From Gammaproteobacteria bacterium (GTDB lineage: Bacteria; Pseudomonadota; Gammaproteobacteria; Xanthomonadales; Wenzhouxiangellaceae): a stretch of 64,000 bases of DNA. Each line of letters begins with the position of its first letter. Position 1 is the first letter of the stretch. Made by a program: the position numbers and the translations under genes. The stretch covers positions 1 to 64,000 of the forward strand of contig PWYW01000018.1 of the NCBI GenBank assembly GCA_003567685.1, given 5' to 3'. Positions 1 to 64,000 of this stretch are shown here, piece by piece. The notes beneath the pieces are model-generated. The model was not told where the DNA came from and made no database searches. It saw only the letters and a program-made list of their open reading frames with translations.

Positions 1-1
1 G

Positions 2-574
2 CAAGCTGTACGGGATGTTCTAGGCGTTGATCTCAACCCAGATTGGTCTCAGTACAGGAACGTATCGGATAGCGGCATCCTAGAAGAAATTCTGGAAAGC
101 ATTCCAGATCCCGAGGAACGAGTTCATCTCGGCCGCAAGGTGCAGTCTGCGTTTCTGGAAAGTACCAGTCAGTATGTCGCAAGAAATCCCGGCTCTATCA
201 GGGAAATTCCAGGTGCCAAAACGTTGGTGGAAACACTGAGAAAGCTTCCGAATGTATGTGTTTCCATTGCTACTGGGGGCTGGGCGGAGACCGCCCAATT
301 GAAGTTACGTGCGATCGGTCTAGACCCAGCAAATATACCTATGGCGACTTCCTCAAATGCGGTGAAGCGCACTGATATCATGAAATTGGCTGAATCAAGA
401 GCAACAAAGGGCCTGGTGGCAAGGCGCACGTACTTTGGCGATGGTCATTGGGATAAAGAAGCGGCGGCTGAGCTTGGTTATGATTTCGTAGCAATCGGAG
501 GCCGAGTGGATCACCATGTTGCTTTTCCGGATTTACAGGACATCGAAGCCATTTTTGGGCAGCTACGCGTATAA
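2..574 (+). CDS. HAD-family hydrolase, 5'-truncated by window edge (integron cassette gene)
   Basis: The reading frame is open from base 2, so the gene starts upstream of the window; the GTG at 140 is only an internal codon. About 190 residues are visible. The C-terminal half carries the HAD signatures: a motif II-like ATGGW at the end of a beta strand, a conserved Lys region (AVKRTDIM), and motif IV as YFGDGHWDKEAA, where the acidic residues would bind Mg2+. The expected motif I (DxDxT) must lie outside the window. The product is probably a small-molecule phosphatase or haloacid dehalogenase-like enzyme; the substrate cannot be told. The stop codon lies inside the inverse core of an attC site, as in integron gene cassettes. 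Base composition is visibly less GC-rich than the genes to the right, consistent with horizontal acquisition. Confidence 0.8.
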   Translation, partial: QAVRDVLGVDLNPDWSQYRNVSDSGILEEILESIPDPEERVHLGRKVQSAFLESTSQYVARNPGSIREIPGAKTLVETLRKLPNVCVSIATGGWAETAQLKLRAIGLDPANIPMATSSNAVKRTDIMKLAESRATKGLVARRTYFGDGHWDKEAAAELGYDFVAIGGRVDHHVAFPDLQDIEAIFGQLRV

Positions 575-655
575 CAAATCGCTCAAGTTCGTTCCGGCCC
601 TTCGGGCCTCCACCGGACGCAGCTAAAGCTGCGCCGCTTAGCTTAGACGTTATGC
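569..655 (+). other. attC recombination site (VCR-like, 87 bp)
   Basis: The segment begins with GTATAAC (569-575), containing the stop of the upstream gene, and ends with GTTATGC (649-655), which are near-complementary ends matching the R''/R' core sites of Vibrio-type attC. Just inside are CGCTCAAG and CTTAGACG, which pair imperfectly as L''/L' with an extra base. The centre holds two small hairpins, GGCCC-ttc-GGGCC (596-608) and GCAGCT-aa-AGCTGC (619-632), as expected for a single strand recognised by the integron integrase. No integrase gene and no second attC were seen in the window. Confidence 0.8.
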
Positions 656-792
656 AAAGAGAACACCAGAGGCGGACTGTAAGCAGACCTGGGCAATGAA
701 ACGCGACCTTGTCTTTTGCTCACGCATTTTGTTAAGAGAGGGAACAACCAACGTCTGACCCCGGTGACTTAGGACTTGAAAAGGAGGCGAAC

Positions 793-2220
793 ATGACGGC
801 ACAGGTGGCCATCCTGCACGGCTGGAACGACAGATCGCAATCCTTTCGAAAGCTTGAGGCGTTTCTTGGCGACAACGGCTTCGACGTTGCGAACATCTGG
901 CTGGGGGATTACGTGTCGAAGGACGACGATGTTCGCATCGAGGACGTGGCCGGGCGCATGCATGGGGTTATCTCGGAGCGGATTGCGACCGGGGATTTGC
1001 AGCCGCAGTTCGACTTGATCGTGCACAGCACCGGCGGACTGGTAGCACGCGAGTGGATTGTCACGCATTACCCCGACGGGGCGGGCTGCCCGGTGAAGCG
1101 CTTGCTGATGCTTGCGCCGGCGAATTTCGGCTCGAAGCTTGCGACGATGGGCAACTCGGTGGGGGGGCGGGCGTTTGTCGGGTTCGGCAATCAGTTCCAG
1201 ACCGGGCGTGAGATGCTCAATGCGCTGGAACTGGCGTCGCCGTTTCAGCGTCGCCTGGCGTTGCGCGATCTGGTTGACCCGGACGGCGCCACTACCGGGC
1301 CCTATGGGCGCGACAAGGTTTGGCCATTCGTGCTCACGGGTAGCCGAGGCTACACGCGCCCGCCGCGCAGCATGGTCAACGAGCCCGGCGCCGACGGCAC
1401 CATCCGGGTGCCTGCCGCGAACCTCAACATCACGGGGCTGACTGTGGATTTCAGTGCGGATGCGGCCCGGCCCGCCGTGCGTCCCTGGTCTTCTCGCACG
1501 GGCGGCATGCGCATTCCTTTCGGCGTGCTGCCGGATCGCGATCACACCTCAATCAAGTTTCCCGGTGATTCGAGTGGCGCGGTGGACGAGCTCTCCGAGC
1601 GGGCAGGGCGGATGATGATCGAGGCACTACGCTGCGACTCCGCCCAGGCCTATGTCGCCATTGCCGAGCGCTGGGCACAGGCATCGGAGGAAGCCGCCGA
1701 GCTTGCCGATGATACACAGCGCCGGCGTCGACTCTTTCGCCGCCACGCACCGAGGGCGCAGGATATGCACCGCTATCTGCAGACGGTGATCCGCGTGCGT
1801 GACGACCAGGGCCAGAGCGTGGATGACTATTTCCTCGAGTTCTTCTCACCGGATACGCGCGGCGATGCGAGCCTGCTGCGCTTTCAGAGCGATATTCTCG
1901 ATGACGTGCATGTCAATAGGCTCGACGCCTCGGCGCGCTGCTTTTACATCGACCGCGACGACCTGCTCGAACGCTTTTACGGCGGCCGCACGCGCGCCCA
2001 CCGCCTGGCCATGAGCATTACGGCAGCCAATCCGGGGCGCAACATCCGTTACTTCGACAAGGAGGCCGACCGCAGCCGCGGCAGCCTGGTGGTTCACTGC
2101 AATGACGAGAACGAACGTGCGGCACTCGGTTCCGCCCGCCTGCATCGCAACATGACCCACTTCATCGATGTCATCATCCCGCGCAAGGCCGTGGATCGAG
2201 TGTTTCGCCTGAAGCGCTGA
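793..2220 (+). CDS. alpha/beta-hydrolase, lipase-like
   Basis: 475 aa. The N-terminal half is an alpha/beta-hydrolase: oxyanion-type HGW near residue 9, the nucleophile elbow HSTGG (Ser79, a GxSxG variant with His in the first position), a probable acid in GADGTIRV (Asp201) and a probable catalytic His in DRDHTS (His251), the usual order for lipases. Residues from about 280 to 475 form an Arg-rich domain I do not recognise. No signal peptide is apparent, so it is probably cytoplasmic. A strong ribosome binding site (AAGGAGG, 781-787) sits 5 bases before the ATG. It follows the attC site but has no attC of its own downstream, so it is probably chromosomal flank rather than a cassette. Substrate unknown. 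Confidence 0.75.
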   Translation: MTAQVAILHGWNDRSQSFRKLEAFLGDNGFDVANIWLGDYVSKDDDVRIEDVAGRMHGVISERIATGDLQPQFDLIVHSTGGLVAREWIVTHYPDGAGCPVKRLLMLAPANFGSKLATMGNSVGGRAFVGFGNQFQTGREMLNALELASPFQRRLALRDLVDPDGATTGPYGRDKVWPFVLTGSRGYTRPPRSMVNEPGADGTIRVPAANLNITGLTVDFSADAARPAVRPWSSRTGGMRIPFGVLPDRDHTSIKFPGDSSGAVDELSERAGRMMIEALRCDSAQAYVAIAERWAQASEEAAELADDTQRRRRLFRRHAPRAQDMHRYLQTVIRVRDDQGQSVDDYFLEFFSPDTRGDASLLRFQSDILDDVHVNRLDASARCFYIDRDDLLERFYGGRTRAHRLAMSITAANPGRNIRYFDKEADRSRGSLVVHCNDENERAALGSARLHRNMTHFIDVIIPRKAVDRVFRLKR

Positions 2221-2442
2221 TTGGCGCAATCAAATCCATTGCGGCCTCTGTCGGGCGGGTTTTCCGATGCGCTCCAAGCCCGCCGCTCACTCATGCGGTT
2301 CACAGAAAGACCCCTTTGGCGCAGGTCCAGATACGTTTGCTACTCTTCTCCTGAGTCCGTAAAGTTGATCCATGGCTGAAATGAGTCAGCTCGACGCGGA
2401 ATGCATGGCTTTGCGCAGGATGATTTAACAGGGAGCAATTGG

Positions 2443-4668
2443 ATGCTTGTACGCAGTGTTTTTCTTCTTCTGGTGGCTTTCGCCGCACTTTCCACCCTGG
2501 CCGATGATGAATTGAGCCACGACTCGATCATTGAGCGGCAGGCCAGTGCGATTGCGGCGGTTGGGGTGGTGCGTCACTTTCACCCGCACGACGCGGTGGA
2601 GGCTGTGGATTGGAGCAGCGTCTTGCTGGAGGCTTTCTCACTGGCTGAACATGCAGCTTCGGATTCCGAATTTTCATCCGGGCTGGTGGATTTGCTGGTT
2701 CCTATCGGAACCGGGTTGCAGCTTTCGGTTCCTGAGGATGCAGACATCGAGCTGGAAGCATCTGATTGCGGGGTCGACGACCCGGTTATTCGCTGGGTCC
2801 ACAGCAGCTTTGGAGCCCCGCCGCTGGCTCCCAGGCGTGGAATCTATGCCAGTCGCCGCAGTATTTCGGGGGTCGAGGAGCCGGTTGGCGAAGTTGAGTT
2901 TTCCACCGCTGCGAAATTCCTGCCCGCAGATGATCTCCGCACTCGTTCCCTGAAGTTTTCTGCACAAACCCGACTGGTCAATGAAGGTCAGGCCGCTCTG
3001 TGGGTGCGTGTGGATGGACCGGAAGGCGAAATTCTGTTTTTCGACAATATGGATGATCGGCCCATTAAAAGCAGTGAGTGGTCAGACAACAGTATTTCGC
3101 TTGATATCCCTTATGGAGCCGAGCAGATACATTTCGGCGTGATGGCGATGGGCCACGCACATGCCCAATTTCGTTCGGTCCGGCTGCAGGATGTCAATGC
3201 AGCCAGTGAACAGGCGCAATCTGTGATGACGGATGCGGAATCGTGGAGATTGTTCGCGCCGCAGGACGGCCATGAAATGCATGTCGACCTTGATAAGGAT
3301 GGGTTTTCGATCGATCTTGCGCAAAAGCCGGTCGAGATGCAAATGGCGGCGATCGACCGAATCATGCCGGAGGATGCACCATCGCATACGCAAGTCGAAC
3401 TCAAGGGTGGCTCCATACTGCATGTTCCTTTGATGCTTTGCCGGAGCAATTCGGAATTGAGTGAAGGCCAGAGGCAGGAGCTTGCCAACCGTTATCAGGC
3501 CTTCGAATCTGCAGCCTTGACGCCTGCCGAGTTGGCACGATTGGATGTGGCTACCGTCTGGCCGATTGTTCGGCACTTTTATCCTTACCAGGAGCTCGTT
3601 GATGACTGGGCCGCACTGTTGCAAGATGCGCTTCAAGCAGCGGCCTTGGTGACCAACCGTGAAGATCATCACCATGTATTGAAGCGCATGCTGGTGCCGC
3701 TCGAAGATGGCCATGTGTACGTAAGCGATGGCGATCCAGCCAGTGTCAGTAATTGGGCTGGCCTGCCGGTGGCGATAAGCTTGATTGAAGATCAACTGTT
3801 CATAGTGAATAGTCTTGACTCGGGTCGCATCCGGGTTGGTGACCGTGTTGTATCCATCGACGGACAGCCTGCCGATGAATGGTTGGAGGATCGTCGCCCA
3901 CTTTACAGCGGTTCCCCTCAATGGCAAACGAAGCGCGCGATAAGAGAGCTGGTCTGGGGCGAGCGTGGACAAACCCGTGAGCTGGTGCTGGAGCAAGGCG
4001 ATGAATCGACCAGGCTGGAGCTCGAGTTCGACACGGGAACGCGTCTGCCCGGTCGCACGCACGACACCATCTGGGAACCAGGCGACGGGATCATTTATGT
4101 TGACCTGGTAGCTATTGATGAAAGCCAGCTTCAGGTTGCCCTCCCACGATTGGCCGAAGCACAGGGCGTTGTGTTCGACATTCGCGGGTATCCAGGCAAG
4201 CCCGCCCAGGACATTCTCTCCCACTTGCTCGAGCGCGACGATGACTGGGACGACTGGATGCAGGTGTTTGTGGCACGTGCCCCCGGCGGCGACCTGGTAG
4301 AGACTGCAAGTTTCGGGTGGCATAGACCTGCCATCGAGCCACGCATTGAGGCACCCGTGGCATTCCTTTCGGACGCTAACGCCCTCAGCTACCCCGAATC
4401 CGTGCTCGGTCTGGTCAAGTACCACGGCTTGGGCACCATAGTCGGATCCAGCACAGGCGGCTCAAACGGCAACGTTCTATCCCTGAGCCTGCCCGGTAAC
4501 TTCCGCGTGTCCTACACCGGCATGCGCGTGATTGGCCCCGATGGTGAACCCTTCCAGGGGCAGGGCCTCAAGCCCGATGTGGAAGTGCACCCAACTGTCG
4601 AAGGGCTTCTCGAAGGTCGGGATGAAGTTTTGGAGCGGGCCCTCGAGGTGCTGGATCGAGAACAATGA
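2443..4668 (+). CDS. secreted S41-family peptidase with PDZ domain
   Basis: 741 aa from the ATG at 2443, chosen because GGGAG at 2431-2435 precedes it and it begins directly with a signal peptide (MLVRSVFLLLVAFAALSTLA); an in-frame ATG at 2401 would add 14 residues ahead of the signal. A long N-terminal region of unknown fold is followed by a PDZ-like segment (IRVGDRVVSIDGQPADEW, about residue 460) and an S41 catalytic core (VVFDIRGYPG; ALSYPES with the presumed nucleophile near Ser649; a GSSTGGSNGN loop; GLKPDVEVHPT at the end). It resembles tail-specific/tricorn-like proteases in the periplasm or outside the cell. The catalytic-site neighbourhood is divergent from CtpA, so activity is probable but not certain. 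It stands alone. Confidence 0.75.
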   Translation: MLVRSVFLLLVAFAALSTLADDELSHDSIIERQASAIAAVGVVRHFHPHDAVEAVDWSSVLLEAFSLAEHAASDSEFSSGLVDLLVPIGTGLQLSVPEDADIELEASDCGVDDPVIRWVHSSFGAPPLAPRRGIYASRRSISGVEEPVGEVEFSTAAKFLPADDLRTRSLKFSAQTRLVNEGQAALWVRVDGPEGEILFFDNMDDRPIKSSEWSDNSISLDIPYGAEQIHFGVMAMGHAHAQFRSVRLQDVNAASEQAQSVMTDAESWRLFAPQDGHEMHVDLDKDGFSIDLAQKPVEMQMAAIDRIMPEDAPSHTQVELKGGSILHVPLMLCRSNSELSEGQRQELANRYQAFESAALTPAELARLDVATVWPIVRHFYPYQELVDDWAALLQDALQAAALVTNREDHHHVLKRMLVPLEDGHVYVSDGDPASVSNWAGLPVAISLIEDQLFIVNSLDSGRIRVGDRVVSIDGQPADEWLEDRRPLYSGSPQWQTKRAIRELVWGERGQTRELVLEQGDESTRLELEFDTGTRLPGRTHDTIWEPGDGIIYVDLVAIDESQLQVALPRLAEAQGVVFDIRGYPGKPAQDILSHLLERDDDWDDWMQVFVARAPGGDLVETASFGWHRPAIEPRIEAPVAFLSDANALSYPESVLGLVKYHGLGTIVGSSTGGSNGNVLSLSLPGNFRVSYTGMRVIGPDGEPFQGQGLKPDVEVHPTVEGLLEGRDEVLERALEVLDREQ

Positions 4669-4839
4669 CCAGGATCGAACAAGCACACAGAGGTTTCCGC
4701 CAGATTGTAAGGATTGCCCCACTGTGCACGCTCGAATACAGTCCGGATGTTGAAGGCGGTAACTGCGGCTAGTCCGGGCCAGTTTCAGAACTCGCGTGGC
4801 CACACGGCTTGCTGAAGTTGGTAAAATTCTGCCGTTGGT

Positions 4840-5070
4840 TTGGCATTCCCGTTGGATATATTGATGACTATTCCCCTGATCGGTCTTCTTATTTTTGGGC
4901 TGGGCTTCGCCTTTTGGGTCTGGATGGTGGTGGATTGTGCGACCAACGAACCGGCCGAGGGTAATGAAAAACTCGTTTGGATTTTGGTGATTGTGCTGGC
5001 GCAGTTTGTTGGGGCGTTGATTTATTTTTTTGTTCGCCGCCCGAAAAGGCGACGTCTTTTGGGTCGATAG
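4840..5070 (+). CDS. PLDc_N-domain small membrane protein (copy 1)
   Basis: 76 aa with two hydrophobic helices separated by a short polar loop (VVDCATNEPAEGNEKL) and ending in a positive tail (RRPKRRRLLGR). This is the phospholipase D-nuclease N-terminal (PLDc_N) fold, a stand-alone membrane module of unknown function in bacteria. The start is not certain: TTG at 4840 has no good ribosome binding site, and an ATG at 4864 is possible. I kept 4840 because it gives exactly the same number of residues (31) before the conserved Asp-Cys as the neighbouring paralogue at 5106. The two genes are a tandem duplication. Confidence 0.7.
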   Translation: MAFPLDILMTIPLIGLLIFGLGFAFWVWMVVDCATNEPAEGNEKLVWILVIVLAQFVGALIYFFVRRPKRRRLLGR

Positions 5071-5105
5071 TGTTGGTGGCTAGGGAAACAGAGGAGAGCT
5101 AGGCA

Positions 5106-5336
5106 ATGGGGTTGAGTTTGGGCGAAATGCAGCTTTTGTTCTTTGGCTTTTTGTTGCTTGCAGCACTGGGCTTTACGCTTTGGTTGTTGATGTTGATCGA
5201 CTGCGTGTCGAATGAGCCTTCGACAGGCAACGACAAGCTGATTTGGGTTCTTGTGATTGTGCTGGCTCAGTGGATTGGCGCCTTGGTCTACTTGCTTGTT
5301 CGCCGACCACAGCGAAAGAAGCAGTTCGGACGTTGA
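5106..5336 (+). CDS. PLDc_N-domain small membrane protein (copy 2)
   Basis: 76 aa, ATG at 5106 preceded by GAGGAG (5092-5097). It aligns without gaps over its whole length with the preceding 76-aa protein: two transmembrane helices, a central DCVSNEPSTGNDKL loop, a WVLVIVLAQ helix and a basic Arg/Lys end. PLDc_N proteins are membrane-embedded and of unknown function. Its position 35 bases after copy 1 on the same strand suggests co-transcription. The stronger ribosome binding site suggests this copy may be translated better. Confidence 0.78.
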   Translation: MGLSLGEMQLLFFGFLLLAALGFTLWLLMLIDCVSNEPSTGNDKLIWVLVIVLAQWIGALVYLLVRRPQRKKQFGR

Positions 5337-5398
5337 CGGTTGCAGAGGGGAACCGCGTTGGTAACAGTCCCGGTTTGGCGGCTTTGGGAGCGTTCTGA

Positions 5399-5722
5399 GT
5401 GAAGCTGTCTTCGGTGTTTCTGGTGCTGCTGGGTGTGGGCATGGCGTTTTTGGGCGCAATGCTGGTGATGCTGATCATGCCGTCCTGGGAGTTCCTGTTT
5501 GTCTACTTTGGCGCCGAACTTCCCCGCCTTTCATTGTTGTTGCTTGGCAGGCCCTGGGTGACCTTGTTGTTCCCTGCAGTGACCGTCGCGGCCGGCCTGG
5601 CGGCCCGCCGCGACCCACGTTACAGCTGGATTACCTTCGCGCTGGGTGTTGGGTTTCTGGCGCTGAATGTTGCGTTGATTGTCATGTTTGGCTATTGGCC
5701 CTTCCGCAGCCTCGCAGGGTAG
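5399..5722 (+). CDS. small multi-pass membrane protein, unknown
   Basis: 107 aa starting at GTG 5399. Nearly the whole protein is hydrophobic, with about three membrane helices: residues 4-28, a second around 50-66 and a third around 76-100, with an Arg-rich loop (AARRDPRYS) between the last two. I do not recognise the family. It follows the tandem PLDc_N genes by 62 bases on the same strand and converges with the thioesterase-like gene on the other strand 7 bases later, so it is probably the last gene of a small membrane-protein operon. Confidence 0.6.
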   Translation: MKLSSVFLVLLGVGMAFLGAMLVMLIMPSWEFLFVYFGAELPRLSLLLLGRPWVTLLFPAVTVAAGLAARRDPRYSWITFALGVGFLALNVALIVMFGYWPFRSLAG

Positions 5723-5729
5723 GGGTCAT

Positions 5730-6218
5730 TTACGATTTCGGTTTGGCTGGTTTTTCCGATACGTACAGCACAATTTCCCCCTCGACGACCACTTCGCCGT
5801 CGGCGCGCAGGGCCTTGACGTCCACGGTCAGGTCGCCGGGTTGCCAGTCATCGGGGTTGGCAGTGGCGATGACGCGAATGTCGGAGTTGGCCTTAGCGGT
5901 GTAACGGACGTTCATGCCGCGCGGAATCCAGCGCAGGTGCGGCGGGATGCTGGCTTCGGCCAGGGCGCCCATGGCCATTTCCATGCCGTTGCAGATGGCA
6001 ATGACGTGGACCGTGCCAATGTGGTTTTGTACCCGCCGGCGTTTCTTGAAGTGCACTTCGCAGTAGTTGGGCTTAAGTTCGACCACGCTGGGCTTGATGG
6101 TGGCGAAGTAGGGCGCCTTGTTGGCAAACAGGCGCGAGAAGATGGCCCGGCCAAACGGCCAGCCCAACACGCGCTGGTAGAGTTTGAGCAGGTAGTTGTT
6201 ATTGTCGGTTGCTTTCAT
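5730..6218 (-). CDS. DUF4442 hotdog-fold thioesterase-like protein
   Basis: 162 aa from the ATG at 6218; the frame stays open further upstream but that stretch overlaps the preceding gene and looks non-coding. The sequence matches the DUF4442 group of hotdog proteins related to acyl-CoA thioesterases: a basic patch (KKRRRVQNHIGTVHVIAICNG) carrying the conserved Asn-His and the central helix with EMAMGALAEASIP. It would hydrolyse or bind acyl-CoA or a similar thioester in the cytoplasm, but no substrate can be inferred. It lies 19 bases downstream of a secreted protein gene with which it may be co-transcribed. Confidence 0.75.
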   Translation of the reverse strand: MKATDNNNYLLKLYQRVLGWPFGRAIFSRLFANKAPYFATIKPSVVELKPNYCEVHFKKRRRVQNHIGTVHVIAICNGMEMAMGALAEASIPPHLRWIPRGMNVRYTAKANSDIRVIATANPDDWQPGDLTVDVKALRADGEVVVEGEIVLYVSEKPAKPKS

Positions 6219-6237
6219 GGGGTCTGGTTTTCTGGCG

Positions 6238-7305
6238 TCAGGGTTCAAAGCGGTCGCGAAACAGGATAAGCGGATTGACAACCTCGCCACTGACCACCAA
6301 GGCTTGCAGGAACAGGTTACCGGCCAGTGGCTGGCGCCTTGATACGGCACTTGTTTCGGCCACGGTCAACGTGAAAAATCCCGCGGCGGTGCCGGAGAGA
6401 GCCCTGTTTCCGCCAACCCACCAAGTGGTGCTCAGCTCGTCCGTGCTGGAGCTGGCCATGTCTCCAGGGCTGGTCAGGCAGCAGTGGTCGCTGGTGTTGG
6501 TAGCCAATAATACCGGGCTGCCCCCGGCAGGGTCTATGCGATAAATCAGGCTGGCTTGGTCAAGGCTGGTCTGCATCAGTACGTCAATTTTTTCCGAGGC
6601 AACATCGAACACCAGGAAGCCGGGCTGCCCCTGGGGCAGGGCGGTCAGGGTGATGACCATGCCGTTGGAAAGGTCGACCGACAGCAGGTGCCAGTCTGCA
6701 TTGCCGTGATCGCGTCCAACCACGTACAAGGCGCGTCCGCCACCAGGGCGAGTGCCAATATCGGCCAGGCCCGCAATCAGTTCGCAGCAGGTTGACGATT
6801 CGCTGCCGAGCAGGTCCACGCTGCCGTCGCTCGGGTCAATGGCTACCCACTGGGTGGTGGCCGGGTTGGCCGTCTGAACAGCGCTGATCACTTTGCCGCT
6901 AATCTCGTCCCAGGCCAGCACGGCCTGTGGCTCAACTGCCGGTGCCACCTGTCTGGCGCTTTCGCCGTCAAGCGACAGTTCCAGCAATACGGTGTTGCTT
7001 GCATCCGGGCCGGCCAGTGGCCTGCCCAGGGCGAAGACCCGTTGGCCTTCGCTGTCGATGGCGGTGAGGCCGGCAAGCATTTCACAACAATCATCAATTG
7101 CCGCATTGCCTGGTGTTAACGAAGCGTCCTGAGAGTCGATGAATGCCATGCGCAGTTGCGTATTATCGGCATCGTAAACCAGTCCGGTCAGACCGGCCTG
7201 GCTGGGGCTGCCTGCGATGAGCAGGGCAAGCGCTACCGCGGTTGGCAGGACAATCCGGGCGAGCCAACCCCGGTCTGAAGCGTTCAGGAGCAGCAGCATC
7301 CTCAT
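6238..7305 (-). CDS. secreted protein with three Cys-Cys repeats, unknown function
   Basis: 355 aa with an N-terminal signal peptide (hydrophobic residues about 15-32, then SPSQAG). The mature part contains three repeats of about 100 residues, each centred on a vicinal cysteine pair: DDCCEMLAGL (Cys73-74), STCCELIAGL (Cys173-174) and SDHCCLTSPG (Cys275-276). Between them are beta-rich stretches of the VYVVGRD.../LLSVDLSNG type, suggesting a propeller-like or beta-sandwich repeat fold. The protein ends abruptly with ILFRDRFEP, a possible sorting tail. Its ATG overlaps the TGA that would end the upstream S74-domain reading frame (ATGA), so the two genes were translationally coupled. I cannot name a function; secretion and disulfide bonding are inferred. 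Confidence 0.65.
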   Translation of the reverse strand: MRMLLLLNASDRGWLARIVLPTAVALALLIAGSPSQAGLTGLVYDADNTQLRMAFIDSQDASLTPGNAAIDDCCEMLAGLTAIDSEGQRVFALGRPLAGPDASNTVLLELSLDGESARQVAPAVEPQAVLAWDEISGKVISAVQTANPATTQWVAIDPSDGSVDLLGSESSTCCELIAGLADIGTRPGGGRALYVVGRDHGNADWHLLSVDLSNGMVITLTALPQGQPGFLVFDVASEKIDVLMQTSLDQASLIYRIDPAGGSPVLLATNTSDHCCLTSPGDMASSSTDELSTTWWVGGNRALSGTAAGFFTLTVAETSAVSRRQPLAGNLFLQALVVSGEVVNPLILFRDRFEP

Positions 7306-7544
7306 TGGCCAGCTGCCTCAGCCTGAGCTTGAATCAGATGTTCGAGCCGGTGCAGTCGTTCACGGAGATCATTCACTTCCCCTTCCAGGCTTTCGATTCG
7401 GGCATTGCGCTCGTTGAGCTGCAACTTCAGCGCCTGGGCGGCGCCCAAAGCAACGCCAGCCATGTCTGAAATGCTGATTGAGTGGTTGTCCTCACCCAGG
7501 CCGAAGAGTTCGCTGAAGTCTTCTGCGGCCGGGCCGTAATGCGG
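7302..7544 (-). pseudogene. C-terminal remainder of S74 chaperone domain beyond in-frame TAA
   Basis: Directly after the TAA at 7545-7547 the same frame continues with no further stop for about 80 codons. It encodes HYGPAAEDFSELFGLGED, then SISISDMAGVALGAAQALK and a heptad-like coiled coil ending in EAAGQ. This is precisely the second half of an S74/endosialidase intramolecular chaperone domain (the GP-A-EDF and D-x-GVALAAIQAL signatures plus the terminal coiled coil). Its TGA overlaps the ATG of the next gene by four bases, the arrangement expected of the original intact gene. Either the gene is disrupted, the stop is read through, or the base is a sequencing error. Confidence 0.8.
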
Positions 7545-8756
7545 TTATGCATTGGGGCGTTCCAGGTAGTGCCAGAAGCCGAGGTTCAGCCTGGACAGCC
7601 TGTCGAGAAGAGCACCTGGATCAAGGTGCACAAATTCGGTCTTGAGGGCCCGGCTTGAGAGTTGATACACAGCGCCATCCACACGCAGGTCCCCGTCACT
7701 AACGTGCAGTCTCGCCGAAGGGCTGCCGGTGCCTATGCCGACGTTTCCGCTAGCGTTGACGTCGATACTGCTGGTCGGCGCGCCAGGGCGAACTCGGAAA
7801 GGCAGTTGATCGTTGGTCGATACATCCCGGATGAAGAAATTGGCCTCGTTGGCACCGATGTCCCAAATTTGTGGCGTGAATCCGTCCTCGCCAGTTTGCT
7901 CAAAGCGGTGAGTCGGTGTGTTGCCTACCGCCAGGTGCAGATCTCTCAGTGGTGCTGCCGTGTTCAGTCCGATTTGCCCGGTCGAGCTTATGCGCAGGGC
8001 ATTGCTTGGTGCGCTGCCGTCAACGCGGAAAGGCGTGGTCTCCGGAAAAGTGCCATTTGCGGCGTCAACGCCCAGCCAGTCGAGTGAGAAGTGGTCTGCG
8101 CCACCAGGGGATGAGTCGTTTGCACGCAATTGCCAGTCCCCAGCTGGGAAATTGCTGCTGCTGTCGGATGTGTCGATAAAGGTGAGTCGGGCGTTGTTCT
8201 CTTTCAGCCGGAGGGTGTCGAATTGGAAGACCTCGGGGCTAGCGCAGTCGAAACCCAAGCAAGTACCACCCGTGACAATGAGATTGTCGTTAATGACTTG
8301 ATCGCGACCTGTCGATTCGACGACTTGGTCCTCGAATTCGTTGGGCAGATCAGCGATTACCCGGCCTTGTTTGATCGTGATATCCCCTGATGCCGGGTGC
8401 AAAGATGGCAGCGCCGTGCTCAGGTCGCTGTTTTCTCCTGGTTCTGCAGGGTTGGCGCGGCGGTCGACGCTGATGTCATGAGAAAACCGCATTTCAAAGG
8501 TGTAGCGCCCATCTGGCAAGCCGAGCTCGCGAATCCTTGCTTCATTCAAATGGAACGCTTCATCGTTGCCGAATTCAATCTGCGCTTGTTTGCCGTTGGG
8601 CCCAAGCAACAACAGCGAGCCCGTCGTTGCGAGGTCGGGCCGTTCGATGATCAACGCTCGTCCATCCTGGCTGACCATATCTGCAACGGAAACGCCGCTA
8701 AAGCCCGTTGCCAGCAACAGAATGCCGGTTGAAAGTGATGCAAATAGCCGGTGCAT
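7545..8756 (-). CDS. secreted tail-fibre-like protein with S74 peptidase domain, interrupted by stop
   Basis: 403 aa up to the TAA. Residues 1-25 form a signal peptide. The middle has beta-rich repeats typical of tail-spike or surface-fibre stalks (ISSTGQIGLNTAAP, NASGNVGIGTGSPSARLHVSDG) and a segment with two cysteines (TCLGFDCASPEVF). The C-terminal part enters an S74 domain: LSSRALKTEF holds the Ser...Lys pair used for self-cleavage, followed by ALLDRLSRLNLGFWHYLE. The domain stops at PNA-TAA, halfway through, and resumes in the same frame. In the family this domain drives trimerisation and then cuts itself off, so the truncated product would probably not mature. Divergent from the serine hydrolase gene at 9024. 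Confidence 0.75.
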   Translation of the reverse strand: MHRLFASLSTGILLLATGFSGVSVADMVSQDGRALIIERPDLATTGSLLLLGPNGKQAQIEFGNDEAFHLNEARIRELGLPDGRYTFEMRFSHDISVDRRANPAEPGENSDLSTALPSLHPASGDITIKQGRVIADLPNEFEDQVVESTGRDQVINDNLIVTGGTCLGFDCASPEVFQFDTLRLKENNARLTFIDTSDSSSNFPAGDWQLRANDSSPGGADHFSLDWLGVDAANGTFPETTPFRVDGSAPSNALRISSTGQIGLNTAAPLRDLHLAVGNTPTHRFEQTGEDGFTPQIWDIGANEANFFIRDVSTNDQLPFRVRPGAPTSSIDVNASGNVGIGTGSPSARLHVSDGDLRVDGAVYQLSSRALKTEFVHLDPGALLDRLSRLNLGFWHYLERPNA

Positions 8757-9023
8757 GGCAGAATCCCTCGTTTAATGAATGGCTTGGGCCGCATTTGGCC
8801 CCTTGCGAATCACTCTACGCGACAATCAGGTCGGAAACAATCAAGGAAAAATCGCGCAAAAGCCACACATACTGCGGGCCATCCAGTCGTTATTGGCGGC
8901 AGGATGGAAGTGCCTGCACACGATAAGGCCTACTCGGGCGATGTCGCACGCGCAAGCACGGGAGTCCGGGAGATTGGATACGTTATACCCAGCCAAACAC
9001 ATGGCCATAATGGCCAAAGGACC

Positions 9024-10088
9024 ATGATGATGAAGTTTTTGACAACAGGAATATTGCTGGGCGCTAGCACCTTGGGGTTTGGCATGGACCAGGCGGAGTT
9101 CGACAATCTGGTGCAGCAACGCGTGGCGGGTGATCCGTCGGGCGCCTGCATTGCCGTGGCGCGGGTGGATGACAAGGTGCTCACCACGGTTGCCTGCGCC
9201 GACCCCGATAGCCCGCGTGATATCGATGGCCAGTCGCGCTTTGAGATTGGCTCGGTGAGCAAGGCCCTGCAGGGCGTGCTGGTAGCGCGTCTGGTGGCCG
9301 AGGGCAAGCTGGACTTGAACCAGTCGCTTGGCGAGGGGCTGGCAATGGATGTACCGCAGGCGGATGACGAGCCGATTCGGCTTGTTCATTTGCTGACCCA
9401 CACCAGCGGCTTGCCGCGCTTGCCTGCAGGCATGCCGATGAGCGACCCGGCCAACCCTTATGCCGATGTTGATCCTGAAGCGCTGGTCGATCTGCTGGAA
9501 AACGTCGAGCTTCCCGCCGCGCCGGGCGAGAGCTGGGCATACTCGAATTTCGGGGCCATGCTGTTGTCGCTGGCCATTGCGCGGCAGACCGGCGAAGACC
9601 TGGACGAGTTGTTCCAGCGCAAGCTGTTTGGGCCTCTGGAGATGACTCGTACGGCCATTGGCGGGCCGGTGCTGGACGGCCACAACGCCATGGGGCAAAC
9701 GGTGTCACCGTGGGATTTCCACGTGAACCTGGCCGGCGTGGGCGGCGTGCGCAGCAGCCTGGATGACCTGGTCGTTTTCATGCAGGCTGCGTTGGGGCAG
9801 GGCCCGCAGCCGGTTGTCAGCGCTATAAAACAATCGTTCAAGCCGCTTGCCGAGCAGGAGCCGGTTTCCATGGCCTGGGGTTGGGTGATGCTGCCCGTGG
9901 GAGAGCGAAAGGTGCTGGCGCACGATGGCGGCACCTATGGTTTTTCGTCCTTCCTGGCCATTGATGCCGAGCGGGGTGTGGCGGCGGTGGTGTTGTCCGA
10001 TACCACGCTGATGGCGCAAGGTAGTCTTGGTGACCTGGCCATGCACCTGATTGACCCTGAAGTGCCGCTGGGCCAGCCGGCGCGCTGA
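9024..10088 (+). CDS. exported serine hydrolase, beta-lactamase (class C-like) family
   Basis: 354 aa. I chose the ATG cluster at 9024/9027/9030, just after AAAGG (9016-9020), because it is followed by a signal peptide (MKFLTTGILLGASTLGFG); the frame runs open further 5' without coding character. The beta-lactamase-related signatures are complete: SVSK (Ser77...Lys80), YSN (173-175) and HDGG (300-303). Such proteins are usually periplasmic or lipid-anchored esterases, peptidases or penicillin-binding relatives rather than true lactamases. Residues 112-140 contain the usual LLTHTSGLP. It is a single gene, divergent from the S74 protein across a 267-bp intergenic region in which I see no clear operator. 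Confidence 0.85.
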   Translation: MMMKFLTTGILLGASTLGFGMDQAEFDNLVQQRVAGDPSGACIAVARVDDKVLTTVACADPDSPRDIDGQSRFEIGSVSKALQGVLVARLVAEGKLDLNQSLGEGLAMDVPQADDEPIRLVHLLTHTSGLPRLPAGMPMSDPANPYADVDPEALVDLLENVELPAAPGESWAYSNFGAMLLSLAIARQTGEDLDELFQRKLFGPLEMTRTAIGGPVLDGHNAMGQTVSPWDFHVNLAGVGGVRSSLDDLVVFMQAALGQGPQPVVSAIKQSFKPLAEQEPVSMAWGWVMLPVGERKVLAHDGGTYGFSSFLAIDAERGVAAVVLSDTTLMAQGSLGDLAMHLIDPEVPLGQPAR

Positions 10089-10178
10089 CCATAGCCGTAA
10101 GCGGCCAGGCTGGGCTGAACGGATTTGGGCGTTGTAGCCTGAAGATCCTATCTTGACCACAAGATGCGGGAGTTGTAG

Positions 10179-10592
10179 ATGAACGAGGCAGTGCAGGCGA
10201 GCTGGTGGCAACGTAACTGGAAGTGGTTTGTTCCGACCCTGGTGGTGGGATTTTTCGCGCTGGTCGGGGCGTTGGTGGCTGCCGGACTTTTCCTGTTGTT
10301 CGGCATGGTGAAGTCCAGCGATGTCTACCAAGGGGCGTTGGAGACGGCACAGAGCCATCCCGTTGTTCAACAGCGACTCGGCCAGCCAATTGAGCCTGGC
10401 TGGATGGTGATGGGCAGCATTTCAACCTCCGGCGGTTCAGGCGATGCGGACCTGACCATCCCGATTTCCGGCCCCGATGGCGAGGCGCATGTTTATGCGG
10501 TCGCAACGCGTTTTGCGGGTCAATGGACTTTTCAACGGTTGGATGTGGTGTTTGATGGCAGTGGCGAGCGGGTTGATTTGCTGGACGAATAA
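10179..10592 (+). CDS. Coa1/TIM21-like membrane protein (cytochrome oxidase assembly domain family)
   Basis: 137 aa with one membrane helix at about residues 12-38 and a periplasm-facing domain. The soluble part follows the Coa1-family pattern: VYQGALETAQSHPVVQQRLGQPI, then WMVMGSISTSGGSGDADLTIPISGPDGEAHV, then GQWTFQRLDVVFDGSG and a final DLL. In mitochondria Coa1 takes part in cytochrome oxidase assembly; the bacterial role is not established. Genes for the oxidase itself are 24 kb away in this window, so proximity gives no support. An AGTTGTAG leader before the ATG is a weak ribosome binding site. Confidence 0.7.
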   Translation: MNEAVQASWWQRNWKWFVPTLVVGFFALVGALVAAGLFLLFGMVKSSDVYQGALETAQSHPVVQQRLGQPIEPGWMVMGSISTSGGSGDADLTIPISGPDGEAHVYAVATRFAGQWTFQRLDVVFDGSGERVDLLDE

Positions 10593-10681
10593 ACGAATTT
10601 CTCAGGGTGGCTGAGTCATTCTGTTCAGGAGCGCGGGCGACAGTTTTCCGGTGTCCAGATGCCGGGCGATAGGGGCCTTGA

Positions 10682-11632
10682 TCAGGCCTCCCGGGCCTTG
10701 CGTCGGCGCTTGTTGGCGGCAAAGGCAATGCCCTGGGCGTTGAGTTCCATGTCGAGTTTCAGGTGTGCCCATACCTTGGGATCGCGCCCGAGCTGGCCCA
10801 TGCTGTCGAGCAGGCCACAGAAGTAGTCGTACAGTCGTGCGTGGCAGTAGGCCTCGAGCGCGTCATCGGGCCGGTCGCTGGTCTCGGCATCGTCACGCAG
10901 GCGTTCGGCGAACTCGAGATGGCGCAGCAGCTGTCCGGCAGCCACTTCGATATCGGTCACCGCGCCAAAGTGCGTGGGGTAGATGCAGCTTGGTCGTTCG
11001 GCCAAGAGCCGGCGGATCGATTCGCGCGCCAGTTGCGGCTCGAAATCCGTCGGGCTTGTTGAGGGAAAGGCGAATGTGCCTTCGCTCTGGAGTGCGGGGT
11101 AGACCAGCCCAAACGCATCGCCGGCGAAAATCGCATTGTCGCGACTGTCGACGATGCAGAAATGATGGTTGGCATGACCGCGGGTATGCAGGAAGCGCAG
11201 CTCACGCTGGCCCAACTGCAAGGTTTGTTCATCGTCCATGACCCGCACACGATTCTCGGACACCGGCTCGATGGTGCCGTAGATGCGTTGGAAGTTGTCC
11301 TTGCCGTAGACTGCCGAGGCACTGGCGACCAGCTTGATCGGGTCGATGATGTGGGGTGCCGCGCGCGGGTGGGCGACCACCGTTGCATTCGGGCAGGCCC
11401 GAACCAGGGCCGAGGTGCCACCGGCATGGTCGAGATGCACGTGGGTGACGATCAGGTACTCGACTTGCTCGGGTTCGAGTTTCTGGTCGGCCAGCGTTGC
11501 CAGCAGGCGCGGCACGGCGTCGTTGGTGTTGTTGTCGACGAAGGCGGCGCGATCGCCATCGACGATCAGGTAGGCCGCGGCAACGTCGCGCAAGCCGAGG
11601 TAGTGCGTATCGATGGTGTGGATGCCGGTCAT
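10682..11632 (-). CDS. MBL-fold metallo-hydrolase
   Basis: 316 aa metallo-beta-lactamase superfamily enzyme. The metal-binding signature THVHLDHAGG (His64, His66, Asp68, His69) is complete; the later ligands are seen as HTRGHANHH (third His), FAGDAFG (bridging Asp) and YPTHFGAV (last His). No signal peptide is present, so it should be cytoplasmic. The C-terminal 80 residues form an additional helical segment (EAYCHARLYDYFCGLLDSM) typical of the broad glyoxalase II-like/RNase Z-like group. Substrate cannot be told. It is a single gene facing away from the UspA gene. Confidence 0.85.
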   Translation of the reverse strand: MTGIHTIDTHYLGLRDVAAAYLIVDGDRAAFVDNNTNDAVPRLLATLADQKLEPEQVEYLIVTHVHLDHAGGTSALVRACPNATVVAHPRAAPHIIDPIKLVASASAVYGKDNFQRIYGTIEPVSENRVRVMDDEQTLQLGQRELRFLHTRGHANHHFCIVDSRDNAIFAGDAFGLVYPALQSEGTFAFPSTSPTDFEPQLARESIRRLLAERPSCIYPTHFGAVTDIEVAAGQLLRHLEFAERLRDDAETSDRPDDALEAYCHARLYDYFCGLLDSMGQLGRDPKVWAHLKLDMELNAQGIAFAANKRRRKAREA

Positions 11633-11729
11633 TGTGTTTCCCGTATTGGCCAGATCAGAGCATCAACCATAGATCAGATAGGTAGGTTGGGTGTCGTGGA
11701 TTCCATTCGTTGGTTCATCCATTAGTTCG

Positions 11730-11745
11730 CATAATGTATATTATG
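11730..11745. promoter_or_regulatory. 16-bp AT-rich palindrome in divergent intergenic region
   Basis: CATAAT-GTAT-ATTATG is a perfect 6-bp inverted repeat around a 4-bp spacer, in an AT-rich patch between the divergent MBL-fold and UspA genes. It could be an operator for either gene or simply part of a promoter; no matching regulator is known here. Confidence 0.2.
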
Positions 11746-11897
11746 TTTAATTGAGGATGTCCCAGGATTCGGTTCTTGGGGCGGGTATCCCCCCGAGCCG
11801 CAAACTGATCAATGTATGAGTTTTCCCTGATTCGGCTGCGCACATCAAATGCCTTGGGTAAACTGATCTGCAGATTCAGAGTCAAGGAGCCAAGGTC

Positions 11898-12338
11898 ATG
11901 TCGAAGCCATTTGTAGTTGTTGCACTGGATGGGTCTGAAAACGCACAGCGGGCGCTGTCTGCTGCCCGTGATCTCGCCAAGGCGACTGGTCGGGATTTGC
12001 ATGGCCTGTACGTGTACCCGTGGACTCGCGAAACATCGATGATTTTCACGCCGGCGCTCCAGGCCAGCGATACGGAGGTGAAACGACAGCGGGACACTAA
12101 TGCTCAGGCGGTCTTTACCGAAGCCGAAACCTTTTTGGGACAGGGTTGGCGGTTTGCTCAGCGCCATATTTTGCTGGGTGACCCGGCCGAAGAGATCCTG
12201 GCTTTCATGGAGGCTAATCCCGAGGCCCATCTGGTGCTTGGCCGGCGCGGATTGTCGAAAATCAAGGCCATGTTGATCGGCAGTGTCAGCGACAAGGTCA
12301 CGCGTTACGCCAAGGGCCTGGTTACCGTCGTTGGCTGA
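11898..12338 (+). CDS. universal stress protein UspA family
   Basis: 146 aa single-domain Usp protein. It opens with VVVALDGSENAQRAL (the first strand with the conserved Asp that contacts adenine) and contains the ATP-binding loop in GRRGLSKIKAMLIGSVSDKV near residues 114-133, matching the G-2x-G-9x-G(S/T) pattern, so an ATP-binding Usp is likely. Such proteins accumulate under starvation and stress and act in the cytoplasm. The start is preceded by AAGGAG (11884-11889). The gene stands alone and ends at a strong terminator hairpin. Confidence 0.88.
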   Translation: MSKPFVVVALDGSENAQRALSAARDLAKATGRDLHGLYVYPWTRETSMIFTPALQASDTEVKRQRDTNAQAVFTEAETFLGQGWRFAQRHILLGDPAEEILAFMEANPEAHLVLGRRGLSKIKAMLIGSVSDKVTRYAKGLVTVVG

Positions 12339-12366
12339 CTCGATCGGCCGCACAATGCCCAGAAAC

Positions 12367-12394
12367 AAAAGGCCCCGGATTCCGGGGCCTTTTT
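12367..12394. terminator. intrinsic terminator, probably bidirectional
   Basis: Stem GGCCCCGG (12371-12378) pairs with CCGGGGCC (12382-12389) around a 3-base loop. It is preceded by AAAA and followed by TTTTT, so it can stop both the UspA transcript and the leftward nrdJ transcript arriving from the other side. Confidence 0.85.
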
Positions 12395-12443
12395 CATTTT
12401 CAGCGAGAGCCCGTACCGCGTCTGCCGACAGGCTCCTGGCCGG

Positions 12444-13157
12444 TCAGCCGCACTTCGAATAGCCACAAGCCAGGCAGGTCTGGCAGCCGTCCAGCAGTAC
12501 CATCGCCTTGGTATTGCACTTGTGGCACAAGGTGGCCGAGGTTGGATAGGAGGTTTCGGAGTCGCTTGCCGCGCTGGCGGCGTTTTCTCGCGATTCGGCC
12601 TCTGCCCGCTTTTCCTTCAGCAGCAATTGCTGTTGCTCGCTGAGTTCATCGGGTTCAAGCAAACCGATACGCTTGAGGTGATGCTCTACCACTGCACCGA
12701 TGTCGGCGACGATGGACGGTACAAACCGCCCACCAGGCTTGAAATAGCCACCCTTGGGATCGAAAACGGCCTGCAGTTCTTCCGACAGAAACGTCACATC
12801 ACCGCCCTTTCGAAATACCGCCGACATTACCCGGGTCAAGGCCACGATCCACTGGAAGTGGTCCATGTTCTTGGAATTGATGAAGATTTCAAACGGCCGA
12901 CGCTGTTCGTGCTCGGTTCCCATGTTGAGCACGATGTCATTGATGGTCACGTACAGTGCATGATCGTCCAGCGGCGTGCGAATCTTGTAGGTGGCACCTT
13001 CCAGGCACTCCATGCCTTCCGGACGTTCGAGCTTTTCGTGCATGCGGATGATTTCGGCAGTGGGCTTGGCAGCCTCGCCTGCATCTGCTTTTCCGGCAGA
13101 TTGGTCCTTGTCCTTGACCTGGTAGGCGATGATTTTTTTCTGGATTTTCAGGGTCAT
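12444..13157 (-). CDS. nrdJb: class II ribonucleotide reductase, accessory/C-terminal subunit NrdJb
   Basis: 237 aa. The protein corresponds to the C-terminal portion of adenosylcobalamin-dependent ribonucleotide reductase encoded as a separate gene, as in Pseudomonas aeruginosa (NrdJa/NrdJb). A TSCPD-like domain spans about residues 45-165 (YKIRTPLDDHALYVTIND, KNMDHFQWIVALTRVMSAVFRKGG). A charged linker leads to a cysteine-rich end (CHKCNTKAMVLL...CQTCLACGYSKCG), which by family knowledge supplies the redox-active pair that re-reduces the active site. The stop of nrdJa is 2 bases before its ATG, so both are made from one transcript. Confidence 0.85.
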   Translation of the reverse strand: MTLKIQKKIIAYQVKDKDQSAGKADAGEAAKPTAEIIRMHEKLERPEGMECLEGATYKIRTPLDDHALYVTINDIVLNMGTEHEQRRPFEIFINSKNMDHFQWIVALTRVMSAVFRKGGDVTFLSEELQAVFDPKGGYFKPGGRFVPSIVADIGAVVEHHLKRIGLLEPDELSEQQQLLLKEKRAEAESRENAASAASDSETSYPTSATLCHKCNTKAMVLLDGCQTCLACGYSKCG

Positions 13158-13159
13158 GG

Positions 13160-15304
13160 TCAGAATTTCCCGTAGTAGCCTTCTTTGAGCGCGTCGAACA
13201 GGTTGGCGGCCGTGTGGGTCTCGCCGTCATATTCGACTTCCTCGTTGCCTTTCAGCTCTACCGTCGAGCCGTCTTCCAGTTCGAACACGTAGGTGGTGGA
13301 TTCAAGGTCCTTGTCGGTGACCAGCACCCCCTGGAAGGCGGCAGGGTTGAAGCGGAAGGTGGTGCAGCCCTTCAGGCCCTGTTCCCAGGCGAACAAGTAA
13401 ATGTCCTTGAAATCCTCATAGGGATAGTCAGTGGGTACGTTGGCGGTTTTGGAAATGGAGGAATCGACCCATTTCTGGGCAGCTGCCTGAATGGCCACAT
13501 GCTCGCGCGGAGTAATGCTTTCGGCCGTGACAAAGTAGTCTGGCAACTGCTCGGCCGGATCCTCGGAGTACGGCATGGCCGCCGGATTGACCAGGGTGCG
13601 GTAAGCGAGTAGTTCATAGGAATACACGCTGACTTTTTCCTTGCTTTTGCGCCCTTCACGAATCACGTTGCGGTTGTAATGATGGGCGAAGCTTGGTTCG
13701 ATGCCGTTGGATGCATTGTTGGCCAGCGACAACGAAATGGTACCGGTCGGGGCAATCGAGGTGTGGTGGGTAAAACGGGCGCCCTGCTCTGCCAGCTTGT
13801 TGACCAGATCCGGGGCCACTTCGGCGACCTTCTGCATGTAGCGGCTGTAGCGAGCGTGCAGCACCTTGCCACTGACCCGATCGCCAGGCTGGAAGCCATC
13901 GCGCTTCATTTCCGGGCGCAACCGCAACATTTGCGGAGTCACTTCGAACTCGTCGTTCATGATCGGTGCCGGCCCTTTTTCCTCGGCCAGCTCGAGCCCC
14001 ACTTCCCAGCCGGCCACGGCCATTTCGCGGGCGACTTTTTCGGTAAAGCCCAGGGAGTCGGGGGAGCCGTATTTCATGCCCATCATGGTGACCGTTGAAC
14101 CCAACCCCAGGAAACCCATGCCGTGTCGCCGCTTGTACTCGATTTCGCGGCGTTGTTCAGCCAGTGGGAGCCCGTTGATTTCGACGACGTTGTCGAGCAT
14201 TCGGGTGAAAATCCTGACCGTTTGGCGATATTCGTCCCAGTTGAACTCGGCTTCGTCAGTGAAGGGGTTTTCAACAAATCGGGTCAGATTGACCGAGCCG
14301 AGCAGGCAGGCACCATAAGGCGGCAGGGGTTGCTCGCCACAAGGATTGGTTGCCCGGATATTTTCGATCCACCAGTTATTGTTTTGCTCATTGATCCGGT
14401 CGACCAGAACGAAGCCGGGCTCGGCGAAATCGTAGGTTGAGGTCATGATCATGTTCCAGAGCCGCTTGGCCGGGACGGTCTTGTAAATCTTGCAGGCTAC
14501 CCTGCCCTCGTCGTCAACCACGTAGCCGCGGGTGGTCGGCCAATCACGCCAGATGACCTTTTCAGGGTTGTTCAAGTCGATCTCGCCGGCTTCGCTGTCC
14601 AGCACCGGAAAGACCAGCGGCCAGTCGGCCTCGTCGCGCACCGCGCGGATGAAGTCGTCGGTTATCAACAGCGAGCAGTTGAACTGGCGGAGTACGCCGT
14701 CCTCGCGTTTGGCGCGAATGAAGTCCATCACGTCCGGATGGGAGATATCAAAGGTGGCCATTTGTGCCCCACGACGGCCGCCAGCCGACGACACGGTGAA
14801 ACACATCTTGTCGTAGATGTCCATGAACGACATCGGCCCCGAGGTAAAGGCACCTGCCCCGGACACGTAGGCACCCTTTGGCCTGAGTGTCGAGAATTCG
14901 TAGCCAATGCCACAGCCGGCTTTGAGTGTCAGGCCCGCTTCATGAACTTTGTCGAGAATGCCGTCCATGGAATCACCGATCGTGCCCGATACGGTGCAGT
15001 TGATGGTTGACGTGGCAGGCTTGTGCGCCAACGCGCCGGCGTTCGAGGTAATGCGCCCGGCCGGAATCGCCCCTCTGCGCAAAGCCCAGAGGAATTCCCG
15101 ATACCACTTTTCACGCAGGTCCGGCGTGGCTTCAACGTCCGAAAGGGCTCTGGCCACACGCTGATAAGTGGCGTCGATGTCCTGATCAATAACTTCTCCG
15201 GTCTTTGACTTGAGCCGGTATTTCTTGTCCCAGATATCCAGCGATGCTTCCTGGAAGGCGATATCCGGTAATGCAGCCGAGAGGGCCTCTGCCGAAACGC
15301 TCAT
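13160..15304 (-). CDS. nrdJa: adenosylcobalamin-dependent ribonucleotide reductase catalytic subunit NrdJa
   Basis: 714 aa from the ATG at 15304, preceded by AAGAGG on the minus strand; an in-frame TTG two codons earlier is less likely. It is the catalytic alpha subunit of class II ribonucleotide reductase, making deoxyribonucleotides with coenzyme B12 independently of oxygen. Signatures include the N-terminal KTGEVIDQD region, ATSTINCTVSGTIGDSMDGIL, NPCGEQPLPPYGACLLGSVNL near residue 320 (finger-loop Cys that forms the thiyl radical) and APTGTISLSLANNASNGIEPSF. No cobalamin riboswitch was seen upstream. Two NrdR boxes and DnaA-like boxes precede it. Class I genes are not in the window. Confidence 0.92.
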   Translation of the reverse strand: MSVSAEALSAALPDIAFQEASLDIWDKKYRLKSKTGEVIDQDIDATYQRVARALSDVEATPDLREKWYREFLWALRRGAIPAGRITSNAGALAHKPATSTINCTVSGTIGDSMDGILDKVHEAGLTLKAGCGIGYEFSTLRPKGAYVSGAGAFTSGPMSFMDIYDKMCFTVSSAGGRRGAQMATFDISHPDVMDFIRAKREDGVLRQFNCSLLITDDFIRAVRDEADWPLVFPVLDSEAGEIDLNNPEKVIWRDWPTTRGYVVDDEGRVACKIYKTVPAKRLWNMIMTSTYDFAEPGFVLVDRINEQNNNWWIENIRATNPCGEQPLPPYGACLLGSVNLTRFVENPFTDEAEFNWDEYRQTVRIFTRMLDNVVEINGLPLAEQRREIEYKRRHGMGFLGLGSTVTMMGMKYGSPDSLGFTEKVAREMAVAGWEVGLELAEEKGPAPIMNDEFEVTPQMLRLRPEMKRDGFQPGDRVSGKVLHARYSRYMQKVAEVAPDLVNKLAEQGARFTHHTSIAPTGTISLSLANNASNGIEPSFAHHYNRNVIREGRKSKEKVSVYSYELLAYRTLVNPAAMPYSEDPAEQLPDYFVTAESITPREHVAIQAAAQKWVDSSISKTANVPTDYPYEDFKDIYLFAWEQGLKGCTTFRFNPAAFQGVLVTDKDLESTTYVFELEDGSTVELKGNEEVEYDGETHTAANLFDALKEGYYGKF

Positions 15305-15338
15305 ACGCAACCTCTTGATTCGTTGAGTCTGTTATCAC

Positions 15339-15347
15339 TTATACACA
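15339..15347 (+). promoter_or_regulatory. DnaA box upstream of nrdJa
   Basis: TTATACACA matches the DnaA box consensus TTATNCACA exactly. It lies between the nrdJa start and the NrdR box pair. DnaA control of nrdAB is known in Escherichia coli; its role here is inferred. Confidence 0.45.
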
Positions 15348-15364
15348 GGTTATGAACGAGATAT

Positions 15365-15380
15365 TCACAACTTATAGTGT
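15365..15380 (-). promoter_or_regulatory. NrdR box 1 (proximal to nrdJa)
   Basis: TCACAACTTATAGTGT matches 13 of 16 positions of the NrdR consensus acaCwAtATaTwGtgt. Its start is exactly 32 bp from the start of the second box, which is the spacing typical of paired NrdR sites. NrdR represses ribonucleotide reductase genes when dATP is high. Confidence 0.75.
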
Positions 15381-15396
15381 TCCCCGCAATCTTGGA

Positions 15397-15412
15397 GCAC
15401 AATATCTTGTGC
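15397..15412 (-). promoter_or_regulatory. NrdR box 2 (distal to nrdJa)
   Basis: GCACAATATCTTGTGC fits the palindromic core CwATATmTwG of the NrdR site perfectly. With the box at 15365 it forms the tandem operator of nrdJa. It also lies 44 bp upstream of trmL on the other strand. Confidence 0.8.
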
Positions 15413-15432
15413 CTGCAAGGTACGATACGCCT

Positions 15433-15441
15433 TTGTCCACA
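15433..15441 (+). promoter_or_regulatory. DnaA-like box (one mismatch)
   Basis: TTGTCCACA differs from the strong DnaA box TTATCCACA at one base. With the site at 15339 it brackets the NrdR box pair in the nrdJa/trmL intergenic region. Chance occurrence is possible. Confidence 0.3.
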
Positions 15442-15455
15442 GGGATTCAAGTCGC

Positions 15456-15959
15456 ATGTCTCAAGCGCCTGATTACGCGCCTTCGAGTGGTTTGGAAATC
15501 GTTCTGTTTGAACCGGAAATACCACCCAACACCGGCAACATCATGCGTTTGTGTGCCAATGTGGGTGCTCGTCTTCATCTGATCGAGCCACTGGGTTTCG
15601 CGCTGGATGATCGTCGCCTGCGACGGGCCGGGATGGACTATCGCGATGTCGCCGTCGTGCATCGTCATGCCAGTTTGACGGCGTGCCGCGATTTGCTGGG
15701 TCCTCGCCGCTGGTTCGCCCTGAGTCGTCATGCCCGCAGCCGCTACGACCAGGTTGGCTATCAGGCCGGTGACGTGCTGTTGTTCGGACCGGAAACGCGA
15801 GGTTTGCCAGCCGATATGCTGGAGGAGTTTGCCGAGTCTGCACTGACGATTCCCCAGCAGCCGGGAAGTCGCAGTCTGAATCTGTCGAACGCCGTGGCGG
15901 TGGTGGTGTTTGAGGCCTGGCGTCAACTGGGGTTCGCCGGGGCGGCGAAGCAACCCTGA
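15456..15959 (+). CDS. trmL: tRNA (cytidine(34)-2'-O)-methyltransferase TrmL
   Basis: 167 aa SPOUT-class methyltransferase that 2'-O-methylates the wobble nucleotide of certain leucine tRNAs using S-adenosylmethionine. The family start EIVLFEPEIPPNTGNIMRLCANVG is complete. The knotted C-terminal SAM site is visible as LLFGPETRGLP, then IPQQPGSRSLNLSNAVAVVVFEAWRQ. The N-terminus has about 12 residues more than the shortest homologues. Its neighbourhood (gpsA, secB, rhodanese) is the same as around yibK/trmL in Escherichia coli. It converges with gpsA with 10 bases between the stops. Confidence 0.92.
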   Translation: MSQAPDYAPSSGLEIVLFEPEIPPNTGNIMRLCANVGARLHLIEPLGFALDDRRLRRAGMDYRDVAVVHRHASLTACRDLLGPRRWFALSRHARSRYDQVGYQAGDVLLFGPETRGLPADMLEEFAESALTIPQQPGSRSLNLSNAVAVVVFEAWRQLGFAGAAKQP

Positions 15960-15969
15960 ACGGCTGAAT

Positions 15970-16971
15970 CTATTCGGTCTCGCGCTTGAGTTCTCGTTCC
16001 ATCAGGACCTGGACACCCTTTCGGGCGCTCCAGCCTTTGTGGATGATGCCGTGGACCTGCTCGACAATGGGCATTTCGACGTTGCAGCGCTCGGCCAGGC
16101 GTTTCGCTTCCTCGGCGGTCTTGATGCCCTCAACCACCTGACCGATTTCGGCTACCGCTGCGTCGAGATCCTTGCCCTGCCCCAAGGCGAGGCCAAGCCT
16201 GCGATTCCGGCTCAGGTCGCCGGTGCAGGTCAGTACCAGGTCGCCTATGCCGGACAAGCCCATCAGGGTGCGTGGGTCGGCATCCAGCGCCTTGCCCAGC
16301 CGCAGCGTTTCAGCCAGTCCGCGGGTGATCAGCGCAGCGCGGGTGTTGGCGCCCAGCCCCAGGCCATCGGCCATGCCACAGGCCACCGCCAGCACGTTCT
16401 TGATGGCCCCGCCGAGTTCTGCGCCAATGAGATCAGCCGTGTAGTAGGCCCGGAAGCCCTGCCCATGCAGCAATGCGGCCCACGATTTGCCAAAGTTCGG
16501 GTCACTGGCTGCCACGGTCACCGCGGTGGGCAGGCCAGCGGCTACTTCCTTGGCGAACGACGGGCCGGTGACCAGTGCCTGGGGAACGCCCGGGCCAATG
16601 ATGTCCAGGGCCAGTTCGTGCAGCAGCCGACCGCTGCCTGGTTCGAAGCCCTTGCTGGCCCAGGCAAGCCCGATGTCGGGTGTCAGGCGGGGTTTCAGGG
16701 CTTCCAGCGTATCGGGAAAGGCATGGGAGGGAGTGACAATCAGGATTCGTTCGGCCTGATCGACCGATTGATCAAGATCGGAACTGACGGAGATGTTCTC
16801 CGCCAGTTGGAAGTCCGGCAGGTAACGCCGATTGACTCGTTCGTGTTGCATGACCTCGGCCTGCGCGGCATCGCGTGCCCACAGGTTGACGACCTGGCCC
16901 GTTCGGGCCAGTTGCATGGCCAGCGCCGTACCCCAGGAGCCGGCGCCGATCACGGCAACACGGCTGCTCAC
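15970..16971 (-). CDS. gpsA: glycerol-3-phosphate dehydrogenase [NAD(P)+] GpsA
   Basis: 333 aa cytoplasmic enzyme that reduces dihydroxyacetone phosphate to sn-glycerol-3-phosphate for phospholipid synthesis. The Rossmann glycine motif VIGAGSWGTALA is at the N-terminus. Further signatures are WASKGFEPGSG, VTGPSFAKEVAAGLPTAV, the catalytic Lys region ELGGAIKNVLAVACG and LTCTGDLSRNRRLG. The start is GTG; it overlaps the TGA stop of secB by four bases (GTGA), so the two are translationally coupled, as in many gammaproteobacteria. Confidence 0.95.
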   Translation of the reverse strand: MSSRVAVIGAGSWGTALAMQLARTGQVVNLWARDAAQAEVMQHERVNRRYLPDFQLAENISVSSDLDQSVDQAERILIVTPSHAFPDTLEALKPRLTPDIGLAWASKGFEPGSGRLLHELALDIIGPGVPQALVTGPSFAKEVAAGLPTAVTVAASDPNFGKSWAALLHGQGFRAYYTADLIGAELGGAIKNVLAVACGMADGLGLGANTRAALITRGLAETLRLGKALDADPRTLMGLSGIGDLVLTCTGDLSRNRRLGLALGQGKDLDAAVAEIGQVVEGIKTAEEAKRLAERCNVEMPIVEQVHGIIHKGWSARKGVQVLMERELKRETE

Positions 16972-17477
16972 TGGACGCTGTCGGACGCGCCTTGTTCCTG
17001 CGAGGCACGCGACTGGGCATCAGCCATGCGCTGGCGGAAGATGCCCTCAAAGTTGATCGGCTGGATCGGCGGCAGGAAAAAGCCACCGGCAGCGACCATG
17101 TTGCCGATCTGGGTGCGGTTGTAGGGAAACAGGATGTTCGGGCACAGCACGTTGACCACGTAGGGCATTTGCTCTTCGGTGAAGCCCTGGAACTGGAAGA
17201 TGCCGCCATACTGGACTTCGCACAGGAAGGCCGTCTTTTCGCCCTGCTTGGCAGTAACGGTGACGGTCAGGATGACTTCGATCCTGCCTTCGTCGATCTT
17301 GTTGGTGCGCTGCGACAGGTTCAGGTTGATGTCCGGCTGGCCGGCCGATTGGTCCAGTTCCTGCGGAGACGGCGCTTCAAATGAGGCGTCTTTCAGGTAG
17401 ATATGCTGGACAGCCATCTGGGCTTCACGTTGCTCGTTGGCCTTTGCGGCGCCGGCATTCGGGTTTTCTTCTGCCAT
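16968..17477 (-). CDS. secB: protein-export chaperone SecB
   Basis: 169 aa from ATG 17477; a longer frame to 17540 would add 21 residues that overlap the rhodanese gene and lack SecB character. SecB holds preproteins unfolded and hands them to SecA. The conserved VQHIYLKDASFEAP and DINLNLSQRTNKIDEGRIEVILTV strands, QYGGIFQFQGF and the terminal LCPNILFPYNRTQIGNMVAAGGFFLPPIQPINFE region are all present. N- and C-terminal tails (Ala/Glu-rich, Gln/Ser-rich) are longer than in Escherichia coli. AAGGA lies upstream on the minus strand. grxC, which sits next to secB in Escherichia coli, is absent here. Confidence 0.95.
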   Translation of the reverse strand: MAEENPNAGAAKANEQREAQMAVQHIYLKDASFEAPSPQELDQSAGQPDINLNLSQRTNKIDEGRIEVILTVTVTAKQGEKTAFLCEVQYGGIFQFQGFTEEQMPYVVNVLCPNILFPYNRTQIGNMVAAGGFFLPPIQPINFEGIFRQRMADAQSRASQEQGASDSVQ

Positions 17478-17536
17478 GTTCAAAAAGTCCTTAAACGTTT
17501 CAGGTGTAGGGCGCTTTCCGCTGGGAAAACGTCGAT

Positions 17537-18118
17537 TCAATTCTTCTCGCTATCGCCGGGGCTACTGGGGGCAGCATCGGCAGGCATCGATTCATTGCTG
17601 TTGTGCTCGGCCTGAGCAGCTCCGCTCTCATTGCCTTGAGACTTGCGGGCCTTCTTGCCGGTCTTGTCTTTCTTGTCCTTTTTCTTGGCGCTGCCCTTGG
17701 CGCGACTGACCGGTTGCTGGTCAGCTTGCCACTGCGCCATGCCACCGGCCAGCACGTTGACCTGCTCGAAACCGAGTCCGACCAGTTTGTTGGCCATTTG
17801 AGGGGCAACCTGGTTGTTCTTGCAATAAACCAGCACGGGCTGTTCGCGGTGCTTGAGCAGCTGCTGGTTGCCGGCTTCGATCCGCGAAGGCGGCATGTGC
17901 AGGGCTCCAATGATGTGGCCCTTGGCATGGTCGGCGCTGTTGGAAACGTCCAGAACCAGCGCGTCCTGGTTGATCAGTCGGACGGCTTCGAGCGTGCCCA
18001 CTTCGCGCCACTTGCGGGCCAGTCTTGCAACCTCCCAGGTGAGCCAGGCGGCCAGCACGACAAAAAACATGCCTGACAGCAGCAGGTTCTCGCGAATGAA
18101 CTCAAAGATTTGTTCCAT
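17537..18118 (-). CDS. membrane-anchored rhodanese-domain protein (YibN-like)
   Basis: 193 aa. One N-terminal membrane helix (about 12-32) is followed by a single rhodanese domain (40-135) with ALVLDVSNSADHAKGHIIGALHMP and the active-site loop VYCKNNQVA, where the Cys would carry persulfide sulfur. The tail (about 145-193) is first strongly basic (KKKDKKDKTGKKARK), then Ser/Asn/Glu-rich and probably disordered. It corresponds to YibN, found upstream of secB in Escherichia coli. A role in sulfur transfer or membrane-protein quality control cannot be decided from sequence. It precedes secB by 59 bases. Confidence 0.85.
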   Translation of the reverse strand: MEQIFEFIRENLLLSGMFFVVLAAWLTWEVARLARKWREVGTLEAVRLINQDALVLDVSNSADHAKGHIIGALHMPPSRIEAGNQQLLKHREQPVLVYCKNNQVAPQMANKLVGLGFEQVNVLAGGMAQWQADQQPVSRAKGSAKKKDKKDKTGKKARKSQGNESGAAQAEHNSNESMPADAAPSSPGDSEKN

Positions 18119-18299
18119 GCTGATCTTTAATTATGAAATTGATGCAAACAAGCCCGCCATTATCGGTGATTTTGCGCTGCCTTGCCAGTCAGCCCGTCCA
18201 CATGTCGAGGAGCTTCGGCTGGTCTTTGTGGGATAATTGGGCGTTGTCAGTGCAATGACAACCTCTTGAGACTGCCTGCCCAAGGAGAAGCTGATCACC

Positions 18300-19829
18300 A
18301 TGAGCCAAGCTGCGCCACTGCTGTTGCTGATTCTGGATGGCTGGGGCCATCGCGAGCCCGCGCCGGACAATGCCATCAGTCAGGGCCGTACGCCCTGCTG
18401 GGACGCGCTGGTTGCCCGCTGCCCGCAAACGCTGCTGGATACCTCCGGTGAGGCCGTCGGCCTGCCGGCTGGCCAGATGGGAAACTCCGAAGTGGGCCAC
18501 ATGAACATCGGCGCAGGCCGCGTGGTTTACCAGGAGCTGACGCGAATCGGCAAAGCCATCAAGGACGGCGAATTTGCCCGAAACCCGGCGCTCTCTGAGT
18601 TGTTGTTGCGGCTGAAGGATACCGGTGGACGCCTGCATCTGATGGGGCTGCTTTCGCCCGGCGGCGTGCACAGCCATGAAGACCACCTGTTCGCCACGCT
18701 GGATCTGCTGGATCACGCCGATGCGCCCGACGTTGTCGTCCATGCTTTTCTGGACGGTCGCGACATGCCGCCGCGCAGCGCCCTGCCCTCGCTGGAACGG
18801 CTTGACGAGCGGTTGAGCCGGATGCCCGGTGCCAGCCTTGGCAGTGTTTGCGGGCGCTACTACGCCATGGACAGGGACCAGCGCTGGGATCGCGTGGAAA
18901 AGGCCTGGCGGGTCATGGTTGACGGCCAGGCCGAGCATGCGGCAGACAGCGGGGTCGCTGCCCTCAAGGCCGCCTACGCCCGCGATGAAAACGACGAGTT
19001 TGTTTCGGCAACCCGCATCGGGCGATGCGTGCCGCTGGCCGATGGTGACGGGGTATTTTTCGTCAATTTCCGCGCCGACCGCGCCCGTCAGTTGACCCAG
19101 GCCTTGGTCAATGACGATTTCGACGGCTTCGAGGCGCGCCGTCCGACGCTGGCTGGCGTGTTGACCATGACCCACTACCAGGATGGGCTGGGCTGCCTGG
19201 TGGCTTTCCCGCCGGAGCGCATGGAGCGGCTGATGGGCGAAGTGCTGTCCGATGCTGGCAAGCGCCAGCTGCGCATCGCCGAGACCGAGAAGTACGCCCA
19301 TGTGACCTACTTTTTCAACGGCGGCGAAGAGCGGGTGTTTGACGGTGAAGACCGCGAATTGATTCCGTCGCCCAAGGTGGCTACCTATGACCTTCAGCCG
19401 GAAATGAGCGCGCCGCTGCTGGCCGAAAAGTTGACCGCCGCCATTCGCGGTGGCGAGTACCCGGTCATCATTTCCAATGTCGCCAACCCGGACATGGTCG
19501 GTCATTCCGGGCAATTCGAAGCAGCCGTCAAGGCCGTCGAGACTGTCGATGGTCTGCTTGGTCAAGTCCTGGCGGCCGTGGAGTCAGTGGGCGGGGAAAT
19601 GTTGGTTACCGCCGATCACGGTAATGTCGAGCAGATGACTGACCCCGAGACCGGCCAGGCGCACACCGCGCATACTCTGAACCCGGTTCCGCTGTTGTAT
19701 GTGGGGCCGCGCGACCTTTCACTGAACGGGCCTGGCAGTCTTCGCGATATCGCACCGACCATGCTTGATCTTCTGAATCTCGAAAAGCCCGAAGAAATGA
19801 CCGGTAAATCACTGATTAGTAGAGATTAG
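18300..19829 (+). CDS. gpmI: 2,3-bisphosphoglycerate-independent phosphoglycerate mutase
   Basis: 509 aa, the usual length. It interconverts 3- and 2-phosphoglycerate in glycolysis using two Mn2+ ions and a phosphoserine intermediate. The N-terminal metal site LLLILDGWGHRE, the catalytic serine in MGNSEVGHMNIGAGR (Ser63), the loop DGRDMPPRSA, and the second metal cluster VANPDMVGHSG and TADHGNVEQM are all intact. AAGGAG (18282-18287) lies upstream of the ATG. It heads a rightward operon: envC starts 5 bases after its stop. The same order occurs in Escherichia coli (gpmM-envC-yibQ). Confidence 0.96.
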   Translation: MSQAAPLLLLILDGWGHREPAPDNAISQGRTPCWDALVARCPQTLLDTSGEAVGLPAGQMGNSEVGHMNIGAGRVVYQELTRIGKAIKDGEFARNPALSELLLRLKDTGGRLHLMGLLSPGGVHSHEDHLFATLDLLDHADAPDVVVHAFLDGRDMPPRSALPSLERLDERLSRMPGASLGSVCGRYYAMDRDQRWDRVEKAWRVMVDGQAEHAADSGVAALKAAYARDENDEFVSATRIGRCVPLADGDGVFFVNFRADRARQLTQALVNDDFDGFEARRPTLAGVLTMTHYQDGLGCLVAFPPERMERLMGEVLSDAGKRQLRIAETEKYAHVTYFFNGGEERVFDGEDRELIPSPKVATYDLQPEMSAPLLAEKLTAAIRGGEYPVIISNVANPDMVGHSGQFEAAVKAVETVDGLLGQVLAAVESVGGEMLVTADHGNVEQMTDPETGQAHTAHTLNPVPLLYVGPRDLSLNGPGSLRDIAPTMLDLLNLEKPEEMTGKSLISRD

Positions 19830-19834
19830 TCCTG

Positions 19835-20995
19835 ATGGGTGTGCCGCGCTTCCCGGCCCTCATCGCAGTCCTGTTCCTGATGCTGTGCAGCCAGTCAGTA
19901 TCCGGTCAGCCCGGTCTTGAGCAGGACACTGCTGAACTCGAACAACGCCTTCAGGTCTTGCGCGAGGAAATTGCGCGGATTCGAAACGACCTTGCAGACA
20001 CGCTCCGGGAGCGGGACGCTGAGGCCGAGGCCCTGAGCGAAGCCGAACGATCAGTGTCGGCTGCCGAGCGCCAACGCCGTGAAACGCTTGAACTGATTGC
20101 GGCGCTCAACCGGCGGATCGACCTGCTTGAAACCCGCCGGAGTGAACTGGAAAGTTCGGTTTCCGAAGCGGCTGCGGCCCTCGGGCGACAGTTGACCTTT
20201 GTCCATCGCCAGGGAGGCCAGTCGCGCCTCAAGTTGATGCTGAACCAGGACGATTGGCGACAGATCAATCGCCATTTGGCCTATCACGGGTACTTGACGC
20301 GCGCCCGCTTGGGCCTGGTTGAAGAACTGCGTGATGCCCTTGCTGCGCTGGAAGGCAACCGCGTGGAATTGATCGCCGAGCGAGCGGCACTGGAACAGGT
20401 GGCTGCGGAACAGGCCGATGCGCTCGTCCGGCTGGATGATGCCCGGGCCCGGCGTGCCGACGCCTTGGCTGCCATTGAGCGTCAGGTGGTCTCCGAGCGA
20501 GAGCGGTTGCAAGCCCTGGAACAGGACGCTGAGGAACTGACCCGCCTGATCGCTGAATTGGCGGATGCCCTGGCTGATATCCCTCCCGACATCGAGGCGC
20601 CCAACCTCTCGGAGCAGCGTGGCCAACTTCCGATGCCTGTAAGCGGGCCGGTTCGTCAGCGTTTCGGCTCACGTCGTGCAGGTGATTTGGTTTGGAACGG
20701 CTGGCTTATCGCTGCCGACCGAGAATCCGAAATCCGGGCCGTGGCTCATGGCCGCGTGGCCTATGCCGACTGGCTGCGCGGCTACGGCTTGATATTGATC
20801 ATTGACCATGGGGAAGGCTTCATGAGCCTGTATGCCCATGCCGAGGCCTTGTTGCGAGACGTGGGTGACTGGGTCCGCCCTGGCGATGTGATCGCGACGG
20901 TCGGCAATTCTGGCGGAGTTCCGGAAGATGGGCTGTACTTCGAGCTGCGCCGCGATGGCCGTCCGGTTGACCCGGCAAGCTGGCTTTCCCGATAG
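19835..20995 (+). CDS. envC: murein hydrolase activator EnvC
   Basis: 386 aa periplasmic protein. A signal peptide (1-24) is followed by a long coiled coil (about 28-240, rich in Glu/Arg/Ala/Leu) and a C-terminal LytM (M23) domain (about 260-386). The LytM domain is degenerate: the usual zinc-binding His at the start is replaced in WNGWLIAADRESE, whereas GRVAYADWLRGYGLILIIDHG and GLYFELRRDGRPVDPASWL are retained, exactly as in EnvC that activates AmiA/AmiB amidases at the septum. It is therefore an activator rather than an enzyme. It belongs to the gpmI-envC-ctpA-yibQ-like cluster. Confidence 0.92.
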   Translation: MGVPRFPALIAVLFLMLCSQSVSGQPGLEQDTAELEQRLQVLREEIARIRNDLADTLRERDAEAEALSEAERSVSAAERQRRETLELIAALNRRIDLLETRRSELESSVSEAAAALGRQLTFVHRQGGQSRLKLMLNQDDWRQINRHLAYHGYLTRARLGLVEELRDALAALEGNRVELIAERAALEQVAAEQADALVRLDDARARRADALAAIERQVVSERERLQALEQDAEELTRLIAELADALADIPPDIEAPNLSEQRGQLPMPVSGPVRQRFGSRRAGDLVWNGWLIAADRESEIRAVAHGRVAYADWLRGYGLILIIDHGEGFMSLYAHAEALLRDVGDWVRPGDVIATVGNSGGVPEDGLYFELRRDGRPVDPASWLSR

Positions 20996-21076
20996 CCGTG
21001 CTGGGCGCGCTCGAGGCCTTTCAAGGAGTCGCGCCCGGTGCTACATTGATCATTCGACGAAACTGCGTGGTTCCTG

Positions 21077-22261
21077 ATGGTGCCGACGATCCGACTCTTG
21101 CTGTTATCGATGCTGCTTCTGCCGGGGCTCCTGCTTGCTGATCAACGGCGGCCGGCGGTCAATGTCGATGATCTTCGCGCCTTTGCCGACGCCTGGGGAT
21201 ACATCAAGGACAACTTTGTCGACGATGTCGATGACCGTGAGCTGCTCCAGGCAGCCATCCGCGGCATGCTGGGCGAGCTTGACGAGCACTCGGCCTGGCT
21301 AAGCCCCGAGTCGCTTGCTGGTGTCGAGGAGCAATCATCCGGGCGATACGGGGGCATAGGAATTCGCGTAATGCTTGGTGACGGGGTGCTGGAGGTGATT
21401 GAAGCCATGCAGGACTCCCCGGCCGAGCGGGCAGGACTGCGCCGGGGGGACCGGATCGTTGCCATTGACCAGCGTCGACTGGATGCCGGAAACGTCTCGA
21501 CAGCCAGCGAATGGCTGCGCGGCGAGCCGGGGACCGAGGTCGAGCTGCTGGTGGACCGGAATGACAAGCTGGAGCCAGTTGCGCTGGCTCTCGAACGGGC
21601 CATCATTGCCCGTAGCAGCGTTGACCTGGACTGGCCCCGGCCACGGCTGCCGCGCTTGACCATTCATCAATTCCAGCAAAACACACCCGGCGAGGTAGAC
21701 CAGCGTTTCGAGGAGATACGCGAGGTCATGGGACGAACGGGCGAGCAGCCGGCCGGACTGATTCTCGATCTGCGGAACAATCCCGGCGGCATGATGTACG
21801 CTGCGGTATCGGTCGCCGACCGTTTTCTTTCCGAACAACTGGTGGTGTTCACCCAGGGGCGTGAGGGCAACGAGCCACGTCACTATCACAGTAACCCGGG
21901 CGAACAAATGCCCGGCCTGCCCATGGTAGTGCTGATCAATCAGCGATCAGCCTCGGCATCGGAAATTCTGGCCGGCGCCCTGCAGGACCCCGAGCGCGCA
22001 CTGGTGATTGGCGAGCCCAGCTTCGGCAAAGGGTCAATTCAGACGATCTGGCCGTTGCGCAATGGTGGCGGGATTCGACTCACCACGGCCCACTACTACA
22101 CGCCAGGCGGGCGTCGCATTCAGGCCGGGGGTATCGCGCCTGACCGGGTTGTGAGCGACCAACGTGACGGTGACGGTGATCCGGTCGTTGATGAAGCCAT
22201 TCATCTGTTTGATCATGCCGATCGCCTCTATCGACCGAGGCAACTGGCCAAAGACGGCTGA
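21077..22261 (+). CDS. ctpA: C-terminal processing peptidase CtpA (S41) with PDZ domain
   Basis: 394 aa, exported (signal peptide 1-21). The order is an N-terminal helical cap (DAWGYIKDNFVDD), a PDZ domain (about 90-170, GIGIRVMLGDGVLEVIEA, SPAERAGLRRGDRIVAID) and the S41 protease core. ILDLRNNPGG, SASASE (residues 291-296, containing the nucleophile) and FGKGSIQTIWPL with the catalytic Lys are intact. It cleaves periplasmic proteins near their C-termini. Its position directly between envC and a YibQ-like gene suggests it works in cell-wall enzyme control, as CtpA does for hydrolases in other proteobacteria. Its stop is 2 bases before the next ATG. Confidence 0.92.
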   Translation: MVPTIRLLLLSMLLLPGLLLADQRRPAVNVDDLRAFADAWGYIKDNFVDDVDDRELLQAAIRGMLGELDEHSAWLSPESLAGVEEQSSGRYGGIGIRVMLGDGVLEVIEAMQDSPAERAGLRRGDRIVAIDQRRLDAGNVSTASEWLRGEPGTEVELLVDRNDKLEPVALALERAIIARSSVDLDWPRPRLPRLTIHQFQQNTPGEVDQRFEEIREVMGRTGEQPAGLILDLRNNPGGMMYAAVSVADRFLSEQLVVFTQGREGNEPRHYHSNPGEQMPGLPMVVLINQRSASASEILAGALQDPERALVIGEPSFGKGSIQTIWPLRNGGGIRLTTAHYYTPGGRRIQAGGIAPDRVVSDQRDGDGDPVVDEAIHLFDHADRLYRPRQLAKDG

Positions 22262-22263
22262 CC

Positions 22264-23085
22264 ATGCATAAGTGGGTCAGCCGGCTGTTGGCCGGCGCAT
22301 TTCTCCTGTGCTGGATAACGGTTTCGCCGGCTTGTTTGGCGGGCACCGCCCGTATCGCCGTGGTGATCGATGATCTTGGTTTTCAACCAGTAAAGGACCG
22401 CGCTGTCCTGGCCTTGGACCCGCGTTTGAGCGTAGCGGTCATTCCGGGTACACCGGGCGCCAGCACGCTGGCCCGCATGGCGGCCGAGCAGCAGCGCGAC
22501 GTACTGATTCATCTGCCCTTGGCGGGTTTAAGTGAAGACGACTGTGATAGCGGCTTGCTGGTGTGCCTGGACCCGACCTGGCCGCCTGCAGCCATTGATC
22601 GCTACCTGGACCAGGCGTTGCGGGAAGTACCTGCCGCCATTGGAATCAATAACCACCAGGGCAGCCGTTTCACCGCTGATCCGGCGGCTGTTGACGAGCT
22701 GGTCCAGGGCCTCGTCAGGCTTGTTGACCGCCAGCGCCGACCGATGATGGTACTGGACTCCCGAACCACCGCAGATACGCGACTGGAAGAAAAAAGCCGG
22801 CAGGCTGGCTTGCCGACACTGCGCCGGCACGTGTTTATCGACCACATCGATGACCCGGCTGCCATGGGCCAGGCCTGGGAGGACTTGCTGGCGCGGGCAA
22901 AACGCGATGGAAGCGCCGTAGGCATTGCTCACCCCCGCCGGTCCACACTGGCGTTTCTCGTCCATGCCATCCAGGCGCTGGACGAGGAGAGTGAGGTAGA
23001 GCTGGTGCCGCTATCGATCCTGCTGCCCTCCCCTCATGCTTATCCGTTGGCGCTGCGCTGCGGTGGTTCGGCAAGCGGTCCGTAG
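22264..23085 (+). CDS. divergent polysaccharide deacetylase family protein (YibQ-like)
   Basis: 273 aa with a signal peptide (about 1-27). The fold is the divergent NodB-like deacetylase group: RIAVVIDDLGF (first metal Asp-Asp), SVAVIPGTPGASTLA, DVLIHLPLAG, GINNHQGSRFTAD (His-metal loop) and MVLDSRTTAD. The substrate and enzymatic status are unknown. It is encoded right after envC-ctpA, as yibQ follows envC in Escherichia coli, hinting at a peptidoglycan-related job. The last 46 bases overlap the convergent sulfotransferase gene, so the C-terminal Pro/Ser/Gly-rich end (HAYPLALRCGGSASGP) is encoded by DNA that also codes on the other strand. Confidence 0.85.
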   Translation: MHKWVSRLLAGAFLLCWITVSPACLAGTARIAVVIDDLGFQPVKDRAVLALDPRLSVAVIPGTPGASTLARMAAEQQRDVLIHLPLAGLSEDDCDSGLLVCLDPTWPPAAIDRYLDQALREVPAAIGINNHQGSRFTADPAAVDELVQGLVRLVDRQRRPMMVLDSRTTADTRLEEKSRQAGLPTLRRHVFIDHIDDPAAMGQAWEDLLARAKRDGSAVGIAHPRRSTLAFLVHAIQALDEESEVELVPLSILLPSPHAYPLALRCGGSASGP

Positions 23086-23993
23086 CCGAAAACGGGGTCC
23101 AGTTCTTCATTCAGCGTCTGGTCGATCCAGTCCAGCAAGTCGGGGCCAAGATCGTCACGGAACGCGCCCACCTTGGCCCGGCGCACCTTGCGCATTTCCG
23201 GGTCATTGGGGTTGCGCAGCTTGAGCGAGTTGTTCTGGAAATAATTATCCTTCTCGAGTTTCCGCATATTGTCGAAATCGGTGAATTCGACCGTTGCGGC
23301 AATTTCCTCGGCAGTGAACGGTTCCCCGATGAACCCGGCGATTCGTGCCAGTGTGTTGGCAGTGTCCAGACGCAGGTCTTCGTACCGAATGATCAGCGCG
23401 TCGGGCCGGTCTTTCAACATCGCGGCCCAGAAGTTGTGGTATCGAATCAGCCATGGCAGGCCGAAGTCGGGATGGCGGATAAATGCTTCGCGGCTGATGT
23501 TCTCGCGGTCTATTGGTCGAGTCGCTTCCCATTCCAGCAGCTCGCGCTTGAACGCCTTGGTCCGCTTGGTGTACTGGATATACCAGCTGACCACGATGTC
23601 CCCAGGATGGCGGGCGATGAAGAGCGTCTTTTTGCCATCCAGCCGAGGCGATTGTTGCTGGAACAGCTCAGCCACAACGCGCTCCCAGCTGGCCAGCCCG
23701 TTGGTAATCGCCCAGCGCGGCAAGCGTTTGTTCTGGCGATGCAGTTCGTCTGACTTGAACACCCGGCGATGACCAATGCCGTAGTGTTGAGCGTAGAGAT
23801 GGGTGAGCATGGTGCGCAACCAGGTGCCGCCGGTCTTGGGGTGACGAATCATCATCACGGAAGCCCGGTCCAGTAGCCGCAGTTGAAGCCGCTTGAGTAA
23901 TCGATAGCGCAGCCGCACCCGAATGCTGCGGGGAAACGGTGCGGTCAACACCAGAATGGCCCAGTGCAGGCCCCGGTCAATACTGAGGACCAC
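23040..23993 (-). CDS. sulfotransferase-domain protein
   Basis: 317 aa. The PAPS-binding elements are clear: the 5'-phosphosulfate loop RHPKTGGTWLRTML near residues 50-63 and the 3'-phosphate motif RHPGDIVVSWY near residue 128; a C-terminal KVGAFRDDLGPDL segment matches the usual KxGxxGDW-type end loosely. It would sulfate a small molecule or glycan acceptor, which cannot be identified. The start is GTG at 23993, preceded by AAGGA. The N-terminal stretch has a short hydrophobic, then Arg-rich segment (LRYRLLKRLQLRLL). The 3' end overlaps the convergent YibQ-like gene by 46 bases. Confidence 0.82.
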   Translation of the reverse strand: MVLSIDRGLHWAILVLTAPFPRSIRVRLRYRLLKRLQLRLLDRASVMMIRHPKTGGTWLRTMLTHLYAQHYGIGHRRVFKSDELHRQNKRLPRWAITNGLASWERVVAELFQQQSPRLDGKKTLFIARHPGDIVVSWYIQYTKRTKAFKRELLEWEATRPIDRENISREAFIRHPDFGLPWLIRYHNFWAAMLKDRPDALIIRYEDLRLDTANTLARIAGFIGEPFTAEEIAATVEFTDFDNMRKLEKDNYFQNNSLKLRNPNDPEMRKVRRAKVGAFRDDLGPDLLDWIDQTLNEELDPVFGYGPLAEPPQRSANG

Positions 23994-24016
23994 GAAATGT
24001 TCCTTGTTTCAGGTGA

Positions 24017-24042
24017 GACCGAGCAACAGGTGTTGCTCGGTC
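24017..24042. terminator. hairpin between AbgT and sulfotransferase genes
   Basis: GACCGAGCAACA (24017-24028) is followed by its perfect complement TGTTGCTCGGTC (24031-24042). It lies just past the stop of the leftward AbgT gene. There is no T-tract, so it may be an attenuator or mRNA-stabilising hairpin rather than a full terminator. Confidence 0.45.
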
Positions 24043-24063
24043 ATCGGGGGTTGTAGAGCCCGG

Positions 24064-25665
24064 TCAGGGGTATGTGTAGCTGGCCTGCAGGCCCAGCGGA
24101 AGCCCGACGGCCCAGTACAGCAGCAGGAAGCCGGTCCAGATGATCGACAACGCGATGGCATAAGGCAGCATCATTGAAATCAGCGTTCCGATACCAGCGT
24201 CCTTGAAGTACTTCTTGCAGAACACGACGACCAGCGGGAAGTACGGCAACAGCGGCGTGAGGATGTTCGAGGTCGAATCACCCACTCGGTAGGCTGCCTG
24301 CGTCAACTCCGGTGAAATTCCCAGCTCCATGAGCATCGGCACGAAGATCGGCGCAATGATCAACCATTTGGCCGAGGCTGACCCAACAAACAGGTTGACC
24401 ACCCAGGTCAGCGCGACGATGCCGATGATGGTGACCTGCGCCGGCAGGTTGATCGAGCTGAGGAAACCCGCTCCATTGACTGCCAGCAGGATGCCGAGAT
24501 TCGAAGCGCTGAAGGCGGCGATGAACTGCGCCGCGAAAAACGCCATGACGATGTAATAACCCATCGATTCCATGGCCTTGGTCATGCCTGTGATGATGTC
24601 CTTGTGGCTCTTGATGGTGCCGGCGGCATAGCCGTAGACGATGCCGGGAATCAGGAACAGGATGAAGATCAGCGGCACGATCGAGCGCATCAGCGGTGCG
24701 CCGAAGGAGGTTATCGATTCATGGAAAGCCAGGTCGGGATTCGAGTCCCGAAGTGGCGAATCCGGCATGAGAACGATCAGCGTGAGGATCAGGATGGAGG
24801 CCAGGATGCTCAACGTCGCCCACAGCAGGCCGCGCGACTCTTTGGCCGAAAGGTCTTCCATCGTTGGCATGTCAGACATGTCGCCATCGACCGGGGTGTC
24901 TTTCATCAGGCGTGGTTCGATGACCTTGTCGGTCAGCCACCAGCCAACGGCAATCACAACGATGCTGGAGGCGGCCATGAAGAACCAGTTGGCCAGCGGG
25001 TTTACATAAAGGCTGGGGTCGAGCACCCGCCCGGCCTCCTCGGTAATGCCGGCCAGCATCGGGTCAATCGCCGAGGGGATGAAGTTGGCCGAGAAACCGC
25101 CGGAAACGCCGGCAAAGGCCGCCGCAATGCCGGCCAAGGGGTGGCGGCCGGCGGCATAGAACATCACGGCGCCAAGCGGTATCACGACCACGTAGCCGGC
25201 GTCTGCTGCCGTGTGGCTGATGATCGCCACCAGAATCAGCATTGGCGTGAGCAGGCGCACCGAGGTCATGCCAAGAAGCTTGCGCAGTCCCGCGTTGATG
25301 AAGCCGGTGTGCTCGGCCACGCCCACGCCCAGCAGGGCCACCAGCACGATGCCCAGCGGAGCGAAATTGACAAAGACCGAAACCATGTTGACCAGGAAGT
25401 TCGCCATCTGGTCGCCGGCCAGAAGGTTGACGACCTGGATGGCCTCACCGGTGCTTGGGTGTTCGGCCGAGAACGTGATGGGTGACAGCGCGGCCGACAT
25501 GACCCAGACGACGATCAGCAGCAGGAAAAACAAGACGGCGGGATCCGGCAAGCGGTTGCCAATGGTTTCAATCATGGCCAGGGTGCGTTCCAGCCAGCTG
25601 CGCTGCCCGGGGGCTACCTTGTGCAACTCCGGGTTGGGTGTGGATTCAGGCGTATTTTGGCTCAT
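24064..25665 (-). CDS. AbgT-family transporter
   Basis: 533 aa with about 11-13 hydrophobic segments, matching the AbgT family (p-aminobenzoyl-glutamate transporter/antimetabolite efflux). Characteristic stretches include RLPDPAVLFFLLLIVVWV near the N-terminus, NFAPLGIVLVALLGVGVAEHTGFI, ISHTAADAGYVVVIPLGA, GVSGGFSANFIPSAIDP and, near the end, VNLFVGSASAKWLIIAPIFVPM and YRVGDSTSNILTPLLPY. In other bacteria members import p-aminobenzoyl-glutamate or export sulfonamides; which applies here is unknown, although pabB/pabC are in the same window. Located in the inner membrane. Monocistronic or followed by the sulfotransferase through a hairpin. Confidence 0.9.
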   Translation of the reverse strand: MSQNTPESTPNPELHKVAPGQRSWLERTLAMIETIGNRLPDPAVLFFLLLIVVWVMSAALSPITFSAEHPSTGEAIQVVNLLAGDQMANFLVNMVSVFVNFAPLGIVLVALLGVGVAEHTGFINAGLRKLLGMTSVRLLTPMLILVAIISHTAADAGYVVVIPLGAVMFYAAGRHPLAGIAAAFAGVSGGFSANFIPSAIDPMLAGITEEAGRVLDPSLYVNPLANWFFMAASSIVVIAVGWWLTDKVIEPRLMKDTPVDGDMSDMPTMEDLSAKESRGLLWATLSILASILILTLIVLMPDSPLRDSNPDLAFHESITSFGAPLMRSIVPLIFILFLIPGIVYGYAAGTIKSHKDIITGMTKAMESMGYYIVMAFFAAQFIAAFSASNLGILLAVNGAGFLSSINLPAQVTIIGIVALTWVVNLFVGSASAKWLIIAPIFVPMLMELGISPELTQAAYRVGDSTSNILTPLLPYFPLVVVFCKKYFKDAGIGTLISMMLPYAIALSIIWTGFLLLYWAVGLPLGLQASYTYP

Positions 25666-25716
25666 GGGTTTGCTCGGTCTCCCCGAAGGCTCGGTTGTTG
25701 TTATTGGCGATTGAAC

Positions 25717-26313
25717 TCAGTCATGCCCCCAGGCCGGAGCCGGGGTATCGATGGTCTCATTGAGGTCGAACTCTACCCGCAGGTGGCGACCGGTACGGGT
25801 CAAGCCGTAGGCGAAATGACTGCCGGGCACGACTTCGATGTACCAGATATTCTCGATCGAACCGTCCAGCCCACCCGCGTGGAACAGCGCGCGGGAGTAA
25901 TCATCCACCGGAAAGGCCTGTCGCCACGAGCGGCCCGGATCCGTGGTGTGGCCACCGTACCAGGTCATGCTGTCTTCGCTGCCGTCTTCCAGGCGGTGGT
26001 CATGCTTCAGCCGCAGACCGTCGTCCAGACGAGTCAATACCCAGGTGCGCGAGCGGTCGTCACCGACAAAAAGGGGGATCTGGATGCGGTCGTCCTCGCA
26101 GTGCCTGACGTGCATGCTCAGGGTCTCGGGTAGCCAGCCGGCGTCCATGTCCTCGTCATAGCTGACCAGGCGGCCGGCATGAGCCTGTCCGCAAAGGCTG
26201 CTCAGCGCTTCCCAGAAGGCATCTTGTGGATCGGAACCGGCCAAGGCCGACGGTAGCGGCAGCACAAGCGCCAGGGGCAGACAGACAAACAGTGCGAGAC
26301 GGTAGCGATGCAT
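25717..26313 (-). CDS. exported hypothetical protein
   Basis: 198 aa with a clear signal peptide (LALFVCLPLALVLPLPSALAG). The mature part has two cysteines (SSLCGQAH, VRHCEDD) that may form one disulfide, many His/Asp residues and a beta-rich C-terminal half (SHFAYGLTRTGRHLRVEFDL). It is similar in style to conserved secreted proteins of unknown function in related gammaproteobacteria, but I cannot name a family. It is 51 bases upstream of the AbgT gene on the same strand. Confidence 0.6.
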   Translation of the reverse strand: MHRYRLALFVCLPLALVLPLPSALAGSDPQDAFWEALSSLCGQAHAGRLVSYDEDMDAGWLPETLSMHVRHCEDDRIQIPLFVGDDRSRTWVLTRLDDGLRLKHDHRLEDGSEDSMTWYGGHTTDPGRSWRQAFPVDDYSRALFHAGGLDGSIENIWYIEVVPGSHFAYGLTRTGRHLRVEFDLNETIDTPAPAWGHD

Positions 26314-26381
26314 GAGGTCGATGAACGGCGGAAACTGCGCGAAACCTTAGCACAGACCGACCGATGCGGCCAGCGCCCTTT

Positions 26382-26580
26382 TATTAACCCGGCAGGTATG
26401 TAGATCGCATTCAGCCACACTGCGGCCTGTCATTAGAGTGCAATCAGTTAGGGGCGCCAAGCAGGCCCCGACTCTGCGTTCTCGCCCTTGCCAATGGAAT
26501 CACCATTGCCTGCGAGCGACGCCTTGATTCGGGGCCTGCTTGACGCCCTGAATGTGATCTACATACCTGCCGGGTTAATA
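26382..26580. repeat. 199-bp palindromic element, MITE-like
   Basis: The outer arms, 26382-26414 and 26548-26580, are inverted repeats with 32 of 33 bases matching. Inner arms 26452-26474 and 26526-26548 match at 21 of 23, and a further hairpin (CAATGG/CCATTG, CTCGC/GCGAG) occupies the centre, so nearly the whole segment can fold into one long cruciform. The left side carries an extra 37-base insertion. If the terminal repeat begins TTAACCCGG, the element is flanked by TA on both sides, the target-site signature of IS630/Tc1-like elements and their MITEs. It contains no open reading frame of note and stops 5 bases from the stop of the DUF1820 gene. Confidence 0.75.
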
Positions 26581-26585
26581 GTGTC

Positions 26586-26900
26586 TCAGCGCTTCCGGCG
26601 GGGGCCGTCCAGGGGCAGCGGGGTGACCTTTTCGCCGGACTTGGAGTCGCGAATCACGCTGGTGCCCCGTTTCTTGACCTGTTCGATGCGAATGACCGAA
26701 TGCTGGGGCAAGTGCAGTACCTCCACATCGGCAAATTCTTCCCGCAGACGTTCTTCAGTGGGGTCAATGACCACGGCATCCCCGGAATCAAAGACCAGGC
26801 CGCTGGCCTCGATAAAGCCATACGACAGGTCACTGCCGGTGACCTTTTCGCAGAAAATCTCGTAAACCTTGCCGTGATTGAGGAAACAAACCTTGAACAT
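26586..26900 (-). CDS. DUF1820 family protein
   Basis: 104 aa soluble protein matching DUF1820: FKVCFLNHGKVYEIFCEKV at the start, GFIEASGLVF, VIDPTEERLREEF and LPQHSVIRIEQVKKRGTSVI. Function unknown; conserved in gammaproteobacteria. The stop of the rhomboid gene lies one base before its ATG, making it the last gene of the gspA-gspB-rhomboid transcript. The palindromic element begins immediately after its stop codon and may act as the transcript end. Confidence 0.85.
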   Translation of the reverse strand: MFKVCFLNHGKVYEIFCEKVTGSDLSYGFIEASGLVFDSGDAVVIDPTEERLREEFADVEVLHLPQHSVIRIEQVKKRGTSVIRDSKSGEKVTPLPLDGPRRKR

Positions 26901-26901
26901 G

Positions 26902-27609
26902 TCAGTCTTCGTGTGCAGTCAAGTGATAGTAGCCCGGTGGCAAGCGGAGCAGCATCGCCGCGACCAGGCCGAGGATAAAGCCGGCAATATGCGCCGACCA
27001 GGCGACATCCGTGGAAGGCGGACCAAAAACGCTGTATAGCAGTTGAAGGGTGAACCAGGAACCAATGACCAGGACCGCTGGAACCTTGACAAACTGCAGA
27101 TACAGTCCGAGCGGCACCCACAGCCCCATCCGTCGCGTCGGGAACAGTCCGAGATAAATCCCCATGATGGCCGACACGCCACCGCTGGCACCAATGACAG
27201 GAATGGTGCTGGAGTCCATTTGCAGCGCAACATAGACATTGGCCAGTCCGCCGAGAACGAGGAAAAGTAACGCGAACCACCAATGGCCAATCGCTCGTTC
27301 AACCGCCAGGCCAAACACCCACAGGTAGGCGAGATTTCCAACCAGATGGACCCAGTCGATATGGATGAACAGGGCAGTCAGAAGCCCGAGAACCTCCGGG
27401 TCGGGCCAGTTGGCTGGATCAGCCAGCAGGCGGCTTGCGATGGCATCGGGCCGAAAACCCCAGAAATTGAGCCAGGCTGCCTGGTTGCCGGGGCCAATCA
27501 ACTCGAAGGCCAACCGCATCATCAGGCAAAGCAGACAGGTTGCCACCAATACCCACGGCCAGACCGGCTTGCGGCGAGGCCGCTCGGTCCAGACCAGGCC
27601 GTGATTCAC
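26902..27609 (-). CDS. rhomboid-family intramembrane serine protease
   Basis: 235 aa with about six or seven membrane helices. The catalytic features are complete: HxxxN in helix 2 (His88...Asn92), GASG with the nucleophile Ser142, and the catalytic His207 in AWSAHIAG. Rhomboids cut membrane-anchored substrates inside or near the bilayer. The start is GTG and overlaps the TGA of gspB by four bases. The cytoplasmic N-terminus is short and basic (RPRRK). Whether it is a housekeeping rhomboid or a rhombosortase-like enzyme processing type II secretion substrates cannot be told from this sequence; the gspB coupling makes the second idea worth testing. Confidence 0.9.
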   Translation of the reverse strand: MNHGLVWTERPRRKPVWPWVLVATCLLCLMMRLAFELIGPGNQAAWLNFWGFRPDAIASRLLADPANWPDPEVLGLLTALFIHIDWVHLVGNLAYLWVFGLAVERAIGHWWFALLFLVLGGLANVYVALQMDSSTIPVIGASGGVSAIMGIYLGLFPTRRMGLWVPLGLYLQFVKVPAVLVIGSWFTLQLLYSVFGPPSTDVAWSAHIAGFILGLVAAMLLRLPPGYYHLTAHED

Positions 27610-28637
27610 GGTTCAAGCAAGAAGCGATGCTCGCGGAAATCGAGTATCGCCCCTTCACGGCGTATGTCGACGAGTCGGACGCCATCTGCAACGACGTCGC
27701 CAGGCACATAGCGCTCACCATTGACGAGCACGAAACGGCGCTCTGGCTCGGGCGAGAACACATGGATATTCAGGGTCATCGACGGCAAATTCCGACGGAC
27801 CGATAACGGCAATTCCCAGCTATGAAGGTATTCAGCCACGCCGCTCGACAAGTCCGCCGGTTCAGCAGCGGCGGACGGCGGTTCTGGTGTGGCCTCCGGC
27901 TCGGGCAATGGTTCAACGCGGGCCAATGCCCGTCTCGGCGTATCGTCTCTCGCAACGGATTCCTCGGGAGAGCTTTCCTGTCTGGGCTCGATGGTGATTC
28001 CGGTTGGTCGCGTCAGGCTTTCCTGCGGGCGTTCCCGGGCGCGACGTTCGGCCAAGGCTTGTTGACGCCGGGCTTCAGCCTGGGCAACTTCTTCAACCGG
28101 GCGAGGCGCAGCTCGCCTGCCGGCACCCGGCAGTGGCGTGCGTTGTTCCTCGCGTGATTCTTCGTCGGGCGCTGCAAGACCGAGCTCACCGCTGGCGGCC
28201 ATGCGATCCAATTCTCGGCTGATTTCGTCAGGATCACTGATCACGCGTTCACGGGGGCGATCACGATCGCCAGCCCACGGTTGAGCGGAAACGGTAGCCT
28301 CGGTGCTGCCGGAGCGTTCGTCTTCACCCGCAGGATCAAAGGGTTGACGCGGTTCATCGTCGTCCTCCGCCACGCCTGGCTCGGGCGGGGCCTGCTGGGC
28401 CTGGGCAGGTGGAGGGCTTTCCCCAGGCGGGCCAAATCGCTCGAAGGTCAGCCAAAACGCCAGCAGACCGACGATCGGCAAAAGCAGCACCATCGTCAGC
28501 AGCAAGGGTCGAAACGGCCCCCGCCGCCGGCGGCCGGCTTGTGGGTCGTTGATTGACGGAAGACCGTCCAGCCGCGTGCCGTCGGCGGCCCGTCGACGCG
28601 ATTCGGATTTTCTCAGGGCGTCAAGGATGAAGGACAA
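27606..28637 (-). CDS. gspB: general secretion pathway protein B (GspB)
   Basis: 343 aa inner-membrane protein. It starts with the family signature MSFILDALRKSESRRR, has a single membrane helix (about 42-65) and a long Pro/Glu/Arg-rich periplasmic linker (about 70-255). The C-terminal GspB domain (about 260-343) shows EYLHSWELPLSVRRNLP, MTLNIHVFSPEPERRFVLVNGERY and VRLVDIRREGAILDFREHRF. With the GspA ATPase it remodels or spans peptidoglycan so that the type II secretin can assemble in the outer membrane. It follows gspA by 6 bases and is coupled to the rhomboid gene. No other gsp genes are in the window. Confidence 0.9.
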   Translation of the reverse strand: MSFILDALRKSESRRRAADGTRLDGLPSINDPQAGRRRRGPFRPLLLTMVLLLPIVGLLAFWLTFERFGPPGESPPPAQAQQAPPEPGVAEDDDEPRQPFDPAGEDERSGSTEATVSAQPWAGDRDRPRERVISDPDEISRELDRMAASGELGLAAPDEESREEQRTPLPGAGRRAAPRPVEEVAQAEARRQQALAERRARERPQESLTRPTGITIEPRQESSPEESVARDDTPRRALARVEPLPEPEATPEPPSAAAEPADLSSGVAEYLHSWELPLSVRRNLPSMTLNIHVFSPEPERRFVLVNGERYVPGDVVADGVRLVDIRREGAILDFREHRFLLEP

Positions 28638-28643
28638 GGTCTC

Positions 28644-30203
28644 TCAGTCTCCGTCGATCGGTCGTATCAAGTGGGGCCCGGTCAAATGCGGCACGCCCAG
28701 GAAAAGGCGGGTTTCCGGCCCCACCATGCCGTCATCGCTGATGCCGTGATGACGCTGGAAGGCCACTACCCAGTCACGAAAGTGTTCATCATAGCGGTCG
28801 TCCCCCGAGCCCGTCCATGGTGGATCGCTGACCCGGGAGGCCATGGATTTGGCCAGGCTGACCGATTCGCCCCGATCGCCCAGGCGGAGAATTTCCCCAT
28901 CATCCGGCCAGACCACATGAAAGCGGCCCAGCCAAAGCCTGTCGAGCTGACGCAGCGGCGCACGGTAAAGGTGACCACGGTGCGACAATATCGCGGTGTC
29001 GTCATCCAGGCCGCTCAGCACGGCGTAGGTCGCCTCCCCTTGGCCCAGTCGAAGGACAACGGGCAGGTCGATGCGTTCGATGTAGGCCCAGCTGCCCTGC
29101 CGCTGCAAGCAGACGGCAGCATTTCCGTCGGGCTGTTCGGAGCCGTTGCCGCAGGCGCTCGCAATATCGCCAGTACTGAGGCCGGGCCAAAGAGCGGCCA
29201 AGTCTGACCAGGCTTCAGCTGCTGGCGCATCTTCGAGCAAACTTTGCCAGGCCGGCCTCGCTGCGGCCTCGTGCGGCTCGCTGACGGTCTGTTTCATGGT
29301 CAAGCCCAGAGCAGTACCACCGGCCAGAACCAGGCCGACGACGGCAATGGCCAGGGCCGCGCGCAATCGCCCCCCACCTTCGTCCCATTCATCCCCGGCC
29401 ACTTCGCGAGCGGCGGCGCGAACGGTGCGAGCGTCAATCTTGTCCTGTTCGCGAGCATAGCCGGCCATCAACGCGCGATCAGCAATGATGTTGATCAGCC
29501 GAGGAATGCCGTCAGCACAGTGATGCAATGCCTTGAGGCCATCGTTACTGAACGGACAGCGAGGTGCGCCAGCGACGGCGAGACGATGACGAACGTAGCC
29601 CTCGGTCTCGTCCCGGTCGAGCGGGTTCAGGTGGTACCGGGCAGTGATGCGCTGGGCCAGCTGCCGCAGCTCTGGACGGGCTAGCAGAAGGCGCAGTTCG
29701 GGCTGTCCAATCAGGATGATCTGCAGCAGCTTGTCGGTGGCAGTCTCCAGGTTTGTCAGCAGGCGGACTTGTTCCAGCGCCTCGCGGCTCATGTTTTGAG
29801 CCTCGTCGATGATCAGCACGACGCGCTCGTTTTCAGCATGGCGAGCCATCAGGTAGCGATTGAGCTGATCCTGGAGTACCTGCAAATTGGTCTGCCGGGG
29901 ATCGATTTCTATTTCGAGCTCGGCGCAGATTGCCCGCAGCAACTCTGGCGGGCTGAGCATCGGATTGAGGATGAGTGCAACCCGGTTGTGCGCCGGAATC
30001 TGCTCAAGTAAAAGCCGGCACAGAGTGGTCTTGCCGGTACCGACTTCACCCGTCAGCTGCACGAAACCGCCGCTACCGCCCTGCCCCACCCCGTAGAGCA
30101 AATGAGCCAGCGCGTCCTGGTGGCGCTGGCTCAGGTAGACAAATCTCGGGTTCGGCGTTATCGAAAACGGCCGTTCCTCAAGGCGGTAGAAGCTCTCATA
30201 CAT
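28644..30203 (-). CDS. gspA: GspA/ExeA-like AAA ATPase with peptidoglycan-binding domain
   Basis: 519 aa. The N-terminal AAA domain (about 1-270) begins FYRLEERPFSITPNPRFVYLSQRHQDALAHLLYG and has Walker A GEVGTGKTT, Walker B VVLIIDEAQN and DGIPRLINIIADRAL, all typical of ExeA. A single membrane helix (about 283-303) leads to a periplasmic region containing a C39-like/unknown segment and a C-terminal peptidoglycan-binding fold (VAFQRHHGISDDGMVGPETRLFL). ExeA energises peptidoglycan rearrangement for secretin insertion. It is the first gene of the operon gspA-gspB-rhomboid-DUF1820. Confidence 0.9.
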   Translation of the reverse strand: MYESFYRLEERPFSITPNPRFVYLSQRHQDALAHLLYGVGQGGSGGFVQLTGEVGTGKTTLCRLLLEQIPAHNRVALILNPMLSPPELLRAICAELEIEIDPRQTNLQVLQDQLNRYLMARHAENERVVLIIDEAQNMSREALEQVRLLTNLETATDKLLQIILIGQPELRLLLARPELRQLAQRITARYHLNPLDRDETEGYVRHRLAVAGAPRCPFSNDGLKALHHCADGIPRLINIIADRALMAGYAREQDKIDARTVRAAAREVAGDEWDEGGGRLRAALAIAVVGLVLAGGTALGLTMKQTVSEPHEAAARPAWQSLLEDAPAAEAWSDLAALWPGLSTGDIASACGNGSEQPDGNAAVCLQRQGSWAYIERIDLPVVLRLGQGEATYAVLSGLDDDTAILSHRGHLYRAPLRQLDRLWLGRFHVVWPDDGEILRLGDRGESVSLAKSMASRVSDPPWTGSGDDRYDEHFRDWVVAFQRHHGISDDGMVGPETRLFLGVPHLTGPHLIRPIDGD

Positions 30204-30244
30204 GGCAGTTTGTGGCTCTGGTCGACAGCGTGGTGCGTTTTGCC

Positions 30245-33200
30245 TCAGTCTTCGTCAGACAACGCCAGGAGCGAAGCGTTGCCACCAACAGCAGCCGTAT
30301 TGATCGTCAGGGTTCTCTCGGTGCAGAAACGATGCAGATAGTGCGGGCCACCGGCCTTGGGTCCGGTGCCGGACAAACCCTCGCCGCCGAAGGGTTGAAC
30401 GCCTACAACGGCACCGGTCATGTTGCGGTTGACGTAAGCATTGCCTACCCGTACTCGACTGGCGATGTGCTGCTGGGCGCGGTCGATTCGGCTGTGAATG
30501 CCCAGGGTGAGCCCATAGCCCAGTCCGTTGATGCGGTCGATCAGCGAATCAATTTCGCGCGACTTGAAGCGAACGATATGCAGAATCGGGCCAAACTTTT
30601 CCTCCTCGAGCCGCTCCAGGCTGTCGATTTCGAAGGCCTTGGGGCTGAACCAGTAGCCAGGCGGCAGCTCATTTGGCCGCGGAACTTCCGCGACGAGTTT
30701 GCCGTCGCTGGCCATTCGGCGGGCATGCTGTTCGAGAATCTCGAGTTGCCTTTCGTCAATGACGGGACCAACATCGTTGGCCAGCAGGCCGGGATGGCCG
30801 AGTTTTACTTCGCGCATGGCGCCAGCCAACATGGTCAACAGGTGGTCGGCGATATCGGCCTGGACGCACAGGATACGCAGCGCCGAACAACGCTGGCCGG
30901 CACTGTGGAAAGCCGATTGAATGACATCACGCACCACCTGTTCGGGCAGCGCGGAAGAGTCCACGATCATGGCGTTCAGGCCGCCGGTTTCGGCGATCAA
31001 CACCGGTAAGGCGCTGTCACGGGCGGCCAGGGTGCGGTTGATGACCCGGGCAGTGTCTGTCGAGCCGGTGAATGCCACGCCGGTAATGCCGGGGTGACGG
31101 GTCAGCGCGGCGCCCACTTGGCCATCACCCGGAAGGCAGTAGAGCACGTTGTCTGGTACGCCGGCCTCGTAGAGCAGTTCGACGGCCCGCGCGGCAATCA
31201 GGGGGGTCTGTTCGGCCGGCTTGGCAATCACAGCATTGCCGGCGAGCAGGCCGGCCACCACCTGGCCGGTAAAAATGGCCAGCGGGAAATTCCACGGACT
31301 GATGCAAACAAACACGCCGCGCCCGTGCAGGCTGATCTGGTTGTGCTCGCCGGTGGGTCCCACCAGGGTGACCGGCTCGCTCATCTCGGCCCGCGCCTGG
31401 GCAGCGTAATAACGGCAGAAATCGGCAGCCTCACGAACCTCGGCAATCCCGTCGCGCAAGGTCTTGCCGGCCTCGCGTGTACACAATGCCATCAGTTCGG
31501 GCCCGTTTTCTTCCAGCGCGTCGGCAAAGCGTTCAATCATCTCGGCGCGTTCGGCTGCCGGGCGTCGGTCCCACTCGACCTGTCCCTCGGTCGCACGGCG
31601 AATAACCTTGTCGATGCAGCCCGGATCTGTCCACTGGACGTGGCCGACGAGATCGTCGTGGTTGGCCGGCGAACGGACGCCCTGTTCCTCTCCCTGCGCA
31701 GCTGAGGCCTGACCTTGTGGCCGAGCCTGCCAACGCTGGCCACCCCGGCTTTCCATGCCGTTCTTCAAGCGCTGCAGCTGTTCATACTGGGCGAAGTTGA
31801 TGCCACGCGAGTTCTTGCGAGCATCACCATAAATGTCGATCGGGGCTGGAATGCGCGGGTGCGGGATACGCTCCAGCGCTTCGAATTGGGCAATCGGGTC
31901 GGTGACTACGTCCTCGGGCGGCAGCTTTTCGTCGACAATACGGTTGACGAAGGAGGTGTTGGCGCCATTTTCCAGCAGGCGGCGCACCAGGTAGGGCAGC
32001 AAGTCCTTGTGATTGCCCACCGGCGCGTAAACGCGGCAGGCACCGTTGAAGGCCGGGCTGTCCAGAACCTCCCCGTATAACTCCTTGCCCATGCCATGCA
32101 GGCGTTGGTATTCGAAATCCTGGCGATCTCCGGCCATCAGGCCAATGGCGACGATGGTGTGGGCATTGTGGGTCGCGAACTGCGGGTAAAACTGTTCGCG
32201 TTTTTCCAGCAGCCGGCGTGCGCAGGCCAGGTACGACAGGTCCGTTGACGATTTCCGGGTGAAAACCGGATAGCCGGGATAACCCTCCATCTGGGCCAGC
32301 TTGATCTCGGTATCCCAATAAGCGCCCTTGACCAGGCGAATCGGAATGCGGTGGCCGGTGGCCGCCGCTCGATCAGCCAACCAGTCGATGGCTGCCAGGG
32401 CACGCCGCTGGTAAGCCTGCAAGGCAAGACCCAGCCCATCCCAGTCGGCCAGGGCCGGATCGCCGAGGGTGGCCGCGAACACGCGCAGCGAGAGCATAAG
32501 GCGTTCAGCCTCTTCAGCATCAACGGTCAGGGCAATGTTCTGCTCGCGCGCCAGGCGCGCCAGGGCAGTCAAACGCGGGGTCAGTTCGGCCAGGACGCGA
32601 TCCTCCTGGGCGTGCTCGTAGCGCGGGTGCAAGGCCGATAATTTGACGGAAATGCTGGGTGCTGCGTAAATGTCATCGCCCTGATGGCTGGCGCCAATGG
32701 TCAGGATGGCCTGCTCGTAAGCCTTGTAATAGCGCTCGGCATCGTCGGCTGTCAGCGCCGCTTCGCCCAGCATGTCGAAGGAGTAACGAAACCGTTTGTT
32801 GTCCTTTTTGCGACTGCGGTCGATGGCTGACTTGATGGTGCTGCCCATCACGTACTGATGGCCCATGATTCGCATGGCCTGACGAATGGCCAGCCGCACC
32901 ACGGGTTCCCCGGATTTGTTGGCGATTCTGGCCAGCGTCGAGCCGATATCCTTCTTTTTCGAGCCGCTGACCTTCACCAGCCGGCCGGTCAGCATCAGCC
33001 CCCAGGTCGAGGCATTGACAAACAGCGATTCGCTCTTGCCAAGGTGCGATTCCCAGTTGGCGTCGGACAGCTTGTCGGAAATGAGCTTTTCGGCGGTATC
33101 CGAGTCGGGGATGCGCAGCAGGGCTTCCGCCAGGCACATCAAGACCACCCCCTCCTCTGAAGACAAGTCATACTCGCGCATGAAGGCTTCCATCGCGCCA

Positions 33201-33409
33201 GCATCGCGGCTGCGCTCGCGCACTGCCCTGACCAATGCTTCGGCCTGCTGACGAATCTTTTCACGGTCAGACTCGTCGAGCGCGATATCGCTCACGAGGT
33301 AATTGACATGCTCGGTCTCATCGATGCACCAGTGCCGATCCATCTCGGCATCCAGGCCGCTGAGACTCAGGTCGGTATCGACAACGAAGGGGATGGCGTG
33401 CTGGCTCAT
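30245..33409 (-). CDS. putA: bifunctional proline dehydrogenase / L-glutamate gamma-semialdehyde dehydrogenase PutA
   Basis: 1054 aa from ATG 33409; an in-frame TTG four codons earlier is possible. PutA oxidises proline to glutamate in two steps, passing electrons via FAD to the quinone pool. The proline dehydrogenase barrel (about 170-490) contains RLVKGAYWDTEIKLAQMEG and FATHNAHTI; the aldehyde dehydrogenase domain (about 590-1040) has ISPWNFPLAIFTGQ, the Glu in LIAETGGLNAM and the catalytic Cys in AGQRCSALR. The N-terminal ribbon-helix-helix DNA-binding domain of Escherichia coli PutA is absent, so this is a non-regulatory form. Residues around 565-590 form a Gln/Gly-rich insertion (QARPQGQASAAQGEEQG) between the two domains. 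Confidence 0.95.
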   Translation of the reverse strand: MSQHAIPFVVDTDLSLSGLDAEMDRHWCIDETEHVNYLVSDIALDESDREKIRQQAEALVRAVRERSRDAGAMEAFMREYDLSSEEGVVLMCLAEALLRIPDSDTAEKLISDKLSDANWESHLGKSESLFVNASTWGLMLTGRLVKVSGSKKKDIGSTLARIANKSGEPVVRLAIRQAMRIMGHQYVMGSTIKSAIDRSRKKDNKRFRYSFDMLGEAALTADDAERYYKAYEQAILTIGASHQGDDIYAAPSISVKLSALHPRYEHAQEDRVLAELTPRLTALARLAREQNIALTVDAEEAERLMLSLRVFAATLGDPALADWDGLGLALQAYQRRALAAIDWLADRAAATGHRIPIRLVKGAYWDTEIKLAQMEGYPGYPVFTRKSSTDLSYLACARRLLEKREQFYPQFATHNAHTIVAIGLMAGDRQDFEYQRLHGMGKELYGEVLDSPAFNGACRVYAPVGNHKDLLPYLVRRLLENGANTSFVNRIVDEKLPPEDVVTDPIAQFEALERIPHPRIPAPIDIYGDARKNSRGINFAQYEQLQRLKNGMESRGGQRWQARPQGQASAAQGEEQGVRSPANHDDLVGHVQWTDPGCIDKVIRRATEGQVEWDRRPAAERAEMIERFADALEENGPELMALCTREAGKTLRDGIAEVREAADFCRYYAAQARAEMSEPVTLVGPTGEHNQISLHGRGVFVCISPWNFPLAIFTGQVVAGLLAGNAVIAKPAEQTPLIAARAVELLYEAGVPDNVLYCLPGDGQVGAALTRHPGITGVAFTGSTDTARVINRTLAARDSALPVLIAETGGLNAMIVDSSALPEQVVRDVIQSAFHSAGQRCSALRILCVQADIADHLLTMLAGAMREVKLGHPGLLANDVGPVIDERQLEILEQHARRMASDGKLVAEVPRPNELPPGYWFSPKAFEIDSLERLEEEKFGPILHIVRFKSREIDSLIDRINGLGYGLTLGIHSRIDRAQQHIASRVRVGNAYVNRNMTGAVVGVQPFGGEGLSGTGPKAGGPHYLHRFCTERTLTINTAAVGGNASLLALSDED

Positions 33410-33651
33410 TTCGTGAGTCAATTCTTGGATGGGAAAACAGCCTGAGAGTGTACCGTAAGCGCCCCGGCTCTACAGCGAAAGCCTGACGGATCAGGACGAT
33501 TGGCAAGATTGAATGGTTATGGAAAACCTCAGGCCTTTCCGATGGGTTTCTGGCCCCGATCATTGACTTTGGTGAAGAATTTGCTTTGCCGCCCTCGAGC
33601 AGCTTCGCTACAATAGGCAAATGAAAACCTTCGCGCTTTCTGACTCAGCCC

Positions 33652-34143
33652 GTGATTGAGGTGAAAGACCAGTCAGACGGCGGTTCCGGGTCCGTGATTG
33701 AGGCTCGTTCGAACCTGTCGATGACGCTCGACCGGTTGACCGTGGTTTTTCTGGGAATCAGCGCCGTCACCCTGGTCGTCGCCATGGGGCCTGTTCTGCT
33801 GGGGCTGTGGCCGGTCATGGTTGTTGCGATTGTGCATCTTTTAATCGTCGGTTGGTGTTTCCGTTCGGCCTGGCGGGGTAACTGGGCGCGGGAATGCTTT
33901 TCGATCGGACCGGACAAAATCCGGCTTGAACATTATGAGACCCGGCGTTGTGAGTCGAAAGAGTGGCCCACCGCATGGGTTCGCGTACAGACCGAACGTC
34001 GCCCGTTGGGCGATCGGCGGATTTACTTGAGTTGCCAGGGGGAGAGGCAACAGATTGGTGCCTTTCTCCCGGTCAGCGAGCGTGTCGAACTGGCCGAAAT
34101 TTTGAATCAGCGCCTGCAGCCGATTTCTGGCTGGCGTCAATAA
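33652..34143 (+). CDS. DUF2244 membrane protein upstream of cox genes
   Basis: 163 aa starting at GTG 33652, with two adjacent membrane helices (about 30-48 and 52-70) and a C-terminal soluble beta domain (CFSIGPDKIRLEHYE, WVRVQTERRPLGDRRIYLSCQGERQQIGAFL, ERVELAEILNQRL). This is DUF2244, often encoded at the start of cytochrome oxidase operons in proteobacteria; function not established. It precedes coxB by 23 bases. No good ribosome binding site is visible; a 12-codon upstream frame (ATG at 33621) ends over its start and might allow coupling. Confidence 0.75.
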   Translation: MIEVKDQSDGGSGSVIEARSNLSMTLDRLTVVFLGISAVTLVVAMGPVLLGLWPVMVVAIVHLLIVGWCFRSAWRGNWARECFSIGPDKIRLEHYETRRCESKEWPTAWVRVQTERRPLGDRRIYLSCQGERQQIGAFLPVSERVELAEILNQRLQPISGWRQ

Positions 34144-34166
34144 ACCAAACCACAGGTAATACCAGG

Positions 34167-35084
34167 ATGAAAAGAACCAATGAATTGATCGTCGGACTGG
34201 CTGTCATGGCCGCGATCATCGTGTTCACGTGGGGAATTTTTGCTGTCGGGGAAAACATGACCCCGGGCGTCACGCCATTCAGCCAGGACGTCTACCATCT
34301 GCACAACGTGGTACTGGGCATCGTCACCGTTATTGGCGTCCTGGTCTTCACCGCGATGTTCACCTCCATTGTCATTCACCGCAAATCCAAGGGTTACCAG
34401 GCGGCCAAATTCACCCACTCGACCAAAGCCGAGATCATCTGGACGGCCATCCCGGTGCTGATCCTCGTGGTGATGGCGGTTCCGGCGACCCGTGTATTGA
34501 TTGACATGGAGTCCACGGGTGGTGCCGAGATGAACGTCAAGGTGACCGGTTACCAGTGGCTCTGGCAATACGAGTACATCGAGGAAGGCATCAGCTTCTT
34601 CTCGGCGCTGGATCGCGACAGCAACCGCGCTCGCCAGATCGGCTCCGGCATTGACCCGCGAACGGTCGAGAACTACCTGCTTGAAGTCGACAACCGCCTG
34701 GTGCTGCCGACCAACACCCGGATTCGCTTCCTGCTGACCGCCGATGACGTCATTCACTCCTGGTGGGTGCCGGCGTTGGGCTGGAAGCGCGACGCGATCC
34801 CCGGCATGGTCAACGAGGCGTGGACTTACATCGAGGAAGAAGGCATTTACCGCGGCCAGTGCGCCGAGCTGTGTGGTGCCGATCATGGTTTCATGCCAAT
34901 CGTGGTTGAAGCCGTGTCGCCTGAAGCCTTCGAGGCATGGGTGGCTGAGCAGCGCGGAGACCTGGCCGTCAACGACAGCGAAGGAGCGGAGGATGCTGTC
35001 GAGGTGGTCGAGGTCGCCGATGAAGAGCAGGAGCAGGTTCAGCCATTGGCTGCGGCCGAGTTTGCTGAATTGAGTCAGGGTTGA
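34167..35084 (+). CDS. coxB: cytochrome c oxidase subunit II (CuA)
   Basis: 305 aa from the ATG at 34167; the frame extends further 5' over the previous gene, but those residues are not CoxB-like. Two N-terminal membrane helices (about 4-27 and 46-70) anchor a periplasmic cupredoxin domain. The CuA site is intact: His in VIHSWWVP, and [12 protein letters not shown] (Cys232, Cys236, His240, Met243). The aromatic YQWLWQYEY electron-entry patch is present. The C-terminal 40 residues form an acidic tail ([14 protein letters not shown]) with no cytochrome c domain, so this is caa3-free, aa3-type. First oxidase gene of the operon. Confidence 0.95.
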
Positions 35085-35142
35085 TCGTCCGGGCGTTTTC
35101 GAGCGCGAATCAAGGATTAGCTATTTTCAAGGACACAGACAG

Positions 35143-36756
35143 ATGAGTCATACCACCACCGCGGATCACGACGACCACCACGGGCATCACCCCACCGGCA
35201 TTGCCCGCTGGCTGTTCTCGACCAACCACAAGGAGATCGGTACCCTGTACCTGGTCTTCTCCCTGATCATGTTCTTTGTTGGCGGCGCCATGGCCCTGGT
35301 CATTCGCGCCGAGCTGTTTGCCCCGGGCCTGCAGCTGGTCAACCCGGAATTCTTCAACCAGATGACCACCATGCATGCGCTGGTGATGATCTTCGGGGCC
35401 GTCATGCCGGCTTTCGTCGGTCTGGCCAACTGGATGGTGCCGCTGATGATCGGCGCGCCCGACATGGCCCTGCCGCGCATGAACAACTGGTCGTTCTGGA
35501 TCATGCCGTTTGCCTTCACCCTGCTGCTGGCTACCTTGTTCATGCCCTCGGGTGCCCCGGCATCCGGCTGGACACTGTATCCGCCGCTGTCGTTGCAGGG
35601 CGGCAACAGCCTCGCCTTCGTGATCTTTGCTATTCACCTGATGGGTATTTCGTCCATCATGGGTGCAATCAACATCATCGCGACCATTCTGAACATGCGT
35701 GCACCGGGCATGACCCTGCTTCGCATGCCACTGTTCGTGTGGACCTGGCTGATTACCGCGTTCCTGTTGATCGCCGTCATGCCCGTTCTGGCCGGCGCGG
35801 TCACCATGCTGCTGACGGACCGCTTCTTCGGAACCAGCTTCTTCAACGCGGCCGGTGGTGGTGACCCGGTTCTTTACCAGCACATCTTCTGGTTCTTCGG
35901 TCACCCTGAGGTTTACATCATGATCCTGCCGGCCTTCGGCATCGTGTCAGAGATCATTCCGACCTTCTCGCGCAAGCGTCTGTTCGGCTACACCTCCATG
36001 GTTTATGCGACGGCCGCGATTGCTTTCCTGTCGTTCATCGTCTGGGCCCACCACATGTTCACCGTGGGCATGCCGCTGGGCGCCATGCTGTTCTTCATGT
36101 ACGCCACCATGATCATTGCGGTGCCCACCGGCATCAAGATCTTCAACTGGGTGGCCACCATGTGGCGCGGCTCGATGAGCTTTGAAACCCCCATGCTGTT
36201 CGCGCTGGGCTTCGTGGTGTTGTTCACGATTGGCGGCCTTTCCGGCATCATGCTGGCCATCGTTCCGGCCAACTTCCAGTACCACGACAGCTACTTCGTG
36301 GTTGCCCACTTCCATTACGTACTGGTGACCGGCGCCATTTACTCGATCATGGCCGCGGTGTACTACTGGCTGCCGAAGTGGACCGGCTACATGTACAACG
36401 AGAAGCTCGGCAAGATCCACTTCTGGTGGTCGACCGTGTGGGTCAACGTACTGTTCTTCCCGCAACATTATCTGGGCCTGGCGGGCATGCCGCGCCGAAT
36501 TCCCGATTACGCCGTGCAGTTCACCGAATTCAACATGATTTCCTCGGTCGGTGGCTTCATGTTCGGCTTCGGCCAGCTGCTGTTCGTGTACATCATCTGG
36601 CAGTGCGCCCGCGGCGGCGAGAAAGCCACAGCCCAGGTCTGGGAAGGCGCACGTGGTCTGGAGTGGACGGTGCCCTCCCCGGCCCCGCTGCACACCTTCG
36701 ACACCCCGCCGCTGGTGGATGACAGCGTGGCGGTTCACAAGGACAGCCTGACCTGA
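35143..36756 (+). CDS. coxA: cytochrome c oxidase subunit I (haem a/a3, CuB)
   Basis: 537 aa, 12 membrane helices. All haem and copper ligands are visible: His in [17 protein letters not shown] (low-spin haem), [14 protein letters not shown] (CuB His, cross-linked Tyr and the D-channel Glu), WAHHMFTVG (CuB His pair) and [12 protein letters not shown] (haem a3 and haem a His). The Glu in GHPEVY places it in the A1 subgroup of proton-pumping haem-copper oxidases. The N-terminus is unusually rich in His/Asp (DHDDHHGHH). It reduces oxygen to water in the inner membrane. It lies 58 bases after coxB and 4 bases before a 50-aa membrane protein gene. Confidence 0.97.
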
Positions 36757-36760
36757 AACG

Positions 36761-36913
36761 ATGACGGATTCCTTGACGAAAAAGTCTGAAAAGGAAAACC
36801 AACCGAATCGACGGCGCGGCGCGATTCGCACCGCGCTGGTTCTCTTCGGCATCGTTTTCCTGATTTACCTGACCTTTGTGGGCAGGGCCGTTTTCACGTA
36901 CTACTCGGGTTGA
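36761..36913 (+). CDS. 50-aa single-helix membrane protein between coxA and ctaG
   Basis: A small reading frame of 50 codons: a polar, Lys/Arg-rich start (MTDSLTKKSEKENQPNRRRG) followed by one membrane helix (ALVLFGIVFLIYLTFVGRAVF). It fills the space between coxA and ctaG almost exactly, starting 4 bases after coxA and ending 5 bases before the ctaG ATG. Small proteins of this kind occur at this place in the cox operons of many proteobacteria and are thought to help oxidase assembly. The positive-inside N-terminus predicts a cytoplasmic start. Its function here is inferred only from position and shape. Confidence 0.75.
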   Translation: MTDSLTKKSEKENQPNRRRGAIRTALVLFGIVFLIYLTFVGRAVFTYYSG

Positions 36914-36918
36914 CTGTA

Positions 36919-37488
36919 ATGGGCAATAACGACAATCGATCGGGCACTACCCTGAAGACTGCGGGCTCGCTGACGCTGATGGCCCTGGCCATGTTCGGCT
37001 TTGGCTATCTGCTGGTGCCGCTGTACGACAAATTCTGCGAAATCACGGGCATTGGCGGGCGCACCGGAGATGCTGTCGTTGAAGAGCAATTGACCAGCGA
37101 AGTGGATACGTCGCGCCTGGTAACGGTTCATTTCGACTCGAACGTGAACTCTGCATTGCCGTGGGACTTCGAGCCTACCGAACGCATGATGGAGGTTCAT
37201 CCCGGCAAGCTGTACGAGACCATGTACATTGCCCACAACCGCTCCAGCCAGCCGATCGTGGCCCAGGCAGTCCCCAGCGTCGCCCCGGGCCGGGCGTCGT
37301 TGTTTTTCAACAAGACGGAATGTTTCTGCTTCACCGAACAGTTACTGGAACCCGGAGAGTCCCGCGACATGCCGGTTCGATTTGTTGTCGACCCGAACCT
37401 GCCGGCGCGGACCGATCTGGTAACTCTGTCCTATATAATTTACAAAAATGATGCAGCCACGGCGGTTCTGGCCGCCGTGGACGGATGA
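36919..37488 (+). CDS. ctaG: cytochrome c oxidase assembly protein CtaG (Cox11)
   Basis: 189 aa from ATG 36919 (a TTG at 36910 would overlap the small upstream gene). One membrane helix (about 14-34) with the conserved VPLYDKFCEITG just after it, then a periplasmic beta domain with the copper-binding FFNKTECFCFTEQLLEPGE (Cys-Phe-Cys). CtaG inserts copper into the CuB centre of subunit I. PVRFVVDP and LVTLSYIIYK near the end are typical. It is followed after 15 bases by coxC. Normal length for the family. Confidence 0.95.
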   Translation: MGNNDNRSGTTLKTAGSLTLMALAMFGFGYLLVPLYDKFCEITGIGGRTGDAVVEEQLTSEVDTSRLVTVHFDSNVNSALPWDFEPTERMMEVHPGKLYETMYIAHNRSSQPIVAQAVPSVAPGRASLFFNKTECFCFTEQLLEPGESRDMPVRFVVDPNLPARTDLVTLSYIIYKNDAATAVLAAVDG

Positions 37489-37503
37489 TCTGGGAGTCTC
37501 CTA

Positions 37504-38364
37504 ATGGCACAAGGTAGTTATTTCGTTCCGGCCACTGCGAAGTGGCCGATCGTCGGCACTGTCGGCATGTTCATCATGATGATTGGCGCAGCCAACTGGG
37601 TGAACAACGGCCCGACCGGCCCATGGTTCTTCGCCGCCGGCAGCGCCATCGTGATCCTGATGTGTTTCGGCTGGTTTGCCGATGTCATTCGAGAATCACA
37701 GGGCGGCTTGTACAACTCGGCCGTTGACGCGTCGTTCCGCCAGGGAATGATCTGGTTCATTTTCTCGGAGGTCATGTTTTTTGCGGCGTTCTTTGGTGCC
37801 CTGTTCTACGCCAGAGTGCTGTCGGTGCCATGGCTGGGCGGCGCCGGTACGGGTGCAATGACCAACGAATTGCTGTGGCCGGGCTTTGAAGCGGCCTGGC
37901 CGACCCATGGTCCGGCAGAATTGGGTGGGGCATTTCAGACCATTCCCGGTTTTGGCCTTCCACTTCTGAACACCATGATTCTGCTCACCTCGGGTATCAC
38001 TCTGACGCTGGCCCACTGGGCACTGAAGCGTTCGCAGCGAGGCCTGCTGGTTTTCTGGCTGTTCGCCACCATCGGCCTGGGCGTAGTCTTCCTGTTCATC
38101 CAGGGTTACGAATACGTGCACGCCTATCGCGACCTTGGCCTGACCCTCGGGTCCGGGATCTACGGGTCGACATTCTTCATGCTGACGGGGTTCCACGGCA
38201 TCCACGTTACGCTTGGGGCCATCATGCTGCTGGTGATTGCCATCCGTTGTGTTCGCGGGCATTTCACCAAGAAAAACCACTTTGGTTTCGAAGCGTGCGC
38301 CTGGTATTGGCACTTCGTCGACGTGGTCTGGCTTGCCCTGTTTATTTTCGTTTACGTGATCTGA
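37504..38364 (+). CDS. coxC: cytochrome c oxidase subunit III
   Basis: 286 aa, seven predicted membrane helices. Family features include WPIVGTVGMFIMMIGAANW, the conserved Glu region FIFSEVMFFAAFFGALFYAR, TLAHWALKR and the end ACAWYWHFVDVVWLALFIFVYV. Subunit III stabilises the proton-pumping activity of subunit I. A GGGAG ribosome binding site precedes the ATG. It ends the oxidase operon and is followed by a strong bidirectional terminator. Confidence 0.96.
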   Translation: MAQGSYFVPATAKWPIVGTVGMFIMMIGAANWVNNGPTGPWFFAAGSAIVILMCFGWFADVIRESQGGLYNSAVDASFRQGMIWFIFSEVMFFAAFFGALFYARVLSVPWLGGAGTGAMTNELLWPGFEAAWPTHGPAELGGAFQTIPGFGLPLLNTMILLTSGITLTLAHWALKRSQRGLLVFWLFATIGLGVVFLFIQGYEYVHAYRDLGLTLGSGIYGSTFFMLTGFHGIHVTLGAIMLLVIAIRCVRGHFTKKNHFGFEACAWYWHFVDVVWLALFIFVYVI

Positions 38365-38385
38365 CCAGACGGCTGAAGCCAAACG

Positions 38386-38416
38386 AAAAAGCCACCCTTC
38401 CCGGGTGGCTTTTTTA
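38386..38416. terminator. bidirectional intrinsic terminator
   Basis: GCCACCC (38391-38397) and GGGTGGC (38403-38409) form a stem with a 5-base loop. AAAAA precedes and TTTTTT follows, so it ends the cox operon and the convergent Lhr-like helicase gene. Confidence 0.85.
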
Positions 38417-38454
38417 TTGGCGAATCGTCCGCGAGCGTGCGCGACGGATGCTGG

Positions 38455-41400
38455 TCAGGCAGTACGGTGAATACCAGTCCTGCTCCGTTCCCGCCACTGG
38501 CCAGAACAGCTTTCAGTTTCAATGATCAAGCCCTCTGTTGCGAGGCGGGCCAGTGCCTGCTGCAGCAGGCTGGCTGGCAGACCGATCTCGGCCTGTAGAC
38601 GCGGTGCGTCAAGTTGTCGGAAGAAGCGACTACGCGGTAGCAATAATCGGACCAGTGCATCCAGGCGGGTTTCAGCATCTGCCTCAACTGGCTGCGATGA
38701 AGAACCACAAAGAAACGGATGCAAGCGCGCGTCGGGCCAGATCTGGCGGGCATCGTCGAGGTGCTGGTGGTGAACCCAAATAGGCGGTTGCTGGCCGCTT
38801 TTCAGGCTATAGGCTACGTGCTGACGGGACAGCCTTCGAAGCACTTCGGCGCCGAAGACCCGTTCCGCCTCTGCTCCCAGCAGGAAGCCGGCCAGCAGCA
38901 GGCGCTGTTCCGGGTCTGCTTGTTGGTCTGGCGAGAATTCGGGCAGTCGAGCCGGAACCTGTGGTCTGGCCGGCGATGACGGGCGCAGCTCAAAGCTGCG
39001 GGTTCGGCGCTCCTCGGCCGCAGCAGGGTCGAGGAAGGCGGTTCTCGGCGAATCGATCAGGGCCTGTGCCATCAGCGAGGGTTCTTCTCGGTCGCTGCAG
39101 TGAATCCGGATTTCCCCGCGTTCCAGGCTCCGGTAAACGCGCAGCAGGCCGCGCAGATCCAGATGCCCTTGCAGGCAATCATGAAGGGCCTGATCGACCA
39201 GTGGGTGGTCGGGAACTTGCCGGTGCCCGCTGAGATTCTCGAGGCAGGCCAGTTGATCGGGGAAGATGCGGGCAATCAGGTTTTCGGTCTGGTTGCGCTG
39301 CCACTGTGCCGGGACAGCCCCTCCTTCATCGCGTTTCAGTACGGCCAGTGCCGTGTTGGCAACCCAGCGGAATCGCGTCTGGAAAATGGGTGTATCAAGA
39401 ATTGCCTGAGTCAGCAAGGCACCGAGCGTGGCGCTATTCAGCCAGCCAACCACTTCTGTAAGTTGGAAGCTGTGAACAGCACCCAGCGATATCAACAGGC
39501 CGTCGTCCAGCGCCGCGGCCTGCAATTCAAAATTGAAGCCGCGGCAGAAGCGCTTGCGGAGCGCGAGCCCCCAGGCCCGGTTGACCGCCGCGCCGAATGG
39601 TGCGTGGATGACAAGATGCTGGTCGCCAGCCGGGTCGAAGAATCGTTCGACAATGATTCGGCGCGCGCTGGGCAGTCCACCAAGTTGACGGTGTGCCTCC
39701 CGGAGGTAGTTGGCCAGTTGTCCGTCCGGCAATGGGCGGCCGGATTCGGCATCCGCGAGGATGCGGGCGACATGTCGGCTCAGGGCCGGGCTACGGCTAC
39801 GTCCATCCCCAAACCAGAAAGGCAGCTCGACAGCACCAGCATCGTCACTGGCCTCGACCAGGAGGCGGCCAGACTCGATGCGAAGGACTTTCCAGAATTG
39901 GCCACCGAGCTGGATGATCTGGCCAGGGCTCGATTCGAAGGAAAATTCCTCGTCGAGCTGGCCCAGATGCCGGCCGCTGGTCTGTTCGATTACTTCATAT
40001 TCGAACCATTCCGGAATGGTGCCGGCATTCATCAACACCTTGGAAGGCCAGTGTTCCGGACAAGACAGGCTGCCGTCGGCACGACGAAAGACGGGTCCGT
40101 GCCCGGTATCGCGTTCAGGCACAAAACCCTGGTGCATTGACTCCAGCAGCTGCTCGAAGCGTTGGCGGGGCAGTCGACGCCAGGGGAATGTTCGCCTGAC
40201 CTGCCGAAAGATTGCATCCGGGTCGGTCTGACCGCTGGCAATGAGGGCGGCCAACTGCTGGCAGAGCACGTCGTCGGCCTGTTGCAAGAAACCGGGTGGT
40301 TCAATGATGCCGGTGTGCAGTGCCGACTCGACGGCGCGTAACTCCAGCAATTCATGGCGCGTTCTTGGATACAAGCGCAGGCTCGGATGGCGTCCCGGAC
40401 CGTGACCGGAGCGTCCCGCCCGCTGGCGCAAGCTGTTGATGTCCGCGCTGGAGCCGATCTGGGCGACCCGATCCAGTCGGCCAATATCCAGCCCAAGCTC
40501 CAGTGAGGCGGTGCACACGACCAGGTCAAGCTGGCCCGCCTTCAGGCGCTGTTCGACGTCAGTGCGTCGCTGGCTGCCGAGGCTACCGTGATGGGCACAG
40601 ACCCGTTCACTGCCCAGTTGATCGGCCAACAGGCTGGCCAATCGCTCGACCAGGCCGCGAGTATTGCAGAAGACCAGCAGCCGCAAGCCGCCTTCAACCT
40701 GCTGAACCAGATCGTCGATCAACCACTCCCAGTAGGCCGGGCCGGCCAGTGTGCCCAGGGGCCAGGGCGGACAAATTACGCTGATATCAGGACGCGGCGG
40801 CTGGCGGTCCTGAACGATGCTGCAGCCTCGCCCGGCACCGACCAGAAAGCCTGCCAGAAAGCGGCTGGGACGCGCCGTCGCCGATAGCCCGACTCGCTGG
40901 ACTCGTCGTCCAACAAGCTGCTCGAGTCGCTCCAGCGACAGCGACAAATGCCAGCCGCGTTTGCTGCCATACAGGGCGTGAATTTCGTCGACGATGACGC
41001 TCTCGACGGTGCTCAGCATTCGCCGGCCATTTTTCGAGCCCAGCAGCACGAACAGACTTTCGGGTGTTGTGAGCAGAATGTCCGGTGGACGTCGTCCCTG
41101 GCGTTGTCGCTCCTGAGGGCTGGTGTCGCCGGTGCGCACTGCCACACTCAATCGAAGATCGCCCTTGTCGGCGCGAGCCGTCGATGGCCTGAGCAGACCG
41201 TCTGCCTGTTCCAGCAGCCCGGCCGCCATGTCGCTCGATAACGAGCGCAGCGGGGAAAGGTAGAGAATGCTGACGCGTTGACGCCTGGGCCGCTGACGCT
41301 GGCGATCAACCAGGGGCAACCAGGCGCTCAATGACTTGCCGGTCCCCGTCGGGGCCGACACCAGTAGGTGTTCGCCTTTTGCAAGACGCGGCCAGGCCAG

Positions 41401-41526
41401 TTGCTGAATCACGGTGGGGTGGTCGAAGCGGGCCTGAAACCAGTGCGAAATTTCAGCGGACAAGCCGTCCAGACAGGCGGGCCCGAGGCGCTTTTCCGGC
41501 TCGCTGAACAGCGATCCGGTACTCAC
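38455..41526 (-). CDS. Lhr-like superfamily 2 DEAD/DEAH-box helicase
   Basis: About 1023 aa. I chose the GTG at 41526 because it overlaps the TGA of the upstream lipoprotein gene (GTGA) and follows GGGAGGAG; an ATG at 41568 would add 14 residues inside that gene. The two RecA-like domains show APTGTGKSLSAWLPL (Walker A), SPLRSLSSD, TTPESLFVLL, VDEIHAL (Walker B), GLSATA, LLVFCNTR, CTASLELGLDIG and QRAGRSGHGPG. After them come the winged-helix and beta-barrel regions typical of Lhr-core. Lhr proteins unwind DNA or RNA:DNA during repair. It lacks the large C-terminal extension of full Lhr (about 1500 aa). It could be misnamed as a ligase-associated helicase; no ligase or exonuclease gene is adjacent. 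Confidence 0.85.
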   Translation of the reverse strand: MSTGSLFSEPEKRLGPACLDGLSAEISHWFQARFDHPTVIQQLAWPRLAKGEHLLVSAPTGTGKSLSAWLPLVDRQRQRPRRQRVSILYLSPLRSLSSDMAAGLLEQADGLLRPSTARADKGDLRLSVAVRTGDTSPQERQRQGRRPPDILLTTPESLFVLLGSKNGRRMLSTVESVIVDEIHALYGSKRGWHLSLSLERLEQLVGRRVQRVGLSATARPSRFLAGFLVGAGRGCSIVQDRQPPRPDISVICPPWPLGTLAGPAYWEWLIDDLVQQVEGGLRLLVFCNTRGLVERLASLLADQLGSERVCAHHGSLGSQRRTDVEQRLKAGQLDLVVCTASLELGLDIGRLDRVAQIGSSADINSLRQRAGRSGHGPGRHPSLRLYPRTRHELLELRAVESALHTGIIEPPGFLQQADDVLCQQLAALIASGQTDPDAIFRQVRRTFPWRRLPRQRFEQLLESMHQGFVPERDTGHGPVFRRADGSLSCPEHWPSKVLMNAGTIPEWFEYEVIEQTSGRHLGQLDEEFSFESSPGQIIQLGGQFWKVLRIESGRLLVEASDDAGAVELPFWFGDGRSRSPALSRHVARILADAESGRPLPDGQLANYLREAHRQLGGLPSARRIIVERFFDPAGDQHLVIHAPFGAAVNRAWGLALRKRFCRGFNFELQAAALDDGLLISLGAVHSFQLTEVVGWLNSATLGALLTQAILDTPIFQTRFRWVANTALAVLKRDEGGAVPAQWQRNQTENLIARIFPDQLACLENLSGHRQVPDHPLVDQALHDCLQGHLDLRGLLRVYRSLERGEIRIHCSDREEPSLMAQALIDSPRTAFLDPAAAEERRTRSFELRPSSPARPQVPARLPEFSPDQQADPEQRLLLAGFLLGAEAERVFGAEVLRRLSRQHVAYSLKSGQQPPIWVHHQHLDDARQIWPDARLHPFLCGSSSQPVEADAETRLDALVRLLLPRSRFFRQLDAPRLQAEIGLPASLLQQALARLATEGLIIETESCSGQWRERSRTGIHRTA

Positions 41527-41963
41527 CGCTGGAGTATCTCCTCCCAATCGGCCGAGATGAGCATCCATTCCCCATCATCCATGCGCCAGCCTGTTTGGAA
41601 TCGGTACCAGCCGCGCCGATCCGGAATCAGCCCGCTGCCACCGGTAAGAACGGCCTGAAACTCCGCGGTGGCACGGTGGTTGTCATGCACCACGACATCG
41701 ATATCGAAGATTCGTGCGCGCAGTTGGTTGGATGCGCGCATTTCGCGCTGGAGGAGCAGGCGAACCGCCCTTGGGTCCATGTCCCAGGTGTTGGTGCCGA
41801 AGTCTTCGGCCAGCGGTGCCATGAGCGCGCGTGCGTTGCCGTCGGCCAGGGCCTCGCCCATGTCGTCAATGCGCTGGCGAATTCGCTCTTCATCAGGCTG
41901 CGGCGGGCCGCACGCAGCCAGGAAAAACACCAGCAGGCAATAGAGCGCGGCGCGGCGGATCAT
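41523..41963 (-). CDS. lipoprotein, NTF2-like domain, unknown function
   Basis: 146 aa. The signal ends in the lipobox LAAC (FFLAACGPP), so the mature protein starts at a lipid-modified Cys about residue 18. The rest reads like a nuclear transport factor 2/SnoaL-type domain: IRQRIDDMGEALADGNARALMAPLAEDF, then HDNHRATAEFQAVLTGG and GEWMLISADWEEIL. No active site is recognisable; a ligand-binding or scaffold role is possible. Its ATG shares one base with the TAA of the GCS2-CBS gene (TAATG), and the next gene starts at its own stop. Confidence 0.75.
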   Translation of the reverse strand: MIRRAALYCLLVFFLAACGPPQPDEERIRQRIDDMGEALADGNARALMAPLAEDFGTNTWDMDPRAVRLLLQREMRASNQLRARIFDIDVVVHDNHRATAEFQAVLTGGSGLIPDRRGWYRFQTGWRMDDGEWMLISADWEEILQR

Positions 41964-43891
41964 TAACCTGCAGGGCTGTTTTCGTCGGTGAGGTAACTTT
42001 CCAGCAAACGGCCGGCAACAACCACCAGATCGTATTCTGTCACCAACCCCAGCAGCTTTCCTTCGTTAACTACCGGCAGGCAGCTCAGGCGTTTTTCTCT
42101 CATCAGTCGAATGGCCTCGACGGTGGGTGTGTCGGGCGTGACGCTGATCGGGTCGGGTCGCATGATGTCCCTGACCATGGTGGTTTGTTGGTCTCGCCCT
42201 CCCCTGGCGACCAGGCGCAACAGCTGGCGATGGGAAATCAGGCCCAGCAAATGGCCGGAATCGTCTTCGACGGGCACGTGACGGACATAGCGCCATTCCA
42301 TCAGGCTGGCCGCGAAATCGACGATATCGTCTGGCCGGACGGTGAACAGGTCGGTCGCCATGAACTGCCCGACCGTGCGGTAGCTGTCGCGCCAGTCCTG
42401 ACCGGGGCAGAAATCTGCCAGCACCCATTCGCCGACCGGCTGTTCGCTCTCTTGCTGGGCAATCAGACTATTGGTCACGGCGCGCAGGCATTCGTGTGGA
42501 CTGGCGTGATCCTTCAGCTTTTCCAGCGATTCCAATTGCCAGCGAGCACCGGTTCGGCGACGCTCGACCCGCTGCTGGATCGTGCCCATGTAGCGCTCGA
42601 TATCGTCCTGGTCGATGCCAACGTCGGCCAGACCCTGACGGGCCATTGGCAGCAGATGCTCGAGGATCAGCGCCTGGGCAGTCATCTGTTGGTCGTCGAA
42701 CCAGACCTGCTGGGCACGCAAGCCTTCCCGAGCGGCGGCCAGGAAGTTGGCCTTGACGTCCGAGAAATTCAGATGCTGGCGAATATCGTCGATGTTTCGG
42801 GACAGGTTGGACATCATGCCGAAGAAGAAGGCTGCATTGGCCACTTCGTCCAGTACCGTCGGTCCAGATGGGATCACCCGGTTTTCAATTCGCAGGTGAG
42901 GCTGTCCATTATCGGAAATGCCGTAGCAGGCACGATTCCAGCGATAGACCGTGCCGTTATGCAGACGCAGCGCATTCAGCTTGGGTGCAATGCCCTGGGC
43001 AACCATGCCAATCGGGTCTTCCTCGAAATCGGTGGTCAGGATGACCCGGAAACGAGCGATGTCTTCCTTGAATATCTCGATCACCGAATCATTGATCCAG
43101 TGGTCGCCGAAATGTACTCGCGGCTTGTGACCGCGGGCCTGGTGGGCTTCCGACCGGGCATCAATCGAATGCTCGAACACGGCAATCCGGCTTTCATGCC
43201 AGAGGCGTTTGCCGAGTAGCACAGGCGAATTGACGCAGGCGGCCATCAGTGGGCCCGTGACTGCCTGGGCAATGTTGTATAGGTGAGCAAATTCGTCGGC
43301 GCCAACCTGGAAATGCACCTGGTAACTGGTATTGCAGGCCTCCAGCATCAGGTTGTCGTGACCAAAATTGAGCTGGTCGATTCCTTTGATATTGATGCGG
43401 AAATCGCTGCCTCGAAGCCTGAGAAGTGCCTCGTTCAGTGCAAAGTAGCGAGCGCTGGGCACCATGGCATCGAGCTTGAGATGGTCGCGTGTAAGGGTGG
43501 GCAGGATGCCGACCAGCGCGATACGGCTGTCAATCTCGGCCGCTTTCTTGCGTGCGATGTCCACGACCTCAAGGGTTTCTCGCTCGAGCTCGCGCAGGCA
43601 ATCTCCGCCCAGGCGCAACGGCGACAGGTTGGCTTCGAGATTGAACAGGCCGAGTTCGTGGGTAAATCGCGGGTCGTCAATGCGGTCCAGCAACTGCATC
43701 GCTGCCAGGCTGGGTCTTGCTGACCTGTCGACGAGGAACATTTCCTGCTCTGCCCCGATCCGCCGAATCCCGGACTCGAACATGTCCTTGTCGTGCATGT
43801 CTTCAAGCGCCCGAAGTTCGTCGAGCAGGGCTTTCATGAATTCGCGACGTGCGTGCTCGTCGGTAGTCTGTTTGACGTTTTGTTCGCCCAT
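41963..43891 (-). CDS. glutamate-cysteine ligase-like (GCS2) enzyme fused to CBS domain pair
   Basis: 642 aa. Residues about 40-440 match the GCS2/carboxylate-amine ligase family: RIGAEQEMFLVD, HELGLFNLEANLSP, CNTSYQVHFQVGADEFAHLYNIAQAV, SRIAVFEHSID and HLRIENRVIPSGPTVLDEVANAAFF. Such enzymes join glutamate to an amino compound with ATP. Residues about 505-630 are two CBS motifs (MATDLFTVRPDDIVDFAASLM, RHVPVEDDSGHLLGLIS, MRPDPISVTPDTPTVEAIRLM, CLPVVNEGKLLGLVTEYDLV), which usually bind adenine nucleotides and regulate enzymes. The substrate may be cysteine (glutathione synthesis) or something else. First gene of the leftward GCS2-lipoprotein-helicase group. Confidence 0.85.
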   Translation of the reverse strand: MGEQNVKQTTDEHARREFMKALLDELRALEDMHDKDMFESGIRRIGAEQEMFLVDRSARPSLAAMQLLDRIDDPRFTHELGLFNLEANLSPLRLGGDCLRELERETLEVVDIARKKAAEIDSRIALVGILPTLTRDHLKLDAMVPSARYFALNEALLRLRGSDFRINIKGIDQLNFGHDNLMLEACNTSYQVHFQVGADEFAHLYNIAQAVTGPLMAACVNSPVLLGKRLWHESRIAVFEHSIDARSEAHQARGHKPRVHFGDHWINDSVIEIFKEDIARFRVILTTDFEEDPIGMVAQGIAPKLNALRLHNGTVYRWNRACYGISDNGQPHLRIENRVIPSGPTVLDEVANAAFFFGMMSNLSRNIDDIRQHLNFSDVKANFLAAAREGLRAQQVWFDDQQMTAQALILEHLLPMARQGLADVGIDQDDIERYMGTIQQRVERRRTGARWQLESLEKLKDHASPHECLRAVTNSLIAQQESEQPVGEWVLADFCPGQDWRDSYRTVGQFMATDLFTVRPDDIVDFAASLMEWRYVRHVPVEDDSGHLLGLISHRQLLRLVARGGRDQQTTMVRDIMRPDPISVTPDTPTVEAIRLMREKRLSCLPVVNEGKLLGLVTEYDLVVVAGRLLESYLTDENSPAG

Positions 43892-44001
43892 TCGTCTCTG
43901 CCGCGGCTTTTAGTCGATGATAAACCCGTCTCCAAGCGTGGGTAAACCTCCCGGACGCTTTTTCGTCCCAGATCAGGGTTTCGGCAGCCGATCAGCCCTG
44001 A

Positions 44002-44031
44002 ACAAGCCAGAAGCGCGGGCTTCTGGCTTGT
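44002..44031. promoter_or_regulatory. 13-bp perfect hairpin in fadD/GCS2 divergent region
   Basis: ACAAGCCAGAAGC (44002-44014) is followed after GCGG by its exact complement (44019-44031). It sits 69 bases before fadD, in the region between divergent genes, with no T-run after it. A role in the fadD leader RNA or as a protein-binding site is conceivable. Confidence 0.3.
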
Positions 44032-44099
44032 CTGTTGACTTCGCCTGTGCGATTCTTGCCAGTTGAACACTCACCAAATACAAATAAAGGGTAGACACC

Positions 44100-45788
44100 A
44101 TGTCAGAAAAACCGTGGCTCAAGGAGTATCCAGCCAACGTGCCGGCTGAAATCGACATGACCGAATTCAACTCGGTCGTCGATGTCATCGATCGCAGCTG
44201 CAGGGACTACGCCGACAAGGTCGCGTACATGAATTTTGGTGCCCAGCTCACCTACCAGCAGGTAGAGGAATACAGCCGGGCCTTTGGCGCGCGGATGCAG
44301 GCGCTGGGTTTGAAGCCCGGGGACCGAATTGCCATCATGATGCCGAATGTTCTCCAGTACCCGATTGCCGTGTTTGGCGCCCTGCGAGCAGGTCTCGTCG
44401 TGGTCAATACCAACCCGCTCTACACGGCCCGCGAGCTCAAGCACCAACTCAAGGATTCCGGCGCTCGTGCCATCGTGATCATGGAAAACTTCGCCAACGT
44501 GCTCGAAGCCGTGATTGACGATACGGAAGTCGAACATGTTGTTCTGACCTCGATTGGCGACATGGTCGGCTTCCCCAAGGGCTTGATCATGAATTTCGTG
44601 CTCAGGCACGTCAAGAAAATGGTGCCGAAGTATTCGCTTCCGGGAGCCATCCCATTCAAGTCCGTCCTCAGTCAGGGGAGCAGTGAAACGCTGACCCCGG
44701 CCAAACTGAATCATGATGATCTGGCTTTTCTCCAGTACACCGGCGGTACGACCGGCGTGTCCAAGGGTGCGATGTTGACGCATGGCAACATGGTGGCCAA
44801 CATGCAGCAATCATCGGCTTGGTTGGGTGATCTGGTCAGCCCGGGTGAAGAAACCATCATCACTGCCCTGCCTCTCTATCACATCTTTGCCTTGACGGCG
44901 AATTGCCTGGTGTTCCTGAAGTTCGGTGGTCGAAATGTGTTGATCACCAACCCGCGCGACATGCCGGGCTTCGTCAAGGAGCTCTCCAAGGTCAAATTCA
45001 CCGCAATTACCGGCGTCAACACCCTGTTCAATGGGCTGCTGAACACCCCCGGGTTCAATGAACTGGATTTCTCCTCCCTCCGTTTGACTCTGGGCGGGGG
45101 CATGGCCGTGCAGCGTGCCGTGGCCGAAAACTGGAAGAAAACCACCGGGGTGCCCCTTATCGAGGCTTATGGTTTGACCGAGACCTCGCCTGCCGCCTGC
45201 ATCAATCCGATGAATCTCGAGGATTACAACGGTGCTATCGGCTTGCCGATTTCTTCGACCTCGTGCCGGGTCATCAACGAAGAGGGTGAACCGGTGGGGG
45301 CAGACGAGACTGGTGAGCTGTGTGTACATGGCCCGCAGGTGATGAAAGGTTACTGGCAGCGGCCGGAGGAGACCTCCAAGGTGCTCAGCGATGACGGCTG
45401 GCTGAAAACCGGCGATATGGCTCGAATGGATGAGCAGGGCTATTTCTACATCGTCGATCGGAAGAAAGACATGATCCTGGTCTCCGGTTTCAACGTCTAT
45501 CCGAACGAGATCGAAGACATCGTGGTGACCCATCCGAAGGTGCTCGAAGTCGGCGCAATTGGCGCGCCGGACGAAAAGTCTGGCGAGGTTGTCAAAGTGG
45601 TGGTCGTTCGCAAAGACGACAGCCTGACCGTCAAGGAGCTGCGCGAGCATTGCCGCAAGGAACTGACCGGTTACAAAGTACCAAAATATGTCGAGTTCGT
45701 TGATGAATTGCCCAAGACCAACGTGGGCAAGATTCTGCGCCGTGAGCTGCGCGACCAGTTTGGTGAGGCGCGTAGTTCGTCCGACTGA
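44100..45788 (+). CDS. fadD: long-chain fatty acid-CoA ligase FadD
   Basis: 562 aa AMP-forming acyl-CoA synthetase. The N-terminal region ([15 protein letters not shown]) matches FadD. The ATP/AMP signature [14 protein letters not shown] lies near residue 218, the second signature [11 protein letters not shown] near 355, the FadD linker [29 protein letters not shown] near 450 and the C-terminal catalytic Lys region [16 protein letters not shown] at the end. It activates imported fatty acids at the inner membrane for beta-oxidation, feeding the fadJ/fadI-like enzymes 13 kb to the right. Single gene with its own leader; ends at a strong hairpin. Confidence 0.95.
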
Positions 45789-45815
45789 TCCCTCGGCCAA
45801 CCTGAGATCCGACCC

Positions 45816-45852
45816 AAGTCATCGGGCCACCTTTTCGGTGGCCCGATGACTT
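45816..45852. terminator. convergent terminator hairpin (fadD/dinB)
   Basis: A 16-bp stem, 45816-45831 pairing with 45837-45852, with loop TTTTC. It lies between convergent fadD and dinB; the following bases hold only TTTG, so it is not a classic T-rich terminator. Confidence 0.6.
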
Positions 45853-45863
45853 TGAGGCGACAT

Positions 45864-46931
45864 TCAGGAAAGCAGTTCGTCGCCGATTTGCGGACGTTCA
45901 AGTCCGGTGACACCAACTCCGATCAAGCGTATGGCGAAGTGCCGCCGCCAGCCAGCCCAGTTTTCCAGAAGCTCCATCGCCACGCTGGCGATCTCCTCGG
46001 CATTGCGCGTGAAGTGAGGCAGAGAGGCGCTCCGGGTGATGGTGGAAAAGCCGCTTGAGCGAAGCTTGAGCACCACGGTCCTGGCGTGCAAGTCCTTTCG
46101 TTTCAGTGTTTCCGCGACGTCTCTGGCCTGCTCAAGCACAATCGGGCGGAGTGTTTCGAGTCGGGTGTGGTCCTGGTCAAAGGTGTTTTCCTGTGAAATC
46201 GAGCGGCGCACCCGGTCGGGCTTTACCGGTCGGTGGTCGATTCCGGCTGCTCGCTGAGCCAACTCGATGCCGTGTTTCCCGAATAGCTGAGCAAGCAACT
46301 CGGGGGCTGCCCTGCGGAGCTGTCCGGCCGTGAACAAGCCGGCATCTTGCAGGCGCTGAGCAGTTCGGGCGCCAACGCCCCACAGCCGTCGGACCGGCAG
46401 CGGGTCGAGAAACCGGCGTGCGTCGTCTGGCGGCACGATCACCAGGCCATCGGGTTTGTCATAGTCGGAAGCCAACTTGGCCAACAGCTTGTTCGGTGCG
46501 ATACCGACCGAGGCGCTCAGGCCGGTTTCATCATGGATGGCTTTCTTGAGTGCTCGTCCCTGCTGCCGGAGCTCCTCGGTTTCATGCGGGCCGGGCCCCA
46601 GGTCGATAAAGGCCTCGTCCAGGCTCAGGCCCTCGACCAGCGGTGATATTTCGTGGAATAAGGAAAAAATCTGTTCAGAGACCTCACGGTAACGCTCGAA
46701 TCGGGCCTTGACGAAAACGGCCTCGGGACACAAGCGCTGTGCCCTTCGTCCTGGCATGGCCGAGCGGATGCCAAACTGCCGCGCTTCATAGCTTGCTGCG
46801 GCCACTACGCCGCGCTGCGAGCTGCCGCCGACGACCACGGGCCTGCCTCTTAGCGTCGGATTCTCGGCTTGTTCGACACTGGCGTAAAAAGCATCCATGT
46901 CGACGTGCAGGATGGCCCTGGCAAAGACCAT
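45864..46931 (-). CDS. dinB: DNA polymerase IV (DinB, Y family)
   Basis: 355 aa translesion polymerase. Catalytic motifs are present: ILHVDMDAFYASVEQ (first acidic residue), RPVVVGG, AASYEARQFGIRSAMP and GLSLDEAFIDLG with the Asp-Glu pair near residue 105. The helix-hairpin-helix region (LWGVGARTAQRLQDAGL) and little-finger domain (SISQENTFDQD, LKLRSSGFSTITRSASLP) are typical. It copies past damaged bases without proofreading. It is 23 bases downstream of the pilZ gene on the same strand and could be read from the long upstream operon. No LexA box is apparent in that short space. Confidence 0.93.
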   Translation of the reverse strand: MVFARAILHVDMDAFYASVEQAENPTLRGRPVVVGGSSQRGVVAAASYEARQFGIRSAMPGRRAQRLCPEAVFVKARFERYREVSEQIFSLFHEISPLVEGLSLDEAFIDLGPGPHETEELRQQGRALKKAIHDETGLSASVGIAPNKLLAKLASDYDKPDGLVIVPPDDARRFLDPLPVRRLWGVGARTAQRLQDAGLFTAGQLRRAAPELLAQLFGKHGIELAQRAAGIDHRPVKPDRVRRSISQENTFDQDHTRLETLRPIVLEQARDVAETLKRKDLHARTVVLKLRSSGFSTITRSASLPHFTRNAEEIASVAMELLENWAGWRRHFAIRLIGVGVTGLERPQIGDELLS

Positions 46932-46954
46932 GGCCGGCTGACCGGGAAGGGAAG

Positions 46955-47293
46955 TCAGAGCGTGCGGGTCGGCTTCTCGCTTTCCAGCATGCCGGCCAGC
47001 AGAGAGCTGATCGTGTTACGCGCTTGACCGCCTTCTGGCCCATCGGAAAACTGGATCCCTACCCCGCTGGCGATGCTGTGCTGGGAGCCTGGCGGGGTAA
47101 TCCAGGCGACCCGGCCAGGGATGGCGATTCGTTCTTCGCCGAGAAGACCAAGCAGAATCAAGACCTCGTCACCCAGCTGGAAAGTCTTGCGGGTCGGCAC
47201 GAACAGGCCGCCGTGAACCAGGAACGGCATGTAAGCCGAATAAAGTTCCTGCTTGCTTTCAATGTTGTACGAAAGGATGCCTTTCTGGGCCAT
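46955..47293 (-). CDS. pilZ: type IV pilus PilZ-like protein
   Basis: 112 aa. A PilZ beta-barrel protein in the holB-pilZ arrangement known from Pseudomonas and Xanthomonas. Recognisable stretches are ILSYNIESKQELYSAYMPFLVHGGLFVPT, FQLGDEVLILLGL, AIPGRVAWITP and SGVGIQFSDG. Like the canonical Pseudomonas PilZ it lacks the RxxxR and (D/N)xSxxG motifs that bind cyclic di-GMP, so it should act by protein contacts in pilus assembly rather than as a receptor. It begins 6 bases after holB. Confidence 0.85.
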   Translation of the reverse strand: MAQKGILSYNIESKQELYSAYMPFLVHGGLFVPTRKTFQLGDEVLILLGLLGEERIAIPGRVAWITPPGSQHSIASGVGIQFSDGPEGGQARNTISSLLAGMLESEKPTRTL

Positions 47294-47299
47294 GCTGAG

Positions 47300-48253
47300 T
47301 TATCCGCGTTGAGCGATGGATTGCCATTCTATCAGCCATTGTGCCAGGCTGAGATCCTGGCGCACACTGCCAAAAGCGAGCGAGCGACCGCGCAACGCCT
47401 TGTCGGCGAGGCTGGCCAGTCTTTCGGTGTTCATGGACGGCCAGTCGTTGTTGTCGCCGCTTGTTGCCGCGCCAAGATTCGCTGCCAGGCATTGTGCGCA
47501 CCAGTGGACCAGCCAGTCCCAGGTGATGCCGCCCTGCTCTGCCCAACCGTCGCTCAGGACTTCCGGTACCGACCGACCTGAGGCCAGGGCTACCAGGCCA
47601 GATCTCACTTCATGGGCGAAAGCCAGGCCACCGTCGTCCAGTAGTGCCCGGGCTGCCAATGGTGCGCCGCCGGCCAGCGCCAGCGCATTGCTTCGTTCGT
47701 CGGGATTGCTATCGGGGCACGCCTCCACCAACCAGTTGCCCGCCAACTCAAGTTCGGGCGGGCGCACGGTCATGATCTGGCAACGGCTACGGATCGTCGC
47801 GGGGAGATCATCAGCGCGATGGCTGATCAGCACCAACCAGGCGTCGCTGGCCGGCTCCTCCAGTGTCTTGAGTAGCGCGTTGGCTGCATTGCGATTCATG
47901 GCTTCGGCCGGCTCGATGAGGCCGACACGGTGCCGCCCGATCGACGGTGTGAGCTGAAGGCAGCGAGACAGCTCACGTACGCTATCGACCGGGATTTCGC
48001 GCTTGTCCTCGGGGATGCCAACCGTGAACAAATCGGGGTGGCTTCCGGCTTTGATCAGCGAGCAGGCACGGCATTCACCACAAGGTTGACCGTCGGTTGG
48101 TTCCAGGCATAGCAGTCGGCGTGCGAGCCAGTCGCCGAGGGCCTGCTTGCCCACACCGACCGGGCCGGCAATCAGCGGAGCGTGTCCCAGTCGCTCCTCC
48201 GCCAGACTGGCGTTGATGCGTTGCTGATGTTCCTCCAGCCACGGCAAGCTCAT
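47300..48253 (-). CDS. holB: DNA polymerase III delta' subunit
   Basis: 317 aa clamp-loader subunit. GPVGVGKQALGDWLA is the modified Walker A, CGECRACSLIKAGSHPDLF provides the zinc-binding cysteines, and NRNAANALLKTLEEPASDAWLVLISHRADDLPATIRSRCQ is the classic SRC-containing region of delta'. It helps open and load the sliding clamp during chromosome replication. Its ATG overlaps the stop of tmk (ATGA), the arrangement common across gammaproteobacteria. Confidence 0.93.
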   Translation of the reverse strand: MSLPWLEEHQQRINASLAEERLGHAPLIAGPVGVGKQALGDWLARRLLCLEPTDGQPCGECRACSLIKAGSHPDLFTVGIPEDKREIPVDSVRELSRCLQLTPSIGRHRVGLIEPAEAMNRNAANALLKTLEEPASDAWLVLISHRADDLPATIRSRCQIMTVRPPELELAGNWLVEACPDSNPDERSNALALAGGAPLAARALLDDGGLAFAHEVRSGLVALASGRSVPEVLSDGWAEQGGITWDWLVHWCAQCLAANLGAATSGDNNDWPSMNTERLASLADKALRGRSLAFGSVRQDLSLAQWLIEWQSIAQRG

Positions 48254-48876
48254 GCCAAGCGTTCCTCGAGCTGGTCAATAATGGATCGGCGAACCGTGCC
48301 CATATCCTGAGCGGCGTCGACGATGGCGTATCGTTCTGGCAATCGTTGGGCCTGTTCAAGATAGGCAAGGCGTACTCGCTCAAGGAAATCAGAACGCGTC
48401 TGTTCGAAGCGATTGCTGTCTTCACCGCGCTGGTGCACGCGAGCCATCCCGATTGCCACGGGAACATCCAGAACCAGGGTCAGGTCGGCCTGCAGGTCGG
48501 GATGCACGATGTCGGCCAGAGCGAGAACGGGTTCAGCGCCCAACTGTCGGCCGCCGCCCTGGTAGGCCAGGCTGGCATCAGTGAACCGGTCACAGATCAC
48601 ATCCTGGCCAGCGGCCAATGCCGGACGGATAACCTTGTCAAGGTTCTCGGCTCGTGCGGCAAACATCAGCAACAACTCCGACATTGGCGCCAGATCGCCG
48701 GTCGCCGGGTCAAGCAGCAGATGGCGGATCTTTTCGGCCACCGGAGTACCACCGGGTTCGCGGGTGACCACCACCTGGCGACCTTTCGATATCAGCCAGC
48801 CGCGAATGGCCTCCACTGCAGAAGATTTGCCGGCCCCCTCGCCACCCTCCAGTGTGATCAGTCGGCCCCGGGTCAT
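48250..48876 (-). CDS. tmk: thymidylate kinase
   Basis: 208 aa. It phosphorylates dTMP to dTDP. P-loop LEGGEGAGKSS near the N-terminus, the DRx motif in CDRFTDASLAYQGGGR, TREPGGTPVAEKIR and the LID region ARVHQRGEDSNRFEQ match bacterial Tmk. Overlaps mltG (upstream) and holB (downstream) by four bases each, so all three are translationally coupled. Confidence 0.95.
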   Translation of the reverse strand: MTRGRLITLEGGEGAGKSSAVEAIRGWLISKGRQVVVTREPGGTPVAEKIRHLLLDPATGDLAPMSELLLMFAARAENLDKVIRPALAAGQDVICDRFTDASLAYQGGGRQLGAEPVLALADIVHPDLQADLTLVLDVPVAIGMARVHQRGEDSNRFEQTRSDFLERVRLAYLEQAQRLPERYAIVDAAQDMGTVRRSIIDQLEERLA

Positions 48877-49871
48877 CGGCGCCCCCGGATGTAACGGTTA
48901 ACCGCCGAGTTATGTTCCGCGAGGGTATCGGAAAAATGGTGGCTGCCGTCTCCTCGCGCCACGAAGTACAGAGCAGTGCCATCGGCTGGATGGCCGGCCG
49001 CCTGCAGAGCAGCACGACCCGGCAGGGCGATCGGTGTCGGCGGCAAGCCATGGCGCGTGTAGGTGTTCCAGGGATGGTCCTGGCGCAGGTGAACACGAAG
49101 CAGCCGGCCGTCGAAATCATCACCCATGCCATAAATGACCGTGGGGTCGGTTTGCAGGCGCATCCCAATCTCCAGGCGACGAGTGAATACGCCGGCTACC
49201 TTGGCCCGCTCGCTGGCCTGGCCGGTTTCCCGTTCAATAATCGAAGCCAGAACCAACAGCTCCTCGGGCGATTGCAACGGCAGGTTCTGCGCCCTTGTTT
49301 CCCACACAGAGCGCAGTTGTTCATTGAGGGCGCGATGGGCGCGACGCAGGATGTCGAGATCACTGTCGGGCCGAGCGAAGAAATAGGTTTCAGGCAGGAA
49401 TCGGCCTTCGCCGAAACAGCCCTCGCAGCCCAGTTCGGCCATCAGGCGTTCTTCGTCCCAATCGGCAGTCAGCTGGCGAAGGCGCGGGTCGGAGGCCAGC
49501 ATCTGGCGCAGTTGGGCCAGCGTCCACCCTTCCACCACGGTGAAACGGTGGCGTCGAACATCTCCACGCTCCAGTAAAGCAACCAGCTCGGGCAGGCTCA
49601 TCGGACCCCCGAGCAAGTACTCACCCGCGCGCAGGCTGGGTTGCTGCAGGCGACCATACAGCTGCCAGCGCCAGTCACGTTCGATCAGGCCCAGCGTTTC
49701 GAGCTGACGACCAAGTGCCGCAAAACTGGAGCCGGCTGGAAGCCAGAGCACGACCTGGCCATCCTCGATCAACGGTGCCTCAGTGAATGCCCTCCAATCA
49801 CGGTGCGCCCAGACGGCCGTGGCCAGCAGGCCAAGCAGCAGGATCAGGGCGAGGAGGCTAAGTTTTTTCAT
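48873..49871 (-). CDS. mltG: endolytic murein transglycosylase MltG
   Basis: 332 aa with an N-terminal membrane helix (about 4-22). The YceG-like domain contains LWLPAGSSFAALGRQLETLGLI, GEYLLGGPMSLPELV, FTVVEGWTLAQLRQML, EGRFLPETYFFARPDSD, the catalytic Glu in LASIIERETGQASERAKVAGVF, and the end NTYTRHGLPPTPIALPGRAAL plus YFVARGDGSHHFSDTLAEHN. It cuts nascent peptidoglycan strands and limits glycan length. It overlaps pabC and tmk by four bases each. Confidence 0.94.
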   Translation of the reverse strand: MKKLSLLALILLLGLLATAVWAHRDWRAFTEAPLIEDGQVVLWLPAGSSFAALGRQLETLGLIERDWRWQLYGRLQQPSLRAGEYLLGGPMSLPELVALLERGDVRRHRFTVVEGWTLAQLRQMLASDPRLRQLTADWDEERLMAELGCEGCFGEGRFLPETYFFARPDSDLDILRRAHRALNEQLRSVWETRAQNLPLQSPEELLVLASIIERETGQASERAKVAGVFTRRLEIGMRLQTDPTVIYGMGDDFDGRLLRVHLRQDHPWNTYTRHGLPPTPIALPGRAALQAAGHPADGTALYFVARGDGSHHFSDTLAEHNSAVNRYIRGRR

Positions 49872-50674
49872 CGCGCATCAAACAGGGTTTGCCAAAGCGT
49901 TTGCCATTCGCGGCAACGTTCGCTGATTTGTAACAAGCGACCATCAAGACTGCGGGCCGGCCGGATCCCGGCAACCGAGTTTATCACCATGATGCCCTCG
50001 GCCCGGGTGAGGTCTTCGCGCCGCACTTCTGCATGCAAAAGCTTGACGCCGGACTGCATGGCAAGCCAACCGAGCCCGACACCGTCAACCCCTGCAGCAG
50101 CTTGAGGAGCGATGGCATCTCCATCGATTTCAAGCACCAGATTGCCGGCAACCGCTTCGGCGACACGCCCCTGGCCATCCGTGATCAGGGCCTCATCGGT
50201 TCGCTTCTCCTGGCATTCAATCGCCGCGATGACTTGCTCCAGCCGGTTGGCGTGCTTCATGCCCGCCAGCGCCGAATCACTGGCCAGGGTGATGGTTGCC
50301 GTGTGCATGATCAGGCCATCGCGCTGCTGTGCACCGAGGGCGTCAGGCCAGGGGCGTGACTGGACAATTCGACGACAGGGTCTGCCGGGATCCGGCCAGT
50401 AGGCGCGCCCTCCGCTGCCGCGAGTCAGCGTTATTCGAACCACTGCCCGCCCTGGCCCCGCCGCATGGCGGGCCTCGTCGAACAGGCGCTTGGCGTCCGG
50501 GAGTTCCAGCGCTAGTCTGGCTGCACTGCGGGAAAATCGTTGCCAGTGCAAGGGCCACAGGGGCGCATGCCCGTTGTCGAAGGCAATGGTTTCGAACAGG
50601 GCATCCCCGTAGAGGAAGCTTCGATCATCCGCCGGCAGGGTTGCATCGGCATGGCCGTCGATCAGTGTAATCAC
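49868..50674 (-). CDS. pabC: aminodeoxychorismate lyase PabC
   Basis: 268 aa pyridoxal-phosphate enzyme of fold type IV that releases pyruvate from aminodeoxychorismate to give p-aminobenzoate for folate. Features are DRSFLYGDALFETIA at the start, the catalytic Lys in GMKHANRLEQV near residue 140, EALITDGQGRVAEAVAGNLVLEIDG and the phosphate-binding end EGIMVINSVAGIRP. The GTG start overlaps the stop of pabB. A branched-chain aminotransferase role is less likely because of the adjacent pabB. Confidence 0.92.
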   Translation of the reverse strand: MITLIDGHADATLPADDRSFLYGDALFETIAFDNGHAPLWPLHWQRFSRSAARLALELPDAKRLFDEARHAAGPGRAVVRITLTRGSGGRAYWPDPGRPCRRIVQSRPWPDALGAQQRDGLIMHTATITLASDSALAGMKHANRLEQVIAAIECQEKRTDEALITDGQGRVAEAVAGNLVLEIDGDAIAPQAAAGVDGVGLGWLAMQSGVKLLHAEVRREDLTRAEGIMVINSVAGIRPARSLDGRLLQISERCREWQTLWQTLFDAR

Positions 50675-52011
50675 TGCCGGAACGCCCTGAGCAGCCCGGC
50701 GGCCTTGGCTTCGGTTTCCTTCAGCTCTGCTTGCGGCTGAGAGTCAGCAACGATGCCCGCACCTGTACGAAAGCTCAGACCACGCTCGTCGAGCAGCAGG
50801 GTTCGAATCAGGATGTTCATGTCAAGTCGGCCATCGTCACCGAGGTAGCCCATCGAGCCGGTGTAAAAGCTCCGGCCAGCGCCTTCCAGTTCGGCAATGA
50901 TCTCCATGCAACGCACCTTGGGGCAGCCGGTAATCGTGCCCCCCGGAAAGACAGCGGACAACACGTCTGCCGCGTGGATGCCGGGGCGGAGCTGGCCGCG
51001 GACGTTCGAGACAATGTGATGGACGTGGGCGTAGCTCTCGATGACCATCAGTTCGTCTACCTCAACGCTGCCGGGCTGGCAGACGCGTCCGAGATCGTTG
51101 CGTTCCAGGTCGATGAGCATGATGTGCTCAGCGCGTTCCTTGAGATTGGCGATCAGTTCACGAGACAGTGCCTGGTCGCTCTCCAGCGATTCTCCGCGGG
51201 GTCGAGTGCCGGCAATGGGGCGGGTTTGGACGCGGTCACCATCAATTTCCACCAGACGCTCGGGTGACGAGCTGATAATGGTGCCACCGGGCAATCGGGC
51301 GAGGCCGGCAAACGGCGCAGGGTTGGCTCTGGCCAGTGCCGCGAACAGATCAGCTGCGGTTACCGATTCATGTTCTGGCGCTGTCCAGCTGCGTGACAGA
51401 TTGACCTGGAAGACGTCGCCGTCGAGGATGTACTCCCGGATGCGTTCGACCCCGTTCTTGAAACGCTCGCCTGGTTCCGGGCGAGGGGCAGCCAGGTGGC
51501 AATCGGCAGCTTGCCAGTCGCTGCTGAAGCACTCAATGCTCTCGCGGAACGCTTTGGCCACGGTCGCATTTTCGGCTCCAATCCATGCCTCATTGCGCTG
51601 GTGATCAATCAGGATGGCAGCTGGACAGCGTTGGGCGAATGCGACCGGCAGCGAGTCGGGCGCGACCGGCAGATTCAGCCCGGGCTCGATTTCGCCGGCC
51701 AGTTCATAGCCCAGGTAGAGAAACCATCCCCCGGCAAAAGGCAAGTCTTGTGGGGGAGGCGCTGAAGCCAGCGGCAGGTCAGTCCAGTCTCTCAGTCGTT
51801 CGAGGAAGCCCGAGCCACGGCCCGGCCCGAGTAGCTGACCAGAAGCGCTCAACCGGAGTGGTTCTCCCTGCGCAGCCAGGAGTATCGACCAGCGCCCGAG
51901 TTGCCCCCCTGGGGCACTACTGGCCAGCAGGAAAGGCCATTGATCATGGCTGTGCTGATGCAGTGCCAGGAGGTCCGGGCAATGGTCAAGCCGGATCGCA
52001 ACAGAAGCCAA
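50671..52011 (-). CDS. pabB: aminodeoxychorismate synthase component I (PabB)
   Basis: 446 aa chorismate-binding enzyme. The C-terminal core shows VFQVNLSRSWTAP, ISSSPERLVEIDGDRVQTRPIAGTRPRGES, ERNDLGRVC, FPGGTITGCPKVRCMEIIAELE and GAGIVADSQPQAELKETEAKA. The motif PIAGT carries Ala where characterised PabB enzymes have Lys (PIKGT) and anthranilate synthase has Ala. Context (coupled to pabC) and the SFYTGSMGYL region still favour p-aminobenzoate synthesis. No pabA glutaminase is adjacent. It follows fabF by 33 bases. Confidence 0.85.
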   Translation of the reverse strand: MASVAIRLDHCPDLLALHQHSHDQWPFLLASSAPGGQLGRWSILLAAQGEPLRLSASGQLLGPGRGSGFLERLRDWTDLPLASAPPPQDLPFAGGWFLYLGYELAGEIEPGLNLPVAPDSLPVAFAQRCPAAILIDHQRNEAWIGAENATVAKAFRESIECFSSDWQAADCHLAAPRPEPGERFKNGVERIREYILDGDVFQVNLSRSWTAPEHESVTAADLFAALARANPAPFAGLARLPGGTIISSSPERLVEIDGDRVQTRPIAGTRPRGESLESDQALSRELIANLKERAEHIMLIDLERNDLGRVCQPGSVEVDELMVIESYAHVHHIVSNVRGQLRPGIHAADVLSAVFPGGTITGCPKVRCMEIIAELEGAGRSFYTGSMGYLGDDGRLDMNILIRTLLLDERGLSFRTGAGIVADSQPQAELKETEAKAAGLLRAFRQ

Positions 52012-52044
52012 AAGGAAATGACCGGTCGATGGGCCGCCGGCCGA

Positions 52045-53292
52045 TCAGCCGAAACGGCGCATTAGCAAGGATCCGTTGGTGCCACCGAAGCCAAAGGAAT
52101 TCGACAGCGCGTAGTCGATGGACACTTCCCGCGCCTGATGAGGAACCAGGTCAATACCTTCGCAGGCTGGATCTGGCTGGTCGAGGTTGATGGTTGGTGG
52201 GATTACGCCGTCGCGAAGTGCCAGGGCAGTAAAGATGGCCTCAATGCCACCGGCTGCACCCAGCAAGTGCCCGGTCATGGATTTCGTCGAGCTGACCATC
52301 AGCGAATTGATGTGGTCGCCGAAAACCGCACGCACGGCATCGCATTCGGCCACGTCGCCGACCTGGGTGGACGTTCCGTGTGCGTTGACGTAGGCGACGT
52401 CGCTGGCTTCGATGCCGGCATCGGCCAGCGCGGCACGCATGCAGCGTGCGGCACCCTCTCCGCCTTCCGGTGGCGAAGTGATGTGGAAGGCGTCGCCGCT
52501 GCGTCCATAACCCGCCAACTCGGCATAAATGGTCGCGCCACGTTCCCGGGCATGCTCAAGCTCTTCAAGCACCAGCATGCCGGCTCCATTGCTCAGTACG
52601 AAGCCGTCGCGATCCGTGTCCCATGGCCGGCTGGCCTGCTCGGGTGCGTCATTGCGCGTTGACAGTGCCCGGGCGGCGGTAAAGCCACCGTAGGCTGTCG
52701 GCGTAGTTCCGTATTCGGCGCCACCGGCAACCATGACATCGGCATCGCCGTAAGCAATCATTCGGGCCGCTTCACCGATGTTGTGAGTGGCCGTGGTGCA
52801 GGCTGTCACGATCGAAATGTTCGGGCCTTTGTAGCCGTAGCGAATCGATACGTGTCCGGCAATCATGTTGATGATGCAGCCGGGCACAAAAAATGGGGAA
52901 ATGCGGCGTGGGCCGCTATCCAGGTAGGTCTGGTAGGTTTGCTCGATGGTATGGATTCCACCGATGCCCGAGCCAATTGCCAAACCATAGCGTTCAGCAT
53001 CGGCAGGATCCTTTTCCAGTCCGGCATCTTCAATTGCCTGAATGGCGGCAACCATGCCGTAATGAATGAAAGGATCCGATTTGCGGGCTTCCTTCGCGGA
53101 CAAGTAGCGATCCAGCTCCAGATCGCGGATTTCTCCGGCGATCTGGGCGCTGAAACGCTCGGCGTCAAACGCCGTCAGCGGGCCGATCCCGCTTCGCCCA
53201 TTGCAGACGCTGTCCCAGGCTGTGGCGACGTCATTGCCGACCGGGGACACACAGCCCAGACCGGTAATCACGATTCGACGTTGTCCTCGCAT
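52045..53292 (-). CDS. fabF: beta-ketoacyl-ACP synthase II FabF
   Basis: 415 aa condensing enzyme elongating fatty acyl-ACP with malonyl-ACP. The catalytic triad is present: Cys in TACTTATHNIGEA, His in NAHGTSTQVGD and His in KSMTGHLLGAAGG. Typical FabF landmarks are VVITGLG-like RIVITGLGCVSPVG at the start and SNSFGFGGTNGSL at the end. The active-site stretch reads ACTTAT rather than the more usual ACATGT. It follows acpP by 53 bases and closes the fab part of the operon before pabB. Confidence 0.95.
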   Translation of the reverse strand: MRGQRRIVITGLGCVSPVGNDVATAWDSVCNGRSGIGPLTAFDAERFSAQIAGEIRDLELDRYLSAKEARKSDPFIHYGMVAAIQAIEDAGLEKDPADAERYGLAIGSGIGGIHTIEQTYQTYLDSGPRRISPFFVPGCIINMIAGHVSIRYGYKGPNISIVTACTTATHNIGEAARMIAYGDADVMVAGGAEYGTTPTAYGGFTAARALSTRNDAPEQASRPWDTDRDGFVLSNGAGMLVLEELEHARERGATIYAELAGYGRSGDAFHITSPPEGGEGAARCMRAALADAGIEASDVAYVNAHGTSTQVGDVAECDAVRAVFGDHINSLMVSSTKSMTGHLLGAAGGIEAIFTALALRDGVIPPTINLDQPDPACEGIDLVPHQAREVSIDYALSNSFGFGGTNGSLLMRRFG

Positions 53293-53345
53293 GGGAAGCT
53301 CCTTGGGGCAAAGTTGACGGCGTTTGATGTTGGCTGAAACGGGTT

Positions 53346-53582
53346 TCAGTCAACGTTGGCCTTGATGTAATCAATCGCCTGCTGGACGCTGGTGATCTTT
53401 TCGGCTTCTTCGTCCGGAATTTCGCACTCGAACTCTTCTTCGAGCGCCATGACCAGCTCGACCGTATCCAGTGAATCCGCTCCCAGGTCATCGACTAAAG
53501 AAGCGCTCGGCGTTACTTCCTCTTCCTTGACGCCCAGCTGTTCGATGACGATTTTCTTGACGCGATCTTCGATACTGCTCAT
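53346..53582 (-). CDS. acpP: acyl carrier protein
   Basis: 78 aa from ATG 53582, preceded by AGGAA; the longer frame to 53624 adds 14 atypical residues. It carries growing acyl chains on a phosphopantetheine attached to Ser in [21 protein letters not shown]. The protein is strongly acidic, as expected. A candidate promoter lies between it and fabG, so acpP may be expressed above the rest of the operon. Confidence 0.97.
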
Positions 53583-53622
53583 TTTGGTGTTCCTCTGTAA
53601 AAGGTGTTCCCGAAGCTGCGAC

Positions 53623-53651
53623 ATTGTATTGAAGTCATGCCCGCTTCGCTA
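53623..53651 (-). promoter_or_regulatory. candidate sigma-70 promoter for acpP
   Basis: On the minus strand TAGCGA (53651-53646) and TACAAT (53628-53623) are separated by 17 bases. The -10 is good, the -35 weak. It lies in the 143-bp fabG-acpP gap, where an internal acpP promoter is commonly found. Confidence 0.4.
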
Positions 53652-53725
53652 GTTGGGATGTGTCGCACGCTGTTTGTGGCAGGCACGACGTGGTAATGAA
53701 ACTTGCTAACGATTACTTGCTCGAT

Positions 53726-54481
53726 TCAGCTCATGTACATGCCGCCATTGACGTGCAGCGTTTGTCCAGTGATGTAACTGCTCGCGCCGGAGGCCAGGAA
53801 GCCCACACAGGCGGCGATATCTTCGGGCTGACCCAAACGGCCCAGGGGGATTGTACCTTGCAGGCGCTCGCGCTGTTTTTCGTCGAGCGCGCGGGTCATG
53901 TCGGTGTCGATGAATCCGGGGGCAACCACGTTGACGGTGATGCCGCGTGAGCCCAGCTCGTGGGCCAGCGCCCGCGAGAATCCGGCCAGTCCGGCCTTGG
54001 CCGCACAGTAGTTGGCCTGCCCGGGGTTGCCGCTGTAGCCGACTACCGAGGAGATGTTGATGATGCGGCCCTTGCGAGCCTTGAGCATACCGCGCAAGCA
54101 GGCGCGTGCCACGCGCATGGCGCCGGTCAGGTTGGTTTCCAGGACCTCGGCCCAATCGTCGTCCTTCATGCGCATCATGAGCTGGTCGCGGGTAATCGCA
54201 GCATTGTTGACCAGTACGGTAACGGGGCCGGCCTCGGCCTGGATATCGGCCAGAAGCTGGTTGACGCCATCGCCGTCGGTGACATTGAGTACGCGGCCGG
54301 CGCCCTCACCGAGGCGCTCGCTGATGGCATCAGCCCCGGCTGCCGAGGTGGCGGTGCCGAAGACCCGGCCGCCCATGCGTTGCAATTGGCCGGCAACAGC
54401 AGCGCCAATGCCCCGGCTGGCGCCGGTGACCAGCACGACTTGATCGTCCAAATCTGAAATGATCGGTTTATCCATCGCCAT
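53726..54481 (-). CDS. fabG: 3-oxoacyl-ACP reductase FabG
   Basis: 251 aa short-chain dehydrogenase using NADPH. VLVTGASRGIGAAVAG is the cofactor loop, NNAAITRDQLMMRM the conserved NAG-like turn, and the catalytic Ser-Tyr-Lys appear in ISSVVGYSGNPGQANYCAAKAG. APGFIDTDMT and TGQTLHVNGGMYM complete the fold. I chose ATG 54481 because GGAG lies 5 bases upstream; an ATG two codons later is also possible. The start overlaps the end of fabD by 14 bases. Confidence 0.95.
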   Translation of the reverse strand: MAMDKPIISDLDDQVVLVTGASRGIGAAVAGQLQRMGGRVFGTATSAAGADAISERLGEGAGRVLNVTDGDGVNQLLADIQAEAGPVTVLVNNAAITRDQLMMRMKDDDWAEVLETNLTGAMRVARACLRGMLKARKGRIINISSVVGYSGNPGQANYCAAKAGLAGFSRALAHELGSRGITVNVVAPGFIDTDMTRALDEKQRERLQGTIPLGRLGQPEDIAACVGFLASGASSYITGQTLHVNGGMYMS

Positions 54482-55418
54482 GTTGACTCCATGCCTTGAT
54501 TGATGTGTCCAGCGTCTCGGGAGATTCCAATGCGACATGACTGGCTTCACGCACAATGCGTTTGCCCAGACCCGTGAGCACTTTGCCGGGTCCGCATTCG
54601 GCAAATTGTTCGACCCCCTGGCTGGCCAGCAGGCGAATCGTTGCGGTCCACTGTACCGGAGAGGCCAGTTGGTCAAGCAGCGCCCTGCGGATGGCCGCTG
54701 GGTCTTCATGACTCGCGAGATCAACGTTATGCACCACGGGGATGCCGGGCGCCAGGATGGACGTCGCATCCAGCGCCTCGGCGAAGGCGGCCCGCGCAGG
54801 TTCCATCAGCGCGCAATGACTGGGAATGCTGACGGGAAGCAACATGGCTCGCCTTGCCCCGGCTTCGCGACAGCGGTGGATGGCGCGCTCCACGGCGCTG
54901 GCGGCCCCGGCAATGACGACCTGGCCCGGGGAGTTATAGTTCGCCGATGCCACGACTTGCCCTTCGGCTGCTTCACGGCAGATAGCATCGACTACCTCAT
55001 CATCCAGCCCCAGCACGGCCGCCATGGCGCCCTCACCCGCCGGCACCGCTTGTTGCATGAGTGCTGCCCGCCTGGCAACCAGCGGCACCGCATCGCTGAA
55101 AGCGAGCGACCCGGCGGCAACCAGTGCGCTGTACTCGCCGAGGCTGTGTCCGGCCAGGAATTGCGGCGCAGGACCGCCCGATTGCTGCCATACGCGCCAC
55201 ACGGCGACTCCTCCGGCAAGCATGGCTGGCTGGGTCACTGTCGTCTGGTTGAGTGCATCGGCCGGGCCATCAATGACCTGGGCCCAGAGATCAAAATCCA
55301 GCGCGTCACTGGCTTCCCGAAAGGTGTCGGCAACGATCGGGTGCTGACTGGCCAGGTCGGCCAGCATTCCGACCGACTGCGACCCCTGCCCGGGAAATAG
55401 CATTGCAAAAGCTGTCAT
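54468..55418 (-). CDS. fabD: malonyl-CoA:ACP transacylase FabD
   Basis: 316 aa from ATG 55418 (GGGAG precedes it); the frame runs 25 codons further 5' without FabD character. It moves malonyl from CoA to ACP. FPGQGSQSVGML, the nucleophile elbow GHSLGEYSALVAAG, the Arg/Lys region ARRAALMQQAVP, SIPSHCALMEPA with the catalytic His, and EQFAECGPGKVLTGL are typical. Gene order fabH-fabD-fabG-acpP-fabF is the standard gammaproteobacterial one. Confidence 0.95.
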   Translation of the reverse strand: MTAFAMLFPGQGSQSVGMLADLASQHPIVADTFREASDALDFDLWAQVIDGPADALNQTTVTQPAMLAGGVAVWRVWQQSGGPAPQFLAGHSLGEYSALVAAGSLAFSDAVPLVARRAALMQQAVPAGEGAMAAVLGLDDEVVDAICREAAEGQVVASANYNSPGQVVIAGAASAVERAIHRCREAGARRAMLLPVSIPSHCALMEPARAAFAEALDATSILAPGIPVVHNVDLASHEDPAAIRRALLDQLASPVQWTATIRLLASQGVEQFAECGPGKVLTGLGKRIVREASHVALESPETLDTSIKAWSQHGDG

Positions 55419-55482
55419 TGGCTCCCTCGGTTGTTTTGTTGTTATGGCTGAACGGTTGATCGGTGTTGCATGATCGCCGCGG

Positions 55483-56448
55483 TCAGTAGGCAATCAAGGC
55501 GGCGCCCCAGGTGAATCCACCACCAAAAGCTTCCAGCAACAGTCGCTCGCCACGCTTGACGCGGCCGGATCGGATGGCTTCGTCAAGCGCCAATGGCACT
55601 GAAGCGGCTGAGGTATTGCCATGTCGATCAACCGTGACGATGACCTGTTCCATCGACATCTGGAGCTTGCGCGCGGTGGCCTTGATAATGCGCAGATTGG
55701 CCTGGTGCGGAATCAGCCAGTCGATGTCGCTTTTCTGCATCTGGTTGGCCGCCAGGGTTTCATCGACGATTCGCCCCAAGGTATTGACCGCGACCTTGAA
55801 CACCTCATTTCCACGCATGCTTACTCGTACGCCGCCGCGCTCTTCGGCCTTGAATCCTTTGGAGACGCCGACATCGGTACCCAGCAGGTCGGCGTAACCA
55901 CCATTGGCATGAATGTGGGTGGACAAAATGCCCGGTTGCTCATCCGCCACCAGGACGGCAGCACCGGCACCATCACCAAACAGTACGCAAGTCGAGCGAT
56001 CCCCCCAGTCAAGCATGCGGGTAAGCGTTTCGGCCCCGACTACCAGTGCGGTGCGGGCGGTACCCGCGCGGATGAATTGATCGGCCGTGCTCAGCGCGTA
56101 AATGAATCCTGAGCAGGCAGCATTGATGTCGAAGGCGCCACAATCGCCCAGCCCCAAGCGGTGCTGTAAAAGGCAGGCGGTGGATGGAAAAACGAGATCC
56201 GGCGTTGTCGTGCCCACGATCAGCAGATCGATGTCTGCAGGCTTGACCCCAGCGGCCTCCATGGCACGCAAGGCAGCTTGCTCAGCCAGGTCGCAGGTGG
56301 TCTGGCCCTCGGCGGCAATTCGCCGCTCGGCAATGCCGGTGCGATCGCGAATCCATTGGTCGCTGGTGTCAACCAGTGTTTCAAGCTCTGCATTGGTCAG
56401 AATGCGTTCAGGCAAATAGCTGCCGGTACCGGCGATTCTTGCGTACAT
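55483..56448 (-). CDS. fabH: beta-ketoacyl-ACP synthase III FabH
   Basis: 321 aa from ATG 56448; an upstream in-frame start would add 8 residues. FabH begins each fatty acid by condensing acetyl-CoA (or another primer) with malonyl-ACP. The active Cys is in [14 protein letters not shown], the His in [11 protein letters not shown] and the Asn in [30 protein letters not shown] starts the protein and [13 protein letters not shown] ends it. The primer preference cannot be read from sequence alone. Confidence 0.95.
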
Positions 56449-56523
56449 GTCAGGTCGTTCTCCCTTCCGCATGCGGCACAGGCCGCCGTGCTATTGACCG
56501 GATGTCTGGTTGCTTGAGCGTTT

Positions 56524-57525
56524 TCATTCGGCCGACCAGAGTCTGGTTTCGAGCTGTTTGACGAGGCCGCCGCGAGCCTGGCGGGCCGCCAGGTCAATGG
56601 CCTGGGCCAAGCCTTGTTGACTGGCGCTACCATGACTTTTGATCACGGTACCACGGACGCCCAGCATGGGAGCGCCATTATGCCGGGCAGGATCAAGGCT
56701 GTCATGCGCCTGTCGCAGACGGCCCTTGAGCAGCCTGGTTGCGAAGCTGCCCTGCAAGGCAGCGCGAAGTGTGCCCAGCGTCAGACGGACCGCGCCTTCG
56801 GCGCTTTTGAGCAGGATATTACCGGCAAAACCGTCGCAGACAACCAGGTCGACCTTGCCGCTGAACACCTGGTCTCCTTCCACGAAGCCGGCATAATCCA
56901 GCGTCGGCTCGGCATCAATCAGGCGGGCGGCTTCGCGCAACATGTCCGGGCCTTTACCCGGTTCGCTACCAATATTGAGCAGGCCGATCCTGGGCGCATG
57001 CCCGGTGACGATTTCGACGGCGACGCTGCCAAGTTGGGCGAATTCGAGAAGACGCCGGGCATCGACCTGAACGTTGGCCCCAAGGTCAAGCACCCAAACG
57101 GGCGCCTCAAGTGTCGGCAGCGATGCCATCAGGGCCGGTCGTTCAATGCCTGGCAGCATGCCAAGCAGCTGGCGCGACAGCGCCATCAGTCCCACGGTGC
57201 TGCCGGCGCTGACCAATGCATCGGCGTGGTCCTCGGCCAGAGCTTTCATGGCGATGGCGAGGCTTGAGGTCTGTCCGTGACGAATTGCCTGGGCAGCAGA
57301 CACGTCGGAAGCCAGGACGCTTTCGCTGGGAAGGGTCTCAATACGCTGGCGTAGGGAGCTTGGGAGTGACTGTATTCTGCCGAGCGTCGGGCTGGTGCCG
57401 ACGCAAAGACAATGCAATGCTGGATCGGCGCTCAGCGCGATGGGCAGGGCTTCCAGCGCAAGGTCGGAGCCGCCGTCGCCTCCCATGAGGTCGACGGCGA
57501 CCCGTACAGCCTGTACTTGCGACAC
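56524..57525 (-). CDS. plsX: phosphate acyltransferase PlsX
   Basis: 333 aa. PlsX makes acyl-phosphate from acyl-ACP as the first step of phospholipid synthesis with PlsY. VAVDLMGGDGG at the start, SAGSTVGLMALSRQLLGMLPGIERPALMASLP, LLNIGSEPGKGPDMLREAARL and VVCDGFAGNILLKSAEG are characteristic. It lies 18 bases after rpmF and 75 bases before fabH, the standard rpmF-plsX-fabH order. A slightly short C-terminus (AARQARGGLVKQLETRL) is normal. Confidence 0.95.
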   Translation of the reverse strand: MSQVQAVRVAVDLMGGDGGSDLALEALPIALSADPALHCLCVGTSPTLGRIQSLPSSLRQRIETLPSESVLASDVSAAQAIRHGQTSSLAIAMKALAEDHADALVSAGSTVGLMALSRQLLGMLPGIERPALMASLPTLEAPVWVLDLGANVQVDARRLLEFAQLGSVAVEIVTGHAPRIGLLNIGSEPGKGPDMLREAARLIDAEPTLDYAGFVEGDQVFSGKVDLVVCDGFAGNILLKSAEGAVRLTLGTLRAALQGSFATRLLKGRLRQAHDSLDPARHNGAPMLGVRGTVIKSHGSASQQGLAQAIDLAARQARGGLVKQLETRLWSAE

Positions 57526-57543
57526 GGGGACGTGCGGGGGCTA

Positions 57544-57753
57544 TTAGCCCTCGGTGTCTTCGTCTTCCTCGTCAAACTCCGGGGCAACTTCGATAACCTG
57601 GCGGCCACGATAGAAGCCTTCGGCCGAGACGTGGTGGCGACGATGCGTTTCGCCCGTAGCCGCTTCCTCCGACAGGGTCGGCGCACTGAGGCTATCGTGC
57701 GAACGGCGCATGCCGCGCTTCGACGGGGTCTTACGGTTTTGTTGAACAGCCAT
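57544..57753 (-). CDS. rpmF: 50S ribosomal protein L32
   Basis: 69 aa. It begins [20 protein letters not shown], the L32 signature, followed by [22 protein letters not shown]. It lacks the paired zinc cysteines found in some L32 proteins. An acidic tail ([11 protein letters not shown]) makes it longer than the usual 56-60 residues. GGAG lies upstream of the ATG. It sits between yceD and plsX as in most gammaproteobacteria. Confidence 0.95.
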
Positions 57754-57779
57754 CTTGCTAACTCCACTACTTCAAAAAA

Positions 57780-58289
57780 TCACGAACGCTTTTTCAGCGC
57801 CGCAAGAACATCAAACGGTCGGTGTGTCTCGGCTTCGCTCTGGTCATTGCCCTCTCCGGCAATGATGCGTTGGCTATTGGGGCTGGTCGGCACCAACGGC
57901 AATCCGAGTAACACTTCTTCCTCAACCAGTTCGGCCAGCTTGAGGCGGCGGTCTGAACAGACCAGCGGCTCGAACTCGCCTGGCAGCATGGCGATTTCCG
58001 CTTCGTCGGAGACGATGCCCACCACGGCACTGGAATTCAATTCATGTCGAAAGGTTTCCAGGCTTCGCTGACAGCAAAGTGGCAACCAGCCCGCGACCTC
58101 GACGTCCACCCTGATCTGTCGCTGGTCGGTCAGCGAGAAGCTCAGCGTGAAGGTCACCTCGCCGCCGCTGTCCTCTACAATGAGACCTTCAAGCCGCGGC
58201 ATCGATGAGAGTGGCAGGCTTCCGTGGAACACACGTGCCGCCGCTGCCGCCCGGTCAGGGTTTACCCAGTCTGGGAAATCTCTCGACAT
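57780..58289 (-). CDS. yceD: YceD (DUF177), 23S rRNA accumulation-related protein
   Basis: 169 aa from ATG 58289; the frame continues 24 codons upstream over the promoter region without conservation. DUF177 features are FTLSFSLTDQRQIRVDVEVAGWLPLCCQRSLETF (with the CCQR motif) and ELVEEEVLLGLPLVP, plus a final Arg/Lys-rich end. In Escherichia coli and plants the family is needed for normal 23S rRNA accumulation. It is the first gene of the leftward rpmF-fab operon, just behind a promoter that leaves almost no leader. Confidence 0.92.
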   Translation of the reverse strand: MSRDFPDWVNPDRAAAAARVFHGSLPLSSMPRLEGLIVEDSGGEVTFTLSFSLTDQRQIRVDVEVAGWLPLCCQRSLETFRHELNSSAVVGIVSDEAEIAMLPGEFEPLVCSDRRLKLAELVEEEVLLGLPLVPTSPNSQRIIAGEGNDQSEAETHRPFDVLAALKKRS

Positions 58290-58298
58290 AAGCCAGCC

Positions 58299-58328
58299 AT
58301 TGTACCACTTAAAAAGAATGAGGAACAA
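58299..58328 (-). promoter_or_regulatory. candidate promoter of the yceD-rpmF-plsX-fab operon
   Basis: On the minus strand TTGTTC (58328-58323) and TACAAT (58304-58299) are separated by 18 bases. The ATG of yceD is only 9 bases beyond the -10, so a transcript from here would have almost no leader and no ribosome binding site is visible. Confidence 0.45.
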
Positions 58329-58930
58329 TGTCACACATGTCCGATTCGTCCTCCGATCCAACGAGACTGATCCTCGCTTCGGGCTCGATCTACCGGCGCC
58401 AGATGCTGGCCAGGCTTGGCATTGATTTCGAGGTCATTCCGACCGACATCGACGAGACACCGCTTAAGGATGAAGGCGGCCGGACGCTGGCCCTTCGGCT
58501 GGCGACCGAGAAATCGGCAGTTGTGGCCACCCGTCACCCGGATGCTGTCGTGATCGGTGCCGACCAGGTGGCCGAATGCCGGGGGCGCCAACTTGGCAAG
58601 CCGGGCTCTGCCGAGCGCGCCCTGAAGCAGCTGCAGTTCTGCCGGGGGCACGATATCGTCTTCCACAGTGCCATTGCCGTGCGTCGAGGGGACCGGGTTT
58701 TGACGGCCGTTGTTCCGACGCGCGTCAGTCTGAAACCATTGGATGATGCCGCCCTGACCCGCTACATCTCGCGCGACAAACCTTTTGATTGCGCCGGATC
58801 GATGCGTAGCGAATCGCTGGGTATCGCTCTGACTTCGGCGATCAGCAGCGATGACCCAACCGCGCTGATTGGCATGCCGCTGATCACCATTGTTGACATG
58901 TTGGCGAAATTTGGTCTCCGTCCGCTCTAG
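58328..58930 (+). CDS. Maf-family nucleotide pyrophosphatase (YceF-like)
   Basis: 200 aa. Maf proteins hydrolyse non-canonical nucleoside triphosphates; the YceF branch prefers 7-methyl-GTP. LILASGSIYRRQMLARLG is the nucleotide loop, TDIDETPLKDE and VIGADQVAECRGRQLGKP follow, and FDCAGSMRSESLGIALTSAISSDDPTALIGMPL ends the fold. The gene is divergent from yceD, exactly the yceF/yceD arrangement of Escherichia coli. ATG 58337 is an alternative start with better spacing to AGGAAC (58321-58326). Confidence 0.9.
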   Translation: MSHMSDSSSDPTRLILASGSIYRRQMLARLGIDFEVIPTDIDETPLKDEGGRTLALRLATEKSAVVATRHPDAVVIGADQVAECRGRQLGKPGSAERALKQLQFCRGHDIVFHSAIAVRRGDRVLTAVVPTRVSLKPLDDAALTRYISRDKPFDCAGSMRSESLGIALTSAISSDDPTALIGMPLITIVDMLAKFGLRPL

Positions 58931-59124
58931 ACCCACCATCCCAAATACTTGTGCAGGTACTAGTATGCCCTGCTTCGAGCATTCAGCTACGTTCGTTGTC
59001 CCGGAAAGAATGTGCCTGGGCCATGGTCGCAGCCCCATCCTCTGGCGAGGCGCATTCGCCGGCGATTACGGCAGGCCGGATGGTAAACTCGGAAGCCATA
59101 CGCACCTGCATGGAGAAAACCTGG

Positions 59125-61128
59125 ATGAGCACTCCCGCTGAGAGCAACAACCGCTGGCAGCACTGGCACCTCGAACGGGACAGCGACGGCATTGCCTGGC
59201 TGACCATTGACCACGGCGAGGAAAAGGTCAACTCGTTGGGCACGGCGGTGCTCGGGGAGCTGGAGCAAATTGTCGACGAACTGGAAGGCGCCAAGCCGAC
59301 CGGGTTGGTTTTGATGTCCGGCAAGAAAAAGAGCTTTATCGTCGGTGCCGACGTGCGCGAATTCGATGCGACGGACAAAGTGAGCGAGCTGGAGGAGAAC
59401 GTGCGCAAGGTGCACGGCTTGTTCCAGCGCATTGAAGACCTGAAATTCCCAACGGTGGTGGCTTTCGAAGGCTACTGCCTGGGTGGAGGCCTCGAGCTGT
59501 CGCTGTGTTTCGACTGGCGAATTGCGCTGGATGCCGATCACACGCGGGTGGGTTTCCCGGAAGTCAATCTTGGTATCTACCCCGGTTTCGGTGGATCCGG
59601 GCGTTCGATTGCCGCCATCGGCCCGCTGAACGCCATGCAGATCATGCTGACCGGGAAAATGCTGCGGGCACGACCGGCTCGATCACTGGGGCTGGTCAAT
59701 CAGCTGGTTGACCAGCATGGATCGCTTCGCTGGGCGGCCCGCGCCGCAGTACTGAAAGGCAAGCAAGCGTCCAAACCTGGCCTCAAGGCCCGCTTGCTGA
59801 ATACCGGTCCGGCCCGTCGTTTCCTGGCCAAGCAGATGCGCAAACAGGTTGCCGGCAAGGCTCGACCGGAACATTACCCGGCACCCTACGAGCTGATTGA
59901 CGCCTTTGAGGCGGCCGGCAACTCGCCCTCGGCGATGATTCGCCTGGAAGCGGATAAGGTGCCTCGCCTGTTGGCAGGTGATACGTCTCGTAACCTGCGG
60001 CGGGTGTTTCGCTTGATGGAGCGTCTGAAAGCCCAGGGCAAGCGCTCCGACTTCAAAGCCCGTCGGGTACATGTCATCGGCGCTGGCGTCATGGGCGGCG
60101 ACATCGCGGCCTGGTGTGCGCTTCGCGGCCTGGAAGTCACCCTTCAGGATCGCGAGCTGAAGTACATTAAACCGGCACTCAAGCGGGCCCGCGCACTCTT
60201 CAAACGTCGCCTTAAAAAGCCGGACGCGGTTGCCGCTGCAATCACCCGCCTGAGTGCAGACGTCGAAGGGAAAGGCGTCAAGCGGGCTGACGTGATCATC
60301 GAGGCCATCTTCGAAAATCGCGAGGCCAAGCGGGAGTTGTTTGAGCGTCTGAAGCCGGATCTCCAGTCTCACACGCTGGTGGCAACCAATACTTCGGCGA
60401 TCCCGCTCGGCGAGCTGTCCGACGTGTTCGATGACCCCAGCCGTCTGATCGGCCTGCACTTCTTCAATCCGGTTGCCCAAATGCCGCTTCTGGAGGTGGT
60501 TTATGACACGACCTCGGACCCGGAGAGAGTCAACGACGGCTGCAGTTTTGCCACGCAAATCGGCAAGTACGCATTGCCGGCCACTTCGACGCCCGGCTTC
60601 CTCGTCAACCGGGTGCTTGCACCGTACATGCGAAACGCAATGGCCCTGCATCGCGAGGGTATTCCCAAGGAGGCCCTCGACAAGGCAGCCGTCCGCTTCG
60701 GCATGCCGATGGGCCCGGTTGAGTTGGCCGATACGGTCGGCCTGGACGTCGGCATGGGTGTGATCGACACGCTAATGGGTGATTCTGCTGCTGAAGACCG
60801 CAAGGTGCTCGAGGAAATGGTCAAGGCCGGCAAGCTGGGCAAGAAATCCGGCGAAGGCTTCTACCAATGGAACAAGGGCAAGCCGCAGCGCGACCCGAAA
60901 GCCCACGAGGGGCATGATCTGGACGAGTTGGCCAAACGCCTGATGACCCCCTATTTCGACGAATGCCGGGCCTGCCTGGCCGACAAAGTGGTCGAAGATG
61001 CTGATCTGCTCGACGCCGGAATGATTTTCGGCACAGGCTTCGCCCCCTTCCGCGGTGGCCCCATGCATTATCTCGAGTCCAGCCAATCCCAGTCCAGCCA
61101 GAGCGAACCCGAAGAGGAGCAGTCCTGA
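59125..61128 (+). CDS. fadJ: FadJ-like enoyl-CoA hydratase / 3-hydroxyacyl-CoA dehydrogenase
   Basis: 667 aa from ATG 59125, chosen because GGAG (59112-59115) precedes it; the open frame extends 58 codons further 5' without family similarity. The hydratase domain (about 1-190) has GADVREFDA, EGYCLGGGLELSLCFDWRIA with one catalytic Glu, and FPEVNLGIYPGFGGSGR with the second. The dehydrogenase domain (about 310-650) has HVIGAGVMGGDIAAWCALRG, ATNTSAIPLGELSD, LIGLHFFNPVAQMPLLEVV with the catalytic His and GFYQWNKGKP. It performs steps two and three of fatty acid beta-oxidation. Its TGA shares a base with the fadI-like ATG. Confidence 0.92.
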   Translation: MSTPAESNNRWQHWHLERDSDGIAWLTIDHGEEKVNSLGTAVLGELEQIVDELEGAKPTGLVLMSGKKKSFIVGADVREFDATDKVSELEENVRKVHGLFQRIEDLKFPTVVAFEGYCLGGGLELSLCFDWRIALDADHTRVGFPEVNLGIYPGFGGSGRSIAAIGPLNAMQIMLTGKMLRARPARSLGLVNQLVDQHGSLRWAARAAVLKGKQASKPGLKARLLNTGPARRFLAKQMRKQVAGKARPEHYPAPYELIDAFEAAGNSPSAMIRLEADKVPRLLAGDTSRNLRRVFRLMERLKAQGKRSDFKARRVHVIGAGVMGGDIAAWCALRGLEVTLQDRELKYIKPALKRARALFKRRLKKPDAVAAAITRLSADVEGKGVKRADVIIEAIFENREAKRELFERLKPDLQSHTLVATNTSAIPLGELSDVFDDPSRLIGLHFFNPVAQMPLLEVVYDTTSDPERVNDGCSFATQIGKYALPATSTPGFLVNRVLAPYMRNAMALHREGIPKEALDKAAVRFGMPMGPVELADTVGLDVGMGVIDTLMGDSAAEDRKVLEEMVKAGKLGKKSGEGFYQWNKGKPQRDPKAHEGHDLDELAKRLMTPYFDECRACLADKVVEDADLLDAGMIFGTGFAPFRGGPMHYLESSQSQSSQSEPEEEQS

Positions 61129-62414
61129 TGTCCGATAACACTGTCCGCAAGATTGCGATCATTGGCGGCAGCCGAATTCCCTTTTGCCGTTCCAACAGCC
61201 TCTACGCCGAGCAAACCAACCTGGACATGCTCAGCGCGGCGATCCAGGGTGTTGTCGACCGCTTCGGGCTTGAAGGCAAACAACTGGACCTGGTGCTCGG
61301 CGGCGCGGTAACCACCCACTCAAAGGATTTCAACCTCGCCCGTGAGGCGGTGTTGTCGACAACCCTTTCGCCCTTGACCACCGGTGTCACCCTGCAGATG
61401 GCTTGCGGTACCAGCCTGGAAGCTGCCTTGCTGGCCGGTGGCCAAATTGCCGCCGGCCAGATCGACTGCGCCATCGTCAGCGGCACGGACACTACGTCTG
61501 ATGCGCCGATTGTTTTCCAACGACGCTTTGCTCAGCGCCTGATCAAGCTGGGCAAGGCACGAAGCTTCAAAGACAAGCTGGCGGCCTTCAAGGGCTTTTC
61601 ACCGAGAGAGCTGGCTCCGCAGCCCCCGCGCAACGCCGAGCCCCGGACGGGTCTATCCATGGGCCAGCACTGCGAGCGGATGGCCAAGGAATGGGAAATC
61701 AGCCGTGAAGAACAAGACCAGCTGACTTTCGAGAGCCATCAGAAGGCCGCGGCAGCCTGGGAGTCCGGCTTTTTTGATGACCTGGTGACGTCGCACAACG
61801 GTGTGATTCGGGACAACATTATCCGACCCGACACCAGCCAGGAAAAGCTGGCCAAGCTGAAACCGGCCTTTGACCGCAAGCATGGCACGCTGACCGCCGG
61901 CAACTCGACCACGCTGACCGATGGCGCTGCCGCCGTGCTGCTTGCCTCGGAAGAATGGGCCAAGGCCAATGATCTTCCGGTCCAGGCCTGGTTGACGCTG
62001 GGGCGCACCGCCTCGGTGGATTTCGCCAACCAGGACGAAGGCTTGCTGATGGCGCCGACGGTGGCCGTTGCCGAAATGCTGCAGAAGGCGGATCTGACGC
62101 TGCAGGATTTCGACTTTTACGAAATCCACGAAGCCTTCGCAGCCCAGGTGCTGTGTACCCTCAAGGCCTGGGAATCCGATCGGTATTGCCGGGAGCGTCT
62201 GGGGCTGGATGCTGCCCTGGGCAAGATTGACCGCAGCAAAATGAACGTTCGGGGCGGCTCGGTGGCCATTGGCCATCCTTTCGCTGCCACCGGCGCGCGC
62301 ATCCTCTCTACGCTGGCTGCCATCCTTGAACAAGCCGGCTCCGGACGCGGCCTGATTTCTGTCTGTACCGCGGGCGGCATGGGGGTCTCGGCGATTGTTG
62401 AGCGCGAGAGCTGA
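61128..62414 (+). CDS. fadI: acetyl-CoA C-acyltransferase (thiolase), FadI-like
   Basis: 428 aa. It cleaves 3-ketoacyl-CoA in the last step of beta-oxidation. Catalytic residues are visible in LQMACGTSLEAAL (nucleophile Cys, about residue 89), YEIHEAFAAQV, GGSVAIGHPFAATGAR (His) and SVCTAGGMGVSAI (second Cys). It overlaps the FadJ-like gene by one base (TGATG) and forms the two-subunit trifunctional complex by analogy with FadIJ. Together with fadD it gives a complete degradation route apart from acyl-CoA dehydrogenase. Confidence 0.92.
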   Translation: MSDNTVRKIAIIGGSRIPFCRSNSLYAEQTNLDMLSAAIQGVVDRFGLEGKQLDLVLGGAVTTHSKDFNLAREAVLSTTLSPLTTGVTLQMACGTSLEAALLAGGQIAAGQIDCAIVSGTDTTSDAPIVFQRRFAQRLIKLGKARSFKDKLAAFKGFSPRELAPQPPRNAEPRTGLSMGQHCERMAKEWEISREEQDQLTFESHQKAAAAWESGFFDDLVTSHNGVIRDNIIRPDTSQEKLAKLKPAFDRKHGTLTAGNSTTLTDGAAAVLLASEEWAKANDLPVQAWLTLGRTASVDFANQDEGLLMAPTVAVAEMLQKADLTLQDFDFYEIHEAFAAQVLCTLKAWESDRYCRERLGLDAALGKIDRSKMNVRGGSVAIGHPFAATGARILSTLAAILEQAGSGRGLISVCTAGGMGVSAIVERES

Positions 62415-62447
62415 GTTTTAGCGCATTGCGGGAATGGTCTGCCCGTC

Positions 62448-62504
62448 CTGCCCGGGAGGATCTCCTCCGGGGCAGCGGGTGGTCCGGGACTGACCGGGCC
62501 ACCC
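62448..62504. terminator. two tandem hairpins between convergent genes
   Basis: The first hairpin pairs 62448-62460 with 62463-62475 (12 of 13 matches). The second pairs 62477-62487 with 62494-62504 (one mismatch). They lie past fadI before a convergent gene; there is no T-run, so the terminator call is tentative. Confidence 0.35.
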
Positions 62505-62613
62505 AGTCGTGGCTGGCCACAGGCTCGATTCGGTCGTGCAAACAAAATCCGGCCCGATCACCGCGCGAGTTGATGGGCTATCCGGGCGAACGGAGGTGCT
62601 GAGATCTGGCGAA

Positions 62614-63576
62614 TCAATCGCGTGGTGCGCGCGCGGATCCTGGCAGGCAGAACCGGCCCAACACGAGCAGCGATAAAAGTCCGACGCCAGCAATATCCGG
62701 CGTCAGAGGCAGGCGCTCGGTGAGCCACGGCAGCCAGGGAGCGAGGGTGGCCATCCAGACCAGTGGTGGTAACAATCTGCTCAGCAGCAATACGCTTACT
62801 GTCAGCATCAGGACCAGCGATACATCGGCAAACAGGCCAGGTGCCATGGACGATGCGTTGTTTGCGAGCTTGACCAGCACCATCGACAACCCGAACAACA
62901 GAAGCAAGGCCCCCGCTTGTGCCGCCGCGCTGGCGAGTCGGTCGACATAATCACCCAAAAAGCGACTGCCTTTGGCTTGCTCCGCCCTCCCCGACCACCA
63001 GGCCAGATGGGCCAGTAACAGCCGGTAAAGCACTAACCAGATCAGCGGCAGCAGGCCAACGTAGAACGCCGCCAGGGCGGCAGCGATGCTCCAGGTGCGC
63101 GGCGAGTTGAACACTGACCGAGGTTGTGGGGGCAATGACCAAAGATTGAACAGGGCAAAGCCGAGCATTGGAACGAGGGCTGCCCGATGCACCGAGAGTG
63201 CCATTCCTCCATCACTGGACAAGTGCTCACCCAGGGCTACTGCCAGTAAAACCAGCGCTGCAGACGGCGCTAGCAAAAGGCTGCCGGCCGCGCCTGTCGG
63301 AACCCGTCTGTCCCGACGATCAGCCGAGGGTCGGGCTGTGCGAGGCAACGGCCAGCCATGGTTCAGTTCAGCGAGAGCGTCACGGGGCTGCAGATGGCTG
63401 GCGACCAACAGGCACACCAGCAGCAGCCACTCGGGTCTGGCCAGTTCGTCGACCAGCATCATTGCCAGAAACAGGGGGGCCATGTCCTGTGCATGCAATT
63501 GCAGCAGGCCGAGTGCAGCCAGGCCAAGGAACAGCGGCAGTCCGAGAGCGACCGCAAAAAGAAGCGAAACCTTCAT
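62614..63576 (-). CDS. multi-pass membrane protein, diverged TRAP-transporter large-permease-like
   Basis: 320 aa from ATG 63576, which overlaps the TGA of the upstream gene (ATGA). About seven or eight membrane helices. The start (LLFAVALGLPLFLGLAALGLL...LFLAMMLVDEL) resembles the beginning of DctM subunits, including the Gly-Pro turn, and AAAQAGALLLLFGLSMVLVKLAN resembles a later DctM helix, but the protein is about 110 residues shorter than DctM and a central block is replaced by a basic loop (RTARPSADRRDRRVPTG). It may be a degenerate TRAP component with a new role. The family call is inference from pattern; an unrelated membrane protein is possible. Confidence 0.55.
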   Translation of the reverse strand: MKVSLLFAVALGLPLFLGLAALGLLQLHAQDMAPLFLAMMLVDELARPEWLLLVCLLVASHLQPRDALAELNHGWPLPRTARPSADRRDRRVPTGAAGSLLLAPSAALVLLAVALGEHLSSDGGMALSVHRAALVPMLGFALFNLWSLPPQPRSVFNSPRTWSIAAALAAFYVGLLPLIWLVLYRLLLAHLAWWSGRAEQAKGSRFLGDYVDRLASAAAQAGALLLLFGLSMVLVKLANNASSMAPGLFADVSLVLMLTVSVLLLSRLLPPLVWMATLAPWLPWLTERLPLTPDIAGVGLLSLLVLGRFCLPGSARAPRD

Positions 63577-64000
63577 CGCCCCTGTTGCTGCATCGGCGCG
63601 TCTTTTGCCAGCCAGGCTTCTGGTGCCAGCGTCATCGCAGCCAGGCGGGCAGTCAGCATGGCCAGAGCCAGCGGCATAACCAGCAACACCTGCCAACTGG
63701 GCAAGCCGGCGGCCCACTCCCCCTCGAAACGTATCTCGAGGGCGACCAGGCCCAGAGTCGCCATCGACAACATCAGGCAAACCAGGCTCCCAAGCGCGAA
63801 CATCAATCGCGTCAGCCAGACCTGGATGCGTGCTGAGAAGCGGCGAAACAAGATCAGTCTTGGATGCTCATCGGTAGCCATGGCTCTGCTGGCTCCCAAC
63901 ATCAACAGCCATAAAAGCCAGGCTGTTGACCAGTCGCCTTGTTCGATGCCAATTTCGATATTCAATGCGAGAAGCAGGCTGAAAATGACCAGACCCAGGC
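63573..64000 (-). CDS. TRAP-transporter small-permease (DctQ)-like protein, 5'-truncated by window edge
   Basis: At least 142 residues; the frame is open to the last base of the window (the TTG at 63965 is internal), so the start is missing. Visible helices follow the DctQ pattern: a first helix LGLVIFSLLLALNIEI at the edge, WSTAWLLWLLMLGASRAMA, then FRRFSARIQVWLTRLMFALGSLVCLMLSM and finally LPSWQVLLVMPLALAMLTARLAA, matching the usual IPxW...PLG...R end. It is translationally coupled to the DctM-like gene. The dctP binding protein would have to lie outside the window. Confidence 0.6.
   Translation of the reverse strand, partial: LGLVIFSLLLALNIEIGIEQGDWSTAWLLWLLMLGASRAMATDEHPRLILFRRFSARIQVWLTRLMFALGSLVCLMLSMATLGLVALEIRFEGEWAAGLPSWQVLLVMPLALAMLTARLAAMTLAPEAWLAKDAPMQQQGR

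Follow-up and report, generated by a model that had tools for sequence, protein, structure and literature searches.

A palindromic, probable IS630-type MITE beside a DUF1820 gene in a soda-lake bacterium, with a folded interior conserved far outside its genus

The genome of the soda-lake bacterium considered here (G000) comprises 2.74 Mb in 107 contigs, and the window (the whole stretch of DNA that was analysed, 64 kb) is taken from one of these. Between a DUF1820 gene and the next gene downstream, which is read in the same direction, there is a palindrome which, including a TA on either side, occupies positions 26382-26580. The features of the locus, in the order of the forward strand, are as follows.

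25717..26313, minus strand: next gene downstream of, and in the same direction as, the DUF1820 gene; no Pfam match
26382..26383, no strand: left flanking TA (target duplication)
26384..26578, plus strand: copy of the probable MITE (195 bp, TA not counted), derived by deletion from an element of 280-281 bp
26384..26414, plus strand: left terminal inverted repeat, which begins TTAACCCGGCAGGTATGTAGATC and has the same first ten bases as IS630 elements
26413..26417, plus strand: junction of an 85-bp internal deletion, with AGCC at each deletion border in the full-length sibling
26417..26451, plus strand: remnant (right arm) of the first inner hairpin, and spacer
26452..26548, minus strand: second inner hairpin, intact
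26487..26526, minus strand: conserved hairpin core CAAGGCG..GCAGGCAATGG..CCATTGGCAAG, from a pattern search of class genomes
26548..26578, minus strand: right terminal inverted repeat, a 31-bp arm without the TA, as on the left
26579..26580, no strand: right flanking TA (target duplication)
26586..26900, minus strand: DUF1820 gene (PF08850, 111 bits), with its stop codon 5 bases from the element

A sequence-only reading of this DNA had described a 199-bp palindrome with TA flanks, two pairs of arms and a central hairpin, ending 5 bases from the DUF1820 stop codon, and all of this is borne out. The outer arms (26382-26414 and 26548-26580, 33 nt) are 97% complementary, the inner arms (26452-26474 and 26526-26548, 23 nt) are 91% complementary, and the central hairpin is present in the predicted single-strand DNA fold. 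The energy of that fold is -72.2 kcal/mol, whereas 200 dinucleotide shuffles average -28.98 (sd 3.5) and none of them was so low (z -12.35). The same peptide-like string is encoded on both arms, as the reading had pointed out, and this follows trivially from the inverted repeat; a coding role was rejected, as mismatches among 25 copies of the element (described below) have no clear codon phase.

There are three copies of the element in this genome: the window copy and two of about 284 bp, on contigs C58 and C67, which are 96 and 97% identical to the window copy over the shared part. The C58 sibling (284 bp) has the full plan, i.e., a long outer stem and two inner hairpins (z -18.75). The window copy corresponds to the full-length element minus 85 bp, and in the sibling the motif AGCC is present at both borders of the missing segment. 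The 85 bp were probably lost between these two AGCC repeats, which would have removed the left arm and the loop of the first inner hairpin. The same gap occurs in a 195-bp copy in genome G020, which is 87% identical to the window copy; either the deletion arose twice or the short form is itself mobile. The C58 copy (L014:1196-1479) and the C67 copy (L015:2121-2404) overlap the 3′ ends of open frames, to which the first bases of the element give a stop codon (TATTAA) or a short tail, INPAGM, followed by a stop.

Matches to the arm are present in 14 of 30 genomes of the genus, G000 included. Paired copies were defined by both ends, with at most 5 mismatches per end and 60-1300 bp apart, a count from which copies running off contigs or without one end are excluded; the loci are all from Wenzhouxiangella. 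Among the 32 distinct paired copies, 26 have TA on both sides, the other six (among them the C67 copy) have one base changed on one side, and 25 are 280-281 bp in length. A degenerate 33-base end pattern matched 41 stretches of named genomes, of which 39 belong to Wenzhouxiangella or to Wenzhouxiangellaceae MAGs and two to a single MAG named only gammaproteobacterium. Forms of other lengths occur in genome G024, where one element of 777 bp has the same ends and a longer interior (L072:1501-2277), and one of 80 bp (L043:5039-5118) consists of little beyond the two ends.

The site next to DUF1820 is empty in relatives. A DUF1820 match is present in 23 of the 30 genus genomes; leaving aside G000 and one truncated locus (L193), there are 21 relatives in which the 3′ end of DUF1820 is readable, and the element is absent downstream in all 21 (in one, L176, as judged by eye from its downstream 260 bases). 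The intergenic DNA of the relatives has diverged, so that the target TA can be placed approximately and not to the base. The search that the sequence-only reading had proposed, for the arm in this genome and its relatives, has therefore yielded dispersed copies, TA flanks and empty sites alike, and what that reading called a possible new MITE has the features by which bacterial MITEs are recognised: it is short, contains no gene, has terminal inverted repeats, is dispersed with target duplication, and is absent at the same site in relatives.

Placement relative to genes was counted with the element removed before gene calling, because its own stop codons hide an interrupted gene; for lack of flank, 3 of 32 copies in Wenzhouxiangella and 13 of 46 in a wider set were excluded. 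Counts with the element left in (0/32 inside genes and 16/32 near a 3′ end; in the wider set 2/33 and 10/33) are biased by those stop codons and were rejected. Gene calling by a codon model, for which the window served as training set, places one of 29 Wenzhouxiangella copies inside a gene, compared with 724 of 1136 TA sites nearby; of the 28 copies outside genes, 15 lie within 35 bp of a gene 3′ end, compared with 77 of 412 TA sites (p 0.00008). By a cruder method based on long open reading frames, which counts the window element itself as inside a gene, the corresponding figures are 5/29 vs 842/1136 inside genes and 11/24 vs 79/294 near a 3′ end (p 0.06). By the same method, avoidance of genes is weaker in the wider set (16/33 vs 1343/1797) and there is no 3′ preference (4/17 vs 133/454).

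Such placement, together with a predicted RNA fold of -128.4 kcal/mol (z -13.14) on the strand of the gene, would suit a hairpin with a fixed regulatory or terminator role where the DUF1820 transcript ends. As an account of the origin of the element this is refuted by its absence in all 21 relatives, and the 3′ preference which favours it under the codon model is weaker under the long-frame method and absent in the wider set. Nor did a terminator search and reading of the sequence find an intrinsic terminator at the element (a G+C stem with a T-run): no T-run follows the stem, and the suggestion of the sequence-only reading that the element could serve as transcript end was, as regards an intrinsic terminator, not upheld. 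We regard a fixed hairpin of this kind as very improbable.

Regarding the source of mobility, it had been proposed that an IS630/Tc1-type transposase acts in trans. In favour of this proposal, the end bases and the TA are common to IS630 elements of relatives; neither a transposase in the same genome nor a partner with identical 23-bp ends was found in the searches described below. The IS630 model NF033545 has matches in 6 of 11 genomes, two of them above the cut-off, and none (0 matches) in G000, the assembly of which, being in 107 contigs, could have lost repeats. As no IS630 transposase was found in G000, the window copy may be immobile at present. The closest counterparts are four complete IS630 elements (NF033545; DDE_3) in genome G023, of which three are 1108 bp long and the fourth is 1096 bp; like the MITE, each has TTAACCCGGC at both ends and is flanked by TA. 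The first ten end bases of the MITE are identical in all four; over 23 end bases, 20 (left) and 18 (right) agree with the 1108-bp elements, and 16 and 16 with the 1096-bp element. They differ from the MITE in carrying a DDE_3 transposase gene, and those of 1108 bp have no more than five 10-base words in common with the full MITE. Judged by end sequences, this is the relation expected between a MITE and its helper family. IS630 elements prefer a TA within CTAG.

Further members of the IS630 family were found in other relatives. An 1108-bp element with an in-frame stop, in another genus, keeps nine of the ten bases at one end, and an IS630-type remnant in genome G369 is followed by a TTAACCCGGC end. 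In G024, which is rich in copies of the MITE, an IS630 gene is present in two pieces with inverted repeats AATAAAGCCTCATGAG, unlike the ends of the MITE. The IS630-type genes of G328 were rejected as partners, as their ends are different (TTATTGAGCCTTGC), and those of G018 and G186 were rejected because the one nearby end has only TTAACC in common. The G328 genes belong to five near-identical IS630-like elements of about 1.11 kb (L253, L257, L259, L261, L263), which have the transposase in two adjacent open frames and the ends just given. The search for an autonomous partner used the family model and two transposase proteins, and 43 genomes of the family were searched with one transposase; among the matches whose surroundings were read, none was a transposase-bearing element with the identical 23-bp end of the MITE.

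Thus, the palindrome is, with high probability, a non-autonomous transposable element (a MITE) of the IS630/Tc1-mariner kind, because it has dispersed copies, TA on both sides, an empty site in relatives, and ends in common with IS630-family elements. An IS630-type transposase that recognises the TTAACCCGG ends would have inserted it, in trans, at a TA, and an insertion just past the stop codon of a gene presumably does little harm. An intergenic palindrome with several copies could also be of the REP/BIME type, moved by a RAYT (HUH) transposase. REPs are much shorter and have a characteristic head, whereas long terminal inverted repeats, TA flanks and IS630-type ends are found here, and we give this alternative hardly any weight.

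What goes beyond the sequence-only reading is that the interior of this MITE is conserved far outside the genus. Within the genus (18 copies), both sides have changed, with pairing kept, in 23 of 102 pairs. A covariance model (R1), built from 21 right halves of genus copies, matches 54 of 369 class genomes (G000 included), in 44 of 272 genera, and its best match outside the family has an E of 5e-23. Outside the genus there are 31 distinct paired copies, 26 of them from 40 stretches and the rest from other loci; TTAACCCGG-like ends were required by the search and TA was not. Of these foreign copies, 18 are 280-283 bp in length and 23 have TA on both sides. In an alignment of seven Wenzhouxiangella copies with 18 from nine further genera (25 copies, ten genera), 96.7% of cells are paired; two-sided change with pairing kept is seen at 65 of 99 pairs, compared with 39.5 in shuffles (0 of 500 as high) and 19-22 in slid controls. 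Such changes occur in the terminal stem as well as in the two inner hairpins, in the main stems of which 17 of 22 and 17 of 20 pairs, respectively, have paired changes.

A second model (R2), built from 30 sequences, has the element as its sole match in the 64-kb window, and matches 56 of 398 phylum genomes. Twenty-five of these are outside the class, 23 of them in one family; some R2 matches span the hairpin only and may be other long hairpins, and the claim for a shared core rests on an exact pattern (below). The family in question is f217 (e.g., G691, G650), in which the elements that were read have other ends. A reading in which the element is restricted to its own family, the only one in which the exact end pattern is found (8 of 200 order genomes), was dropped, since the covariance model matches across the class; searches by sequence alone therefore understate the family of elements. 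Rfam 15 gave no match, and in a separate search the one hit scored 24.4 bits, against a threshold of 60.4.

The inner hairpin also occurs with other ends. The pattern CAAGGCG..GCAGGCAANGG..CCNTTGNCAAG, which was written after viewing matches from partly the same genomes and is judged by its reversed control (0 matches), is present in 22 of 369 genomes, in 19 of 272 genera. Around this core there are 46 palindromes of at least 150 bp; the ends of 12 are TTAACCC, with TA in every case, and those of the remaining 34 differ, e.g., CTAGTGTCCTGTC or AGAGCCTGTT. A symmetric TA is present near the edge in 20 of these 34, some of them by chance, as nine edge positions were searched. In G000 itself, at least five places have core palindromes with other ends (eight candidates were scored). 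Relatives of the other-end palindromes are found on plasmids of Pseudomonas aeruginosa and Azotobacter chroococcum (76.7-79.7% identity) and of Comamonas odontotermitis (75.2%), with no gene beneath them in the gene table of the collection, which is incomplete; the one of P. aeruginosa lies between two genes and carries the core. A plasmid search for the TTAACCC end class gave no match, and neither did a search of phage and viral collections for the element. Copies in G024 (L048, L051, L056 and L072; C1 near 2584047, 466428 and 1203052-1203830) lie within a repeat, GTGGGCCATGCGGTTA..GGTAACGCTCAG, similar to the arms of the second end class (L325, G000), i.e., one MITE inserted in another.

The window element is a member of a much older lineage, in which elements of about 280 bp combine an outer stem with two inner hairpins. 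In the latter, paired changes preserve the fold, and the core that they carry is also present in palindromes with other ends. The folded interior may be useful to the element, or tolerated for its fold, for example as a site for a host factor.

What keeps the fold can be approached via half-changes, i.e., G-T and A-C. Among the 25 copies these are balanced overall (30 vs 24 kinds, p 0.50); the first inner hairpin has 15 kinds of G-T and 6 of A-C (p 0.08). Within the genus alone, the numbers of G-T and A-C cells are 10 vs 2 in the terminal stem, 7 vs 4 in the first hairpin and 2 vs 10 in the second. Given the overall balance and the disagreement between helices, no single RNA strand stands out. 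Regarding conservation of letters, mean entropy over all columns is 0.76 for unpaired and 0.64 for paired positions, the higher unpaired value coming from the spacer. There, the commonest letter has a mean share of 0.59, as against 0.78 (unpaired) and 0.81 (paired) within the hairpins.

The inner hairpins could be a structured RNA encoded by the element (a mobile non-coding RNA) and selected as RNA. The paired changes in both main stems would be expected of such an RNA, as would unpaired hairpin letters almost as conserved as the paired ones beside a spacer which is not, and the excess of G-T over A-C in the first inner hairpin points the same way. Selection on one RNA strand should, however, favour G-U, whereas the half-changes of the whole element are balanced and the helices within the genus pull in opposite directions; no promoter-like site was found at the element by a promoter search, nor any match in Rfam. 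Taking both sides together, we consider a selected RNA unlikely.

Alternatively, the paired changes could be a product of mutation, in which template switching between the arms of an imperfect palindrome re-matches them without selection. The strand symmetry of the half-changes agrees with this, as do the preponderance of matched Watson-Crick changes (388 cells, vs 81 for G-T plus A-C and 51 for other mismatches) and the like behaviour of the terminal arms. Repair of arms alone leaves unexplained the length of 280-283 bp in 18 of the 31 foreign copies and the occurrence of one core with different ends; furthermore, unpaired hairpin letters are kept while the spacer drifts, so that copying from arm to arm is probably not the whole story. 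Mutation without selection is, in our view, a somewhat unlikely explanation. The fold may be kept either because the folded DNA (or both strands) matters, or because arm-to-arm copying restores the palindrome.

Perhaps, and we offer this tentatively, several IS630-type MITE families across Pseudomonadota, with unrelated ends, have one ancient hairpin module in common, its fold being kept more than its letters. A conserved factor would recognise this module as a folded nucleic acid, either DNA (cruciform or single-stranded) or RNA of either strand, and would thereby aid persistence of the elements or make their insertions harmless. MITEs are usually regarded as two ends with filler between them. 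In the present case, it is the filler whose structure is conserved across many genera, and the ends that vary; this suggests a function for the interior, and opens to test the question of why bacterial genomes tolerate so many palindromic repeats. Annotators gain a motif and a model for repeats that are at present unannotated, some of them on plasmids of Pseudomonas and Azotobacter.

Searches of the open literature turned up no description of these ends or of this core, the accessible text of PMC3189936 and PMC8542531 included; ISfinder and most subscription papers were outside this search. Among the matches listed for the end or core letters, no title concerns such repeats, and in the accessible part of a paper on a haloalkaliphile which contains the end letters, these are cloning primers. 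The nearest known systems are themselves MITEs or MITE-like, and the following comparisons are with the parts of the sources that were available. ERIC, MITEEc1 and MITEPlu5 [PMC6267812] resemble the present element as IS630-type MITEs of gammaproteobacteria with a TA target, CCC near the end and a very strong fold; compared by description only, MITEPlu5 differs in being 123 bp, with no two-hairpin core reported in the part seen. RUP of the pneumococcus [PMC2229807] is likewise a MITE with a TA target, for which an IS630 transposase has been proposed as the mover, but it is 107 bp, belongs to Streptococcus pneumoniae, and has no cross-genus covariation reported in that part of the source. QMITE1 and QMITE2 of Coxiella burnetii [PMC5896051] are palindromic MITEs, several of which overlap gene 3′ ends and some of which are transcribed; they differ in having direct repeats of 2-3 or 7-11 nt whose sequence varies, and BLASTn searches by their authors, according to the text available, found no relatives of QMITE1 in other genomes. 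The intergenic repeats of Pseudomonas fluorescens [PMC2718517] are MITE-like and have a bias in placement towards tail-repeat-tail positions and, going by their description only, the second end class may include one of them.
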